Source: Candidatus Kaiserbacteria bacterium
Lineage (GTDB): Bacteria > Patescibacteriota > Minisyncoccia > Phycocordibacterales > UBA2100
NCBI GenBank assembly: GCA_028286865.1
Contig: JAQBQU010000018.1
Coordinates: forward strand, 1 to 40,790
Direction: 5' to 3'
DNA: 40,790 bases
In this document: positions 1 to 40,790 of the stretch, in pieces
Layout of the letters: every line of letters begins with the position of its first letter
Numbering within the stretch: the stretch's first letter is position 1
Notes under the pieces: generated by a model
Seen by the model: only the letters and a program-made list of their open reading frames with translations
What the model was told of the DNA's origin: nothing
Database searches by the model: none
Translations under genes and position numbers: made by a program

Positions 1-572
1 CCGATCTCGACGAATTTCGCGTAATCAAGTTCGCGCGGATACGCGGAGAAGCCCGCCATGATGACCTTCGGCTTATTCGCTTTGGCCACTGCGAGCATTT
101 CATCGTAGTCGATCTCTCCGGTCTCGATGTCTTTCATCTTGTAGCGGATGAAATTGAATATTTTGGTGATGTAGGTGACCGGATGTCCATGGGTCAGGTG
201 ACCGCCGTGAGAGAGGTCCATTCCCATGAGCGTGTCTCCCGGCTCCATAAGTGCAAAGTACGTCGCGACATTTGCAGGCGCTCCGGCATGCGGCTGCACA
301 TTGGCGAATCCTGCATCGAATAGTTTCTTCGCGCGCTCGATCGCAAGCATTTCGACATCGTCGGTGAATTCCTGCCCCCCGTAATAACGGCGTCCCGGAT
401 AGCCCTCAGAATATTTGTTGGTGAGTGCCGAGCCGTTGGCTTCGCGCACGGCGAGCGAGACGTAATTCTCCGAGGGGATCAGCTCTAGGCCTTCTGCCTG
501 GCGGTGTTCCTCACCTTCGAGTGCTTCGTACACTTTCTTGTCCTGTTTTTTGACGTGCGGGTAGTGATTCAT
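1..572 (-). CDS. glyA: Serine hydroxymethyltransferase, N-terminal 190 residues (partial)
   Basis: PLP-dependent enzyme that converts serine and tetrahydrofolate to glycine and 5,10-methylene-tetrahydrofolate in the cytoplasm. The gene reads leftward and runs off the left edge, so the C-terminal half, including the PLP lysine, is not in the window. Visible family motifs are LELIPSENYVS near residue 30, NKYSEGYPGRRYYGG near 60, NVQPHAGAPAN near 100 and MDLSHGGHLTHG near 125. The start is the ATG at 572; it has no clear Shine-Dalgarno sequence. The product supplies the methylene-THF used by ThyA, and DfrA recycles the dihydrofolate, so this gene belongs functionally with the thyA-dfrA block although it is on the other strand. 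Family assignment is firm. Confidence 0.95.
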   Translation of the reverse strand, partial: MNHYPHVKKQDKKVYEALEGEEHRQAEGLELIPSENYVSLAVREANGSALTNKYSEGYPGRRYYGGQEFTDDVEMLAIERAKKLFDAGFANVQPHAGAPANVATYFALMEPGDTLMGMDLSHGGHLTHGHPVTYITKIFNFIRYKMKDIETGEIDYDEMLAVAKANKPKVIMAGFSAYPRELDYAKFVEI

Positions 573-621
573 AGGTGTTTCTGAGTCGTATAAATATGTC
601 CGAGAATTACACCATACGAAT

Positions 622-1251
622 TTATTCGATAACTGATTGTACCGCTTTCTTTACTTCACCCCAAACCTCCTCCAAGGGCTTGTCGGCATCAATGACCGCC
701 GGGCTGCCAAACTCGCTTATATGAGCCAAATAGCCCTCCTGGACCCGTTCATGGAATGCTATCTCCTCGGCGTCAAAGCGGGTCGTCTCTCCGGTGCGGT
801 TCTTGGTACGAGCGATCCCGACCGACGGCGTCACGTTGAGCAGGATACACATATCCGGCAGATATTCTCCGACAACGAAACGATTAATGCTCTTGAGAAA
901 GTCCATATATTGCTGCCGGTTGCGTCCGTAGATCTGGTACGCGATGGTGGAGAGGCCGAAGCGATTGCAGATGACGTGCTTGCCGGAATTGAGCGCAGGA
1001 GCGATCACTTCACCGATAAGCTGCGAGCGGGCCGCGAGGAAGAGCAGCATTTCGCCCTGGACATCCATGTTGCTCGTGTTGTGTGACATAAGGAGCCCGC
1101 GTATCTGCTCGCCTATGTTCGTGCCCCCCGGTTCACGGGTGAAAACGATGTCGTCGCGGCTCGAATAGAGCTCTTTGAGGCGCGCGATCTGGGTGTCCTT
1201 GCCGGAGCCCTCGCCTCCTTCGAACACAACAAATTTGCCCCGTTTGTCCAT
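622..1251 (-). CDS. tmk: Thymidylate kinase
   Basis: Phosphorylates dTMP to dTDP with ATP. The 209-residue length is normal. The P-loop GGEGSGKD is at residues 12-19, REPGGT at 39-44, and a lid-like RTKNRTGETTRFD segment lies near 150. Odd point: the conserved DR(Y/H/S) motif before STxAYQ reads NRF at 96-98, so the usual Asp is Asn. The gene is transcribed away from dcd; a TATACT hexamer lies 14 nt upstream of its ATG. It follows directly on the thymidylate-synthesis genes in function. Function is secure; the Asn substitution is worth checking. Confidence 0.93.
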   Translation of the reverse strand: MDKRGKFVVFEGGEGSGKDTQIARLKELYSSRDDIVFTREPGGTNIGEQIRGLLMSHNTSNMDVQGEMLLFLAARSQLIGEVIAPALNSGKHVICNRFGLSTIAYQIYGRNRQQYMDFLKSINRFVVGEYLPDMCILLNVTPSVGIARTKNRTGETTRFDAEEIAFHERVQEGYLAHISEFGSPAVIDADKPLEEVWGEVKKAVQSVIE

Positions 1252-1303
1252 AGTTTGTACTCATGAGTATATGGTATATTCAGACAACAACAAACAAAAA
1301 ACT

Positions 1304-2005
1304 ATGGCACTTTCAGACAAAAAAATAATTGAATCAATGAAAGAAGGCTCGATCGTGATCGAGCCGTTCGAGCGGAAAAATCTCGCCACATCGAGCTACG
1401 ACGTGACGCTCGGAGAGTATTTCTTCACCGAAGAACCGCCGGAGCACTTCGAGAATGTTTTCAATATCTACAACAAAGATCATGTGGACCGCGTGTGGGG
1501 CACGAAGGCGCGAAAGGCAAAAAAGGCAAAAGAGGTCTTCAGCAAATACGACTTTGATTGGAAGGGAATTCATCCGGACGAGCAGGTGATCCTCATGGCG
1601 CCGGGTGAAACCATACTCGCACACACCAACGAATTCATCGGCGGCCGCGAGCACATCACGACTATGATGAAGGCGCGCTCATCCCTCGGACGCAGTTTTA
1701 TCTCGGTTTGTAAATGTGCCGGCTGGGGCGACGTGGGATACACGAATCGTTGGACGATGGAAATAACCAATTCTTCGAATCGCTACTACATTCCGCTCGT
1801 TGTCGGGCGCCGCATCGCGCAGATCATTTTCTTCGAAACGGGCCCGATCCTTGAGACCAATTACGCCGCAGCGGGAAAATATCAGTCGGGCGACTCCATT
1901 CCTCAGCTCAAGAAGAACTGGAAGCCTGAGATGATGCTCCCGCGCCTCTTCGTTGACCGCGATATCGCCGACGGTGCTAAGCGCGCAAAAGCGGCCAAAA
2001 AATAA
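1304..2005 (+). CDS. dcd: dCTP deaminase (dCTP deaminase/dUTPase fold)
   Basis: Deaminates dCTP to dUTP (some members also hydrolyse dUTP to dUMP), feeding thymidylate synthase. The start is the ATG at 1304; an upstream in-frame ATG at 1175 would run through the beginning of tmk. The 233-residue protein carries ARSSLGR at 124-130 and RWTMEITN with the likely catalytic Glu153, the family's signature elements. It is longer than the usual about 190 residues because of an insertion near residues 41-95. A TATATT hexamer at 1275-1280 precedes an A/C-rich 23-nt leader without Shine-Dalgarno sequence. thyA starts 3 nt after the stop, so the two are cotranscribed. Mono- versus bifunctional activity cannot be told from sequence alone. 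Confidence 0.9.
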   Translation: MALSDKKIIESMKEGSIVIEPFERKNLATSSYDVTLGEYFFTEEPPEHFENVFNIYNKDHVDRVWGTKARKAKKAKEVFSKYDFDWKGIHPDEQVILMAPGETILAHTNEFIGGREHITTMMKARSSLGRSFISVCKCAGWGDVGYTNRWTMEITNSSNRYYIPLVVGRRIAQIIFFETGPILETNYAAAGKYQSGDSIPQLKKNWKPEMMLPRLFVDRDIADGAKRAKAAKK

Positions 2006-2008
2006 ACC

Positions 2009-2848
2009 ATGAAGCAGTACAACGACATACTCAAACGCATTATGGAGGAGGGTGTCGATCGTGAAGGTCGTAACGGCAAGACGCGATCACTTTTTGCAAT
2101 ACAAATGCGTTTCAATATGGCCGACGGCTTCCCGGCCGTCACGACCAAGAAGCTCGCATTCAAGGCGGTCAAAAGCGAACTTCTGTGGTTCCTTCAGATG
2201 AAAGGTAAAGAGCGCGCCAGCGATGAAGAACTCAAGGAATTGAACGCCTCGGAGCGCACCATCTGGACCGACAACGCCGAATCCGATTATTGGAAGCCCA
2301 AAGTGCAGTTCAAGGGCGACCTCGGCCGCGTATACGGCATCCAATGGCGCAACTGGCGCAAGCCCGACGGTACGACGGTGGATCAGATCGCGCAGCTTGT
2401 CGAGAAGATAAAAAAGACCCCGACCGATCGTCGGCTCATCGTGACCGCATGGAACCCGGGCGAACTTGAGGATATGGCGCTGCCGCCGTGTCACATGTTC
2501 TTCCAGTGCTTCGTCGCCGATGGAAAGATCTCGCTGCACATGGTGCAGCGAAGCTGCGACATGTTCCTCGGCGTCCCGTTCAATATTGCTTCGTATTCGC
2601 TTTTGCTACACATGCTTGCCCAGGTCACCGGGCTAAAGGCTGGGGAATGCATACTCACGCTTCAGGATGCACATATCTATCACGAACATTTCGATGCCGT
2701 GAAAGAGCAGCTCTCCCGCGAACCCATGCCGCTCTGTCAGCTTTCGCTCAATCCCACGGTCACCGATATCGACGGCTTCAAAATGGAAGACATCGAACTC
2801 GTGAACTACCAGAGCCACCCTTCGATCAAGGCAAAAATGATCGTCTAG
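2009..2848 (+). CDS. thyA: Thymidylate synthase
   Basis: Methylates dUMP to dTMP using methylene-THF, producing dihydrofolate. The 279-residue protein has the nucleophilic Cys161 in MALPPCHMFFQ, the phosphate-binding Arg pair at 141-142, and the downstream FNIASYSLLLHMLAQ helix. The C-terminus (SHPSIKAKMIV) fits the family. It sits between dcd and dfrA with gaps of 3 and 4 nt, forming a compact operon that makes dUTP, makes dTMP and regenerates tetrahydrofolate. No unusual features seen. Confidence 0.97.
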   Translation: MKQYNDILKRIMEEGVDREGRNGKTRSLFAIQMRFNMADGFPAVTTKKLAFKAVKSELLWFLQMKGKERASDEELKELNASERTIWTDNAESDYWKPKVQFKGDLGRVYGIQWRNWRKPDGTTVDQIAQLVEKIKKTPTDRRLIVTAWNPGELEDMALPPCHMFFQCFVADGKISLHMVQRSCDMFLGVPFNIASYSLLLHMLAQVTGLKAGECILTLQDAHIYHEHFDAVKEQLSREPMPLCQLSLNPTVTDIDGFKMEDIELVNYQSHPSIKAKMIV

Positions 2849-2852
2849 CGAT

Positions 2853-3350
2853 ATGAAGCCTCCGGTATGTATCGTCGTCGCGATCGGCAAGAACCGCGAG
2901 TTGGGGCTTGCCGGAAAGCTTCTATGGCACATTCCGGACGACCTGAAGCGCTTTAAACAGCTCACTATGGGTCATCCCATCATCATGGGCCGTAAGACCT
3001 TCGAATCCATCCTGGGGTACCTGGGGAAGCCCTTGCCGGGTCGTGTGAACATCGTCGTCACCCGCGATACGCAGTGGCATAATGAGGGGGTCGTCGTTGC
3101 GATGTCTGTCGAAGAAGCACTTGAGAAGGCTCGTGCATTGAATCCGACAGAGATCCATATAGGCGGCGGGGCGCAAATATATGAGCAGGTATTGCCCCAT
3201 GTTGATAAGCTCTTTCTAACGGTGATCGATGATGCGAAAGAAGCCGACACGTACTTTCCGGAATACGAGTCCCGGTTCCCGACAAAGACGCTTGACGAGG
3301 CGCGCGAATACGAAGGTTTAAAATATAAATGGATAAATCTTGAACGATAA
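2853..3350 (+). CDS. folA: Dihydrofolate reductase
   Basis: NADPH-dependent reduction of dihydrofolate to tetrahydrofolate, needed because ThyA consumes the reduced cofactor. The 165-residue protein begins with the family pattern VVAIGKNRELG and LLWHIPDDLKRFK, with Asp30 in the position of the catalytic acid, then MGRKTFES near 45-52, LPGRVNIVVTRD, and IGGGAQIYEQ near 108. It starts 4 nt after thyA and ends 1 nt before the next ATG, so it is in the same transcript. The sequence gives no indication about inhibitor sensitivity. Confidence 0.96.
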   Translation: MKPPVCIVVAIGKNRELGLAGKLLWHIPDDLKRFKQLTMGHPIIMGRKTFESILGYLGKPLPGRVNIVVTRDTQWHNEGVVVAMSVEEALEKARALNPTEIHIGGGAQIYEQVLPHVDKLFLTVIDDAKEADTYFPEYESRFPTKTLDEAREYEGLKYKWINLER

Positions 3351-3351
3351 T

Positions 3352-3876
3352 ATGAACGAAAATTGGTACGTACTCACCGGAGGACCATGCGCGGGCAAGA
3401 CGACGACCATCAATGAGCTCGCCAAGCGCGGGTATCCGGTCGTGGCCGAAGCGGCCCGGCTCATCATCGAAGAAGAACTCGCGCAAGGCACGACGATAGG
3501 CGAGATAGTCTCCCACGAGGATTGGCTACAGGCTGTCGTGCGCCGGGCGGTCGAGATGCAAAAGTCCGTCAATGAGAATGAGCGCGTATTCTTCGATCGC
3601 GGCATTCCGGATTCCATAGCGTACTACCGCCTCGGCGGAAAGGAGCAGGACGAAGTGCTGAAAGCGGCGCTCGATGGCGTGAAATACAGAAAGATATTCT
3701 TGCTCGACCTCGTCGATTTTTCCAACGACCCTGCGCGAAGCGAAACGCTCGAAGAGGCACGCACGCTGCATCAGTACATCGCCGATGCGTATCAAGGGCT
3801 CGGCTATGAGATCGTGCGGGTCCCGGTTATGCCGGTAGAGAAGCGCGTCGACTACATTCTTGCGCATCTCGCCTAA
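3352..3876 (+). CDS. AAA_28-type P-loop ATPase/kinase-like protein
   Basis: A 174-residue P-loop protein, starting at the ATG 1 nt after the folA stop; a TTG start at 3340 overlapping folA is possible but less likely. The P-loop GGPCAGKTT is at residues 10-18. A DRGIPDSIAYY segment near 85 resembles the DR motif of nucleoside and nicotinamide-riboside kinases. The closest recognised group is the AAA_28/NadR-kinase-like family, whose substrates are mostly unknown. Its place as last gene of the dcd-thyA-folA operon suggests, but does not prove, a nucleotide-related kinase activity. Confidence 0.75.
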   Translation: MNENWYVLTGGPCAGKTTTINELAKRGYPVVAEAARLIIEEELAQGTTIGEIVSHEDWLQAVVRRAVEMQKSVNENERVFFDRGIPDSIAYYRLGGKEQDEVLKAALDGVKYRKIFLLDLVDFSNDPARSETLEEARTLHQYIADAYQGLGYEIVRVPVMPVEKRVDYILAHLA

Positions 3877-3928
3877 CTTCACGATATCAACACCCCCGCT
3901 CTTGTATGCTCCACGAAGTAAGCGGCGG

Positions 3929-3937
3929 TGATATAAT
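3929..3937 (+). promoter_or_regulatory. Extended -10 promoter of the candidate ncRNA
   Basis: TGA followed by a perfect TATAAT (3932-3937) forms an extended -10 element. No good -35 lies at 16-18 bp. A start near 3944 is predicted. Confidence 0.6.
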
Positions 3938-3943
3938 CCGTCT

Positions 3944-4115
3944 AGGTTTTAAGGTCGATACGTTTAACAGGTTGAGGACGTAGTTCTTCGTTTTAGCCGG
4001 TTTGGTCCGCAAGGATCATTTCGACCCGGTGAGAGACGCTCAGGAGTCGACGCCTTGAGGAAGAATTGCGATCTCGTGTCCAAAGAAAAGAACCACACGT
4101 TTGTGTGGTTTTTTT
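3944..4115 (+). ncRNA. Candidate structured non-coding RNA of unknown family
   Basis: About 170 nt between an extended -10 promoter and an intrinsic terminator, with no credible reading frame. Pairings visible by eye: GAGGAC 3974-3979 with GTTCTT 3983-3988; GGTCC 4004-4008 with GGATC 4013-4017, closed by a GCAA (GNRA) tetraloop; CCGG 3997-4000 with CCGG 4026-4029; GGTCGA 3953-3958 with TCGACC 4021-4026, which competes with the previous stem; and CTCAGG 4039-4044 with CCTTGAG 4053-4059. No gene follows on this strand for more than 5 kb, so it is a free-standing RNA rather than a leader. It does not match SRP RNA (no GGAAGCAG apical loop), RNase P RNA or tmRNA by inspection; 6S RNA is not excluded. 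Confidence 0.55.
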
Positions 4116-4120
4116 CTTTG
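4081..4120 (+). terminator. Intrinsic terminator, probably bidirectional
   Basis: Stem AACCACAC/GTGTGGTT with a GTTT loop (4091-4110), then a T run. The flanks extend the inverted repeat almost perfectly to 18 bp with T-rich ends on both strands. It can end the ncRNA rightward and the ABC operon leftward. Confidence 0.85.
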
Positions 4121-4211
4121 TGCCCAGCTTGCGGCAAAGGGATGTGCCTCTTCGAATCTTATCCTCGGCAAAACTGCCTGCGGGGATTCTCAGAGCCGCA
4201 TCCCTATGTCG

Positions 4212-4994
4212 CTACTGCTTGAGACCAAGTCCCGTGCGGATAAGATACCAATTGATCGCGAAGAGAACGGCGATTATGCCGAAGAGGACAGCAAAAGAGA
4301 TCCAGATCGCGATATCCGCGACCCCGAGGAATCCGTAGCGAAATCCGTTGATGAGATAAAATACCGGATTCACATAGGTCACATACTGTGCGAACTGCGG
4401 AAGCGAGTGGACCGAGTAGAAGACACCGCCGAGATACGTCATCGGGGTGAGCACGAAGGTGGGCACGATATTGATCGCATCCATCGACTTGGCGTATACA
4501 CCGTTCACCAAGCCGGCAAGGGCGAATACGACGGCTGTGAGGACGCCGAAGACGAAGATTATCCCGATGTTCGCGATGGTGAGATGGAGCCCCGTAAAGA
4601 AGGCCGAAATAAGCATCACGAGCGTTCCCACGAGGATGCCACGGACGACGCCGCCGGACACGAATCCGGCGATCAAGAGCCACGGCGGGGTAGGAGAGAC
4701 GAGGATCTCATCGATAGAGCGCATAAAGAACTTCGACTGGAAGAAGGTGAACGAGGTGTTCGAGTAGGCGTTGGTGATGACCGCGAGCATGACGAGGCCG
4801 GGGACCACGAAGGTCATGTAATTCACTCCCTGCATCGTGCCGATGCGGCTTCCCAGGACCGTTCCGAAGATCAGAAAGTAGAGCGCGGACGTGATGACGC
4901 TCGGGAGGAATGTCTGTACCCAGATACGGAACAAGCGCACCACGTCCTTGCGGAGCATCGTGTAATAAGAGATCCAGAGTTGATAGGTATTCAT
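4212..4994 (-). CDS. ABC-2 type transporter permease
   Basis: Membrane subunit of an ABC exporter. The start is the ATG at 4994, 1 nt after the ATPase stop; a longer frame reaching 5105 would run inside the ATPase gene. The 260-residue protein has a cytoplasmic N-terminus (YTMLRKDVVRLFRIWVQTF), then about six hydrophobic segments, with the ABC-2 family pattern in the middle (INIVPTFVLTPMTYLGGVFYS). This arrangement is typical of the DrrB/NodJ-like group that exports drugs, lipids or polysaccharide precursors. The substrate cannot be inferred. It is tightly coupled to the ATPase gene upstream. Confidence 0.9.
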   Translation of the reverse strand: MNTYQLWISYYTMLRKDVVRLFRIWVQTFLPSVITSALYFLIFGTVLGSRIGTMQGVNYMTFVVPGLVMLAVITNAYSNTSFTFFQSKFFMRSIDEILVSPTPPWLLIAGFVSGGVVRGILVGTLVMLISAFFTGLHLTIANIGIIFVFGVLTAVVFALAGLVNGVYAKSMDAINIVPTFVLTPMTYLGGVFYSVHSLPQFAQYVTYVNPVFYLINGFRYGFLGVADIAIWISFAVLFGIIAVLFAINWYLIRTGLGLKQ

Positions 4995-4995
4995 A

Positions 4996-5757
4996 TTATT
5001 TTTCAGACGTAAGCTTGATGAACACTTCTTCGAGGCGTCCGCCGCGGAATTTCGAATCGGTATTTGTGCTGCTCTCATTGCGCTTGAGCACATCTTCCAT
5101 CGCACCCTGCTCGACGATCTCGCCTTTGTTGATGATGGCGACGTGTTTGCAGAGCTGCTCGGCCTCTTCGAGGTAGTGGGTCGTGAGGAGAATGGTGAGG
5201 CCTTTTTTGCTCAATCCCGTGAGGTATTCCCACATGCCGCGGCGCAGCTCCACATCCACTCCTGCGGTCGGCTCATCGAGGATGAGGAACTTCGGCTCGT
5301 TCACGAGTGCGCGCGCGATCATCAGACGTCGCTTCATGCCTCCTGAGAGCGACATGGCGGTCTTGTCCATCTTTTCGGCAAGCCCCAGGTCGGTAAGTAT
5401 CTGTTTGGCACGCGGGATCGCGATGGAGCGAGGGATGCCGTAATATCCCGCCTGATTCACGACGATGTCCAGCGGCTTCTCGAACGGATTGAAATTGACC
5501 TCCTGTCCCACGAGTCCGATGTTGGTCTTTGCTTGTTCCGTATCGGTATTGATGTCGGAACCGAAGACCGAGACAGTGCCGGATGATTTATTGACGAGTC
5601 CGGCGGTGATGCCGATGATGGTCGTCTTGCCGGCCCCGTTGGGGCCCAGCAGCGCGAAGAAGTCGCCCTCCGGAATATCAAGCGATACGCCCTTGAGCGC
5701 CACGGTGCCGTTGGCGTATTCTTTCTTGAGGTCTTTGATGGAGAGTGCGTTTGCCAT
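4996..5757 (-). CDS. ABC transporter ATP-binding protein (ABC-2/DrrA-like)
   Basis: Energises the adjacent ABC-2 permease. The 253-residue protein has Walker A GPNGAGKTT near 38-46, Q-loop Gln85, signature LSGGM at 137-141, Walker B FLILDEPTAGVD from 157, and the H-loop His194 in TTHYLEEAEQL. The order and spacing are those of the DrrA/NatA group. It lies 7 nt after the HAD gene and 1 nt before the permease, so the operon reads DUF1993, HAD, ATPase, permease. The C-terminal 40 residues (KRNESSTNTDSKFRGGRLEEVFIKLT) match the short extension of that group. Confidence 0.94.
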   Translation of the reverse strand: MANALSIKDLKKEYANGTVALKGVSLDIPEGDFFALLGPNGAGKTTIIGITAGLVNKSSGTVSVFGSDINTDTEQAKTNIGLVGQEVNFNPFEKPLDIVVNQAGYYGIPRSIAIPRAKQILTDLGLAEKMDKTAMSLSGGMKRRLMIARALVNEPKFLILDEPTAGVDVELRRGMWEYLTGLSKKGLTILLTTHYLEEAEQLCKHVAIINKGEIVEQGAMEDVLKRNESSTNTDSKFRGGRLEEVFIKLTSEK

Positions 5758-5764
5758 AGAGCGC

Positions 5765-6487
5765 CTAGCCTAACATTTTTACGATTAATTCGAAAGTCTC
5801 GTTGGGATCTTTCACTGCCTGCGTCTCTATTACCCCGACAACTGCGAAGTCATTTTCACCCGGCTTTAGCGCGTCGCCGATGTATAGGCATTCGTCCTTA
5901 TCCCAAGATTCCTGTCGTATCAGTCGCGCAACGTTTGAGCCCTTATCTTGTCCAACAAGCGTGAAGTTGAATGTCGTTGTCCCTCCGACTGCAACCTCTA
6001 TACCAATGGATTTTAGTTTTTCGACATCTGCAGCAAAGTTGTTGAGCATCTGCTTGCGTTTCGAAAAATCCGGATCGAAGGCATATTTTTTCTCTACGTC
6101 TTCGTTGTAACCGAGAACACTATAACTTACTTGGGATCCTCGAAGTTCAACACAGTCGTTTTCGTCCCGAACCTTGATATCGAAACCGTGCTTCATTTTT
6201 TCGATCAATTCAAGTATTGACGCCGTCTGTTCAGGAGAGATCACTTCTCTCCATAATTCTTCTCCTGACTTGTTTGTTGCGTGTCCTCCACTCTGTGCAA
6301 GAGAAAAATACTTGCCGTCAAGCGCCGGAGTCAGCTGGCGTTGAATGTCAGGATATGTCCCACCGGTAACTACAATAACGTCTCTAAGGTCACACAGCTT
6401 TGAAAGGGTACCTACATTTGCAGGGTCAATAACTACGTGAGAGCGCGTAAGAGTTCCGTCGAGATCGAAGAAGAAGTGTTTTGGCAT
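5765..6487 (-). CDS. HAD-superfamily (IIB) enzyme resembling eukaryotic-type phosphomannomutase
   Basis: A 240-residue HAD protein. The N-terminus FFFDLDGTLTRSHVVID gives the nucleophile Asp8 and the acid/base Asp10. The rest follows the order seen in eukaryotic-type phosphomannomutases: TGGTYPDIQRQL, CVELRGSQVSYSVLGY (in place of RNGMLNVSPIGR), a GGTTTFNFTLVGQDKG segment, and a C-terminal YIGDALKPGENDFAVV metal/ligand loop. By family the reaction would be mannose-6-phosphate to mannose-1-phosphate or simple dephosphorylation. It overlaps the DUF1993 stop by 1 nt and precedes the ABC exporter. An export system for a mannose-derived product is possible but not shown. Confidence 0.72.
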   Translation of the reverse strand: MPKHFFFDLDGTLTRSHVVIDPANVGTLSKLCDLRDVIVVTGGTYPDIQRQLTPALDGKYFSLAQSGGHATNKSGEELWREVISPEQTASILELIEKMKHGFDIKVRDENDCVELRGSQVSYSVLGYNEDVEKKYAFDPDFSKRKQMLNNFAADVEKLKSIGIEVAVGGTTTFNFTLVGQDKGSNVARLIRQESWDKDECLYIGDALKPGENDFAVVGVIETQAVKDPNETFELIVKMLG

Positions 6488-7035
6488 TAGTCTTTGAGCG
6501 GGAGTCCACCGATGAAGTCGCCCTTACCGATATCGATACCGTTGCTGCGAAGTATAGAATACGCGGTCGTCAGATGGAAGAAGAAGTTGGGGAGTACCTG
6601 TTCGGTCACATATTCGAATGCGGTGAGGTGCTTTCCGTTCCAATACGGGACCGTGATCTTGGTCTCTTCCTTTCCAATGATCTGCTCGGCCGTGATCGTC
6701 TTAAGGAACGCGATCGTCTTCTCCACGCGCGCTTTCAATTCCGCGACGGTCGTTTCGTTGTCTTCGTATTTCGGCATCTCGACGCCGGAAATGCGTGCTG
6801 TCGCGCCCTTTGCGTTATCGCAGGTCACCTGGACCTGCTGCACAAAAGGGAATTGATCAGCAATGAGGCGACTCTGCAAGAGCGCATTTTCGAAGTAGGC
6901 GGCCGGGCGACGTTCGGTGCCCTTTGCTGCCGCATATGCTGCGACCTTGTCGAGCATCCCGTCAAGCGAGGTGAGTGCCTTGATAAAGACCGGGACGGTG
7001 ACGGTGTAAAGATTCGTTTCCTGCATAAGATACAT
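6487..7035 (-). CDS. DUF1993 family protein
   Basis: A 182-residue soluble protein of the DUF1993 family, a four-helix-bundle type fold related to DinB-like proteins; no reaction is known. Family landmarks are the N-terminal YTVTVPVFIKALTSLDGMLDKVAAYA, RLIADQFPFVQQVQ, PKYEDNETTVAEL and a late histidine-bearing segment NFFFHLTTAYSILRSNG. First gene of the operon: its stop shares one base with the HAD start (TAATG), implying coupled translation. A TATACT hexamer at 7058-7063 is a probable -10. The ATG at 7026 is an alternative start. The link with HAD and exporter genes gives no clear role. Confidence 0.82.
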   Translation of the reverse strand: MYLMQETNLYTVTVPVFIKALTSLDGMLDKVAAYAAAKGTERRPAAYFENALLQSRLIADQFPFVQQVQVTCDNAKGATARISGVEMPKYEDNETTVAELKARVEKTIAFLKTITAEQIIGKEETKITVPYWNGKHLTAFEYVTEQVLPNFFFHLTTAYSILRSNGIDIGKGDFIGGLPLKD

Positions 7036-7109
7036 CAGATTAACTTCTAGTCGGGACAGTATATGCCCGATTCCAAAACCGCGCTGTGGATTACTTTGTA
7101 AAGTGCTTT

Positions 7110-8228
7110 TCAGCGCTTCGAGAAGTCCACCGCGATCTCGTTGAGGCCGTCGCGCAGATCCGCTTCGTTACCGACGGTCACGCGGCCGCGGATACCCGGG
7201 AAAAGTACGGCGACGGTGGTGCCGCGCCCGATCGCGCTGCGGATCGTGATCTTGCCCTGGTGCATCTTTATGAGTTCGGAGACGATAGCGAGCCCGAGTC
7301 CCGTGCCCCCGGCGCCTTTCGTGCGCGACGGATCAGCACGATAAAAGGGCTCGAAGATACGAAAGAGGTCCTTTCGCGCGATGCCGATACCGGAATCTTG
7401 TACGAGTATTTCCACCTGATTATCGGGAGCGGGCTCCACCGTGATGCGGACATGCCCGCCGCGGGGGGTGTATGAAAGCGCGTTCTTTATGAGATTGCCC
7501 ACGATCTGAGTGAGCGCGGTCGCGTTGCCCCACACCTGGGCATCCGGGCTCTTGCGCAGCGTCACCTGGTGATCGCCGCTTTTGGCGAGCTGCGAGTATT
7601 TCTGCACCGCGTCGGTCGCGATCACAGAAAGGTCGACCGCCGTGAATTCGATGCGCTCCGGCTTTACGAGGGCCGAGAGCGAGAGCAGATTGTTGATGAT
7701 CTCATTGATCCGATCGAGTTCTTCGATGTTGCTCTTGAGCGTCGTTTTGAGCTCCGCCGAGACCTCCCCGAGAAGCGAGACCTCGGTATTGGTCTTGATC
7801 ACGGAAAGGGGAGTGCGAAGCTCGTGCGCGATGTTACCGATGAATTGTTTCTGCGCCGCAAGCGCATCGCGCGTCGGGGTGAGCGTGATACGCGCGATGA
7901 TGTAGCCGAAAAGCGCCGTCTGTCCGACGATGAGACATACGAGCGAGATGAAATTGTGTGTCCGCAGCGCCTGTGTCTGCGCCACGATCGAGGTGCCGAG
8001 GGAATACGGGACCTTGCCCTGACCGCCCGCAGCCAGCCCGTGCAAGATCGCGTTGGCGACGTCATTGCTGAGAATGTTGTATGCCGTGCCCATCAATGCC
8101 AAGAGCACGAGCGCAAATGCGGCCTGGAGCGCTATGACATGGACCTCGGTCCGAAAGAAGGGGTCGTAGCGGTATTTATTCACTAAGTCGGTAACCGATT
8201 CCACGAACCGTTTCCAGTACGCTGCCAT
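7110..8228 (-). CDS. Membrane sensor histidine kinase
   Basis: Partner kinase of the upstream response regulator. Two transmembrane segments (near VIALQAAFALVLLALMG and ISLVCLIVGQTALFGYIIA) flank a short external loop of about 45 residues, so the stimulus is probably membrane-proximal. Then come the H-box FIGNIAHELRTPLSVIK, N-box IVGNLIKNALSYTP, G1 VQDSGIGIA and G2 GGTGLGLAI. No clear HAMP domain is visible. Start is uncertain: the ATG at 8228 follows GGGA and overlaps the regulator by 53 nt, while a GTG at 8183 overlaps by only 8 nt. Either start keeps both membrane segments. Cotranscribed with the regulator, and hence under the TTCAT-box promoter at 8879-8911. Confidence 0.93.
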   Translation of the reverse strand: MAAYWKRFVESVTDLVNKYRYDPFFRTEVHVIALQAAFALVLLALMGTAYNILSNDVANAILHGLAAGGQGKVPYSLGTSIVAQTQALRTHNFISLVCLIVGQTALFGYIIARITLTPTRDALAAQKQFIGNIAHELRTPLSVIKTNTEVSLLGEVSAELKTTLKSNIEELDRINEIINNLLSLSALVKPERIEFTAVDLSVIATDAVQKYSQLAKSGDHQVTLRKSPDAQVWGNATALTQIVGNLIKNALSYTPRGGHVRITVEPAPDNQVEILVQDSGIGIARKDLFRIFEPFYRADPSRTKGAGGTGLGLAIVSELIKMHQGKITIRSAIGRGTTVAVLFPGIRGRVTVGNEADLRDGLNEIAVDFSKR

Positions 8229-8850
8229 TGTTCCCGTCACCCAATTTTCTTCGTAAGTTTTTGACATGTACATCAACTACATTACTAAAGCCTACGTAAT
8301 TAAAGTCCCAGAGATGGTTCAGTAGATCTTCGCGGTTCACCACCTGATTCGGATGGCGCATGAAGTATTCAAGCAATCCGAATTCCTTGAGTGTGAGCGT
8401 CAGCTCCTTACCGTTCTTGGTGACACGGCGGTCGTTGAGGCTCAGTTCGATGTCGCCACTGGTCAAGACTTCCGGAAGTGTTTCCGTCGGACGACGAAGC
8501 AGCGCACGTAGGCGGGCCACCAGCTCGGCGAAAGAGAACGGCTTTACCAGATAGTCATCCGCTCCGCTTGAAAGTAATTGTACCTTGGTGTCGGTCTCGT
8601 TGCGGGCGGTGAGTATGAGGATGGGTGTGTTGATGTTCTGCTCGCGGACCTGTTTGCAGATCTCATACCCGTCCATCGAGGGGAGCATGAGGTCGAGGAT
8701 GATGAGGTCGTAGTCGGAGCGGTGGAGCGAAATACGGGTGAGGGCTTTTTTGCCGTCGGCGATATGGTCGACGGTATATCCTTCGAGTCCGAGGCCTTTG
8801 GAGATGGCGTCGGCCAGTTTCTGTTCGTCTTCTACGAGTAGTATTTTCAT
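8176..8850 (-). CDS. OmpR/PhoB-family response regulator
   Basis: 224-residue DNA-binding regulator. The receiver domain (about 1-115) has acidic Glu7-Asp8, phosphoacceptor Asp53 in DLMLPSMDGYE, Thr81 and Lys103 in DYLVKPF. The C-terminal winged helix (about 130-224) ends with VDVHVKNLRRKLG and VRGIGYRLSE, typical of the family. Members bind head-to-tail half-sites about 11 bp apart. Its own promoter contains such a pair, TTCAT-N6-TTCAT, 11 bp upstream of TATGCT (8879-8911). It is the only regulator of this class in the window, so I infer that it controls itself and the other promoters with the same box. Confidence 0.95.
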   Translation of the reverse strand: MKILLVEDEQKLADAISKGLGLEGYTVDHIADGKKALTRISLHRSDYDLIILDLMLPSMDGYEICKQVREQNINTPILILTARNETDTKVQLLSSGADDYLVKPFSFAELVARLRALLRRPTETLPEVLTSGDIELSLNDRRVTKNGKELTLTLKEFGLLEYFMRHPNQVVNREDLLNHLWDFNYVGFSNVVDVHVKNLRRKLGDGNNGSVLETVRGIGYRLSE

Positions 8851-8878
8851 GACATTTATTTAGCTTCTAACCTCTGAA

Positions 8879-8911
8879 AGCATACACGGATGCGTATGAA
8901 ATCTTCATGAA
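8879..8911 (-). promoter_or_regulatory. TTCAT-box promoter of the response regulator operon
   Basis: In gene orientation: TTCAT, 6 bp, TTCAT (8896-8911 on the complement), 11 bp, then -10 TATGCT (8879-8884). Both half-sites are perfect. Predicted start near 8872 gives a leader of about 22 nt. No -35 consensus is present, as in activator-dependent promoters. Confidence 0.6.
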
Positions 8912-8975
8912 CTTCTCTTAGGAGAATATCACCGACCGGCGATACCACAATATGGGGCTCAGTTGAGCCATTAGG

Positions 8976-9734
8976 CTACGCCTGGTCTTTGGTTATCACG
9001 GAGAGCGCCTCTTTTACCGTCGTCATGAACTGTGCAGGAAAGATGATCGTCGAATTTTTCTCGACCGATATCTCTGCCATGGTCTGAAGAGTGCGCAGCT
9101 GGAGCGCGACCGGATGAGCACTGATGATGTCGGCCGCTTCACCGAGCTTCACGGCAGCTTGGAATTCTCCTTCGGCCGCGACGATCTTCGCGCGGCGTTC
9201 TCTCTCGGCCTCTGCTTCTTTTGCCATGGCGCGCTGCATGTTATCCGGAAGGGTGATGTCTTTGATCTCAACCGCGGTGACCTTGGTGCCCCATGGCTCC
9301 GTGTGCGCATCGATGACGTTCTTGATCTGTTCATTGATGGATGCGGTGTCGGCAAGCAGCTGATCGAGCGAGAAGCGGCCCACGACATTGCGCACCGTGG
9401 TCTGGGAGATCTGGTTGATGGCTTCGTACACGTTCTCGATCGAGATCACCGCCTTTTCCGGGTCGACGATGAGGTAGTACGCTACCGCTGCGATATCGAT
9501 CGATACGTTGTCCTTCGTGATGATCTTCTGAGACGGGATCTGCATGGTGACCGTGCGCAGTGAGACGCGGACCATCTGCTGGAACGGCCAGAACACGAGA
9601 TTGAATCCGGCGGTACGCACTCCGTCGAACTTGCCGAGTATGAATATGACGCCGCGCTCATACTGTTTGAGGATGCGTATCGTCGTAAAGAGATAGAGGA
9701 TAATAATGAGGGCGAGGGTGATAGCGATATTCAT
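8976..9734 (-). CDS. Slipin/stomatin-type SPFH membrane protein
   Basis: 252-residue SPFH (band 7) protein anchored by one N-terminal membrane segment ([20 protein letters not shown]) and otherwise cytoplasmic. The body has the slipin pattern: [20 protein letters not shown]-like [40 protein letters not shown] and the Ala/Glu-rich coiled coil [20 protein letters not shown] near 190. Such proteins form membrane-associated oligomers and often partner with NfeD-type proteases; no NfeD gene is adjacent. Start at 9734 rather than the longer 9776 frame, which would cross the promoter. Possible leaderless start: TGC plus AATAGT ends 6 nt before the ATG. Confidence 0.93.
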
Positions 9735-9775
9735 ATGTTCACTATTGCACATGCGTATAAACCGGGCAATGACCA

Positions 9776-9784
9776 TGGTATTCT
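9776..9784 (+). promoter_or_regulatory. Leaderless-type extended -10 of the nucleotidyltransferase gene
   Basis: TGG-TATTCT, then 6 nt, then the ATG at 9791, so the predicted transcription start coincides with the start codon. Confidence 0.55.
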
Positions 9785-9790
9785 TGCGTC

Positions 9791-10237
9791 ATGAAGGACG
9801 GAAAACGAGTAGGAATTACGGCGGGAGCCTTTGATCTGTGTCATGCGGGACACATGCTCGTCTTTAAGGAGGCCAAAGAGATATGCGACTATCTCATCAT
9901 AGCTTTGCAAGACGACCCGTCGGATACGCCGGCCGATTATCGCGGCAAGAAGAAGAACAAGCCCATCATGTCGCTTGAAGAGCGCAAGATCATCCTCGAG
10001 AGCGTCAAATATATCGACGAGATCGTGGTGTACAACACCGAAGAGGAACTCTATGGCCTGCTCGTGCGACTCAAGCCCGATGTGCGCATCATCGGCGCCG
10101 ACTGGAAGGGAAAAGAGTACACCGGGCACGACCTACCGATCGAAATGTATTTCAATTCACGCGACCACAATTTCTCCACGACCGCGCTGCGTGAACGTAT
10201 CTACGAAGCGGAAGCAAAAAAACGTGCCGGACAATAA
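9791..10237 (+). CDS. Glycerol-3-phosphate cytidylyltransferase-like nucleotidyltransferase
   Basis: 148-residue HxGH nucleotidyltransferase of the TagD/RfaE-C type, which activates a phosphorylated sugar, polyol or choline-like substrate with CTP or ATP. Motifs: GITAGAFDLCHAGHM with HAGH at 18-21, SLEERKIILESVKYIDEIV in the middle, IGADWKGKE, and the C-terminal FSTTALRERIY in the place of the STTxLI/R motif. The full-length fold is present. Substrate is not decidable from sequence. Monocistronic, followed by an inverted repeat at 10243-10283. Confidence 0.85.
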   Translation: MKDGKRVGITAGAFDLCHAGHMLVFKEAKEICDYLIIALQDDPSDTPADYRGKKKNKPIMSLEERKIILESVKYIDEIVVYNTEEELYGLLVRLKPDVRIIGADWKGKEYTGHDLPIEMYFNSRDHNFSTTALRERIYEAEAKKRAGQ

Positions 10238-10242
10238 TATAC

Positions 10243-10283
10243 GCCGGGGAGGCCGCGCCACCACAGGCTGCAGCCTCCCCGGC
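10243..10283. repeat. 11-bp perfect inverted repeat without T run
   Basis: GCCGGGGAGGC (10243-10253) pairs perfectly with GCCTCCCCGGC (10273-10283) across a 19-nt loop. No T run follows. It resembles the hairpin after amt at 20508-20537, which has the same GGGAGGC core and also lacks a T run. Confidence 0.7.
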
Positions 10284-10388
10284 TCACATGATCGCGACGT
10301 CCTGCGTCGCGTCAGTGGATATGTGAATGCTCATGATGCTTGATCCTGCTATTACGAGTGATAAATAATAATCGGGAGGAGAAAGAGC

Positions 10389-10421
10389 ATGTCTGAGAGA
10401 CAGTGTACGTGTGAGAAGTGA
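10389..10421 (+). CDS. Possible 10-codon ORF with strong Shine-Dalgarno sequence
   Basis: ATG at 10389 is preceded by GGAGGAG (10375-10381) with a 7-nt spacer, the strongest Shine-Dalgarno match in the window apart from those of the deaminase-like and methyltransferase genes. It encodes MSERQCTCEK and stops at 10421. It lies 57 nt upstream of the consensus promoter of the deaminase-like gene, so it is not in that transcript unless read through from another promoter. It could be a leader peptide, a small Cys-containing peptide or chance. Outside the gene-free stretch 10238-10538 nothing else coding was seen. Confidence 0.3.
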   Translation: MSERQCTCEK

Positions 10422-10478
10422 ATCGAAAGTGAATCCTTTTTCTAAAATTCATGATACGGTGGCGAAAATCAAGATATC

Positions 10479-10507
10479 TTGACAAATTTACCAAAATAGC
10501 CTATAAT
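10479..10507 (+). promoter_or_regulatory. Perfect consensus sigma-70-type promoter
   Basis: TTGACA (10479-10484), 17-bp spacer, TATAAT (10502-10507): every base matches the consensus. It is the only such promoter I found in the window and drives the deaminase-like gene. Confidence 0.9.
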
Positions 10508-10538
10508 ATAGGCCGGAAATAAACAGAGGAGAACTTCG

Positions 10539-11144
10539 ATGATCCTGGCAAAAGGGCTTGTCGAGGCTCCGGTCCTTGACGCCTTATTCGATATAACGCC
10601 GCTGCCGCGCATCGAACATGCGCTGCGCGCGTTAGAAAATCCGGCTGTTCAAAAGGCAATGATGGAATCCGGCACGAGAATGCGTCAACTGGCACGCAGC
10701 GAAGATGAGCAGCGGGCGATAGCAAACAGCTCGCCGGTGAACTATCGTCGCTTCTACGTCAGCTGTGTCGCCATCGGACTGGTGCTAAGGTATAACGCGT
10801 CGGCGCCGTATGAATGGTGGGCATTCGTCGCCGCGAACTCAAAACCGTCGAAGAAGGCATGTAAGTTCTGTGCCGAAATGCGGATCGTCCGTGCGGCGCG
10901 GGAGATGCGGGTCATGTGTATCGGCGGACTGTTGGTGCTCGGTGAACGACAGCCGGACGCGCGAAGCGGTAAGTTACGCAACACGCTCAACCCGTGTCCT
11001 CAGTGTCGCGACATGATGAAGCATCCGGACAATCGGTACCTCTTCCGGCAGCGGACGTTGATCATGACGTCGATGCCCGAGAGCCAGGTCCAATACATGG
11101 AGACCCTTACGAAAATGTACGCGGCCCATGGTGAACAATGGTAG
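10539..11144 (+). CDS. Cytidine-deaminase-superfamily-like protein (predicted)
   Basis: 201 residues. The C-terminal half holds a zinc-deaminase signature: C111-A-E113 in KKACKFCAEMRIVRAA and P152-C-P-Q-C156 in LNPCPQCRDMM. By analogy with CDA-fold enzymes Cys111, Cys153 and Cys156 would bind zinc and Glu113 would be the proton shuttle. The segment between (MRVMCIGGLLVLGERQPD) fits the expected strand. The N-terminal 100 residues (helical, with RRFYVSCVAIGLVLRY near 70-85) match nothing I recognise. Substrate unknown: free cytidine, nucleotide or nucleic acid are all possible. Start fixed by GAGGAG 7 nt upstream. Strong promoter, Shine-Dalgarno and terminator make an isolated expression cassette unlike neighbouring leaderless genes. 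Confidence 0.65.
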   Translation: MILAKGLVEAPVLDALFDITPLPRIEHALRALENPAVQKAMMESGTRMRQLARSEDEQRAIANSSPVNYRRFYVSCVAIGLVLRYNASAPYEWWAFVAANSKPSKKACKFCAEMRIVRAAREMRVMCIGGLLVLGERQPDARSGKLRNTLNPCPQCRDMMKHPDNRYLFRQRTLIMTSMPESQVQYMETLTKMYAAHGEQW

Positions 11145-11152
11145 GGAATTGC

Positions 11153-11184
11153 AAGGCGGGACACTTCGGTGCCCCGCCTTTTCT
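11153..11184 (+). terminator. Intrinsic terminator of the deaminase-like gene
   Basis: Stem AAGGCGGG/CCCGCCTT extended by CAC/GTG around a TTCG tetraloop, followed by TTTTCT. Confidence 0.88.
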
Positions 11185-11286
11185 GTTGAGGGGATATCTC
11201 AATAGCGCATTTCATGAACGAGAGCCATACTATATATGGATGGACTGTACGGGTCGATTTTTATAAACACATTTTCCTATCTTTAT

Positions 11287-11520
11287 ATGAAAGCAGTACA
11301 CATGATCGCGTGGATCTTGCTCATTGTCGGCGGCCTCAACTGGCTTCTTGTCGGCATCGGCGGATTCATGGGCAGCAATCTCAACGTCGTGGATCTTCTT
11401 CTTGGTTCATGGCCATCAGTAGAGTGGATCGTATACATTCTCGTCGGTCTTTCGGCGGTCTATACGATCTTCACGCACAAGGCGGAGTGCCGCACGTGCT
11501 CCACATCCTCCTCGATGTAA
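11287..11520 (+). CDS. DUF378 family small membrane protein
   Basis: 77-residue inner-membrane protein with two transmembrane segments (MIAWILLIVGGLNWLLVGIGG and VEWIVYILVGLSAVYTIFTH), the exact DUF378 pattern including LxxVGGLNWxLVG. Function of the family is unknown. The C-terminus adds ECRTCSTSSSM with a CxxC pair. Start at ATG 11287, since the frame upstream is not conserved in type. A single TTCAT at 11211-11215, 10 bp before a CATACT hexamer, could be a weak form of the window's TTCAT box. Ends 12 nt before a strong terminator. Confidence 0.85.
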   Translation: MKAVHMIAWILLIVGGLNWLLVGIGGFMGSNLNVVDLLLGSWPSVEWIVYILVGLSAVYTIFTHKAECRTCSTSSSM

Positions 11521-11532
11521 TGCTCACGAACA

Positions 11533-11567
11533 AGCAAAAAGCGCTCCATTGCGGGGCGCTTTTTGCT
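11533..11567 (+). terminator. Intrinsic terminator after the DUF378 gene
   Basis: Perfect 12-bp stem AGCAAAAAGCGC/GCGCTTTTTGCT with an 11-nt loop that pairs further; T run inside the 3' arm. Confidence 0.85.
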
Positions 11568-11578
11568 GCATCATGAAC

Positions 11579-11611
11579 TTCACGGAGGCTTAATCGAGAG
11601 AAGTATCTAAT
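11579..11611 (+). promoter_or_regulatory. TTCAT-box promoter of the repeat surface protein
   Basis: TTCAC (11579-11583), 6 bp, TTAAT (11590-11594), 11 bp, then -10 TCTAAT (11606-11611). Spacing is identical to the response-regulator promoter; the half-sites are each one change from TTCAT. The gene start lies 52 nt downstream. Confidence 0.45.
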
Positions 11612-11663
11612 GCTCTTCATGAGCGCAAGGCGCGCCCATTTAGTAATTATTTACGTAACCAGT

Positions 11664-12776
11664 ATGAATATCTATAAAGTAACCGCATCAGTGGCAGCCC
11701 TCGCGGTCCTCAGTGTTGCGGGCATCGCTTCTGCGCAGGTGGTAACCACCAACGGTAGCGGAGTGAATGTTGTATCTACTCCGGTGACTACTCAGATCAC
11801 GCCGGGAGCAAATGGGGTCACTGTCGGTAATTTCTCGATAACGGGGAACACCAACGGTGCGGGCATTGTCTCTGTACCCGTCACGGTAACGGCGACCAAC
11901 GGAGCCACGCCGGGAAATCTCACGAACTGTCAGATCTTCAATGCAAATGGCACTCCGCTCAACACGGGCAGTAACGTTGTAAGCACCCTCTCTGCTACGA
12001 ACGCATTCGTTCTCGATACGCCTTTGACCATCTCCGGTGGGGTAACGACCAACTTGTCGATCCGCTGTAATGTCGCAAGTGCGACTCCGGGCGCAAGCAC
12101 CTTCCAGCTCGTCGTCGGGGCCACCACGCTCAACGGTGCTCTGAGCGTGCAACTTGATACTGCTCCGAGCGTTCCGGCAGGCTCGCAGAATGTTTCTCTC
12201 GCCAACATTTCACTTGATGCCACTCACTCCGCCAATAGTGTCGTCTTCTCCTCATTCCCGATCACGCTGAGCGCCGGCAACGGCGGCTCGTTAGGCAATT
12301 TGACCGGCTGCCAGATATTCAACACCGCTAATGGTATTGCCGCAGGTGCGGTGCTCGGTACCGGAACGCTGGTGAATAACGGTGGTCCGACCACCTTTAC
12401 GCTGAGTTCTCCGATAACGGTGGCTGCAGGTACGGCCAACATGCTCGCGCTTAACTGCAATGTATCCTCAGGGTCGCCTGTCGGTAGCACATTCACACTG
12501 GCTATCGATCCGGCCACCATCCCTGCAACGGTATCCGGTACGGGTACCTCGATCACTCCGACCGTGGGAGTAGGTATCGGTGCCAACGGACTTCCTCCGG
12601 CAACATCAGGTACGATCGTCGTGTCTGCGCCGGGTGACCTCTCGACCGTCGTCACGACCCCGGGTGTTCCGAACACGGGTGTGGGCGCGACCGGTTTTGA
12701 AGCGCTCTTCATCCTGCTTCTCTCAGCGATGATCGCATTCGGAGGTGCATTGTATCTCCGCTACGAGATCCGCTAG
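11664..12776 (+). CDS. Exported two-repeat surface protein with PNTG-type C-terminal anchor
   Basis: 370 residues. Signal peptide MNIYKVTASVAALAVLSVAGIASAQ. Then Thr/Ser/Asn/Gly-rich sequence containing two related beta-rich repeats of roughly 95 residues, each with a Cys pair in the same context (NCQIFNANG ... IRCNVAS and GCQIFNTAN ... LNCNVSS), suggesting one disulfide per repeat. The C-terminus reads VPNTGVGATG, a hydrophobic span (FEALFILLLSAMIAFGGALYL) and a basic tail RYEIR, the layout of LPXTG-like cell-wall sorting signals. No sortase gene is in the window. The start at 11664 is chosen because the signal peptide begins there. Function unknown; a cell-surface layer or adhesin role is inference. 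Confidence 0.8.
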   Translation: MNIYKVTASVAALAVLSVAGIASAQVVTTNGSGVNVVSTPVTTQITPGANGVTVGNFSITGNTNGAGIVSVPVTVTATNGATPGNLTNCQIFNANGTPLNTGSNVVSTLSATNAFVLDTPLTISGGVTTNLSIRCNVASATPGASTFQLVVGATTLNGALSVQLDTAPSVPAGSQNVSLANISLDATHSANSVVFSSFPITLSAGNGGSLGNLTGCQIFNTANGIAAGAVLGTGTLVNNGGPTTFTLSSPITVAAGTANMLALNCNVSSGSPVGSTFTLAIDPATIPATVSGTGTSITPTVGVGIGANGLPPATSGTIVVSAPGDLSTVVTTPGVPNTGVGATGFEALFILLLSAMIAFGGALYLRYEIR

Positions 12777-12783
12777 CTGAACA

Positions 12784-12826
12784 CACAACAAAAAAAGGGC
12801 CTCTCGGAGGCCCTTTTTTTGTTGTG
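12784..12826. terminator. 20-bp perfect palindromic bidirectional terminator
   Basis: Arms 12784-12803 and 12807-12826 pair without mismatch around a TCG loop; core AGGGCCTC/GAGGCCCT flanked by seven A and seven T. It separates the convergent surface protein and hybrid kinase genes, whose stop codon directly adjoins it. Confidence 0.93.
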
Positions 12827-14872
12827 CTATGCGTTAAAGACTGTGGCGAAGATCGTCGTGAGCTCCTTGAGTCCGACCGGCTTCGTAAGATGTGCGGTGA
12901 AGCCGGCGTCGAGGGCCTTTTGCTTGTCTTCGAGCAGTCCGTATCCGGTAAGTGCCACGATCGGAACCGATATACCGTTTTCGCGCAGTTGCGCGATCGT
13001 CTCATAACCGTCGAGGCCCGGCATTCCGATGTCGAGGAGAATAAGGTCCGTCGACGAGAAGTCGTCTTTGACCGCGGCTTCTCCCGAGTACAAGGCTTGC
13101 GCGTGACCGCCGAGCTTATTCAGGAGCTTTGCGAGCGAATCCGCTGCGGGCTTGTTGTCGTCAACGATGACCACGTGCTTGCCGGCTATCAGATGAGTAT
13201 TCTTCGGCTCCTGCGATGTTCCGAGATCGAGGATGTTGGTCGTCGGGAGCCGGATGATGAATTCGCTGCCGCGGCCTCTGCCCTCGCTGTGTGCTTCGAT
13301 GGTGCCGCCGTGCAGATTCACGATGCGCTGCACGAGCAAGAGTCCGATGCCGAGGCCGGATGCGTGATTGCGGTCGCGGCCCTGGTAGTACATCTCGAAA
13401 ATGCGCGGCAGGTCGAGCGGGTCGATGCCCTCACCGTTGTCGCGTATCTTTATGACCGCGCTGTCGCCCTCGCGCTCTATGTCCACCCAGATCGAGCCGC
13501 CTGAAGGTGTGTATTTGGCGGCATTGCTCATGAGATTCGTGATGGCCTGCTCGATGCGCGTGTCATCGGCCCATACCTGCACGGGGGAGCTCGAATACGT
13601 ATAGTGGAGCGTGATGTCGGCGGTCCGCAAAAGCGCATCGGTGGATTTCAGCGCGCGCTCGACAAGCCGGCGCATCTCGACGGCGTGCGGAGCGATCTCT
13701 ATCTTATCCTGCGTGAACCGGGTCACGTCGAGAAGGTCATTGAGGAGCTTCGCCATATGGTCGAACTGATGCTCGATGGTCTCCATCTCCTCGCGGATAT
13801 CTTCCGGCACATCCTTGAGCTTGAGAAGTTCTATCGAATTTTTGATGGGGGCGAGCGGATTGCGCAGTTCGTGCGAAAGGCTTGCGAGGAAGAGGTCCTT
13901 GGCGCGGTCCTTGCGGCTGATCTCTTCGTAGAGGTGCGCGTTGTCGAGCAGTAGGCCAAGATGATTGCAGAATTCCTGGAAGAAATGCAGATCATCTTCC
14001 GTGTAGACGCGACCGGATTCCGCGTATGCGAGCGTCATAACGCCGAGGACGCGCCCGCGGGCCACGATAGGCACGGTCATGAGCGAATTGAGCTGGAGAT
14101 ATTCAAGCACTTCCCGCGACTCCGCCTGCTGCTTCGCCGGGAGCTTGCTCAAATTCGCATCGATCAGCTCCTTCGGTAGTGTGGGAAAGAATTCCGATTT
14201 TCCGGTTCGGATAATATTGTAAACACCGCTTGTCGCATTGCGGTCGGGAGGGAAACGGTTGAGCAGACCTTCGGCATAGGCGAGCTTCTCCGGGTTGCGG
14301 TGCACAGTCACCACACGCTCGATGATGTCGCCTTCGCGCACGATGTCGATAGCGCACCAGTCGGCGAGTGCGGGCACCGCGAGACGGGCCTTTTCGTGGA
14401 GTCGTTTGCGGAAATCTGAGGTGATCGAAAGGATCTTTGCGGTCTCGATCATGAAATGCAACTTATCCTCGCGGGTTTTGCGACGATAGATATCGGCGAT
14501 CGTAGTGAACACGTATTTCAGAGCGCCGCTTTCGTCGAGAATGCGCACGCAGGATACCGACAGCCACAGATGCCGTCCGTCGGCTCCGATATAGATATAG
14601 GGCACATTCCGGGTCTCTTCGCCGGCGAATGCTTTTTCGATCGGGAATTCGGCAGGCGCGACGTCGTCGCCCTCGGCGGTACGCAACCGGTGTTTGTCCG
14701 CTAGTTTCTCGAGCGTGGAACCCAGGTTCGAGGGGTCTCCGCCCGTTACCTTCGCCATCGCGGCATTGAGATAGAGGAGCTTGCGGTCTGCGGAGAAAAG
14801 CGCGACCCCAATATCGAGAGATTCGAGGATAGCGGTCTCGGCTTTATTCTCGAATTCCATATTGGGATGCAT
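12827..14872 (-). CDS. Soluble hybrid histidine kinase (PAS-GAF-HisKA-HATPase-REC)
   Basis: 681 residues, no membrane segment, so a cytoplasmic sensor. Order: PAS domain (about 10-130, ending FTTIADIYRRKTRE), GAF domain (about 140-315, with LMTVPIVARGRVLGVMTLAY), H-box LFLASLSHELRNPLAPIKNS, N-box AITNLMSNAAKYTPSGG, G1 IRDNGEGID, G2 ASGLGIGLLLVQRIV, then a receiver domain from about 565 with VDDN acid residues, LLDIGMPGLDGYE and LTKP. PAS and GAF suggest a small-molecule or redox signal. No Hpt protein lies nearby, so the output is unclear. The promoter carries a TTCAT box 11 bp from TATAGT; predicted start is within a few bases of the ATG. Possible second start at 14860. Confidence 0.93.
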   Translation of the reverse strand: MHPNMEFENKAETAILESLDIGVALFSADRKLLYLNAAMAKVTGGDPSNLGSTLEKLADKHRLRTAEGDDVAPAEFPIEKAFAGEETRNVPYIYIGADGRHLWLSVSCVRILDESGALKYVFTTIADIYRRKTREDKLHFMIETAKILSITSDFRKRLHEKARLAVPALADWCAIDIVREGDIIERVVTVHRNPEKLAYAEGLLNRFPPDRNATSGVYNIIRTGKSEFFPTLPKELIDANLSKLPAKQQAESREVLEYLQLNSLMTVPIVARGRVLGVMTLAYAESGRVYTEDDLHFFQEFCNHLGLLLDNAHLYEEISRKDRAKDLFLASLSHELRNPLAPIKNSIELLKLKDVPEDIREEMETIEHQFDHMAKLLNDLLDVTRFTQDKIEIAPHAVEMRRLVERALKSTDALLRTADITLHYTYSSSPVQVWADDTRIEQAITNLMSNAAKYTPSGGSIWVDIEREGDSAVIKIRDNGEGIDPLDLPRIFEMYYQGRDRNHASGLGIGLLLVQRIVNLHGGTIEAHSEGRGRGSEFIIRLPTTNILDLGTSQEPKNTHLIAGKHVVIVDDNKPAADSLAKLLNKLGGHAQALYSGEAAVKDDFSSTDLILLDIGMPGLDGYETIAQLRENGISVPIVALTGYGLLEDKQKALDAGFTAHLTKPVGLKELTTIFATVFNA

Positions 14873-14881
14873 TAAAAATAC

Positions 14882-14914
14882 ACTATAAGGAGCGAATCAT
14901 TAAGACATCATGAA
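14882..14914 (-). promoter_or_regulatory. TTCAT-box promoter of the hybrid kinase
   Basis: In gene orientation: TTCAT, 6 bp, TTAAT (complement of 14899-14914), 11 bp, TATAGT (complement of 14882-14887), then 9 nt to the ATG at 14872. Confidence 0.55.
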
Positions 14915-14922
14915 GATGTCCT

Positions 14923-15297
14923 TCATTTGATAGTCGGGTCCTGGAACACGGCCTCGATATTGTTGCCGAAGGGGTCTACGACGAACGCGGCATAGTAGCC
15001 CGGCGCATAGTCTTTTCGGTAACCGGGAGCGCCGTTATCGGCTGCTCCTGCGCTCAGGGCCGCCGCATGGAAGGCATCGACCGCCTCTTTAGCGGCGGCG
15101 GCAAAGGCGATATGGGTGTTATGAGCGCTCTCTTTCTTACCGATCCAGAAATCCTTCTTTCCTCCCTGTTCGAATCCGGCGACGCCGTACTCGGCATAGT
15201 CCGCAGTGAGGGCGTACCCCAGCGGCTTGAGCAATTCTGCATAGAACTTTTTCGCCTTGTCGAGATCATCTACATATACCGATACGTGATCTATCAT
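14923..15297 (-). CDS. VOC-family (glyoxalase/bleomycin-resistance-like) protein
   Basis: 124-residue protein of the vicinal oxygen chelate superfamily: MIDHVSVYVDDLDKAKKFYAELLKPLGY, a central HIAFAA segment and the final VVDPFGNNIEAVF, giving the usual His, His and Glu metal ligands. Function within the superfamily (isomerase, dioxygenase, binding protein) cannot be assigned. Start taken as the ATG at 15297, the normal family N-terminus; the longer frame adds 11 non-homologous residues. A perfect TATAAT at 15329-15334 (complement) is the probable -10 and leaves a leader of about 25 nt. Confidence 0.9.
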   Translation of the reverse strand: MIDHVSVYVDDLDKAKKFYAELLKPLGYALTADYAEYGVAGFEQGGKKDFWIGKKESAHNTHIAFAAAAKEAVDAFHAAALSAGAADNGAPGYRKDYAPGYYAAFVVDPFGNNIEAVFQDPTIK

Positions 15298-15362
15298 AAA
15301 AATACATTTATTACCGAGGTAAGTACGCATTATATACGCGCTCCCGTGTTGCGCGGGTGAAG

Positions 15363-16688
15363 TTATGCGGTATGCGCGACCGTATCTTCCTCATCGGCGT
15401 GCACGATCTGGGCGTTGCTCGTGCGGAGCAGCTTCGATACCGCGCTGAAGAGCGACTCAGGATCTTCTATTTGTTTCTTTGCGTGGGCCCAGTCGAACGC
15501 ACCACGCACGTACTTCCGCGAATCGCGGATCGCCGGGTCAACGGCAAGATTGTTCATGCCCAACTCGTCGCCGTAATACATGATAGGCGCTCCCGGCATC
15601 GAATAGAGGAGCGACAACGCGTTCATGATCTTGGTCTTATCACCTTTAAAGATAGACCCGAGTCTCACCGATGTGCGCTCACCTCCGCGGAAACCGTATT
15701 CACGCTTCAGGTCGAGAAAATCCATGAGCGCTTTGTGTTCCTCCTCGTCCATCGAGGAGAGCGCTATCTCGTCGTGATTGCGAAGGAAGATAGCCCATTG
15801 GCAGTTCTCGGGTATATCGAGCGATTCTTTGATGATGTCCGCAAGGTGCTTCTGGTCATTCCGGTAGATCGCGTGCCACAACTGTTCCATCAGGATAAAG
15901 TGATACGCCATGTGGCATTCGTCTCCGTTTCCGAAATACGCTTTGGTCTGGGAAAAATCGTCATGTGCTTCCGCGATCAATATTGCTTCCGGGTAGCCTT
16001 CTTCGAGTCGCGCGCGGATACGCCTGATGAGCGCGTGTGTTTCCGGCAGGCCCCTGCACGTGGTGCCCTGGCGCTTGATCAGATGAGGAACCGCGTCGAG
16101 CCGGAACCCGTCGACGCCGATCTCGGCCCAATATTTCATGACCGCGATCATCTCTTCGAAGACCGCGGGGTAATCCCAGTTGAGGTCCGGCTGCTCCGGA
16201 TAGTAGGTCGCGTAATAGTAATCATGGGTCGCCTCGTTCCAGATCCAGTTGCTCTGCTTGATATCCGGCATCCCGTTGCTTGCTCCCGCGAACTCGGTGC
16301 CGGTCTCGCTCCATAGATAGAAGTCGCGCCACGGGTTCGACTTCGCCGATCGTGCCTTTTCGAACCACGGGTGCTTATCCGACGTATGATTGCTCACGAA
16401 ATCGACGATGATACGTATCTTGCGCGCATGGGCCTCGGTGATGAGCTGCATGAAGTCATCCATCGTGCCGAGCGATTCGCGGACACCACGATAATCGGTA
16501 ATGTCGTAGCCGTCATCGACCATGGGAGAGGGGTAGTGGGGAAGGAGATGCAAGGTGTTGACCCCGAGCGTCGAGAAGTAATCGAGGTTGGCGGTGAGTC
16601 CCCGGATGTCGCCGGCGAATTTATCGATGTACAGCTCGTAGATCTTCGCATCTTTCCACCAGTATTTTTTCTTCGGAGCATCTTCCAT
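15363..16688 (-). CDS. GH13 alpha-amylase-family protein lacking domain C
   Basis: 441 residues, nearest in appearance to trehalose synthase/oligo-1,6-glucosidase enzymes: YELYIDKFAGD, LHLLPHYPSPMVDDGYDITDYRGV, IVDFVSNHTSDKHPWF, then nucleophile Asp198 in GFRLDAVP, acid/base Glu240 in LIAEAHDD, and Asp306 in LRNHDEIAL. All three catalytic acids are present. The protein stops shortly after the (beta/alpha)8 barrel (TVAHTA), whereas relatives continue with a C-terminal beta domain; either a natural short form or a truncation. Acts on alpha-glucosidic links; whether hydrolase or transglycosylase is not decidable. No signal peptide. Leaderless-type promoter: TATACT ends 6 nt before the ATG. Confidence 0.88.
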   Translation of the reverse strand: MEDAPKKKYWWKDAKIYELYIDKFAGDIRGLTANLDYFSTLGVNTLHLLPHYPSPMVDDGYDITDYRGVRESLGTMDDFMQLITEAHARKIRIIVDFVSNHTSDKHPWFEKARSAKSNPWRDFYLWSETGTEFAGASNGMPDIKQSNWIWNEATHDYYYATYYPEQPDLNWDYPAVFEEMIAVMKYWAEIGVDGFRLDAVPHLIKRQGTTCRGLPETHALIRRIRARLEEGYPEAILIAEAHDDFSQTKAYFGNGDECHMAYHFILMEQLWHAIYRNDQKHLADIIKESLDIPENCQWAIFLRNHDEIALSSMDEEEHKALMDFLDLKREYGFRGGERTSVRLGSIFKGDKTKIMNALSLLYSMPGAPIMYYGDELGMNNLAVDPAIRDSRKYVRGAFDWAHAKKQIEDPESLFSAVSKLLRTSNAQIVHADEEDTVAHTA

Positions 16689-16694
16689 AGTCGC

Positions 16695-16700
16695 AGTATA
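16695..16700 (-). promoter_or_regulatory. Leaderless-type -10 of the GH13 gene
   Basis: TATACT (complement), then 6 nt to the ATG at 16688. A lone half-site ATGAA at 16721-16725 lies near the distance of the TTCAT boxes but the second half is absent. Confidence 0.55.
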
Positions 16701-16743
16701 AACGTTTATGCGTAGTTTGAATGAATTTTAGTTCGAAAGAATC

Positions 16744-16776
16744 TTCATGCAGGACACATATTCAAAAGGGTAGAGT
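16744..16776 (+). promoter_or_regulatory. TTCAT-box, leaderless promoter of the Tyr/Gln-rich gene
   Basis: TTCAT (16744-16748), 6 bp, CACAT (16755-16759), 11 bp, TAGAGT (16771-16776), then 6 nt to the ATG at 16783. Confidence 0.55.
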
Positions 16777-16782
16777 GTTCGC

Positions 16783-17226
16783 ATGAATCTCGCACAGCGC
16801 ATTTCACTTTTCCGATTATTCGCGTCGCTCGCGTTCACCACATTCGTAGTACTACTTCCGTTCCATGTTTCTTTCGCCTTCACTGCGGCACAATGGCAGT
16901 CTTTTTCTCAGAATCAGAGCGGCTCTCCTACGGTCAACGTGAATGTCGCGCCGACACAACAGTATCAATATCAACAGCAGTACCAGTACCCGCAATATAA
17001 TAATTACCAGTATCAGCAGCCGCAGATGTACTGGTGTAATGGCGGCTACTCGTACACACCGTGTCAGCAGTATTACTACCAGCAGCCTACCTATTACTAC
17101 CCGCCAACTTATTACTATCAACCGACCACGTACTATCAGGATTCCTGGTACTCATACGGCTCCGGCTACCAGAGCTATTACAACGACTACTCATACGACT
17201 ACTACGGCCAGGACTATTGGTACTAG
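16783..17226 (+). CDS. Exported Tyr/Gln-rich low-complexity protein
   Basis: 147 residues. An N-terminal export signal (RISLFRLFASLAFTTFVVLL...FHVSFAF) is followed by a short linker and then about 95 residues made almost only of Tyr, Gln, Pro, Asn, Ser and Thr, in runs such as QQYQYQQQYQYPQYNNY and YYYPPTYYYQPTTYY. Two Cys (YWCNGG and YTPCQQ) sit in the middle. The composition resembles adhesive, aggregation-prone or amyloid-like surface proteins, but no family is recognised. It may stay membrane-anchored if the signal is not cleaved. Its promoter combines a TTCAT box with a leaderless start, grouping it with the envelope regulon. A strong terminator follows 8 nt after the stop. Confidence 0.75.
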   Translation: MNLAQRISLFRLFASLAFTTFVVLLPFHVSFAFTAAQWQSFSQNQSGSPTVNVNVAPTQQYQYQQQYQYPQYNNYQYQQPQMYWCNGGYSYTPCQQYYYQQPTYYYPPTYYYQPTTYYQDSWYSYGSGYQSYYNDYSYDYYGQDYWY

Positions 17227-17233
17227 AGAGCCA

Positions 17234-17269
17234 AAACAAAAACACTCCCTTTCGGGAGTGTTTTTGTTT
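17234..17269. terminator. Bidirectional intrinsic terminator
   Basis: Perfect 16-bp stem (17234-17249 with 17254-17269), GC core ACTCCC/GGGAGT, A-rich and T-rich arms; lies between the convergent Tyr/Gln-rich and cold-shock genes. Confidence 0.92.
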
Positions 17270-17276
17270 GCATGGC

Positions 17277-17477
17277 TTACGCCTTGCTGACCTTGACCGC
17301 ATTCGGGCCTTTTGGGCTCTCTGCGACTTCGAAAGTCACTTTGTCACCTTCGCGAAGCTCGTCGTATGTTACGCCGACGAGTTCTTTGGCGTGGAAAAAG
17401 AGATCCTTTTCCATGCCCTCTCGCTTGATGAACCCGAAACCCTTATCGGTGAGACGGGCGATAGTTCCTTCTTGCAT
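17277..17477 (-). CDS. Cold-shock domain protein (CspA-like)
   Basis: 66-residue single-stranded nucleic-acid-binding protein. MQEGTIARLTDKGFGFIKREG holds RNP1 (KGFGFI) and DLFFHAKEL holds RNP2; the end TFEVAESPKGPNAVKVSKA is standard. Start at ATG 17477; ten further in-frame residues upstream are not family-like. An extended -10 TGC-TATACT (complement of 17575-17583) predicts a leader of about 90 nt, in line with the long, often temperature-sensitive leaders of csp genes. Confidence 0.95.
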   Translation of the reverse strand: MQEGTIARLTDKGFGFIKREGMEKDLFFHAKELVGVTYDELREGDKVTFEVAESPKGPNAVKVSKA

Positions 17478-17574
17478 GTAGATGTAAGAGAAAGTTGCTA
17501 AGATCAATTACACGAATGCTGAGGATGGAGATCGATCCCTGCCCCCTGGACCAGCTGTGGTGATTGATATGTCA

Positions 17575-17583
17575 AGTATAGCA
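17575..17583 (-). promoter_or_regulatory. Extended -10 of the cold-shock gene
   Basis: TGC-TATACT on the complement; predicted start near 17568, about 90 nt upstream of the ATG. Confidence 0.5.
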
Positions 17584-17658
17584 TAGGCCGTATGCACTGT
17601 CAATGAGCTGCTTCAGTATCCTTGAAATAAGCCATACGCAGTCGTTATCCCCACTATA

Positions 17659-17718
17659 CTAAGGTCAACTTAGCCTAATTACTGCTAGGTTTAGATTAAT
17701 TACTAGCGTCGTTAGTGT
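17659..17718 (+). promoter_or_regulatory. glnA-amt promoter with 14-bp tandem repeat operator
   Basis: TTAGCCTAATTACT (17670-17683) and TTAGATTAATTACT (17691-17704) match at 12 of 14 bases and are 21 bp apart, two helical turns. A 5-bp inverted repeat CTAAG-N5-CTTAG (17659-17673) overlaps the first. The second copy ends 8 bp before -10 TAGTGT (17713-17718), covering the -35 zone. A second hexamer TATACT lies at 17655-17660. Confidence 0.55.
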
Positions 17719-17725
17719 AATGCGC

Positions 17726-19156
17726 ATGATTAATAACAATTTGAAGGATTTTCTCGAAATACCGTACGACAAGCTCGAGGAAATGAACCTCAAGGCCAAA
17801 GAGGGAGCGGAAACGAAGTCGATGAAGGCGCTCGAGACCGAATACGTGGCCTATCTCAAGAAGGAGAAGGGTATCAAGGCGGTCACGATCTGCTTCACCG
17901 ACATCGAGGGGAGACTCCACATGCTCGATTATGATAAGAAATTCCTTATCGATTCGCTTTCGAACCTTACCTTCGACGGTTCTTCGATCCGCGGCTTTAC
18001 GCCGCAGCACGAGAGCGATCTTCGGCTCGAAGTGGATTGGTCGAGCATCCGCTGGATGCCGTCGGATATATTCGGCCCCGGCAAAGTGATATTTTTTGCG
18101 TCGGTCCTCAATCGCGACCGCTCGCCGTACCATTCCGATTTCCGCAGCCAATTGCGTATGTACACGCAGCAGCTGAAATCGAAGCAGAGACTGACCGCCT
18201 TCGCCGCGCCCGAGATCGAGGGATTCCTGGTCGACGGCGTCAATGCGGAGCAGAACTACGACGTCAGCGGATTCTCGCTCATCTCTTCGGGCGGGTATTA
18301 CCACTCGCTCCCGATGGATAAGCTCCGTGTATTTATCGATGCTGCGGCAGAAGCGCAGCGTGCGATGGGATTCCGCAATGAAAAGGATCATCCCGAGGTA
18401 GCCCCCTCGCAGTTCGAAATGAACTTCTCGTATTCGGAAGTCATCCGTGCGGCGGACAACATCCAGCTCTACAAGCTCATTTGCCGCCAGGTGGCGCGCA
18501 ACATGGGACTCACCGCCACCTTCCTGCCGAAGCCCTTCATGGGCATCAACGGCTCGGGGATGCACACCAACTTCTCGCTCTCAAAGAACGGTAAGAACAT
18601 CTTCTTCGACGCCAAAGGTGCTGAAGGCCTCTCGACCATCGCGTGGGATTTTGTGATGCGGCTTCTCAACCACGCGCCCGAGATATGCCTTGTCATCAAT
18701 TCGTCGGTCAATGCGTACCGTCGTCTCGACCCGCACTATGAGGCGCCGAATCAGATCAAGGTCTCTGCGGTCGACCGCGGTTCGATGGTCCGCATTCCGG
18801 TCGGTAATGAAAAGACCGCACGTATCGAGTTGCGAAGTGTCGCGCCGGACGCCAATCCCTACTTGCTTCTCTACACGATGCTCCGCACGGGGCTCGAAGG
18901 CGAGAAGCTGCAGAAGGACAAGGACAAGCGCGATCGTCTGCGCTTTTTGCCCGACAACATATACGACGCCATCGCGCTGTATAAGTCGAGTAAATTCATG
19001 ACGAAGATACTGGGCGAAGAGAGCAAGGACAAGTTCGTCTTTTATAAGCAGGCCGCGGCCGACCGCTCACCAAAAGCGCTCGGCACGACCATCAAGCGCA
19101 CTGAGATCATTTATCATCACGAAGTAACGAATCAATTGTTATGGAACAACTTCTAA
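17726..19156 (+). CDS. glnA: Glutamine synthetase, type I
   Basis: Makes glutamine from glutamate, ammonia and ATP. With the ATG at 17726 the protein has 476 residues; the ATG two codons earlier (17720) lies too close to the TAGTGT hexamer to be transcribed. Motifs in order: beta-grasp ICFTDIEGRLHMLDYD, FDGSSIRGF, metal-binding EVAPSQFEMNF, KPFMGINGSGMHTNFSL, NSSVNAYRRL and ARIELRSVAPDANPYL. I see no NLYxLPPEE adenylylation site, so it looks like the non-adenylylated GSI-alpha type. The final 16 nt overlap the start of amt, so ammonium uptake and assimilation are translationally linked. Confidence 0.94.
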   Translation: MINNNLKDFLEIPYDKLEEMNLKAKEGAETKSMKALETEYVAYLKKEKGIKAVTICFTDIEGRLHMLDYDKKFLIDSLSNLTFDGSSIRGFTPQHESDLRLEVDWSSIRWMPSDIFGPGKVIFFASVLNRDRSPYHSDFRSQLRMYTQQLKSKQRLTAFAAPEIEGFLVDGVNAEQNYDVSGFSLISSGGYYHSLPMDKLRVFIDAAAEAQRAMGFRNEKDHPEVAPSQFEMNFSYSEVIRAADNIQLYKLICRQVARNMGLTATFLPKPFMGINGSGMHTNFSLSKNGKNIFFDAKGAEGLSTIAWDFVMRLLNHAPEICLVINSSVNAYRRLDPHYEAPNQIKVSAVDRGSMVRIPVGNEKTARIELRSVAPDANPYLLLYTMLRTGLEGEKLQKDKDKRDRLRFLPDNIYDAIALYKSSKFMTKILGEESKDKFVFYKQAAADRSPKALGTTIKRTEIIYHHEVTNQLLWNNF

Positions 19157-20499
19157 CGAACGTACGAAAGGGCAGTCTATGGACCTACGCCATCATTCTC
19201 ACGGTCGTCGGGCTCGTGTTCAGCTACATGGCGACACATTTCGCGGGCGCTTCCGCGGGAGATTACGATGCCTCGCTTATTAATTCCGGCGACACGGCCT
19301 GGATGCTCGCCTCGACCGCGCTCGTCATGATCATGACGCCGGCCGTCGGTTTCTTCTACGGCGGCATGGTCTCGTCGAAGAACATCGTATCGGTCCTCAA
19401 GCAATCAATGGTGATCCTGGCGCTTATCTCGGTACAGTGGGTGCTCGTCGGCTATTCGCTCGCCTTTGGTCCTGATGTACACGGACTCATCGGAGATTTC
19501 AGCTTCTTCGGGTTGCGCGGCGTCGGCTTTGCACCGGATGCGAATTACGCCGGGACGATACCCGCGCTCGTCTTCATGGCATTCCAGGCGATGTTCGCCA
19601 TCATCACACCGGCGCTTATCATCGGAGCCTTCGTTGAGCGCATCAAGTTCCGCACGCTCGTCGTCTTCACGCTTCTGTGGTCGACACTCGTCTATGACCC
19701 GATCGCACACTGGGTCTGGTCGCCATCAGGCTGGCTGCATGCCATGGGCGCACTCGACTTTGCGGGAGGCACGGTCGTGCACATGAGCGCCGGCTTCTCC
19801 GCGCTCGCCGCAGCAATGCTCGTGGGTAAACGTATTCAGGCAAAGACGCTCTCAAGCGCGGGCAATGTGCCGTTCGTCATTCTCGGAGCAGGACTTCTGT
19901 GGTTCGGCTGGTTCGGATTCAATGCGGGCTCGGCGCTCACCTCCGGTGCGCTCGCCGCGAGTGCCTTCGTCGTGACCAATACCGCGGCTGCGGCCGCCGC
20001 ACTCACCTGGGTCATGCTCTCCTGGGCGGAAAATAAAAAGCCCTCGGCGCTTGCCGCCGCGATCGGTGCGGTCTGCGGACTCGTCGCCATCACGCCGGCC
20101 TCGGGCTATGTCGGCCCGATCGCTGCCATCGCGATCGGCATTCTCACCGGTGTCGTGACCTATATCGCCGTACATATCCGCGGACGCAGTATCCGTATCG
20201 ACGACTCGCTCGACGTCTGGGCGGGCCACGGCATCGGAGGACTCACCGGAGCGGTCCTCACCGGCGTATTCGCCGAGAAGGCCATCAATTCCGCGGGCAA
20301 CAACGGGCTCCTCTTCGGCAACGCCCACCAGCTCGGCGTGCAGCTCATCGCCGTCATTGCCGCAGGCGCGTATGCGTTCATCGCGACCTACATTATCCTC
20401 AAGGTACTCTCGTTCTTCATGCCACTGCGCGTCTCCAGCGAGGACGAAGAGGCGGGACTCGACCTCTCCACGCACGGAGAATCGGGCTACCAGCTCTAA
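19141..20499 (+). CDS. amt: Ammonium transporter
   Basis: Amt/Rh channel of 452 residues with about 11 membrane segments. The pore twin histidines are His214 (DFAGGTVVHMSAG) and His363 (VWAGHGIGGLTG). Other family landmarks are MTPAVGFFYGGMV, FQAMFAIITPALIIGAFVERIKF and YDPIAHWVWSPSGWL. It starts 16 nt inside glnA. No P-II gene (glnB/glnK) follows, although amt is commonly paired with one. The C-terminal tail is short (EDEEAGLDLSTHGESGYQL) and ends in the usual region that P-II proteins and the trimer contact. Confidence 0.96.
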   Translation: MEQLLTNVRKGSLWTYAIILTVVGLVFSYMATHFAGASAGDYDASLINSGDTAWMLASTALVMIMTPAVGFFYGGMVSSKNIVSVLKQSMVILALISVQWVLVGYSLAFGPDVHGLIGDFSFFGLRGVGFAPDANYAGTIPALVFMAFQAMFAIITPALIIGAFVERIKFRTLVVFTLLWSTLVYDPIAHWVWSPSGWLHAMGALDFAGGTVVHMSAGFSALAAAMLVGKRIQAKTLSSAGNVPFVILGAGLLWFGWFGFNAGSALTSGALAASAFVVTNTAAAAAALTWVMLSWAENKKPSALAAAIGAVCGLVAITPASGYVGPIAAIAIGILTGVVTYIAVHIRGRSIRIDDSLDVWAGHGIGGLTGAVLTGVFAEKAINSAGNNGLLFGNAHQLGVQLIAVIAAGAYAFIATYIILKVLSFFMPLRVSSEDEEAGLDLSTHGESGYQL

Positions 20500-20507
20500 A
20501 AAGGGTC

Positions 20508-20537
20508 CCCCGGGAGGCTATACCCAGCCTCCCGGGG
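20508..20537 (+). repeat. 12-bp perfect hairpin after amt, no T run
   Basis: CCCCGGGAGGCT (20508-20519) pairs with AGCCTCCCGGGG (20526-20537) across ATACCC. No T run follows, so it may stabilise the 3' end or act as a factor-dependent terminator. Core shared with 10243-10283. Confidence 0.7.
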
Positions 20538-20622
20538 TGTCAGAGACAAGCAAAAGCATCTGGTATATACTTCTTACGTCGAGACAGTATTACAATACTA
20601 ATAAGTTAAGTAAGCAATTTTT

Positions 20623-20880
20623 ATGGTACGTACAGCAAATCCGGCACTCATGAAGCCGATGACCCTGTCTGCAGATCTCGAAGCAGTGATCGGTAAGGGC
20701 CCGATGTCCCGCGGTGAGGTCGTTAAGCAGATCTGGGTGTACATCAAGAAGCATGATCTCCAGAACCCTGCCAACAAGCGCAATATCATCGCTGACGAGA
20801 AGCTCTTGCCGCTCTTCGGCGGGAAGAAGGAGGTCACGATGTTCGAGATGACGAAACTCGTCTCGGCTCACCTCAAATAG
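20623..20880 (+). CDS. SWIB/MDM2-domain protein
   Basis: 85-residue protein that is essentially one SWIB domain: LSADLEAVIGKGPMSRGEVVKQIWVYIKKHDLQNPANKRNIIADEKLLPLFGGKKEVTMFEMTKLVSAHL. In eukaryotes the domain sits in SWI/SNF complexes; short stand-alone bacterial copies occur in chlamydiae and other lineages and are suspected DNA-binding or chromatin-like proteins. Role here unknown. A TACAAT hexamer near 20591 is a plausible -10 with a leader of about 25 nt. Monocistronic, ended by a strong terminator. Confidence 0.92.
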   Translation: MVRTANPALMKPMTLSADLEAVIGKGPMSRGEVVKQIWVYIKKHDLQNPANKRNIIADEKLLPLFGGKKEVTMFEMTKLVSAHLK

Positions 20881-20894
20881 CTCTCATCTTGCAC

Positions 20895-20930
20895 ATGAAA
20901 AGGCCGCGGCTCACGCCGCGGCCTTTTCAT
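20895..20930. terminator. Intrinsic terminator after the SWIB gene
   Basis: Perfect 16-bp stem (20895-20910 with 20915-20930), GC-rich core GGCCGCGGC/GCCGCGGCC, TCAC loop, T run in the 3' arm. Confidence 0.9.
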
Positions 20931-20977
20931 ATATCAGCCCAGTCCACACGCGTCCGCATACGAGGCATGACCGCTAC

Positions 20978-20986
20978 TGGTATGAT
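20978..20986 (+). promoter_or_regulatory. Leaderless-type extended -10 of truB
   Basis: TGG-TATGAT, 5 nt, then ATG at 20992. Confidence 0.55.
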
Positions 20987-20991
20987 GCCGT

Positions 20992-21774
20992 ATGCAAAAG
21001 TACGCGGTCATCGAGAAAGCAGTGGGTGAGACGCCTTTGGAGGCACTCGAATCATTTCGCCAAGAACAGCCGGAACTCAAAGGCGTCCCGCTCACATACG
21101 CGGGGCGGCTCGACCCGATGGCGTCCGGCAAGCTCATTATTCTGTGCGGCGAAGAGTGTCAGGATCGCTCGGCGTATGACGCACTCGATAAAGAGTACGA
21201 ATTCGAAGTCCTCTTCGGCTGCGCGACCGACACCGGCGATGTGCTCGGCCTACCCCAAGCCGTACCCGAAACGCAGCGGTATTCCGCTAAAAAATTAATT
21301 TCCATGTGCACCGCTTTACGGGGTGTGCATACGGTTCCGTATCCCGCCTTCTCTTCCAAAACTGTCAGCGGCATTCCGCTTTTTGAATACGCATTGAAGA
21401 ATACATTGCATACGATCGAGATCCCCACTACCGAAATGAATCTATACGCGATACGATACGAAAGTATCCGAACGATCAGCGGGACAGTCCTTCTTGAGAG
21501 AATACTCAGCAAGATCGTGCTTCTTCGAAGCAACGAATTCCGCTCCGACATGATCGGAAAGAAGTGGAGCGAGCTCCTTGGTAACAACGACAAGCAGTAC
21601 GCTATCGCAAAATTTCGCGCGGTCGTAAGCTCCGGCAGCTACATACGTACACTTGCATCGATGATCGCTCGCGAAGCAGGGACCGACGGTATCGCGTATT
21701 CCATCCACCGCTCGAAAGTAGGAAAGTATCAGCCGTTGTTCCTGGGCAAAGGCTTCTGGAAGAAGGTGTTGTAG
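20992..21774 (+). CDS. truB: TruB-like tRNA pseudouridine synthase
   Basis: Expected to convert U55 of the tRNA T-loop to pseudouridine. The 260-residue protein has the catalytic motif YAGRLDPMASGKLIIL with Asp41, then DKEYEFEVLFGCATDTGDVLG and a late SGSYIRTLASMIAREAGTDG segment, all TruB-family. It deviates at the N-terminus: the usual DKPxGxTS loop is replaced by EKAVGETPLEALESF, and LTYAGRLDP replaces VGHAGTLDP. It is therefore a divergent member, in line with CPR sequences; a different RNA target is possible. Leaderless-type promoter. The UBP-finger gene starts 17 nt after it but appears to have its own promoter. Confidence 0.82.
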   Translation: MQKYAVIEKAVGETPLEALESFRQEQPELKGVPLTYAGRLDPMASGKLIILCGEECQDRSAYDALDKEYEFEVLFGCATDTGDVLGLPQAVPETQRYSAKKLISMCTALRGVHTVPYPAFSSKTVSGIPLFEYALKNTLHTIEIPTTEMNLYAIRYESIRTISGTVLLERILSKIVLLRSNEFRSDMIGKKWSELLGNNDKQYAIAKFRAVVSSGSYIRTLASMIAREAGTDGIAYSIHRSKVGKYQPLFLGKGFWKKVL

Positions 21775-21776
21775 CG

Positions 21777-21785
21777 TGCCATACT
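21777..21785 (+). promoter_or_regulatory. Leaderless-type extended -10 of the UBP-finger gene
   Basis: TGC-CATACT, 6 nt, ATG at 21792; overlaps the end of truB. Confidence 0.4.
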
Positions 21786-21791
21786 GAACAC

Positions 21792-22046
21792 ATGGAATGT
21801 GCTCACAAAGATCAGATCCGCGATGTGACTCCAAAGACGCAGGGGTGCGAAGACTGTGAAAAGACGGGGGATTCGTGGGTAAAGGTGCGACTGTGCCTTA
21901 CCTGCGGGCACACCGGCTGCTGTGATTCGTCGAAGAACCGACACGCACGCGCGCATTTCGAAGCGACGGGCCATCCCATCATTGATTCCTTCGATAAAGA
22001 CGACCGCTGGCAATGGTGCTACATAGATAACGCATACGTGGGCTGA
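21792..22046 (+). CDS. UBP-type zinc finger protein
   Basis: 84 residues forming one zf-UBP domain: Cys3 and His5, CEDC at 19-22, CLTCGHTGCCDSS at 35-47, then the HARAHFEATGHPI histidines. In eukaryotes this fold binds the free C-terminus of ubiquitin; many bacteria have stand-alone copies of unknown role. No ubiquitin-like gene is visible in the window. Start at the ATG directly downstream of TGC-CATACT. Confidence 0.9.
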   Translation: MECAHKDQIRDVTPKTQGCEDCEKTGDSWVKVRLCLTCGHTGCCDSSKNRHARAHFEATGHPIIDSFDKDDRWQWCYIDNAYVG

Positions 22047-22106
22047 CTTCATCTGCCGCACATCTGAGCGTTAAGAATCGGGCAGTTCATACGTCTAAGC
22101 AATAGG

Positions 22107-22124
22107 TCGCCTCAGGGTGACCAC
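22107..22124 (+). repeat. 7-bp hairpin upstream of the DUF5666 gene
   Basis: GGTCGCC, TCAG loop, GGTGACC (one G-T pair), about 8 nt before TATAAA (22132-22137), a possible -10. May be an operator. Confidence 0.35.
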
Positions 22125-22148
22125 TTAGCAGTATAAACATCAACACGT

Positions 22149-22940
22149 ATGAACAAGAAAATTATTCTCGCATCGAGTGCCGTGTCCGTCGCTATGCTTA
22201 TGGCGGCACCGGTATTCGCAGACACAAACGGTTCAGCAAAGGTAGATGTCGGGGATCATGGCTTCGGCTTGAGCTCGATCGTTCAGCTCTTTAGCGGAAA
22301 GGGTCATGACGACCTTAAGGTGAAGGTCGAGAATTCGACCAGCACCAAGGACCGGAATGACAACGATAATGAAAATCGCGACGAACACAAGAGCGCGACT
22401 TCGACGAACGCACAGATCAAGACCGGTGTATCAGGAACCGTGACCGCTGTGAATGGTTCGACCATCACGCTGCGCGGCTCTGACAACGTCCTCTATACGA
22501 TCAACGCCGGATCCGCATCGTTTGTCGGAGCAGGGGACTTCAATGTCTCGCTCGCTGACATTCGCGTCGGCGATACGCTTGTCGTTCGCGGCACTGTTTC
22601 CGGAACGACGGTAACAGCAACAAAAATTGCTGACCAGGCGATCCGCGCGCGCGTATTCCTCAATGCCATCGGCGCTGCAGGAGCGGGAGTGGTGACCTCG
22701 GTCAACGGCTCGAGCTTCACGGTGACTCCGATCGGCCGTAATGCGACGACCACTGTCACGACCAACGGATCCACAAGCTACCTGGTCAACGGTACGGCGA
22801 GCACCTCAGCTGCGCTCACCGTCGGGTCACGCGTACTTATCGTAGGGACGACCACCAGTGATACGAGTATCTCGGCATCTCTCGTGAGCATCTTCTCGAA
22901 GGGATTCGGATTCGTGAAGCACATGTTCCACATCAAGTAA
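22149..22940 (+). CDS. Exported DUF5666 domain protein
   Basis: 263 residues. Signal peptide MNKKIILASSAVSVAMLMAAPVFA, then a charged linker (ENSTSTKDRNDNDNENRDEHKSATST), then two beta-barrel-like segments of DUF5666 type: GVSGTVTAVNGSTITLRGSDNVLYTINAG...VGDTLVVRGTVSG and GVVTSVNGSSFTVTPIG...LTVGSRVLIVGTTTS. The C-terminus ends SKGFGFVKHMFHIK without an anchor. Such proteins are common on CPR cell surfaces; function unknown. A strong terminator follows. Confidence 0.85.
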   Translation: MNKKIILASSAVSVAMLMAAPVFADTNGSAKVDVGDHGFGLSSIVQLFSGKGHDDLKVKVENSTSTKDRNDNDNENRDEHKSATSTNAQIKTGVSGTVTAVNGSTITLRGSDNVLYTINAGSASFVGAGDFNVSLADIRVGDTLVVRGTVSGTTVTATKIADQAIRARVFLNAIGAAGAGVVTSVNGSSFTVTPIGRNATTTVTTNGSTSYLVNGTASTSAALTVGSRVLIVGTTTSDTSISASLVSIFSKGFGFVKHMFHIK

Positions 22941-22960
22941 TATCTTGAGCGGAATAAAGG

Positions 22961-22992
22961 AGAACGGCGGCCTTATGGCCGCCGTTCTTTTT
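22961..22992. terminator. Intrinsic terminator between DUF5666 and MFS genes
   Basis: Perfect 12-bp stem AGAACGGCGGCC/GGCCGCCGTTCT, TTAT loop, T5 on the + strand. Confidence 0.92.
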
Positions 22993-22998
22993 GTATGC

Positions 22999-24417
22999 CT
23001 AATGTTGTAATGCCTCTGCGGGAGCTGATGCGTTCCTGAGGAAAAGATATGCGGTCAGTGCAGCGAGTGCGGCGAAGGCCGCTCCCGTAAGGAATGCCGA
23101 GTGATATCCGCCGTTGAGTGCCGCGATATGATCAGCTCCGATCGACGTAAGGGCGCTCGTGCGCGCCGCAGCGAGGCTTGCAAGGATAGCAAGACCCAAG
23201 GCTCCTCCCATCATGAATGCCGTGTTCACGACACCGGAGGCAAGGCCCGATTCATGCGAGGGCACATCGCTCATCGCCGCCAAAAGTACCGGATTGAACG
23301 CGACCCCTGCGCCGAAGCCGAGCAGTATCATGCCGGGCAAGACGTTCGCGAGGAAACTTCCGCCGACGGGAGCGAGTGCGAAGAGCACGAGCCCCAACGA
23401 TACGAGTATCATACCGAGAGCGAGCGGCTTACGTACTCCGAAGCGGTCGACGATCATTGCCGAAAGACCGAGAGAGAACGCCGCCATGATGAGATTGCCC
23501 GGCAAGAAGGCGAGACCCACCTGAAGCGGGGAGTATTGGAGGACGAGCTGCATGTAGAGCGCGGAGAGGAAGAACCAGGTGAACATCGATGCCGACCAGA
23601 GGATGCCGATGACACTCGAGACCGAGAGATTCCTGTTCTTAAACAGTGAAAGCGGCATGAGAGGTTTTTTCACATGCGTTTCGATATAGAGAAACGCGCA
23701 GAAGAGCACGATCGCCGCAGCAAGTGTTCCGAGGGTCTGCATCGAACTCCAGCCGAGCGCATTGCCGTTGACGATACCGTAGACCGCGAGCATGAGGGAT
23801 GCTGTGACGGTGACCGCGCCGCCGACATCAAGATGCTGCTTCTCTTCCGTCGGTCCGGTATTCGGTACCAAAAAAATGCAGAGCAGAAAGACCGCGATAC
23901 CGATCGGGATATTCACCAGAAAGACCCAGTGCCAGTCCAGAGAATTTACCAAGAGTCCGCCGAGAAGAACACCGACAGAGCCCCCGCCCGCGGAAACGAA
24001 CCCGTAGATGCCCATCGCCTTGGCGCGCTCGTGCGGCTGCGTGAACATGTTCATAAGGAGGGAAAGCGCCACCGCTGCCACTACTGCGCCGCCCACGCCC
24101 TGAACGGCGCGCGCGGCGATGAGCATCATCTGAGTACTGGCAAGTCCGCAGACAAGCGAAGCGATGGTAAAGAGGGAGAGACCGATGAGAAATAATCTGC
24201 GCTGTCCGTAGAGGTCGCCCATACGCCCTCCCAAAAGCAGAAATCCGCCGAAGGTCAGCATGTAGGCATTGATGACCCATGCCAGAGCAGATTCAGAGAA
24301 GCCGAGCTCCGTTCGAATAGACGGCAGCGCGATATTCACTATGGTCGTATCTATCACGATCATGAGTCCGCCCAAGCAGAGAATAATGAGTGCGATCCAG
24401 CGCCTATCTGTTTTCAT
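22999..24417 (-). CDS. MFS transporter, DHA2 (14-TM) drug/H+ antiporter type
   Basis: 472 residues with about 14 membrane segments. DHA2 markers: IMVIDTTIVNIALPSIRTELGFSESALAWVINAYML in TM1-2, the GGRMGDLYGQRRLFLIGL motif A, and the later FALAPVGGSFLANVLPGMILLGFGAGVAFNP. Predicted proton-coupled efflux of small toxic compounds from the cytoplasm; substrate unknown. Start at ATG 24417 rather than a GTG 7 codons upstream, because TATACT ends exactly 6 nt before it. Confidence 0.92.
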   Translation of the reverse strand: MKTDRRWIALIILCLGGLMIVIDTTIVNIALPSIRTELGFSESALAWVINAYMLTFGGFLLLGGRMGDLYGQRRLFLIGLSLFTIASLVCGLASTQMMLIAARAVQGVGGAVVAAVALSLLMNMFTQPHERAKAMGIYGFVSAGGGSVGVLLGGLLVNSLDWHWVFLVNIPIGIAVFLLCIFLVPNTGPTEEKQHLDVGGAVTVTASLMLAVYGIVNGNALGWSSMQTLGTLAAAIVLFCAFLYIETHVKKPLMPLSLFKNRNLSVSSVIGILWSASMFTWFFLSALYMQLVLQYSPLQVGLAFLPGNLIMAAFSLGLSAMIVDRFGVRKPLALGMILVSLGLVLFALAPVGGSFLANVLPGMILLGFGAGVAFNPVLLAAMSDVPSHESGLASGVVNTAFMMGGALGLAILASLAAARTSALTSIGADHIAALNGGYHSAFLTGAAFAALAALTAYLFLRNASAPAEALQH

Positions 24418-24423
24418 CGCAAG

Positions 24424-24429
24424 AGTATA
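24424..24429 (-). promoter_or_regulatory. Leaderless-type -10 of the MFS gene
   Basis: TATACT (complement), 6 nt, ATG at 24417. Confidence 0.55.
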
Positions 24430-24475
24430 ACCGCGCACGGTAAAAATTCATATGATCGGATACACAGTAATATCT

Positions 24476-24484
24476 TGCTACACT
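24476..24484 (+). promoter_or_regulatory. Leaderless-type extended -10 of the membrane protein gene
   Basis: TGC-TACACT, 6 nt, ATG at 24491. Confidence 0.55.
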
Positions 24485-24490
24485 ATAGTT

Positions 24491-24961
24491 ATGAAGCGCA
24501 AGAAGTTTCATCTGTCGCATTCGGTTATCGGCACTATCCTCTTCGTAATCGTCGAGGGAGTGTTTCTCACCGCGATCGCGCCGGTGCCGCTGCGTATCGC
24601 GCTTATCCTGCTCGCCGCGCTCGCGGGCGGGATCGCACACATCGTCGTCGCGACCGAGGTCATAGAAGAAGTGCGCAACGCGCGGCACCTCCTGGTCCTT
24701 CTCTCGGCGGTCGTCGCCATCTTCGTGGCGTTCTTCGCGTTCCAGTATTGGTTCCTGATCTCAAGCGCGCCCGGAAGCTTCCCCGGCCTCGGCACGGGCG
24801 GCACTGATCTATTGCTTCACAGCACTATGATATTCGTATTCAATCCGATCTTTCTGCCCGCGACCGCCGCTGCGCGGTTACTCCTTCTTATCAATACATT
24901 CGGAGCGCTCGCGCTCGTCCTTTTCATTCTGCAGAACGTGTGGCAGATACGCGGCAAGTAA
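24491..24961 (+). CDS. Four-TM membrane protein of unknown function
   Basis: 156 residues, basic N-terminus (MKRKKFHLSH) then four hydrophobic spans (VIGTILFVIVEGVFLTAIA, ALILLAALAGGIAHIVVA, LLVLLSAVVAIFVAFFAFQYW and LLLLINTFGALALVLFIL). An extracytoplasmic or cytoplasmic loop carries SSAPGSFPGLGTGGTD. I recognise no family. It ends 1 nt before the convergent metallophosphoesterase stop, with no terminator between. Start supported by the adjoining TGC-TACACT promoter. Confidence 0.7.
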   Translation: MKRKKFHLSHSVIGTILFVIVEGVFLTAIAPVPLRIALILLAALAGGIAHIVVATEVIEEVRNARHLLVLLSAVVAIFVAFFAFQYWFLISSAPGSFPGLGTGGTDLLLHSTMIFVFNPIFLPATAAARLLLLINTFGALALVLFILQNVWQIRGK

Positions 24962-24962
24962 G

Positions 24963-26057
24963 CTATTTGAACGTCAGGACCACGATCTCGCTTTTGGTCC
25001 CGACCCGAAGCGGCGGACCCCAGGTCCCCACTCCGCTCGAGGTATACACCTGCATGTTTTTGAGGCGATTGAGACCGTATGCAAAGCCCTTGTATGCGCG
25101 CTGCGCAAAATATTCGAGCGGCCACATCTGTGCCTGGTGCGTGTGTCCCGATATCTGGAGCGATATGCCGGCAGCTTCGGCAATAGCGAGGTCCTTCGGC
25201 TCATGCTTCAGTAGAATTGAAGGCTTGTCGCGGTCGATCGAAAGCGTGTTCAGAATTTCTTTGAAGCGAACCGCATCTGATGTGCTCTGATAATCAACAC
25301 CGATGAGCTGCAGACCGTCTATCTCTTTTATCTCATCGTCGAGTACGTTCATGCCACCTGAGCGAATTGCGGTGACAAATTCGTTGCGGAACCCGTATTC
25401 TTCGTGATTGCCGGTTATGAAATAGACGCCCTGCGGCGCCGCGAGCGCTGCAAGCGGCTCAGAGAGTAATGGAATGTCTCCCGCACCTTTGCCGTCAAAA
25501 ATGTCCCCACCGAGAAAAATTATCGAAGGCGATAGTTCCGCGATTCTTCGCACCACGGCTCGTGCAAACTCCGGTCCATGAAGTTGACCCAAGTGCAGGT
25601 CGCTTACCCACACTGCTTTTCTATCCATCCACGAAGCAGGGAGATTCGGAAGGGTCACCGGTACCTGTGTCACAACTATCCGTCGTGCGTTGTAGATGCC
25701 GTACGTACTCACAAGGATCGCTCCCGCAAACAAGTAGGCGCCTATTGGGCTCAGTGCGGGGAAAAATATCACCAGCAGACCGTAGACGATAGCGGCGCAG
25801 AAGAGATAAAAGAATGCGCCGATCCACACTGCGGACGCGGTATACCAGATGCGCGTGAGCGCGTTAAAGTACCAATTAGTGACGAACACCGAGACGATAA
25901 AACTGAGCGTGAAGAGACCGATCGCGCTCCCCAGAATGGTGAGGGCGATCGTATCGGTGATACCGAAGGCGAGAGCGACTGCATCGTATATAACGAAACT
26001 GCAGAGACTCAGAAGTCCCGTCAAGACCAGAAGGAATGTGATAATTGTCGTACGCAT
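24963..26057 (-). CDS. Membrane-anchored metallophosphoesterase
   Basis: 364 residues. Four membrane segments (about residues 3-110) are followed by a calcineurin-like phosphoesterase domain with all motifs: VSDLHLGQLHG, GGDIFDG, GNHEEYG, LKHEPKD and SGHTHQAQMWP. This layout matches the YkuE/YaeI group, some of which hydrolyse UDP-sugar lipids or phosphodiesters near the membrane. Substrate unknown. Start at ATG 26057, 14 nt after the GST stop; a longer frame would run through the GST gene. Cotranscribed with GST under a TTCAT-box promoter. Confidence 0.9.
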   Translation of the reverse strand: MRTTIITFLLVLTGLLSLCSFVIYDAVALAFGITDTIALTILGSAIGLFTLSFIVSVFVTNWYFNALTRIWYTASAVWIGAFFYLFCAAIVYGLLVIFFPALSPIGAYLFAGAILVSTYGIYNARRIVVTQVPVTLPNLPASWMDRKAVWVSDLHLGQLHGPEFARAVVRRIAELSPSIIFLGGDIFDGKGAGDIPLLSEPLAALAAPQGVYFITGNHEEYGFRNEFVTAIRSGGMNVLDDEIKEIDGLQLIGVDYQSTSDAVRFKEILNTLSIDRDKPSILLKHEPKDLAIAEAAGISLQISGHTHQAQMWPLEYFAQRAYKGFAYGLNRLKNMQVYTSSGVGTWGPPLRVGTKSEIVVLTFK

Positions 26058-26071
26058 TGCGCGTTGGTGGG

Positions 26072-26734
26072 CTAATCGAATTTCGGCATACACACGGCGG
26101 GTCCGTCTTTCGCCGCCTTGTCGACGTTCTCCAGTGCGCGCAAGGTGGCCGGACGCGATCCGATGGCTTTGTACCACTTTTCGACGCTCGGATACTCCTC
26201 GAGCTTTATGAATCCGGTCGAGATGCCTGCCTTGATCCACGGCCAGGTCGCGATATCGGCGATCGAATATTCGCCGGCAAGATATTCCACCGCGCTCAAG
26301 CGTGTATTCATGACGCCCATGAGCCGATTCGATTCGTCGCTGTAACGCTTGGTAGGATATTCGATCCGCTCGGGTGCATATTTGATGAAATGGTTGGCCT
26401 GACCGAACATCGGGCCGACGCTGGCCATTTGGAACATGAGCCATTCGATAGTCGTTGATCTGGCAGCCGTATCAGTAGGCAGGTACTTGCCGTATTTTTC
26501 GGCCAAGTAGATCAGGATGGCGCCGGATTCGAATATGGTGAGTGCGCCTCCTTCGGCATCCTCATCCACCAACACCGGGATCTTATGGTTCGGGTTCATC
26601 GCGAGGAATTCCGGCGTCTTTTGTTGGTCTTTGGAGATGTTCACCGGGATCACTTCGTAGGGAAGTGCCAATTCTTCGAGCATGATCGGCACCTTATAGC
26701 CGTTGGGAGTCTTCCAGGTATAGAGTTTTAACAT
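26072..26734 (-). CDS. Glutathione S-transferase-like protein (YfcG/Nu-class-like)
   Basis: 220 residues with the thioredoxin-like N-domain (KLYTWKTPNGYKVPIMLEELALPYEVIPVNI, NHKIPVLVDED and the ESGAILIYLAEKYG motif that binds the gamma-glutamyl part) and the all-helical C-domain with SIADIATWPWIKA. Closest in appearance to E. coli YfcG/YghU, which act as disulfide-bond reductases with glutathione. Whether this organism has glutathione is unknown. First gene of a two-gene operon with the metallophosphoesterase. Confidence 0.92.
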   Translation of the reverse strand: MLKLYTWKTPNGYKVPIMLEELALPYEVIPVNISKDQQKTPEFLAMNPNHKIPVLVDEDAEGGALTIFESGAILIYLAEKYGKYLPTDTAARSTTIEWLMFQMASVGPMFGQANHFIKYAPERIEYPTKRYSDESNRLMGVMNTRLSAVEYLAGEYSIADIATWPWIKAGISTGFIKLEEYPSVEKWYKAIGSRPATLRALENVDKAAKDGPAVCMPKFD

Positions 26735-26760
26735 AGAGGAATATCTAATGATATGGTCAA

Positions 26761-26792
26761 AGTATACATCTTTACTATGTAAAGTTCATGAA
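26761..26792 (-). promoter_or_regulatory. TTCAT-box promoter of the GST operon
   Basis: In gene orientation: TTCAT, 6 bp, TACAT (complement of 26777-26792), 10 bp, TATACT (complement of 26761-26766). Predicted leader about 20 nt. Confidence 0.55.
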
Positions 26793-26826
26793 TTGAGCTT
26801 CTGTATGCGAGGCGTCGCTGCCGCGG

Positions 26827-26835
26827 TGGTACACT
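26827..26835 (+). promoter_or_regulatory. Leaderless-type extended -10 of the cyo operon
   Basis: TGG-TACACT, 6 nt, ATG of cyoA at 26842. No TTCAT box at the expected distance. Confidence 0.6.
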
Positions 26836-26841
26836 TTTGCC

Positions 26842-27771
26842 ATGAGTCGTGGAAATATTCTTGCCGGTCTCCTGACCGTCGTCGCTCTGGGCGCGTGCGT
26901 TGCGGTATATCTGCATGGCGCCAACATTCCGGTCCTGCAGCCGCATGGTCCGGTAGCCCGCGGCGAGTTGTGGGTCATGACAGTGACATTGCTTCTGTGC
27001 GCTGTGGTCGTGATACCGGTTTTTGTGATGCTGTTCTCATTTGCATGGATGTTCCGCGCGGACAGACCGCGGTCGCGCAGGTGGCACATGCCTGATTGGG
27101 ATCACTACAGCGTCGAAATGGAACTGATCTGGTGGATCGTTCCGAGCATCATCATCGCGATACTCTCCGTTATCGCGTGGCGAAGTTCGCATCAATATGA
27201 TCCGTATCGCGCGCTCGGCCGCGGAGCACCTCTTGAGATACAGGTGGTCGCACTCGATTGGAAATGGCTCTTTATCTATCCGCAGCAGGGTATCGCGAGC
27301 GTGAATATGGTCGAATTCCCGGAGAATGTTCCCGTGCGCTTTGTGCTTACGGCCGATGCGCCGATGAATTCCTTCTGGATACCGAGCCTCGGCGGGCAGA
27401 TCATGGTCATGCCCGGAATGACAACGCAGCTCAATCTCTTGGCGAATGACCGGGGGACGTACACCGGCCTTTCGGGAAATCTCAGCGGACGCGGATTCGC
27501 CGGCATGACGTTCGCCGCGCAATCGGTGACCCAAGCAGAATTCGATCAATGGGTCGCGAGTATTCACGACACATCTCTCCCGCTCGATTCCACATCGTAC
27601 AAGCTGCTTGCCAAGCCGAGCGAGAACGATCCGGTCGCATTTTATGCGCCCGTCGATAGTGCGCTGTACGGACAGATCGTTATGAAGTCCATGATGCCGG
27701 AGCATGAGATGATGCAGGGAATGATGCAGATGCCCAATGGGATGATGATGAACGAATCTTCTATGCCATGA
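26842..27771 (+). CDS. cyoA: Cytochrome o quinol oxidase subunit II
   Basis: 309 residues. A lipobox-like VALGAC with Cys19, two membrane segments and an external cupredoxin domain with DWKWLFIYPQQGIASVN, APMNSFWIPSLGGQIMVMPGM and NLSGRGFAGMTF. The CuA ligand set of cytochrome c oxidases is missing, as in quinol oxidases. Odd: the C-terminal 27 residues are very Met-rich (MMPEHEMMQGMMQMPNGMMMNE), a pattern seen in copper-binding tails and absent from typical CyoA. Overlaps cyoB by 4 nt (ATGA). First gene of the cyoABCDE operon. Confidence 0.96.
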   Translation: MSRGNILAGLLTVVALGACVAVYLHGANIPVLQPHGPVARGELWVMTVTLLLCAVVVIPVFVMLFSFAWMFRADRPRSRRWHMPDWDHYSVEMELIWWIVPSIIIAILSVIAWRSSHQYDPYRALGRGAPLEIQVVALDWKWLFIYPQQGIASVNMVEFPENVPVRFVLTADAPMNSFWIPSLGGQIMVMPGMTTQLNLLANDRGTYTGLSGNLSGRGFAGMTFAAQSVTQAEFDQWVASIHDTSLPLDSTSYKLLAKPSENDPVAFYAPVDSALYGQIVMKSMMPEHEMMQGMMQMPNGMMMNESSMP

Positions 27772-29753
27772 GTTGGTCACTGATATTCGGAAGCCTCACA
27801 TGGTCGGTCTTCCCGCATAATCCCATCGCACTGTTCGGCGCAGCGGTAGTCGTCTTGGGCACGATAGGGGCGGCATGGGCACTGAGTTATCTCGGGCTCT
27901 GGCGGGTGCTCTGGCGCGAGTGGTTCACGTCGCTCGACCCGAAGCGCATCGGGGTCATGTATCTGATCGTCGCTTCGACGATGCTCGTGCGCGGCGGCAT
28001 CGATGCGCTCCTGATGCGCGCTCAGCAGGCGACATCGGTCGGAGCATCCCAGGGGATACTCACGGCGGAGCACTTTCAGCAGATATTTTCCGCGCACGGA
28101 TCGATCATGATCTTCTTCGTAGCGATGGGTATGATGTTCGGTATCATCAACCTCATCGTGCCGCTGCAGATCGGCGCGCGCGACGTCGCGTTCCCGTTCC
28201 TCAATTCGGTGAGCTTCTGGCTCTTTGCGGCGGGGGCGATACTTATCAATGTGTCGCTGGTCCTCGGAGATTTTTCGGCAGCAGGGTGGCTGTCGTACCC
28301 GCCGCTCTCCGAACTCGCGTATAGCCCGACGAGCGGCGTGGATTACTGGATATGGAGCCTCCAGATAGGTGGCATCGGAAGCCTGCTCTCAGGGATCAAT
28401 TTTCTGGTCACCATCATCAAAATGCGCTGCACCGGCATGACCTATATGCGCATGCCGATGTTCGTGTGGACCGTGCTCGGCGCGATGGCACTCGTGGTGT
28501 TCGCGTTCCCGATACTGACGGCCACTCTGGCACTGCTTTCGCTCGATCGCACGCTCGGCATGCATTTCTTCACGGCGGGCGGTGGCGGGAACATGATGAT
28601 GTATGTGAATCTCATCTGGGCGTGGGGACATCCCGAGGTATACATTCTTATTCTTCCGGCGTTCGGCATTTTTTCCGAGGTCGTCCCGGTGTTCTCCGCA
28701 AAAAAACTTGCCGGTTACACATCGATGGTGCTTTCCGTCGTCGGCATTGTCTTCCTCTCATTTACCGTATGGCTTCATCACTTTTTTACGATGGGAGCCG
28801 GAGCGAACGTCAACGCCGTTTTCGGCATTATGACGGCGGTGATCGCCATTCCCACGGGGGTCAAGATATTCAACTGGCTTTTTACGATGTATCGCGGGAG
28901 GATCCGCTTCGAGGCGCCGATACAGTGGTTCATGGGATTCGTGGTCCTCTTTACGCTCGGCGGTGTGGCGGGAGTACTTTTGGCGGAGCCACCCGCTGAT
29001 TATCAGCTGCACAACAGTCTCTTTTTGGTCGCACACTTTCACACCATGATCGTGAGCGGCGTTCTTTTTGGGTATTTTGCGGGGATCGTGTATTGGTTTC
29101 CGAAGATATTCGGCTTCACTCTGGATCGCGTGCTTGGCCGCCGGGCATTCTGGCTCTGGCTTGTCGGATTTGTGCTCGCATTCGGTCCGCTCTATATACT
29201 CGGCTTCATGGGAGCGACGCGGCGCATCGACCACTACGCGGCATCGACAGGGTTTCAGCCGCTCTTTCTGGTGGCGGGTGTCGGCGCACTTTTGATCGCG
29301 GGCGGATTCGCATTTCAGATCGCCCAGCTCGTGCGAAGTATCCGGCAGCGCGAATTGCACCGGGACACGACAGGGGATCCGTGGGACGGTCATACGCTTG
29401 AATGGTCGATCCCGTCGCCGGCGCCGTTCTATAATTTTGCCGTTCTGCCCATCGTGCACGCGCGCGATGCGTTCTGGGCGATGAAGCGCGGCCGGGTACC
29501 GTATCAAACGCACGGCTTTGAAGATATCCGTCTTCCGAAGAACAGCGCGCTCGGCATCCTGATCGCCGGGTTCGTGCTGGTACTCGGATTTGCAGTCGTA
29601 TGGCACATCTGGTGGCTCGCGCTGGCGGGAGTTGTCGGTGCGATATCAGTCATCGTGATGCGCACCTTCGACGAGGATACCGAATACACCATTCCCGCAT
29701 CGGAGGTCATGCGCCACGACGCATCTGTCCGGCACGGCATACATACGATATGA
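27768..29753 (+). CDS. cyoB: Cytochrome o quinol oxidase subunit I
   Basis: 661-residue heme-copper oxidase core that oxidises quinol, reduces O2 to water and pumps protons. Every key residue is present with a constant +4 offset from the E. coli protein as I recall it: low-spin heme ligands His110 and His423, CuB ligands His288, His337 and His338 with the crosslinked Tyr292, high-spin heme ligand His425, D-channel Asp139, Glu290, K-channel Lys366, and the quinol site Arg75, Asp79, His102 and Gln105. The C-terminus FDEDTEYTIPASEV also matches. Very close to proteobacterial CyoB, suggesting transfer. ATGA overlaps on both sides indicate coupled translation. Confidence 0.98.
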   Translation: MSWSLIFGSLTWSVFPHNPIALFGAAVVVLGTIGAAWALSYLGLWRVLWREWFTSLDPKRIGVMYLIVASTMLVRGGIDALLMRAQQATSVGASQGILTAEHFQQIFSAHGSIMIFFVAMGMMFGIINLIVPLQIGARDVAFPFLNSVSFWLFAAGAILINVSLVLGDFSAAGWLSYPPLSELAYSPTSGVDYWIWSLQIGGIGSLLSGINFLVTIIKMRCTGMTYMRMPMFVWTVLGAMALVVFAFPILTATLALLSLDRTLGMHFFTAGGGGNMMMYVNLIWAWGHPEVYILILPAFGIFSEVVPVFSAKKLAGYTSMVLSVVGIVFLSFTVWLHHFFTMGAGANVNAVFGIMTAVIAIPTGVKIFNWLFTMYRGRIRFEAPIQWFMGFVVLFTLGGVAGVLLAEPPADYQLHNSLFLVAHFHTMIVSGVLFGYFAGIVYWFPKIFGFTLDRVLGRRAFWLWLVGFVLAFGPLYILGFMGATRRIDHYAASTGFQPLFLVAGVGALLIAGGFAFQIAQLVRSIRQRELHRDTTGDPWDGHTLEWSIPSPAPFYNFAVLPIVHARDAFWAMKRGRVPYQTHGFEDIRLPKNSALGILIAGFVLVLGFAVVWHIWWLALAGVVGAISVIVMRTFDEDTEYTIPASEVMRHDASVRHGIHTI

Positions 29754-30355
29754 CATACGACCATATACACGATCATCAGATGCTTTCGACCGAAGCACGC
29801 GCGGAAGATAACGCGACGCTCTTCGGATTCTGGATGTATCTGATGAACGATTTCGTCTTCTTCGCGAGCCTTTTTGCCGTGTACCTTGTGCTTCGCGGCA
29901 ACGTGTTCGGTAGCGTCGGAAGCGACATGTTCAATATGCCGCTCGTCCTCGCCGAATCGATCGCACTTCTGACGAGTAGCGTTACCTACGGGCTCGCACT
30001 TTTGGCCGCGCGCAGAGAGGACACATCCGCGGTACTGCGCCGGCTCTGCGTCACCTTCGTGCTCGGCGCGGCGTTTTTGTCGATGGAATTGGTGGAATTC
30101 GGACGGCTTATTGCCGCGGGGCACGGTCCGTCGGCGAGCGCATTTCTATCGGCCTACTTTACCCTTATCGGAGCGCACGGGCTCCACATCGCGGCGGGGC
30201 TGATCTGGATGGCTGCGCTCATGGTCGTCATCCTGCGCCGCGGACTCACGCGCTTCACCCTCCGAAAGCTGATGCTCCTGGGACTATTCTGGCACTTTCT
30301 TGACCTCATTTGGATATTTATTTTCGCGATCGTGTATCTTACAGGGATCATATGA
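29750..30355 (+). CDS. cyoC: Cytochrome o quinol oxidase subunit III
   Basis: 201 residues, five membrane segments. LFGFWMYLMNDFVFFASLFAVYLVLRG, AYFTLIGAHGLHIAAGLIWM and LFWHFLDLIWIFIFAIVYL are the conserved subunit III blocks, with the Glu-bearing FLSMELVEF helix. The start is the ATG at 29750 overlapping the cyoB stop by 4 nt; longer frames lie inside cyoB. Supports assembly and stability of the catalytic subunit. Confidence 0.96.
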   Translation: MTYDHIHDHQMLSTEARAEDNATLFGFWMYLMNDFVFFASLFAVYLVLRGNVFGSVGSDMFNMPLVLAESIALLTSSVTYGLALLAARREDTSAVLRRLCVTFVLGAAFLSMELVEFGRLIAAGHGPSASAFLSAYFTLIGAHGLHIAAGLIWMAALMVVILRRGLTRFTLRKLMLLGLFWHFLDLIWIFIFAIVYLTGII

Positions 30356-30741
30356 GCACCAACAATTATTTCGAAGAGATCGGAGCGTGGCCGTTCCGAA
30401 CACACTCGCTCGGAGGCATGTACGGCTGGGGATATGTATTGTCGCTGCTGCTCACGATCGCATCGTATGAGGCAGTGATGCATCATATCGCGAGGTACTC
30501 GGTGCTGATCGTGCTCGTGCTGGTACTCGCTTGCGTGCAGTTCGCGGTACAGCTGGTCTGCTTTCTGCATCTCGGCCGCGAGACCGTATCGCGCGAGCGC
30601 TTTATCGTGCTGTCGTGCACGGCACTCATCGTGATCATTCTTCTGAGCGGGTCGCTCTGGATCATGTTCGCGCTGAATGAGCGAATGGTGCCGTCGTCGG
30701 ATGAGATGACACAGTATATGAAAAGCCAGCAAGGTATCTGA
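30352..30741 (+). CDS. cyoD: Cytochrome o quinol oxidase subunit IV
   Basis: 129 residues, three membrane segments, with GWGYVLSLLLTIASYEAVMHH, ACVQFAVQLVCFLHLGRE and the final IVIILLSGSLWIMFALNERM, typical of CyoD. Start at ATG 30352 overlaps cyoC by 4 nt (ATGA). It is thought to help assembly of the CuB site. Confidence 0.94.
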   Translation: MSTNNYFEEIGAWPFRTHSLGGMYGWGYVLSLLLTIASYEAVMHHIARYSVLIVLVLVLACVQFAVQLVCFLHLGRETVSRERFIVLSCTALIVIILLSGSLWIMFALNERMVPSSDEMTQYMKSQQGI

Positions 30742-30743
30742 GT

Positions 30744-31601
30744 ATGCTCAAGCGCTACTATCATCTCGCCAAGCCGGGTATCGTCTACGGCAACGTGTTC
30801 ACGACGATCGCGGGGTATTTATATGCATCGCACTGGCACGTATCCATCTCGCACTTTCTCGCCACCGTGGCAGGAATTGCGCTCGTGATCGCATCAGCTG
30901 CGGTGTTCAATAATTATATCGATCGCGACATCGACCGTAAGATGGCGCGCACTCGAGAACGCGCACTCGTTGCCGGAACTGTTTCTGTAAAGGCGGCGCT
31001 TCTGTACGCGACCGTGCTCGGTCTCGCGGGAGCGTACCTGCTATGGAAATATGTGAATCCGGTCACGCTCGGCGTTGCGCTCTTCGGATTCGTTTTCTAC
31101 GTAGTGATATACGGCGTCGGTAAGCGTGCCTCGCACTGGGGGACTGTAGTGGGAAGCGTCTCCGGCGCTGTTCCCATCGTGGTGGGCTATACGGCAGTCG
31201 TGGATCGCCTCGATCCGCAGGCGCTTATATTATTTTTGATACTCGCACTCTGGCAGATGCCGCACTTCTATGCGATAGCGATGTATCGCCTCAATGATTA
31301 TATTGAAGCGGGGATCTCGGTACTTCCGGCCAAAAAGGGGATGCGCATTACAAAAATATATATTGTCTGCTACGTGGTCGCGTTCATTATCGCGATGGTA
31401 TCGCTCTTCTTTTTTGGCCACGCGGGATATGTGTATCTCGCGGGTGTCCTTGTGGTGGGAATATGGTGGCTTGTGCGCGCGGTCCGCGGCTTTTACGCGC
31501 AGGACGACGCGGCGTGGGCGCGGAAATTCTTCCTCAGTTCGCTCATCGTCCTGGTATCTTTTTCTATTCTCTTGGCCGTCGCGGGCGCACTACAAGCATG
31601 A
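30744..31601 (+). CDS. cyoE: Protoheme IX farnesyltransferase (heme O synthase)
   Basis: 285-residue UbiA-type membrane prenyltransferase that makes heme O from heme B and farnesyl diphosphate for the oxidase. The first Asp-rich motif NNYIDRDIDRKMARTRERAL and the second region LALWQMPHFYAIAMYRLNDY are present, with about eight membrane segments. It begins 2 nt after cyoD and closes the operon. The last 38 nt overlap the convergent membrane-protein gene. Heme B itself must come from elsewhere: no heme biosynthesis gene is in the window. Confidence 0.96.
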   Translation: MLKRYYHLAKPGIVYGNVFTTIAGYLYASHWHVSISHFLATVAGIALVIASAAVFNNYIDRDIDRKMARTRERALVAGTVSVKAALLYATVLGLAGAYLLWKYVNPVTLGVALFGFVFYVVIYGVGKRASHWGTVVGSVSGAVPIVVGYTAVVDRLDPQALILFLILALWQMPHFYAIAMYRLNDYIEAGISVLPAKKGMRITKIYIVCYVVAFIIAMVSLFFFGHAGYVYLAGVLVVGIWWLVRAVRGFYAQDDAAWARKFFLSSLIVLVSFSILLAVAGALQA

Positions 31602-32133
31602 CCATGCACGTATTAATGATGAGAATATACAGCGGATACGCGAAGCCTTGCGGGACCCATATGCTCAAAGCCAGCAAGCTAAAGAGCGCGGCCAGTACAT
31701 CAAGTGCATAAAAAGAGGCGATCTCGGTTTCGGGTTGATGATAGGTCTTGATCAGCGCCGGGATCATGCCGGTGAAGTCGGCAAGGATCGCCGCATAGAG
31801 ACCGAGCGCCGGGTTCGCCGTCGTCTGCCACAGCACGATGCCGGCGAGTGCGATCACGAGACAAAGGATATCTGTCTTCGCCCAACCTCCCATCCCGTAT
31901 CGCAGGCTGAGCACAAATATGACGAATGCCTGTATGAACGACGCTCCCGCGAGCCAGATGGCGACGCGGTCGTGTTGCGCGAAGAGCGATAGGGTTGTGA
32001 GCGCCGTGATAAGGAAGAGTACGAGTCGGGTGGTTCGGTGGGGGCGGGCTTCGCCCCTCAGAATAGCGCGTGCGTAGATCAGCGGAGATATCAGCGCGAG
32101 AATACTGCTGATCGCGATGAATATAATTCGCAT
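31564..32133 (-). CDS. Six-TM membrane protein of unknown function
   Basis: 189 residues with about six hydrophobic spans beginning RIIFIAISSILALISPLIYARAIL and ending LYILIINTCMVMLVV plus a basic tail RPRRPRE. Conserved-looking pieces are RGEARPHRTTRLVLFLI and ADFTGMIPALIKTYHQPETE, which recall small transporter-like membrane proteins with PQ-loop style helix pairs, but I cannot assign a family. Its 3' end overlaps cyoE by 38 nt on the opposite strand, so the two transcripts are antisense to each other there. Start fixed by the leaderless-type promoter. Confidence 0.7.
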   Translation of the reverse strand: MRIIFIAISSILALISPLIYARAILRGEARPHRTTRLVLFLITALTTLSLFAQHDRVAIWLAGASFIQAFVIFVLSLRYGMGGWAKTDILCLVIALAGIVLWQTTANPALGLYAAILADFTGMIPALIKTYHQPETEIASFYALDVLAALFSLLALSIWVPQGFAYPLYILIINTCMVMLVVRPRRPRE

Positions 32134-32139
32134 GCCTGC

Positions 32140-32148
32140 AGTATAGCA
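32140..32148 (-). promoter_or_regulatory. Leaderless-type extended -10 of the six-TM gene
   Basis: TGC-TATACT (complement), 6 nt, ATG at 32133. Confidence 0.58.
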
Positions 32149-32168
32149 ATGAGGGCGTATCCGCCCGA

Positions 32169-33209
32169 CTACATATGTGCGTGCATCAGTACCACTTTCG
32201 TTCCCTTATCGGATGTTTCCGTGCGGATCACTGCCTGCAATTGATTGGCCAGCGCTCCGACGATACTCGTTCCGAGCCCTGGTCGTTCGCCCCCCGGCTT
32301 TTTTGTCTTACCGACACCGTCATCGCTGATACTGAGCGTCCATCCGGAGTCTTCAGATTCGTAGCACACGGTGATCGTGCCGGACTGTCCGTTGGGAAAT
32401 CCGTGCTTGAGCGCGTTGATGACGAGTTCAGTTGTGACAAGACCGAAGCTGACCGCTGTGTCCGATGACACGGTTCCTTTTCCGGCGATCACTTTTAATA
32501 CGATGGGTTTTCTACCTCCTATCATCGATCGAGAGAGACTTTTGCAAAGAGATGTGAGATATCCCGCGACCGCGATCTCTTCTCCAATGGGCATCGGATC
32601 GAGCTGCTGCTGTACCGTGGCTATGGTCATGATGCGCTCGTGCGCATCTTCGAGGTGTGATCTACTTTCGGCGGAATCGACGGTCTCGGCTTTGAGTAGC
32701 AGAATGCTCGCGATGAGCTGGAGGCTGTTGGCGATACGGTGACGCATCTCTTTGAGCAGCAGGTCCTTTTGCTGGATCAATTTTTCGCGCTCTATTTCGA
32801 GTCGGCGCTGGTGGGTCACATCGAGCATCGAGAGGAGCATTTTCTTCTCCCCGTGTTCGTACCGTATCTCGCGCGCATTCACGACGAGCGTCCGCAATCC
32901 GAGAAAGGGGAAGTCATGCTCGAATTCGAATCCTTCAACCGTCGTGTGTTTCGGAATAACTTCTTCAAGAAGTGTACAGAGCGCCGGGATATTCCATTGA
33001 CCGTTGCCAAGCTTATAGAACGGCTTGCCTTGCGAGGTCTCGTGAGTGAGGTCGAATTTTTTATAGAAAGAGCGGCTTGCGACGACGACGTGCAGTGTTT
33101 CGTCCAGAACGATCAGTGGCTCTCGGATAGTGTCTATAATCGCACGCGTGAGTATATGACCGTCTTTCGAGTCACCGAGCGGGTCAAAAGCCCTCTCGGG
33201 TGTGTCCAT
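32169..33209 (-). CDS. Cytoplasmic PAS histidine kinase, HisKA_2 type
   Basis: 346 residues, no membrane segment. An N-terminal PAS-like region (about 20-140, IDTIREPLIVLDETLHVVVASRSFYKKF...KMLLSMLDVTHQRR) is followed by a HisKA_2 dimer domain with the phospho-His in LLLKEMRHRIANSLQLIASIL and a divergent HATPase with VTTELVINALKHGFP, ISDDGVGK and GLGTSIVGALANQL. Kinases of this type often phosphorylate stand-alone receivers or stress-response adaptors. No partner gene adjoins it. Its promoter has three tandem TTCAT-like half-sites, so the kinase may be under control of the OmpR-family regulator. Confidence 0.92.
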   Translation of the reverse strand: MDTPERAFDPLGDSKDGHILTRAIIDTIREPLIVLDETLHVVVASRSFYKKFDLTHETSQGKPFYKLGNGQWNIPALCTLLEEVIPKHTTVEGFEFEHDFPFLGLRTLVVNAREIRYEHGEKKMLLSMLDVTHQRRLEIEREKLIQQKDLLLKEMRHRIANSLQLIASILLLKAETVDSAESRSHLEDAHERIMTIATVQQQLDPMPIGEEIAVAGYLTSLCKSLSRSMIGGRKPIVLKVIAGKGTVSSDTAVSFGLVTTELVINALKHGFPNGQSGTITVCYESEDSGWTLSISDDGVGKTKKPGGERPGLGTSIVGALANQLQAVIRTETSDKGTKVVLMHAHM

Positions 33210-33217
33210 AGTCGAAG

Positions 33218-33260
33218 AGTATACCTATTCTGCGTGAAAGCGAGGTGAAGATTTTATGAA
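33218..33260 (-). promoter_or_regulatory. Triple TTCAT-box promoter of the HisKA_2 kinase
   Basis: In gene orientation: TTCAT, 6 bp, TTCAC, 6 bp, TTCAC (complements of 33256-33260, 33245-33249, 33234-33238), 10 bp, TATACT (complement of 33218-33223), 8 nt, ATG. Three half-sites in one 11-bp register. Confidence 0.65.
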
Positions 33261-33268
33261 ATTGCTTT

Positions 33269-33301
33269 TTCATCCTTTTCACATGAACGCAGGCGCATAG
33301 T
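33269..33301 (+). promoter_or_regulatory. TTCAT-box promoter of the yggT-like gene
   Basis: TTCAT (33269-33273), 6 bp, CACAT (33280-33284), 11 bp, CATAGT (33296-33301), 6 nt, ATG at 33308. Confidence 0.55.
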
Positions 33302-33307
33302 GGCGGC

Positions 33308-33655
33308 ATGACAGAAATCGTATACACACGCGCAGAACTTTGGTATTCGCCGTCGCGCTTTATCGTGACCATCGTCAATCTTGTATTCGGGGTGATCGAG
33401 TTCATGCTTGCGGTCCGCATTGTGCTCGAACTATTGGGCGCAAGCTCCGGAGCGCCATTCGTGGCGTGGGTATATGACATCACCGGCGGACTCGTGGCAC
33501 CGTTCTCGGGCGCCTTCCCGTCGTGGGATCTGGGCGGTGGGTACGTGCTCGACCTCTCGGCGATATTCGCGATGATAGGCTACGCCATCATCGGCTGGAT
33601 CGTGATGCGGCTGCTTTCGATGCTCTTCGCCGCACTGTACGACGTTCGTATCTAA
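33308..33655 (+). CDS. YggT family membrane protein
   Basis: 115 residues. A hydrophobic segment (VNLVFGVIEFMLAVRIVLELLG) is followed by FVAWVYDITGGLVAPFSGAFPSWDLGGGYVLDLSAIFAMIGYAIIGWIVMRLL, the YGGT pattern with the conserved P-F and D in the loop. YggT proteins are linked to osmotic tolerance and envelope or cell-division functions in other bacteria. Divergent from the HisKA_2 kinase with which it shares a 98-nt intergenic region containing two TTCAT boxes. Leaderless start. Confidence 0.85.
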   Translation: MTEIVYTRAELWYSPSRFIVTIVNLVFGVIEFMLAVRIVLELLGASSGAPFVAWVYDITGGLVAPFSGAFPSWDLGGGYVLDLSAIFAMIGYAIIGWIVMRLLSMLFAALYDVRI

Positions 33656-33667
33656 TTATGAATGAAA

Positions 33668-33698
33668 CGACCCGCAGAAGCAGATCGCTTCGACGGGT
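33668..33698. repeat. Hairpin between yggT-like and methyltransferase genes
   Basis: GACCCG and GAAGC pair with GCTTC and CGGGTC, with one C-A mismatch between the two blocks. Possible terminator for the two convergent genes, although no strong T run follows on either strand. Confidence 0.5.
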
Positions 33699-33714
33699 CT
33701 TATGTTGATTGGGC

Positions 33715-34407
33715 TCAGTTGCGGCAGATGTGGATGTAATCGCCGTACCCCGATTCAAAGGCGGGCCATGTCTTTATCGTTTCCACTTTGAGGAAGTACC
33801 CCTTGATCAGCGGGAGTCGTTTCGCCAGAGACATCTTGTACTCGTCCATGAGCACGTCGTTGGTCAGGATGTCGAGGGTCCAGCTTACGACCTTCTCGGG
33901 TGCTTTCTTTGCGATCGTTGCCACCAGATACTGGTAACCGAGCTTCGCTGCAGCGAGTTTTCGCTCAGTCTCGTTGGCATAGTCGTCGACGTAGCAGTCC
34001 GAGATGACAGCGAAGCCGCCTGCCACCACCATTGATGCGATGTTCTTGATCGCCGCTTCCTGCATCTCGTATGGCACATGATGGATGGAGCCAGTGCATA
34101 CGACCACATCCGGCAGAGATTCCGGGCGCCACGTGAGCACGTCGCCAGTCGTAAAATTGACAGATGGTTGTGTCTCGCGTCCGTAGGACACATAGCGCTC
34201 ATCGGTATCGACACCGGTCAGGATCAGGTCGCGACGTGTACGCCCGATCTTACCCAGGAGATACCCGGGCCCGCACATAATGTCGAGCACATGAGCGGAG
34301 ACGGGGGCGTGTGCCGTCACGTATTCGAGCACTTCAGTGAGCGATGACTTGTACGGCCAGAAATCCAGGCCGTCCACATAGGTTTCAGGTGCGGGCAGCT
34401 GCTTCAT
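33715..34407 (-). CDS. Class I SAM-dependent methyltransferase
   Basis: 230 residues. Motif I VLDIMCGPGYLLG near 40-52, acidic end of strand 2 GVDTDERYVSYG, then TGDVLTW and VVVCTGSIHHVP (motif IV region) followed by MVVAGGFAVISDCYVDDYAN. The overall look is of a small-molecule or natural-product O/N-methyltransferase, with no RNA or DNA recognition domain. Start fixed by GGAGG 6-7 nt upstream of ATG 34407, a Shine-Dalgarno context unlike most genes here. Upstream TTGACC-18-TATGAA (complement of about 34435-34465) may be its promoter. Confidence 0.88.
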   Translation of the reverse strand: MKQLPAPETYVDGLDFWPYKSSLTEVLEYVTAHAPVSAHVLDIMCGPGYLLGKIGRTRRDLILTGVDTDERYVSYGRETQPSVNFTTGDVLTWRPESLPDVVVCTGSIHHVPYEMQEAAIKNIASMVVAGGFAVISDCYVDDYANETERKLAAAKLGYQYLVATIAKKAPEKVVSWTLDILTNDVLMDEYKMSLAKRLPLIKGYFLKVETIKTWPAFESGYGDYIHICRN

Positions 34408-34473
34408 GGCAAACCTCCAGGAGTGATCTCTTGGCTGTTCATATCATGTTCCCTGTATAGCGGTCAACAAAAA

Positions 34474-34506
34474 AACCGCAGGGGAGGTGGTGCCTCCGCT
34501 GCGGTT
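34474..34506 (-). terminator. Intrinsic terminator of the first Nudix gene
   Basis: On the complement: AACCGCAG, GGAGG stem continuation, loop, then CTGCGGTT and a T7 run. Stem 34474-34481 with 34499-34506 plus an inner GGAGG/CCTCC. Confidence 0.9.
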
Positions 34507-34522
34507 CTCGCATTCACGCTCG

Positions 34523-35011
34523 TTAGAGCGAATTGCTGATGATGTGCTCGTACAGGAAGCGATGGCCTTCGTTGAGAGGGCACGCCTGGATCGCGATGTC
34601 GTTGAGCCAGATACCCTCATGCAATGCTGCTTCCTCGGGTGCGATAGGATCCCGCAGACTGTTCTCCAGCTCAAAGAGGAATGACCGGAAGTGCGCGTGG
34701 CGATTCACGCGTTTGGGCGTGTGATAGAACTTCGCCTGATAGGGAGGAAGGTTCGCCACCAATCGCAGATTTTTGTATCCGGTCTCCTGGCGGACCTCGG
34801 CGCGGGCCGCTTGCTCAGGTGTCTGGCCGTCTTCGATGCCGCCGGTGACGAAGGTGTGCCAGTCGACGGTGTTCCAGCGCAAGATCAGATACCGATGCAC
34901 ATGCGGGTCACGCACGATCGCCGTAACCGCATTACGCTCGACGAACGGGAGGCCGCGCCGGGGCGCATCGTCGTCGGTGGCCGTGAACAGGGGACTGTCT
35001 GAGGTGCTCAT
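34523..35011 (-). CDS. Nudix-fold hydrolase with degenerate Nudix box
   Basis: 162 residues. Fold features are present (VERNAVTAIVRDPHVHRYLILRW, FVTGGIEDGQTPEQAARAEVRQETGY, a later FYHTPKRVNRHAHFRSFLFEL). The box departs from GX5EX7REUXEEXGU: the first Glu is Gln, the Arg before the Glu core is Ala, and one of the paired Glu is Gln. Two Glu remain, so weak or altered metal binding is likely; it may bind rather than hydrolyse. Preceded by AAAGG about 7 nt before ATG 35011 and followed by a strong terminator. Confidence 0.8.
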   Translation of the reverse strand: MSTSDSPLFTATDDDAPRRGLPFVERNAVTAIVRDPHVHRYLILRWNTVDWHTFVTGGIEDGQTPEQAARAEVRQETGYKNLRLVANLPPYQAKFYHTPKRVNRHAHFRSFLFELENSLRDPIAPEEAALHEGIWLNDIAIQACPLNEGHRFLYEHIISNSL

Positions 35012-35117
35012 GCTTATGCCTTTCGTTACACTGCTGCGATTAGACCAGAAGATGCAAAAAAATCAATGGAACGATGCCGCGGAGCCGGACAATGCATCAA
35101 ATACAGAGAATATGAGG

Positions 35118-35150
35118 CTCACGACAACTTCATGGAAAGAAGCGTACGCT
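35118..35150 (+). promoter_or_regulatory. TTCAT-box, leaderless promoter of the repeat surface protein
   Basis: CTCAC (35118-35122), 6 bp, TTCAT (35129-35133), 11 bp, TACGCT (35145-35150), 6 nt, ATG at 35157. Confidence 0.5.
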
Positions 35151-35156
35151 CCTTTC

Positions 35157-36263
35157 ATGAACAAAAATATATGGACCGTCGTCGGTATTATTATCGTCAT
35201 CCTTATCGGGCTATTTCTATATGTATCGTACGGCAATAACGCAACAACCGGCACCAATGCTACTTCGACGGTGACTACAACAGACACCGGAGGCACCGGG
35301 ACTACCGGTACCGTGACCGGGCCGGGAACAGTCGCCGCGGCACCGGTCGCCACCACTAACGTCACAGCTGCTCCTACCGACACGACTGCTGTCGTGACAG
35401 GTACGGTGAATCCGCGCGGCGCGATCACCGCGTATTGGTACGAATTTGGCACCACACCAAACCTTGGCAAGAGCACTGCTCGGCAGAGTGTCGGATCCGG
35501 TTATTCCGCGATCCCATCTCCAGGTTATATGACAGGTCTGACAAAAAGCACCACATACTATTATCGACTAGTCGCTCAAAATTCGTACGGCCAAAGTAGC
35601 GGAGAAACCCGCACCCTGACTACCACTAATGGCACGCCGGCACCGGTAGGGAGCATCCCGACGGTACGAACACTCGCGGCAAACGCGCTGACATCGTCTT
35701 CCGCCAACGTGGCAGGCACCGTGGATCCGAATCAAGCATCAACGCAATATTGGTTTGAATACGGTACGAGCGCAAATCTCGGCAATACGACCGCATTCGT
35801 TTCAGCGGGCAGCGGCAATGCGAGCCTGAACGCTTCTGCGTCTCTCTCAAACCTCAGTGCCGGCACGACCTATTACTACCGCCTGAATGCACAGAACCAG
35901 TTCGGTACGGTCAACGGTTCTATCCTCACCTTTAAAACGAACGGTGCTCCGAGCGCGGGCGTTCCGGTCGTGACGACCCAAGTGCCTTCCGCGGTCGCGA
36001 CCACAACTGCCACACTCAATGGCACGGTCAATCCGAGCGGGGCACAGACGACCTATTGGTTCGAATACAGCACGGATTCTCTTCTCGGAGCCTTACTCCT
36101 GAAGACGACTCCGCACCGATCGACAGGCGCGGGGCAGAACACCAACGCGGTGAGTGCGGATGTGGCCAATCTCGCCTCCAACACGACTTACTATGTCCAA
36201 CTCGTAGCACAGAACTCACAGGGGACTGTCCGCGGAGCTAAGGAATCGTTCCAGACCAAGTAA
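35157..36263 (+). CDS. Membrane-anchored surface protein with three FN3-like WFEYG repeats
   Basis: 368 residues. An uncleaved N-terminal anchor (NKNIWTVVGIIIVILIGLFLYVSYG) is followed by a Thr/Gly-rich linker and three beta-sandwich repeats of about 90-100 residues. Each has ATVxGTVNPxGAxTxYWFEYGT near its start and a TTYYYRLVAQNxxGT ending (YWYEFGTTPNLG, YWFEYGTSANLG, YWFEYSTDSLLG). These repeats are typical of large extracellular proteins of Parcubacteria and resemble fibronectin type III domains. Binding partner unknown. The start at 35157 is placed before the membrane anchor and 6 nt after TACGCT. Confidence 0.85.
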   Translation: MNKNIWTVVGIIIVILIGLFLYVSYGNNATTGTNATSTVTTTDTGGTGTTGTVTGPGTVAAAPVATTNVTAAPTDTTAVVTGTVNPRGAITAYWYEFGTTPNLGKSTARQSVGSGYSAIPSPGYMTGLTKSTTYYYRLVAQNSYGQSSGETRTLTTTNGTPAPVGSIPTVRTLAANALTSSSANVAGTVDPNQASTQYWFEYGTSANLGNTTAFVSAGSGNASLNASASLSNLSAGTTYYYRLNAQNQFGTVNGSILTFKTNGAPSAGVPVVTTQVPSAVATTTATLNGTVNPSGAQTTYWFEYSTDSLLGALLLKTTPHRSTGAGQNTNAVSADVANLASNTTYYVQLVAQNSQGTVRGAKESFQTK

Positions 36264-36280
36264 TCATCAGAGTGCACATG

Positions 36281-36310
36281 CAAAAGACGTCCCGTACGGG
36301 GCGTCTTTTG
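36281..36310 (+). terminator. Intrinsic terminator of the FN3-like gene
   Basis: 13-bp stem CAAAAGACG-T-CCC with GGG-G-CGTCTTTTG (one G-T pair), GTAC loop, T run in the 3' arm. Confidence 0.88.
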
Positions 36311-36422
36311 TGAGCGGAGGCGAATTGCGCTTTCTACGCAAAAGGCTAGGATTAAGCTTATCGTACGCTGGTGTGCTTGATGCGGTAGTCTGAGCGGGTC
36401 GGTTTTTGCCCCTTACGATCGT

Positions 36423-37124
36423 ATGAATGAACTATTACTTTTCGTCACGGCCGTGGTTAGCGCCGTGTTTGTCGTAGTCGGTTGGAAACTCGGTAAAGAA
36501 CGCTTGTATAGCGTCATGATCGTTTTCCTCATCCTCATTGCTTCGGTTGGCGGAAAGATCGTATTCTTTTTCGGGCACGAGACGAACACCGGTAATATCT
36601 TCTACGCTTCCGTTTTTCTCGCGACGTACTTCTTGATCGAGCGGTATGGACGTCGAGAGGGTATCTACTCCATCGGGGTCGGTGTCATCGCGGTACTTTT
36701 TTTCTCCACGCTCGTGCGCATCACGATCGCGCTCGCCGGATCGGAAACGACCGGCCCGCTCAACGATGCACTTGCGCTTGCCTTCGGCCCTGTACCGCGC
36801 GTGGCGTTCGCTAGTTTGTGTGCATATGCGGTAAGCCAAAGCCTGAATGTGTATCTCTATCTTTTGTTGAAGAAACGAATGCAGGGCAGATATCTGTGGC
36901 TACGCGCCAATATGTGCAATATATTCGCTCAACTACTCGACGGTATCGTATTCTTTACCATCGCGTTCTGGGGTGTCGCCTCTCTTCCGACAGTGGCAGA
37001 CGTTATAGTCACCGGGCTCATCATAAAGATCGCATATATGATGGTTGCCTCACCGCTTCTGTACCTGAATAGATTTGAAGAAGAGGAGGACTCTGCCGGA
37101 ACCGTGATCATTACGATGAATTAA
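36423..37124 (+). CDS. VUT-family transporter (queuosine-precursor transporter-like)
   Basis: 233 residues, about six membrane segments. The family core is clear: PRVAFASLCAYAVSQSLNVYLYLLLKKRMQGRYLWLRANMCNIFAQLLDGIVFFTIAFWG, corresponding to the ASLxAYxxSQxxD and WLRxxxSTxxSQxxD blocks of YhhQ, and an earlier FLATYFLIERYGRREG segment. One consensus Asp is Asn (SQSLN). YhhQ imports 7-cyano-7-deazaguanine precursors; other VUT members may carry other substrates, so specificity is open. I saw no preQ1 riboswitch upstream. A TAGTCT hexamer at 36386-36391 is a weak -10 candidate. Confidence 0.8.
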   Translation: MNELLLFVTAVVSAVFVVVGWKLGKERLYSVMIVFLILIASVGGKIVFFFGHETNTGNIFYASVFLATYFLIERYGRREGIYSIGVGVIAVLFFSTLVRITIALAGSETTGPLNDALALAFGPVPRVAFASLCAYAVSQSLNVYLYLLLKKRMQGRYLWLRANMCNIFAQLLDGIVFFTIAFWGVASLPTVADVIVTGLIIKIAYMMVASPLLYLNRFEEEEDSAGTVIITMN

Positions 37125-37139
37125 TGCGGTGCGCCTGCG

Positions 37140-37148
37140 TGGTACGAT
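37140..37148 (+). promoter_or_regulatory. Leaderless-type extended -10 of the murL-like gene
   Basis: TGG-TACGAT, 6 nt, ATG at 37155. Confidence 0.57.
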
Positions 37149-37154
37149 GCAAAA

Positions 37155-38474
37155 ATGCCGCGGGCGTCGTCGTTCACCTTCGCTTCTTATAAAGTCGATG
37201 CCGCGCGTTCTATCGTCTCCTTTAGCTACCGTGTCGAATTCGAAAGCGGGCGAGTGAGGACGTACACCGACCGCCTCTATTTTAAAGACGTGGCACCAGG
37301 GCTGTGGGAGAAAGTGCCCACGGCTGTGCTCGAGCCGACCCTCCGGGCGCTGCTGCTTATGCTCGGTATCAATTACTGGGCCGTTTTCCCGACAAAGGAC
37401 ATCCACATCGAGGGATTCGCGCTTACGCCGGAGCAGGCACGCTTTTGGGACTCGATGTATCTCAACGGGCTTGGCGAATTCTTCTATGACATGCAGATGG
37501 ATTTTCATGACCTCATCGCGTTCCCGTACGATGCGTCGCTCGTGGCCCCCACGCCTGCACGATTCGAGCGTCCCGCCCGCGCACTTCTTCTCAACGGTGC
37601 GGGCAAAGATTCCATCCTCTCCGCCGAGATGTTGAAGGCGTCGGGAACTTCCTTCGACTTTTTTGCGTTTGCTCCCACTCCCGCACATGTCCGCATCGCC
37701 GGGCTCGTCGGTGCAAAAACCATCAGTGTAAGTCGCCGCCGCGACCTGCGCGTTGAGTTCATCCGGTCGTTCTTCGGTATCTCGAGCGCGTATCCGTCGG
37801 TCTCCACCTTTACGTTCGTTGCTACACTTCTTGCGGAGTTGCTCGGCTACAATTCCATCATCTTTTCCAATGAGCGCAGCGCTGATTTCGGCAACCTGAC
37901 GTACAAGGGACTCGCCGTGAATCATCAGTGGTGCAAATCCAGCGAAGCGGAAAAAATGATCAACGATTACATACAGTCCTATATAACTCAGGACATCTCG
38001 ACGAGTTCGCTCTTGCGCACGTACAGCGAGCTTGAGATCGTGCGCCGCTTTGTGAAATATCCGAAGTACCTGCGCTACGTCACCAGTTGCAACAGCTATT
38101 TCTGGCTGCCGCGTCCGATGCAACACCTTATGCGGACAGGCTACTGGTGCAATGAGTGCGCAAAGTGCGTGTTCCTCTTCGCGTGCTTCGCGGCGTATCT
38201 GCCGAAGCGTGAGGTCGTCGAAATGTTCGGTGCCGATCTCTTCGCTAAAGAGCGTCTCTTGCCGCTTTTCAGCAGCATCCTCGGCATCGAAGGATCCAAG
38301 CCGCTCGATTGCGTGGGCGAGCCCGAAGAGATGATCCTCGCTATGCACTACGCAGCACGCCGCGGCGGATATACAGGGGAGCCTGCCATGCAGCTTTTTA
38401 GAGAACATTTCCCCACGAGCAATGATCTTGAAAAGCTCGAGCGGAGCGTCTTCACGAGTGAGCCGATCTCTTGA
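37155..38474 (+). CDS. murL: MurL-like UDP-MurNAc-L-Ala-L-Glu epimerase
   Basis: 439 residues. The ATP-binding motif ALLLNGAGKDSILSAEML (Lys151-Asp152-Ser153 core), the block LAVNHQWCKSSEAEKMINDYI, and the C-terminal cysteine motif YWCNECAKCVFLFACFAAYLPKREVVEMFG match the MurL family as I know it. MurL epimerises the terminal L-Glu of UDP-MurNAc-L-Ala-L-Glu to D-Glu, an alternative to glutamate racemase plus MurD. Its normal partner MurD2 is not in the window. Leaderless promoter. A large antisense frame over this gene is an artefact. Family assignment is from motif memory, not a search. Confidence 0.75.
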   Translation: MPRASSFTFASYKVDAARSIVSFSYRVEFESGRVRTYTDRLYFKDVAPGLWEKVPTAVLEPTLRALLLMLGINYWAVFPTKDIHIEGFALTPEQARFWDSMYLNGLGEFFYDMQMDFHDLIAFPYDASLVAPTPARFERPARALLLNGAGKDSILSAEMLKASGTSFDFFAFAPTPAHVRIAGLVGAKTISVSRRRDLRVEFIRSFFGISSAYPSVSTFTFVATLLAELLGYNSIIFSNERSADFGNLTYKGLAVNHQWCKSSEAEKMINDYIQSYITQDISTSSLLRTYSELEIVRRFVKYPKYLRYVTSCNSYFWLPRPMQHLMRTGYWCNECAKCVFLFACFAAYLPKREVVEMFGADLFAKERLLPLFSSILGIEGSKPLDCVGEPEEMILAMHYAARRGGYTGEPAMQLFREHFPTSNDLEKLERSVFTSEPIS

Positions 38475-38534
38475 TGACGTCGGATAACAGACCGACAGGG
38501 TAACCGTAGATCTGTGGAGTTGTGAAGGGGATTT

Positions 38535-38543
38535 TGCTAAAAT
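38535..38543 (+). promoter_or_regulatory. Leaderless-type extended -10 of the YdeI/OmdA gene
   Basis: TGC-TAAAAT, 6 nt, ATG at 38550. Confidence 0.6.
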
Positions 38544-38549
38544 GATCTC

Positions 38550-38873
38550 ATGACAAAAGCGATCTCCGGTGGTGTAGCACATAAACTACCGACAGACCTG
38601 CGGAACGCTTTATTGTCTGCTCCTAAAGCGCTGGCAGCCTGGGAAGATATCACGCCGCTTTCCCGCAACGAATGGATCTGCTGGACCATCTCCGTCAAGA
38701 CGCTCAAGACGAGGAAGGAGCATGTCACCAGGGTCATATCGGAACTGAAGGAGGGCATTCGCCGACCGTGTTGTTGGGTGGGGTGCACTCATCGCACGGA
38801 TAAGAAATTAAGCCCTTCGCAGAAGTTTGTGCTCGGCAGAAAAGCCGCCTCCCGTATTGGAACGAGAAGCTAA
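38550..38873 (+). CDS. YdeI/OmpD-associated (OmdA) family protein
   Basis: 107 residues. The central part LPTDLRNALLSAPKALAAWEDITPLSRNEWICWTISVKTLKTRKEHVTRVISELKEGIRRP is the C-terminal helical domain found in YdeI/OmdA proteins (bacteriocin-protection annotation in databases; mechanism unknown). After it comes an atypical tail CCWVGCTHRTDKK with three Cys and one His, then a basic end. The three cysteines could bind metal. Start by the adjoining TGC-TAAAAT promoter. Confidence 0.8.
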   Translation: MTKAISGGVAHKLPTDLRNALLSAPKALAAWEDITPLSRNEWICWTISVKTLKTRKEHVTRVISELKEGIRRPCCWVGCTHRTDKKLSPSQKFVLGRKAASRIGTRS

Positions 38874-38914
38874 GCTTTTTAAGTAAGGTCGTACCTACAT
38901 AAAAGTGGCTGTAA

Positions 38915-39367
38915 TTAACGAGCGGGTCTGTATATGACTTTGTCTCTCAAATTATTCAGCGCGATGCCGGAGGGCTCGAACATATTCGATGGGATCTGAT
39001 CGAGGGGGAACCATTTCCATTCTTTGCATTTATGAGGCTCCATATTTTTCGGTTCGCCCCCGGTGTAGTGTCCGAGTATGCTGAGATTTAAATAATGCTT
39101 GTTGTCCGACTTTATATAACGCATTTCATCGCAGACGGACACTAGTTCGAACTGGTCGATGTCCAGATCCGTTTCTTCCTTAACCTCTCGCTTCGCGGTC
39201 TCAAAGACGGTTTCGCCAAACTCGAGATGCCCGCCGGGGAATGCCCATTCTCCGGCCCCATGAGATGACATACGCAGACCGAGAAGAACTTCATTTCGGT
39301 CGTTCTTGATGATCACGCCAATTCCGACTCGAGGTTCGGGAAGCGCCGCGTCAGCGTTCTTTTGCAT
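38915..39367 (-). CDS. Nudix hydrolase, MutT/NUDT15-like
   Basis: 150 residues. The complete Nudix box GGHLEFGETVFETAKREVKEETDLD follows GLRMSSHGAGEWAFP, the sequence context of NUDT15 and related nucleotide-sanitising hydrolases that remove oxidised or unusual dNTPs. Start at ATG 39367; the TTG five codons upstream lies inside the TATATT promoter hexamer. Divergent from cfa. Confidence 0.92.
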   Translation of the reverse strand: MQKNADAALPEPRVGIGVIIKNDRNEVLLGLRMSSHGAGEWAFPGGHLEFGETVFETAKREVKEETDLDIDQFELVSVCDEMRYIKSDNKHYLNLSILGHYTGGEPKNMEPHKCKEWKWFPLDQIPSNMFEPSGIALNNLRDKVIYRPAR

Positions 39368-39372
39368 GCTTA

Positions 39373-39381
39373 AATATACCA
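39373..39381 (-). promoter_or_regulatory. Leaderless-type extended -10 of the MutT-like gene
   Basis: TGG-TATATT (complement), 5 nt, ATG at 39367. Confidence 0.55.
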
Positions 39382-39388
39382 AAGGTTA

Positions 39389-39424
39389 TGCTCCGCGTCT
39401 GGGGCGAATTCGGAACCCTGCTGC
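39389..39424 (+). repeat. Direct repeat, copy A (upstream of cfa)
   Basis: Begins GCTCCGCGTCTGGG (39390-39403) and continues CGA, TCGGAAC with mismatches; a diverged copy lies at 40573-40608 just after cfa. Together they bracket the gene. Confidence 0.6.
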
Positions 39425-39435
39425 TTGGAACGATA

Positions 39436-39441
39436 TATAAT
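39436..39441 (+). promoter_or_regulatory. Leaderless-type -10 of cfa
   Basis: Perfect TATAAT, 6 nt, ATG at 39448. This is why the start 60 nt upstream at 39388 is rejected. Confidence 0.62.
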
Positions 39442-39447
39442 GCCCGC

Positions 39448-40560
39448 ATGTCCCGAGAGAAAGATGCGGTAACGAAATTCTTTAAAGATGCTGATATTGA
39501 GGTAAACGGTACACGACCCTGGGACATCGTGGTGCATGACGATCGTCTCTATAAACGGCTACTGAGAGCTGGCTCAGTGGGTCTGGGAGAGGCATACATG
39601 GAGAAATGGTGGGACTCTGAACGTGTGGACCTGCTCTTTGAGAAACTTCTGCGAGTTCAGAAGAAAAGGGTACTGACCCTACAACTTATTCTGCTATCAA
39701 TAAAAGCGCGCATATTCAACAGACAAACTCGGTTTCAGGCTCGACAAGTAGTGGATATTCATTACGACCTCAGTAACGAGCTCTACATGTCGTTCCTCGA
39801 TCCCTACAATCAGTACACGTGCGGATATTTCGAAAATACGGACGATCTGAACGAGGCACAGATACAGAAGCTCGATCTCATTTGCAGAAAGCTGCAGCTC
39901 AAATCAACCGATACAGTGCTCGATATAGGTTGCGGTTGGGGAGGATTCGCAAAATACGCGGCAGAACACTACGGCTGTAAGGTAGTCGGTATAACGATCT
40001 CTGATGAACAGTTAGCGTACGCGACCAAATATGTGGCCGGCTTTCCTGTCGAGATCCGAAAGCAGGACTACAGAGATCTTGCGGGCGAACAGTTCGATAA
40101 GATCGTCATTGTGGGAATGATCGAACATGTCGGCTACAAAAACTACCGGAAGATCATGGAGATAGTGTCTTCTTGCTTAAAAGACGACGGACTTTTCTTG
40201 CTCCATACGATAGGCGGCAATGAAACCTATTTTGCAGCCGAGCCTTGGCTTGATAAATACATATTCCCGAACGGCATGGTTCCTTCTATACAACAGTTAG
40301 GAAAATCATTCGAGAAACTCTTTGTAATGGAAGATTGGCATAATTTTGGGCCGTATTACTACAAAACATTGATGGCGTGGGATAAGAACTTTCAGAAGAA
40401 CTGGCCGTCACTGAAAGATAAATTTTCGGAAACATTTTTCCGGATGTTCAGGTACTATTTCAATTCGTGTGCCGGGATGTTCAAGTCAAGACGAACGGAA
40501 TTATGGCAGATAGTGCTAAGTAAGGGCGCGGACGACACTATCTATAAAAGCGTCCGATAA
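39448..40560 (+). CDS. cfa: Cyclopropane-fatty-acyl-phospholipid synthase
   Basis: 370 residues (E. coli Cfa about 382). Adds a methylene from SAM across double bonds of membrane phospholipid acyl chains. N-terminal lipid-interacting domain (PWDIVVHDDRLYKRLLRAGSVGLGEAYMEKWW), then HYDLSNELY at 105-113, YTCGYF at 123-128, SAM motif VLDIGCGWGGF at 157-167, GITISDEQ, MIEHVGYKNY and the C-terminal WHNFGPYYYKTLMAWDKNF, all canonical. A methyltransferase acting on other lipids (as with mycolic-acid enzymes) is possible. It is bracketed by a diverged 36-bp direct repeat. If the organism imports its lipids, as many CPR are thought to, the enzyme may remodel host-derived lipids. Confidence 0.94.
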   Translation: MSREKDAVTKFFKDADIEVNGTRPWDIVVHDDRLYKRLLRAGSVGLGEAYMEKWWDSERVDLLFEKLLRVQKKRVLTLQLILLSIKARIFNRQTRFQARQVVDIHYDLSNELYMSFLDPYNQYTCGYFENTDDLNEAQIQKLDLICRKLQLKSTDTVLDIGCGWGGFAKYAAEHYGCKVVGITISDEQLAYATKYVAGFPVEIRKQDYRDLAGEQFDKIVIVGMIEHVGYKNYRKIMEIVSSCLKDDGLFLLHTIGGNETYFAAEPWLDKYIFPNGMVPSIQQLGKSFEKLFVMEDWHNFGPYYYKTLMAWDKNFQKNWPSLKDKFSETFFRMFRYYFNSCAGMFKSRRTELWQIVLSKGADDTIYKSVR

Positions 40561-40572
40561 GTAGATTTCCGA

Positions 40573-40608
40573 GCTCCGCGTCTGGGACGAGATCGGAACA
40601 ATACTGCA
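40573..40608 (+). repeat. Direct repeat, copy B (downstream of cfa)
   Basis: GCTCCGCGTCTGGG (40574-40587), then ACGAGATCGGAACAATACTGC; matches copy A for the first 14 bases and patchily after that. A CAATACT in this copy stands where copy A leads into the cfa promoter. Confidence 0.6.
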
Positions 40609-40676
40609 TCTCTAAAAGAAAACCGCCCGACAGAGCCGAACGGCTCAACTCTACCGCGTCGCAAAAAAACACCGAA

Positions 40677-40790
40677 TTGAATGGGGACGTTAACTCTGGT
40701 GCCAAAAATCCGAACCCTAAAGATTTGCCATGGTATTCTTCACGTACCTATGCCGCAGCAACGCTTTCGAAGGCTGAGTGCGATTTCTGC
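40677..40790 (+). CDS. Possible partial ORF running off the right edge
   Basis: A frame open from before 40561 to the window end without ATG; the TTG at 40677 is the only plausible start seen. It would encode LNGDVNSGAKNPNPKDLP, WYSSRTYAAATLSKAECDFC and onward. I recognise nothing in it. It may be a gene start or chance. Confidence 0.2.
   Translation, partial: MNGDVNSGAKNPNPKDLPWYSSRTYAAATLSKAECDFC

Follow-up and report, generated by a model that had tools for sequence, protein, structure and literature searches.

What is encoded between an ATPase gene and a permease gene at positions 3929-4119 of this contig, and if it is an RNA, of what kind? The window, i.e., the whole 40,790-nt stretch of DNA analysed, is one complete contig (JAQBQU010000018.1, assembly GCA_028286865.1) of an 871-kb, 21-contig genome of a Candidatus Kaiserbacteria bacterium. 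On the + strand, a dCTP deaminase-like gene, thymidylate synthase, dihydrofolate reductase and an AAA_28 ATPase gene lie upstream of the interval. The ATPase gene ends at 3876, in the same orientation and about 50 nt before 3929, with no terminator in between. On the 3' side is a convergent ABC-2 permease gene (− strand, stop at approximately 4212). The interval itself contains no annotatable or long ORF, and about 140 nt after its promoter are free of any long ORF. The sequence-only reading proposed a non-coding, free-standing RNA that has a promoter and a terminator of its own. Both parts of that proposal held at the sequence level: long ORFs are missing, the conserved motifs described below share no reading frame, and both signals lie inside a conserved block. 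We consider the interval very probably a functional, independent RNA gene on the + strand, composed of an extended −10 promoter, a core of about 138 nt and an intrinsic terminator.

The promoter (TGATATAAT, 3929-3937, + strand) was recognised from its sequence and has no good −35 element. Its −10 places the 5' end to within about 2-3 nt, giving a predicted transcript of 3944-4119. The terminator (approximately 4082-4119) is a predicted hairpin, AACCACAC-GTTT-GTGTGGTT, followed by TTTTTC. A terminator pattern scan scored this site for the − strand only, because the long stem takes in the U tract when the + strand is read. Judged by eye, the + strand has the better U tract, both here and in three divergent homologues (G043, G011 and G045), each of which has the RNA and then a + strand U-tract terminator with a different stem sequence. 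U tracts therefore appear in the same arrangement in all four distinct members, and they favour the + strand as the one that would carry the RNA. The homologues also have plausible −10 elements (e.g., TGATATTAT in G045, at the position equivalent to the −10 here).

Conservation, rather than folding energy, argues strongly for an RNA gene. The sole close relative is G009 (Umea1_bin-3528, contig CAIRSC010000012.1), where gene order is the same. The two cores are identical at 135 of 138 bases (98%), and the 176-nt block contains five differences, three of them in the core. The five flanking genes have protein identities of 71-94%, third codon positions that are 49-58% identical and, at identical residues of the four-fold type, third positions that are 39-52% identical; the intergenic flanks can hardly be aligned. 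Near-identity extends from the −10 to the terminator and begins at the promoter, where TGATATAATCCG is identical and the bases upstream have diverged. Of the differences, T3994C replaces the U.G pair at 3994-4033 by C-G (helix P3), C3998T and G4028A together make a compensatory C-G to U-A change (helix P4), and the two terminator differences either preserve the stem or fall in the loop. Recent transfer between the two genomes is unlikely, given a syntenic locus and a block whose limits coincide exactly with the promoter and terminator. Folding energy is weak evidence: the z-score of −5.33 obtained with the terminator included is owed mostly to the terminator. We rejected it as proof of an RNA gene because the core alone reaches only about −1.6 (−1.57, with 17 of 200 shuffles folding equally well) and z-scores in the other members lie between −1.9 and +1.2.

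BLAST and a covariance model built from the two sequences (R1) returned G009 as the sole match, a 23-base exact word occurred among 84,980 genomes in G009 only and in no viral contig, and BLAST against phage and plasmid collections produced no match to the RNA. Over 98 relatives, R1 found G009 and one 15.8-bit match in G013, which we rejected as it lies antisense within a long ORF resembling dihydroorotate dehydrogenase. At 24 permease loci R1 gave no credible match, which shows that two sequences make too narrow a model for detecting the divergent members.

The divergent homologues were instead found via motif and synteny searches. Sequence adjoining the permease gene in other species held two further RNAs (G011 and G043) with AGGTCGA and GGGARTCGACGCCT. 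The exact 14-base motif of hairpin P6, RGGARTCGACGCCT, occurs at four places in 52 genomes of the genus, every one an RNA locus, and inspection of one-mismatch matches added one more with the full context (G045). G043, G011 and G045 share the 5' GGUCGA, P6 and the + strand terminator. Each has the ABC permease on its downstream side, as in the window. The upstream neighbour is the end of an ATPase-type gene in G043, as in the window, and purB in G011 and G045; all members lie directly 3' of a co-oriented gene. Homologues with compensatory changes, which the sequence-only reading had named as its check, were found among the relatives.

The RNA was detected in five of 52 species of the genus (five members, four of them distinct), and more diverged motifs could escape detection. 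In 45 genomes of the genus, scanning as far as 20 kb around the permease brought up no additional members. When the motif pair was searched for with a gap in 397 genomes of the order, it hit 13 places, apparently coding (several of them have one coding-like sequence in common), and the motif pair was unseen outside the genus. A tree built from the permease and its ABC partner has the five carriers in scattered positions, requiring at least four gains or losses; the spread over the genus tree is patchy and the RNA is therefore dispensable. As a separate observation, the convergent purB-permease intergenic site (e.g., L163, L133 and L148) looks variable: among several species inspected it contains small ORFs that differ by species, and in some species the RNA is present there. 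In the best reading, the RNA is the founding example of a family confined to a single genus of Patescibacteria-like bacteria with small genomes.

The predicted fold has a single-stranded 5' region followed by nested helices, all on the + strand. The conserved tail element GGUCGA (3953-3958) is found near the 5' end of all five members. P2, a long closing helix (3979-3989 with 4060-4070), appears in both the MFE and centroid folds; it has no base differences in G009 and hence lies outside any covariation comparison, and a helix around P6 is predicted in G043, G011 and G045 too. Inside P2 are P3 (3990-3994 with 4033-4037) and P4 (3996-4000 with 4026-4030, with CCGG/CCGG inside it). Next comes P5 (4003-4008 with 4013-4018, loop GCAA at 4009-4012), the GNRA-capped hairpin that the sequence-only reading had picked out by eye. 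P5 is unchanged in G009 and missing from the shorter homologues, so it is specific to the closest pair, as is the whole extra P3-P5 arm. The joint UUCGACC (4020-4026) has counterparts, UUCGAC(C/A), immediately before P6 in both G043 and G045. P6 (4039-4044 with 4054-4059, loop AGUCGACGC at 4045-4053) is the hallmark of the family.

P6 combines a fixed loop with a changing stem. The loop, A(G/A)UCGACG(C), is near-invariant, with one purine varying, and sits on a stem that has been almost wholly rewritten: CUCAGG/CUUGAG in the window, CUCUGAG/CUCAGAG in G045, CUUUGCGGG/CUUGCAAAG in G043 and GCUGGG/CCUGGC in G011. When the distinct sequences (four in all) are compared, four of six pairs have changed on both sides and 22 of 24 cells are paired, a signal that is lost when the partner strand is slid by 1-3 columns. 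In the common register the G011 stem contains two mismatches, and full pairing there requires a loop of 8 nt. A stem of equal or greater length arose in 13 of 5000 shuffles for the window sequence, 7 of 5000 for G045, 7 of 5000 for G043 and 412 of 5000 for G011.

The 5' tail can pair with the joint. GGUCGA at 3953-3958 is complementary to 4021-4026 and also, over five bases, to the P6 loop. Complementarity between the tail and the UUCGAC element extends over six bases in the window, seven in G043 and six in G045; in G011 it is possible only as a shifted five-base CGAUU/AAUCG. The GGUCGA:UCGACC pairing is thus retained in three of four distinct members, but any single instance could be chance (4-15% of shuffles). 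By sequence, tail pairing arose in 44 of 300 shuffles for the window, 12 of 300 for G043, 22 of 300 for G045 and 76 of 300 for G011. Because each tail pairing alone is unremarkable against shuffles, a tail-joint pseudoknot is suggested, not established. Two pairings of TCGACCCGG (4021-4029) had earlier been described as mutually exclusive. Both exist (3953-3958 with 4021-4026, and 3997-4000 with 4026-4029), but they are not strictly exclusive: they share only base 4026 and, in the model, could coexist as a pseudoknot. The pairing of 3997-4000 with 4026-4029 has the support of the compensatory change at 3998 and 4028 in G009.

Sequence comparison shows the gene unit, its orientation and conservation, the P6 hairpin with a constant loop, and a single compensatory pair in P4. 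As to mechanism, we tentatively propose a trans-acting RNA, with a probability of roughly 0.45. It would be transcribed in the cell from its own extended −10 promoter, end at the intrinsic terminator and fold so that the long P2 helix encloses P6 and its near-invariant loop. The single-stranded tail GGUCGA would dock on the UUCGACC joint 5' of P6 to form the pseudoknot; alternatively, it may pair with the loop of P6. That loop and the GGUCGA near the 5' end have stayed fixed while the stems changed, and both are predicted to be accessible, which suggests that they are contact surfaces. As the likeliest role of a free-standing RNA, they would act by base-pairing with target transcripts, like ordinary trans-acting sRNAs, and tail docking would control their exposure. 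Elsewhere in the window, the sole perfect 9-nt complement of the P6 loop is GCGTCGACT (3845-3853), in the upstream ATPase gene. It is kept in G009, and it may be chance because the corresponding G043 stretch does not match G043's own loop.

The main rival to target pairing is that the RNA binds a protein at P6 with its fixed loop and at the UCGA repeats, and acts as a decoy or scaffold or dimerises through its UCGA palindromes. The fixed loop suits a protein-binding site equally well, as a constant loop on a freely changing stem is also typical of protein sites. The window, G043 and G045 have UCGA in all three elements (tail, joint and loop), G011 in the tail and the loop, and constraint between the closest pair of species covers the core over its full 138 nt. 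However, no cognate protein gene is consistently linked to the RNA, whose neighbours are the AAA_28 ATPase, purB and the ABC permease. We judge this explanation unlikely overall, if the strongest of the alternatives. The same UCGA elements would also allow a new class of structured RNA that works as a switch, in which the tail pairs with either the UUCGACC joint or the P6 loop, or the palindromes dimerise, leaving the loop hidden or exposed; this seems distinctly improbable.

Less probable again is that the interval is a 3'-UTR element of the upstream operon, i.e., that it mainly ends and stabilises the ATPase transcript and that the −10 is incidental. The geometry is compatible: the RNA is on the same strand, about 50 nt past the ATPase stop codon with no intervening terminator, and every member is immediately downstream of a co-oriented gene. 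However, conservation includes the extended −10 but not the DNA directly before it, the upstream gene varies among members (ATPase or purB), and a stabiliser has no need of a fixed loop.

It is very unlikely that the conserved nucleotides encode a small peptide. The candidate is a 25-aa ORF (3906-3983, ending ...DIIRLGFKVDTFNRLRT) that overlaps the promoter and the 5' end of the RNA, and the same frame in G045 reads MILLIRLGDKVEVVY, with IRLGxKV in common. Yet G043 and G011 have no peptide counterpart, the ORF start precedes the −10 in both this genome and G009, and the conserved block extends about 135 nt beyond the ORF stop. The distance from GGUCGA to GARUCGACG is 91 nt in the window, 47 nt in G045, 33 nt in G011 and 51 nt in G043; these spacings differ by non-multiples of three, so the two motifs have no common reading frame. 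We judge the conservation of the ORF to be a by-product of RNA and promoter conservation.

A divergent 6S RNA, the identity floated by the sequence-only reading, is the least plausible of all: length (about 170-180 nt), free-standing position, own promoter, strong terminator and long helices are 6S-like, and the genome has no RF00013 match elsewhere, but RF00013 gave no match even at E 10 over 3880-4150, P2 joins P3 directly with no unpaired 5' strand and so the model has no two-sided central bubble, the RNA is patchy (five of 52 species), and the GCACCCACC motif is absent. RF00013 stayed below its gathering score (46.4 bits) in the window, and a search of the whole genome found no match. Relatives in the order do have weak but recognisable 6S-like RNAs with that motif: L031, L032 and L034 (in G054, G094 and G076, at approximately 1450-1650) have sub-threshold candidates with GCACCCACC and a closing stem, and in two cases a terminator-like hairpin can be seen after the RNA. 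These are probably divergent 6S RNAs underscored by the Rfam model.

No other known family fits. As the sequence-only reading had anticipated, Rfam searches at gathering and permissive thresholds produced only sub-threshold chance matches. The best by E-value was RNAI (RF00106), which scored 18.5 bits where the cut-off is 47 (E 0.26). It covers P6 and the terminator hairpin with many pairs broken, and the plasmid replicon and overlapping antisense target of RNAI are not seen here. ARAGORN found no tmRNA in the window, and no tRNA is predicted; the UUCGAC stretch presumably resembles the conserved tmRNA 5' sequence, but this RNA is too short and has no tag frame. The RNase P RNA of the genome (RF00010) is on another contig (G000:C4, 128.9 bits). 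The SRP RNA models RF00169 and RF01854 do not match at the locus. Nor do they match anywhere in 41 relatives including this genome, while searches of this type found SRP RNA in control genomes and RNase P RNA in 36 of the 41. Either loss of SRP RNA or strong divergence may explain this in the lineage; the RNA described here, found in only five of 52 species, does not look like the missing SRP RNA.

The closest likeness is to trans-acting intergenic bacterial sRNAs, which share an own promoter, a length of 100-200 nt, an intrinsic terminator, a conserved accessible loop or tail, a narrow phylogenetic range and fast change outside the contact surface. This RNA differs in having no Rfam match, in how unusually strongly the closest pair of species conserves the core from end to end, and in its possible tail-joint pseudoknot. 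Literature searches turned up no publication about such small RNAs in Patescibacteria. We regard it as what appears to be a genuine new small-RNA family of an ordinary kind, conserved, structured, free-standing and lineage-restricted, and not as 6S RNA. If real, it would be a compact RNA gene of such a lineage with a comparative model (fixed loop, changing stem and candidate pseudoknot), and its defined loop and tail could be used for a target search. It would also mean that tiny genomes can retain non-coding RNAs that covariance libraries overlook.
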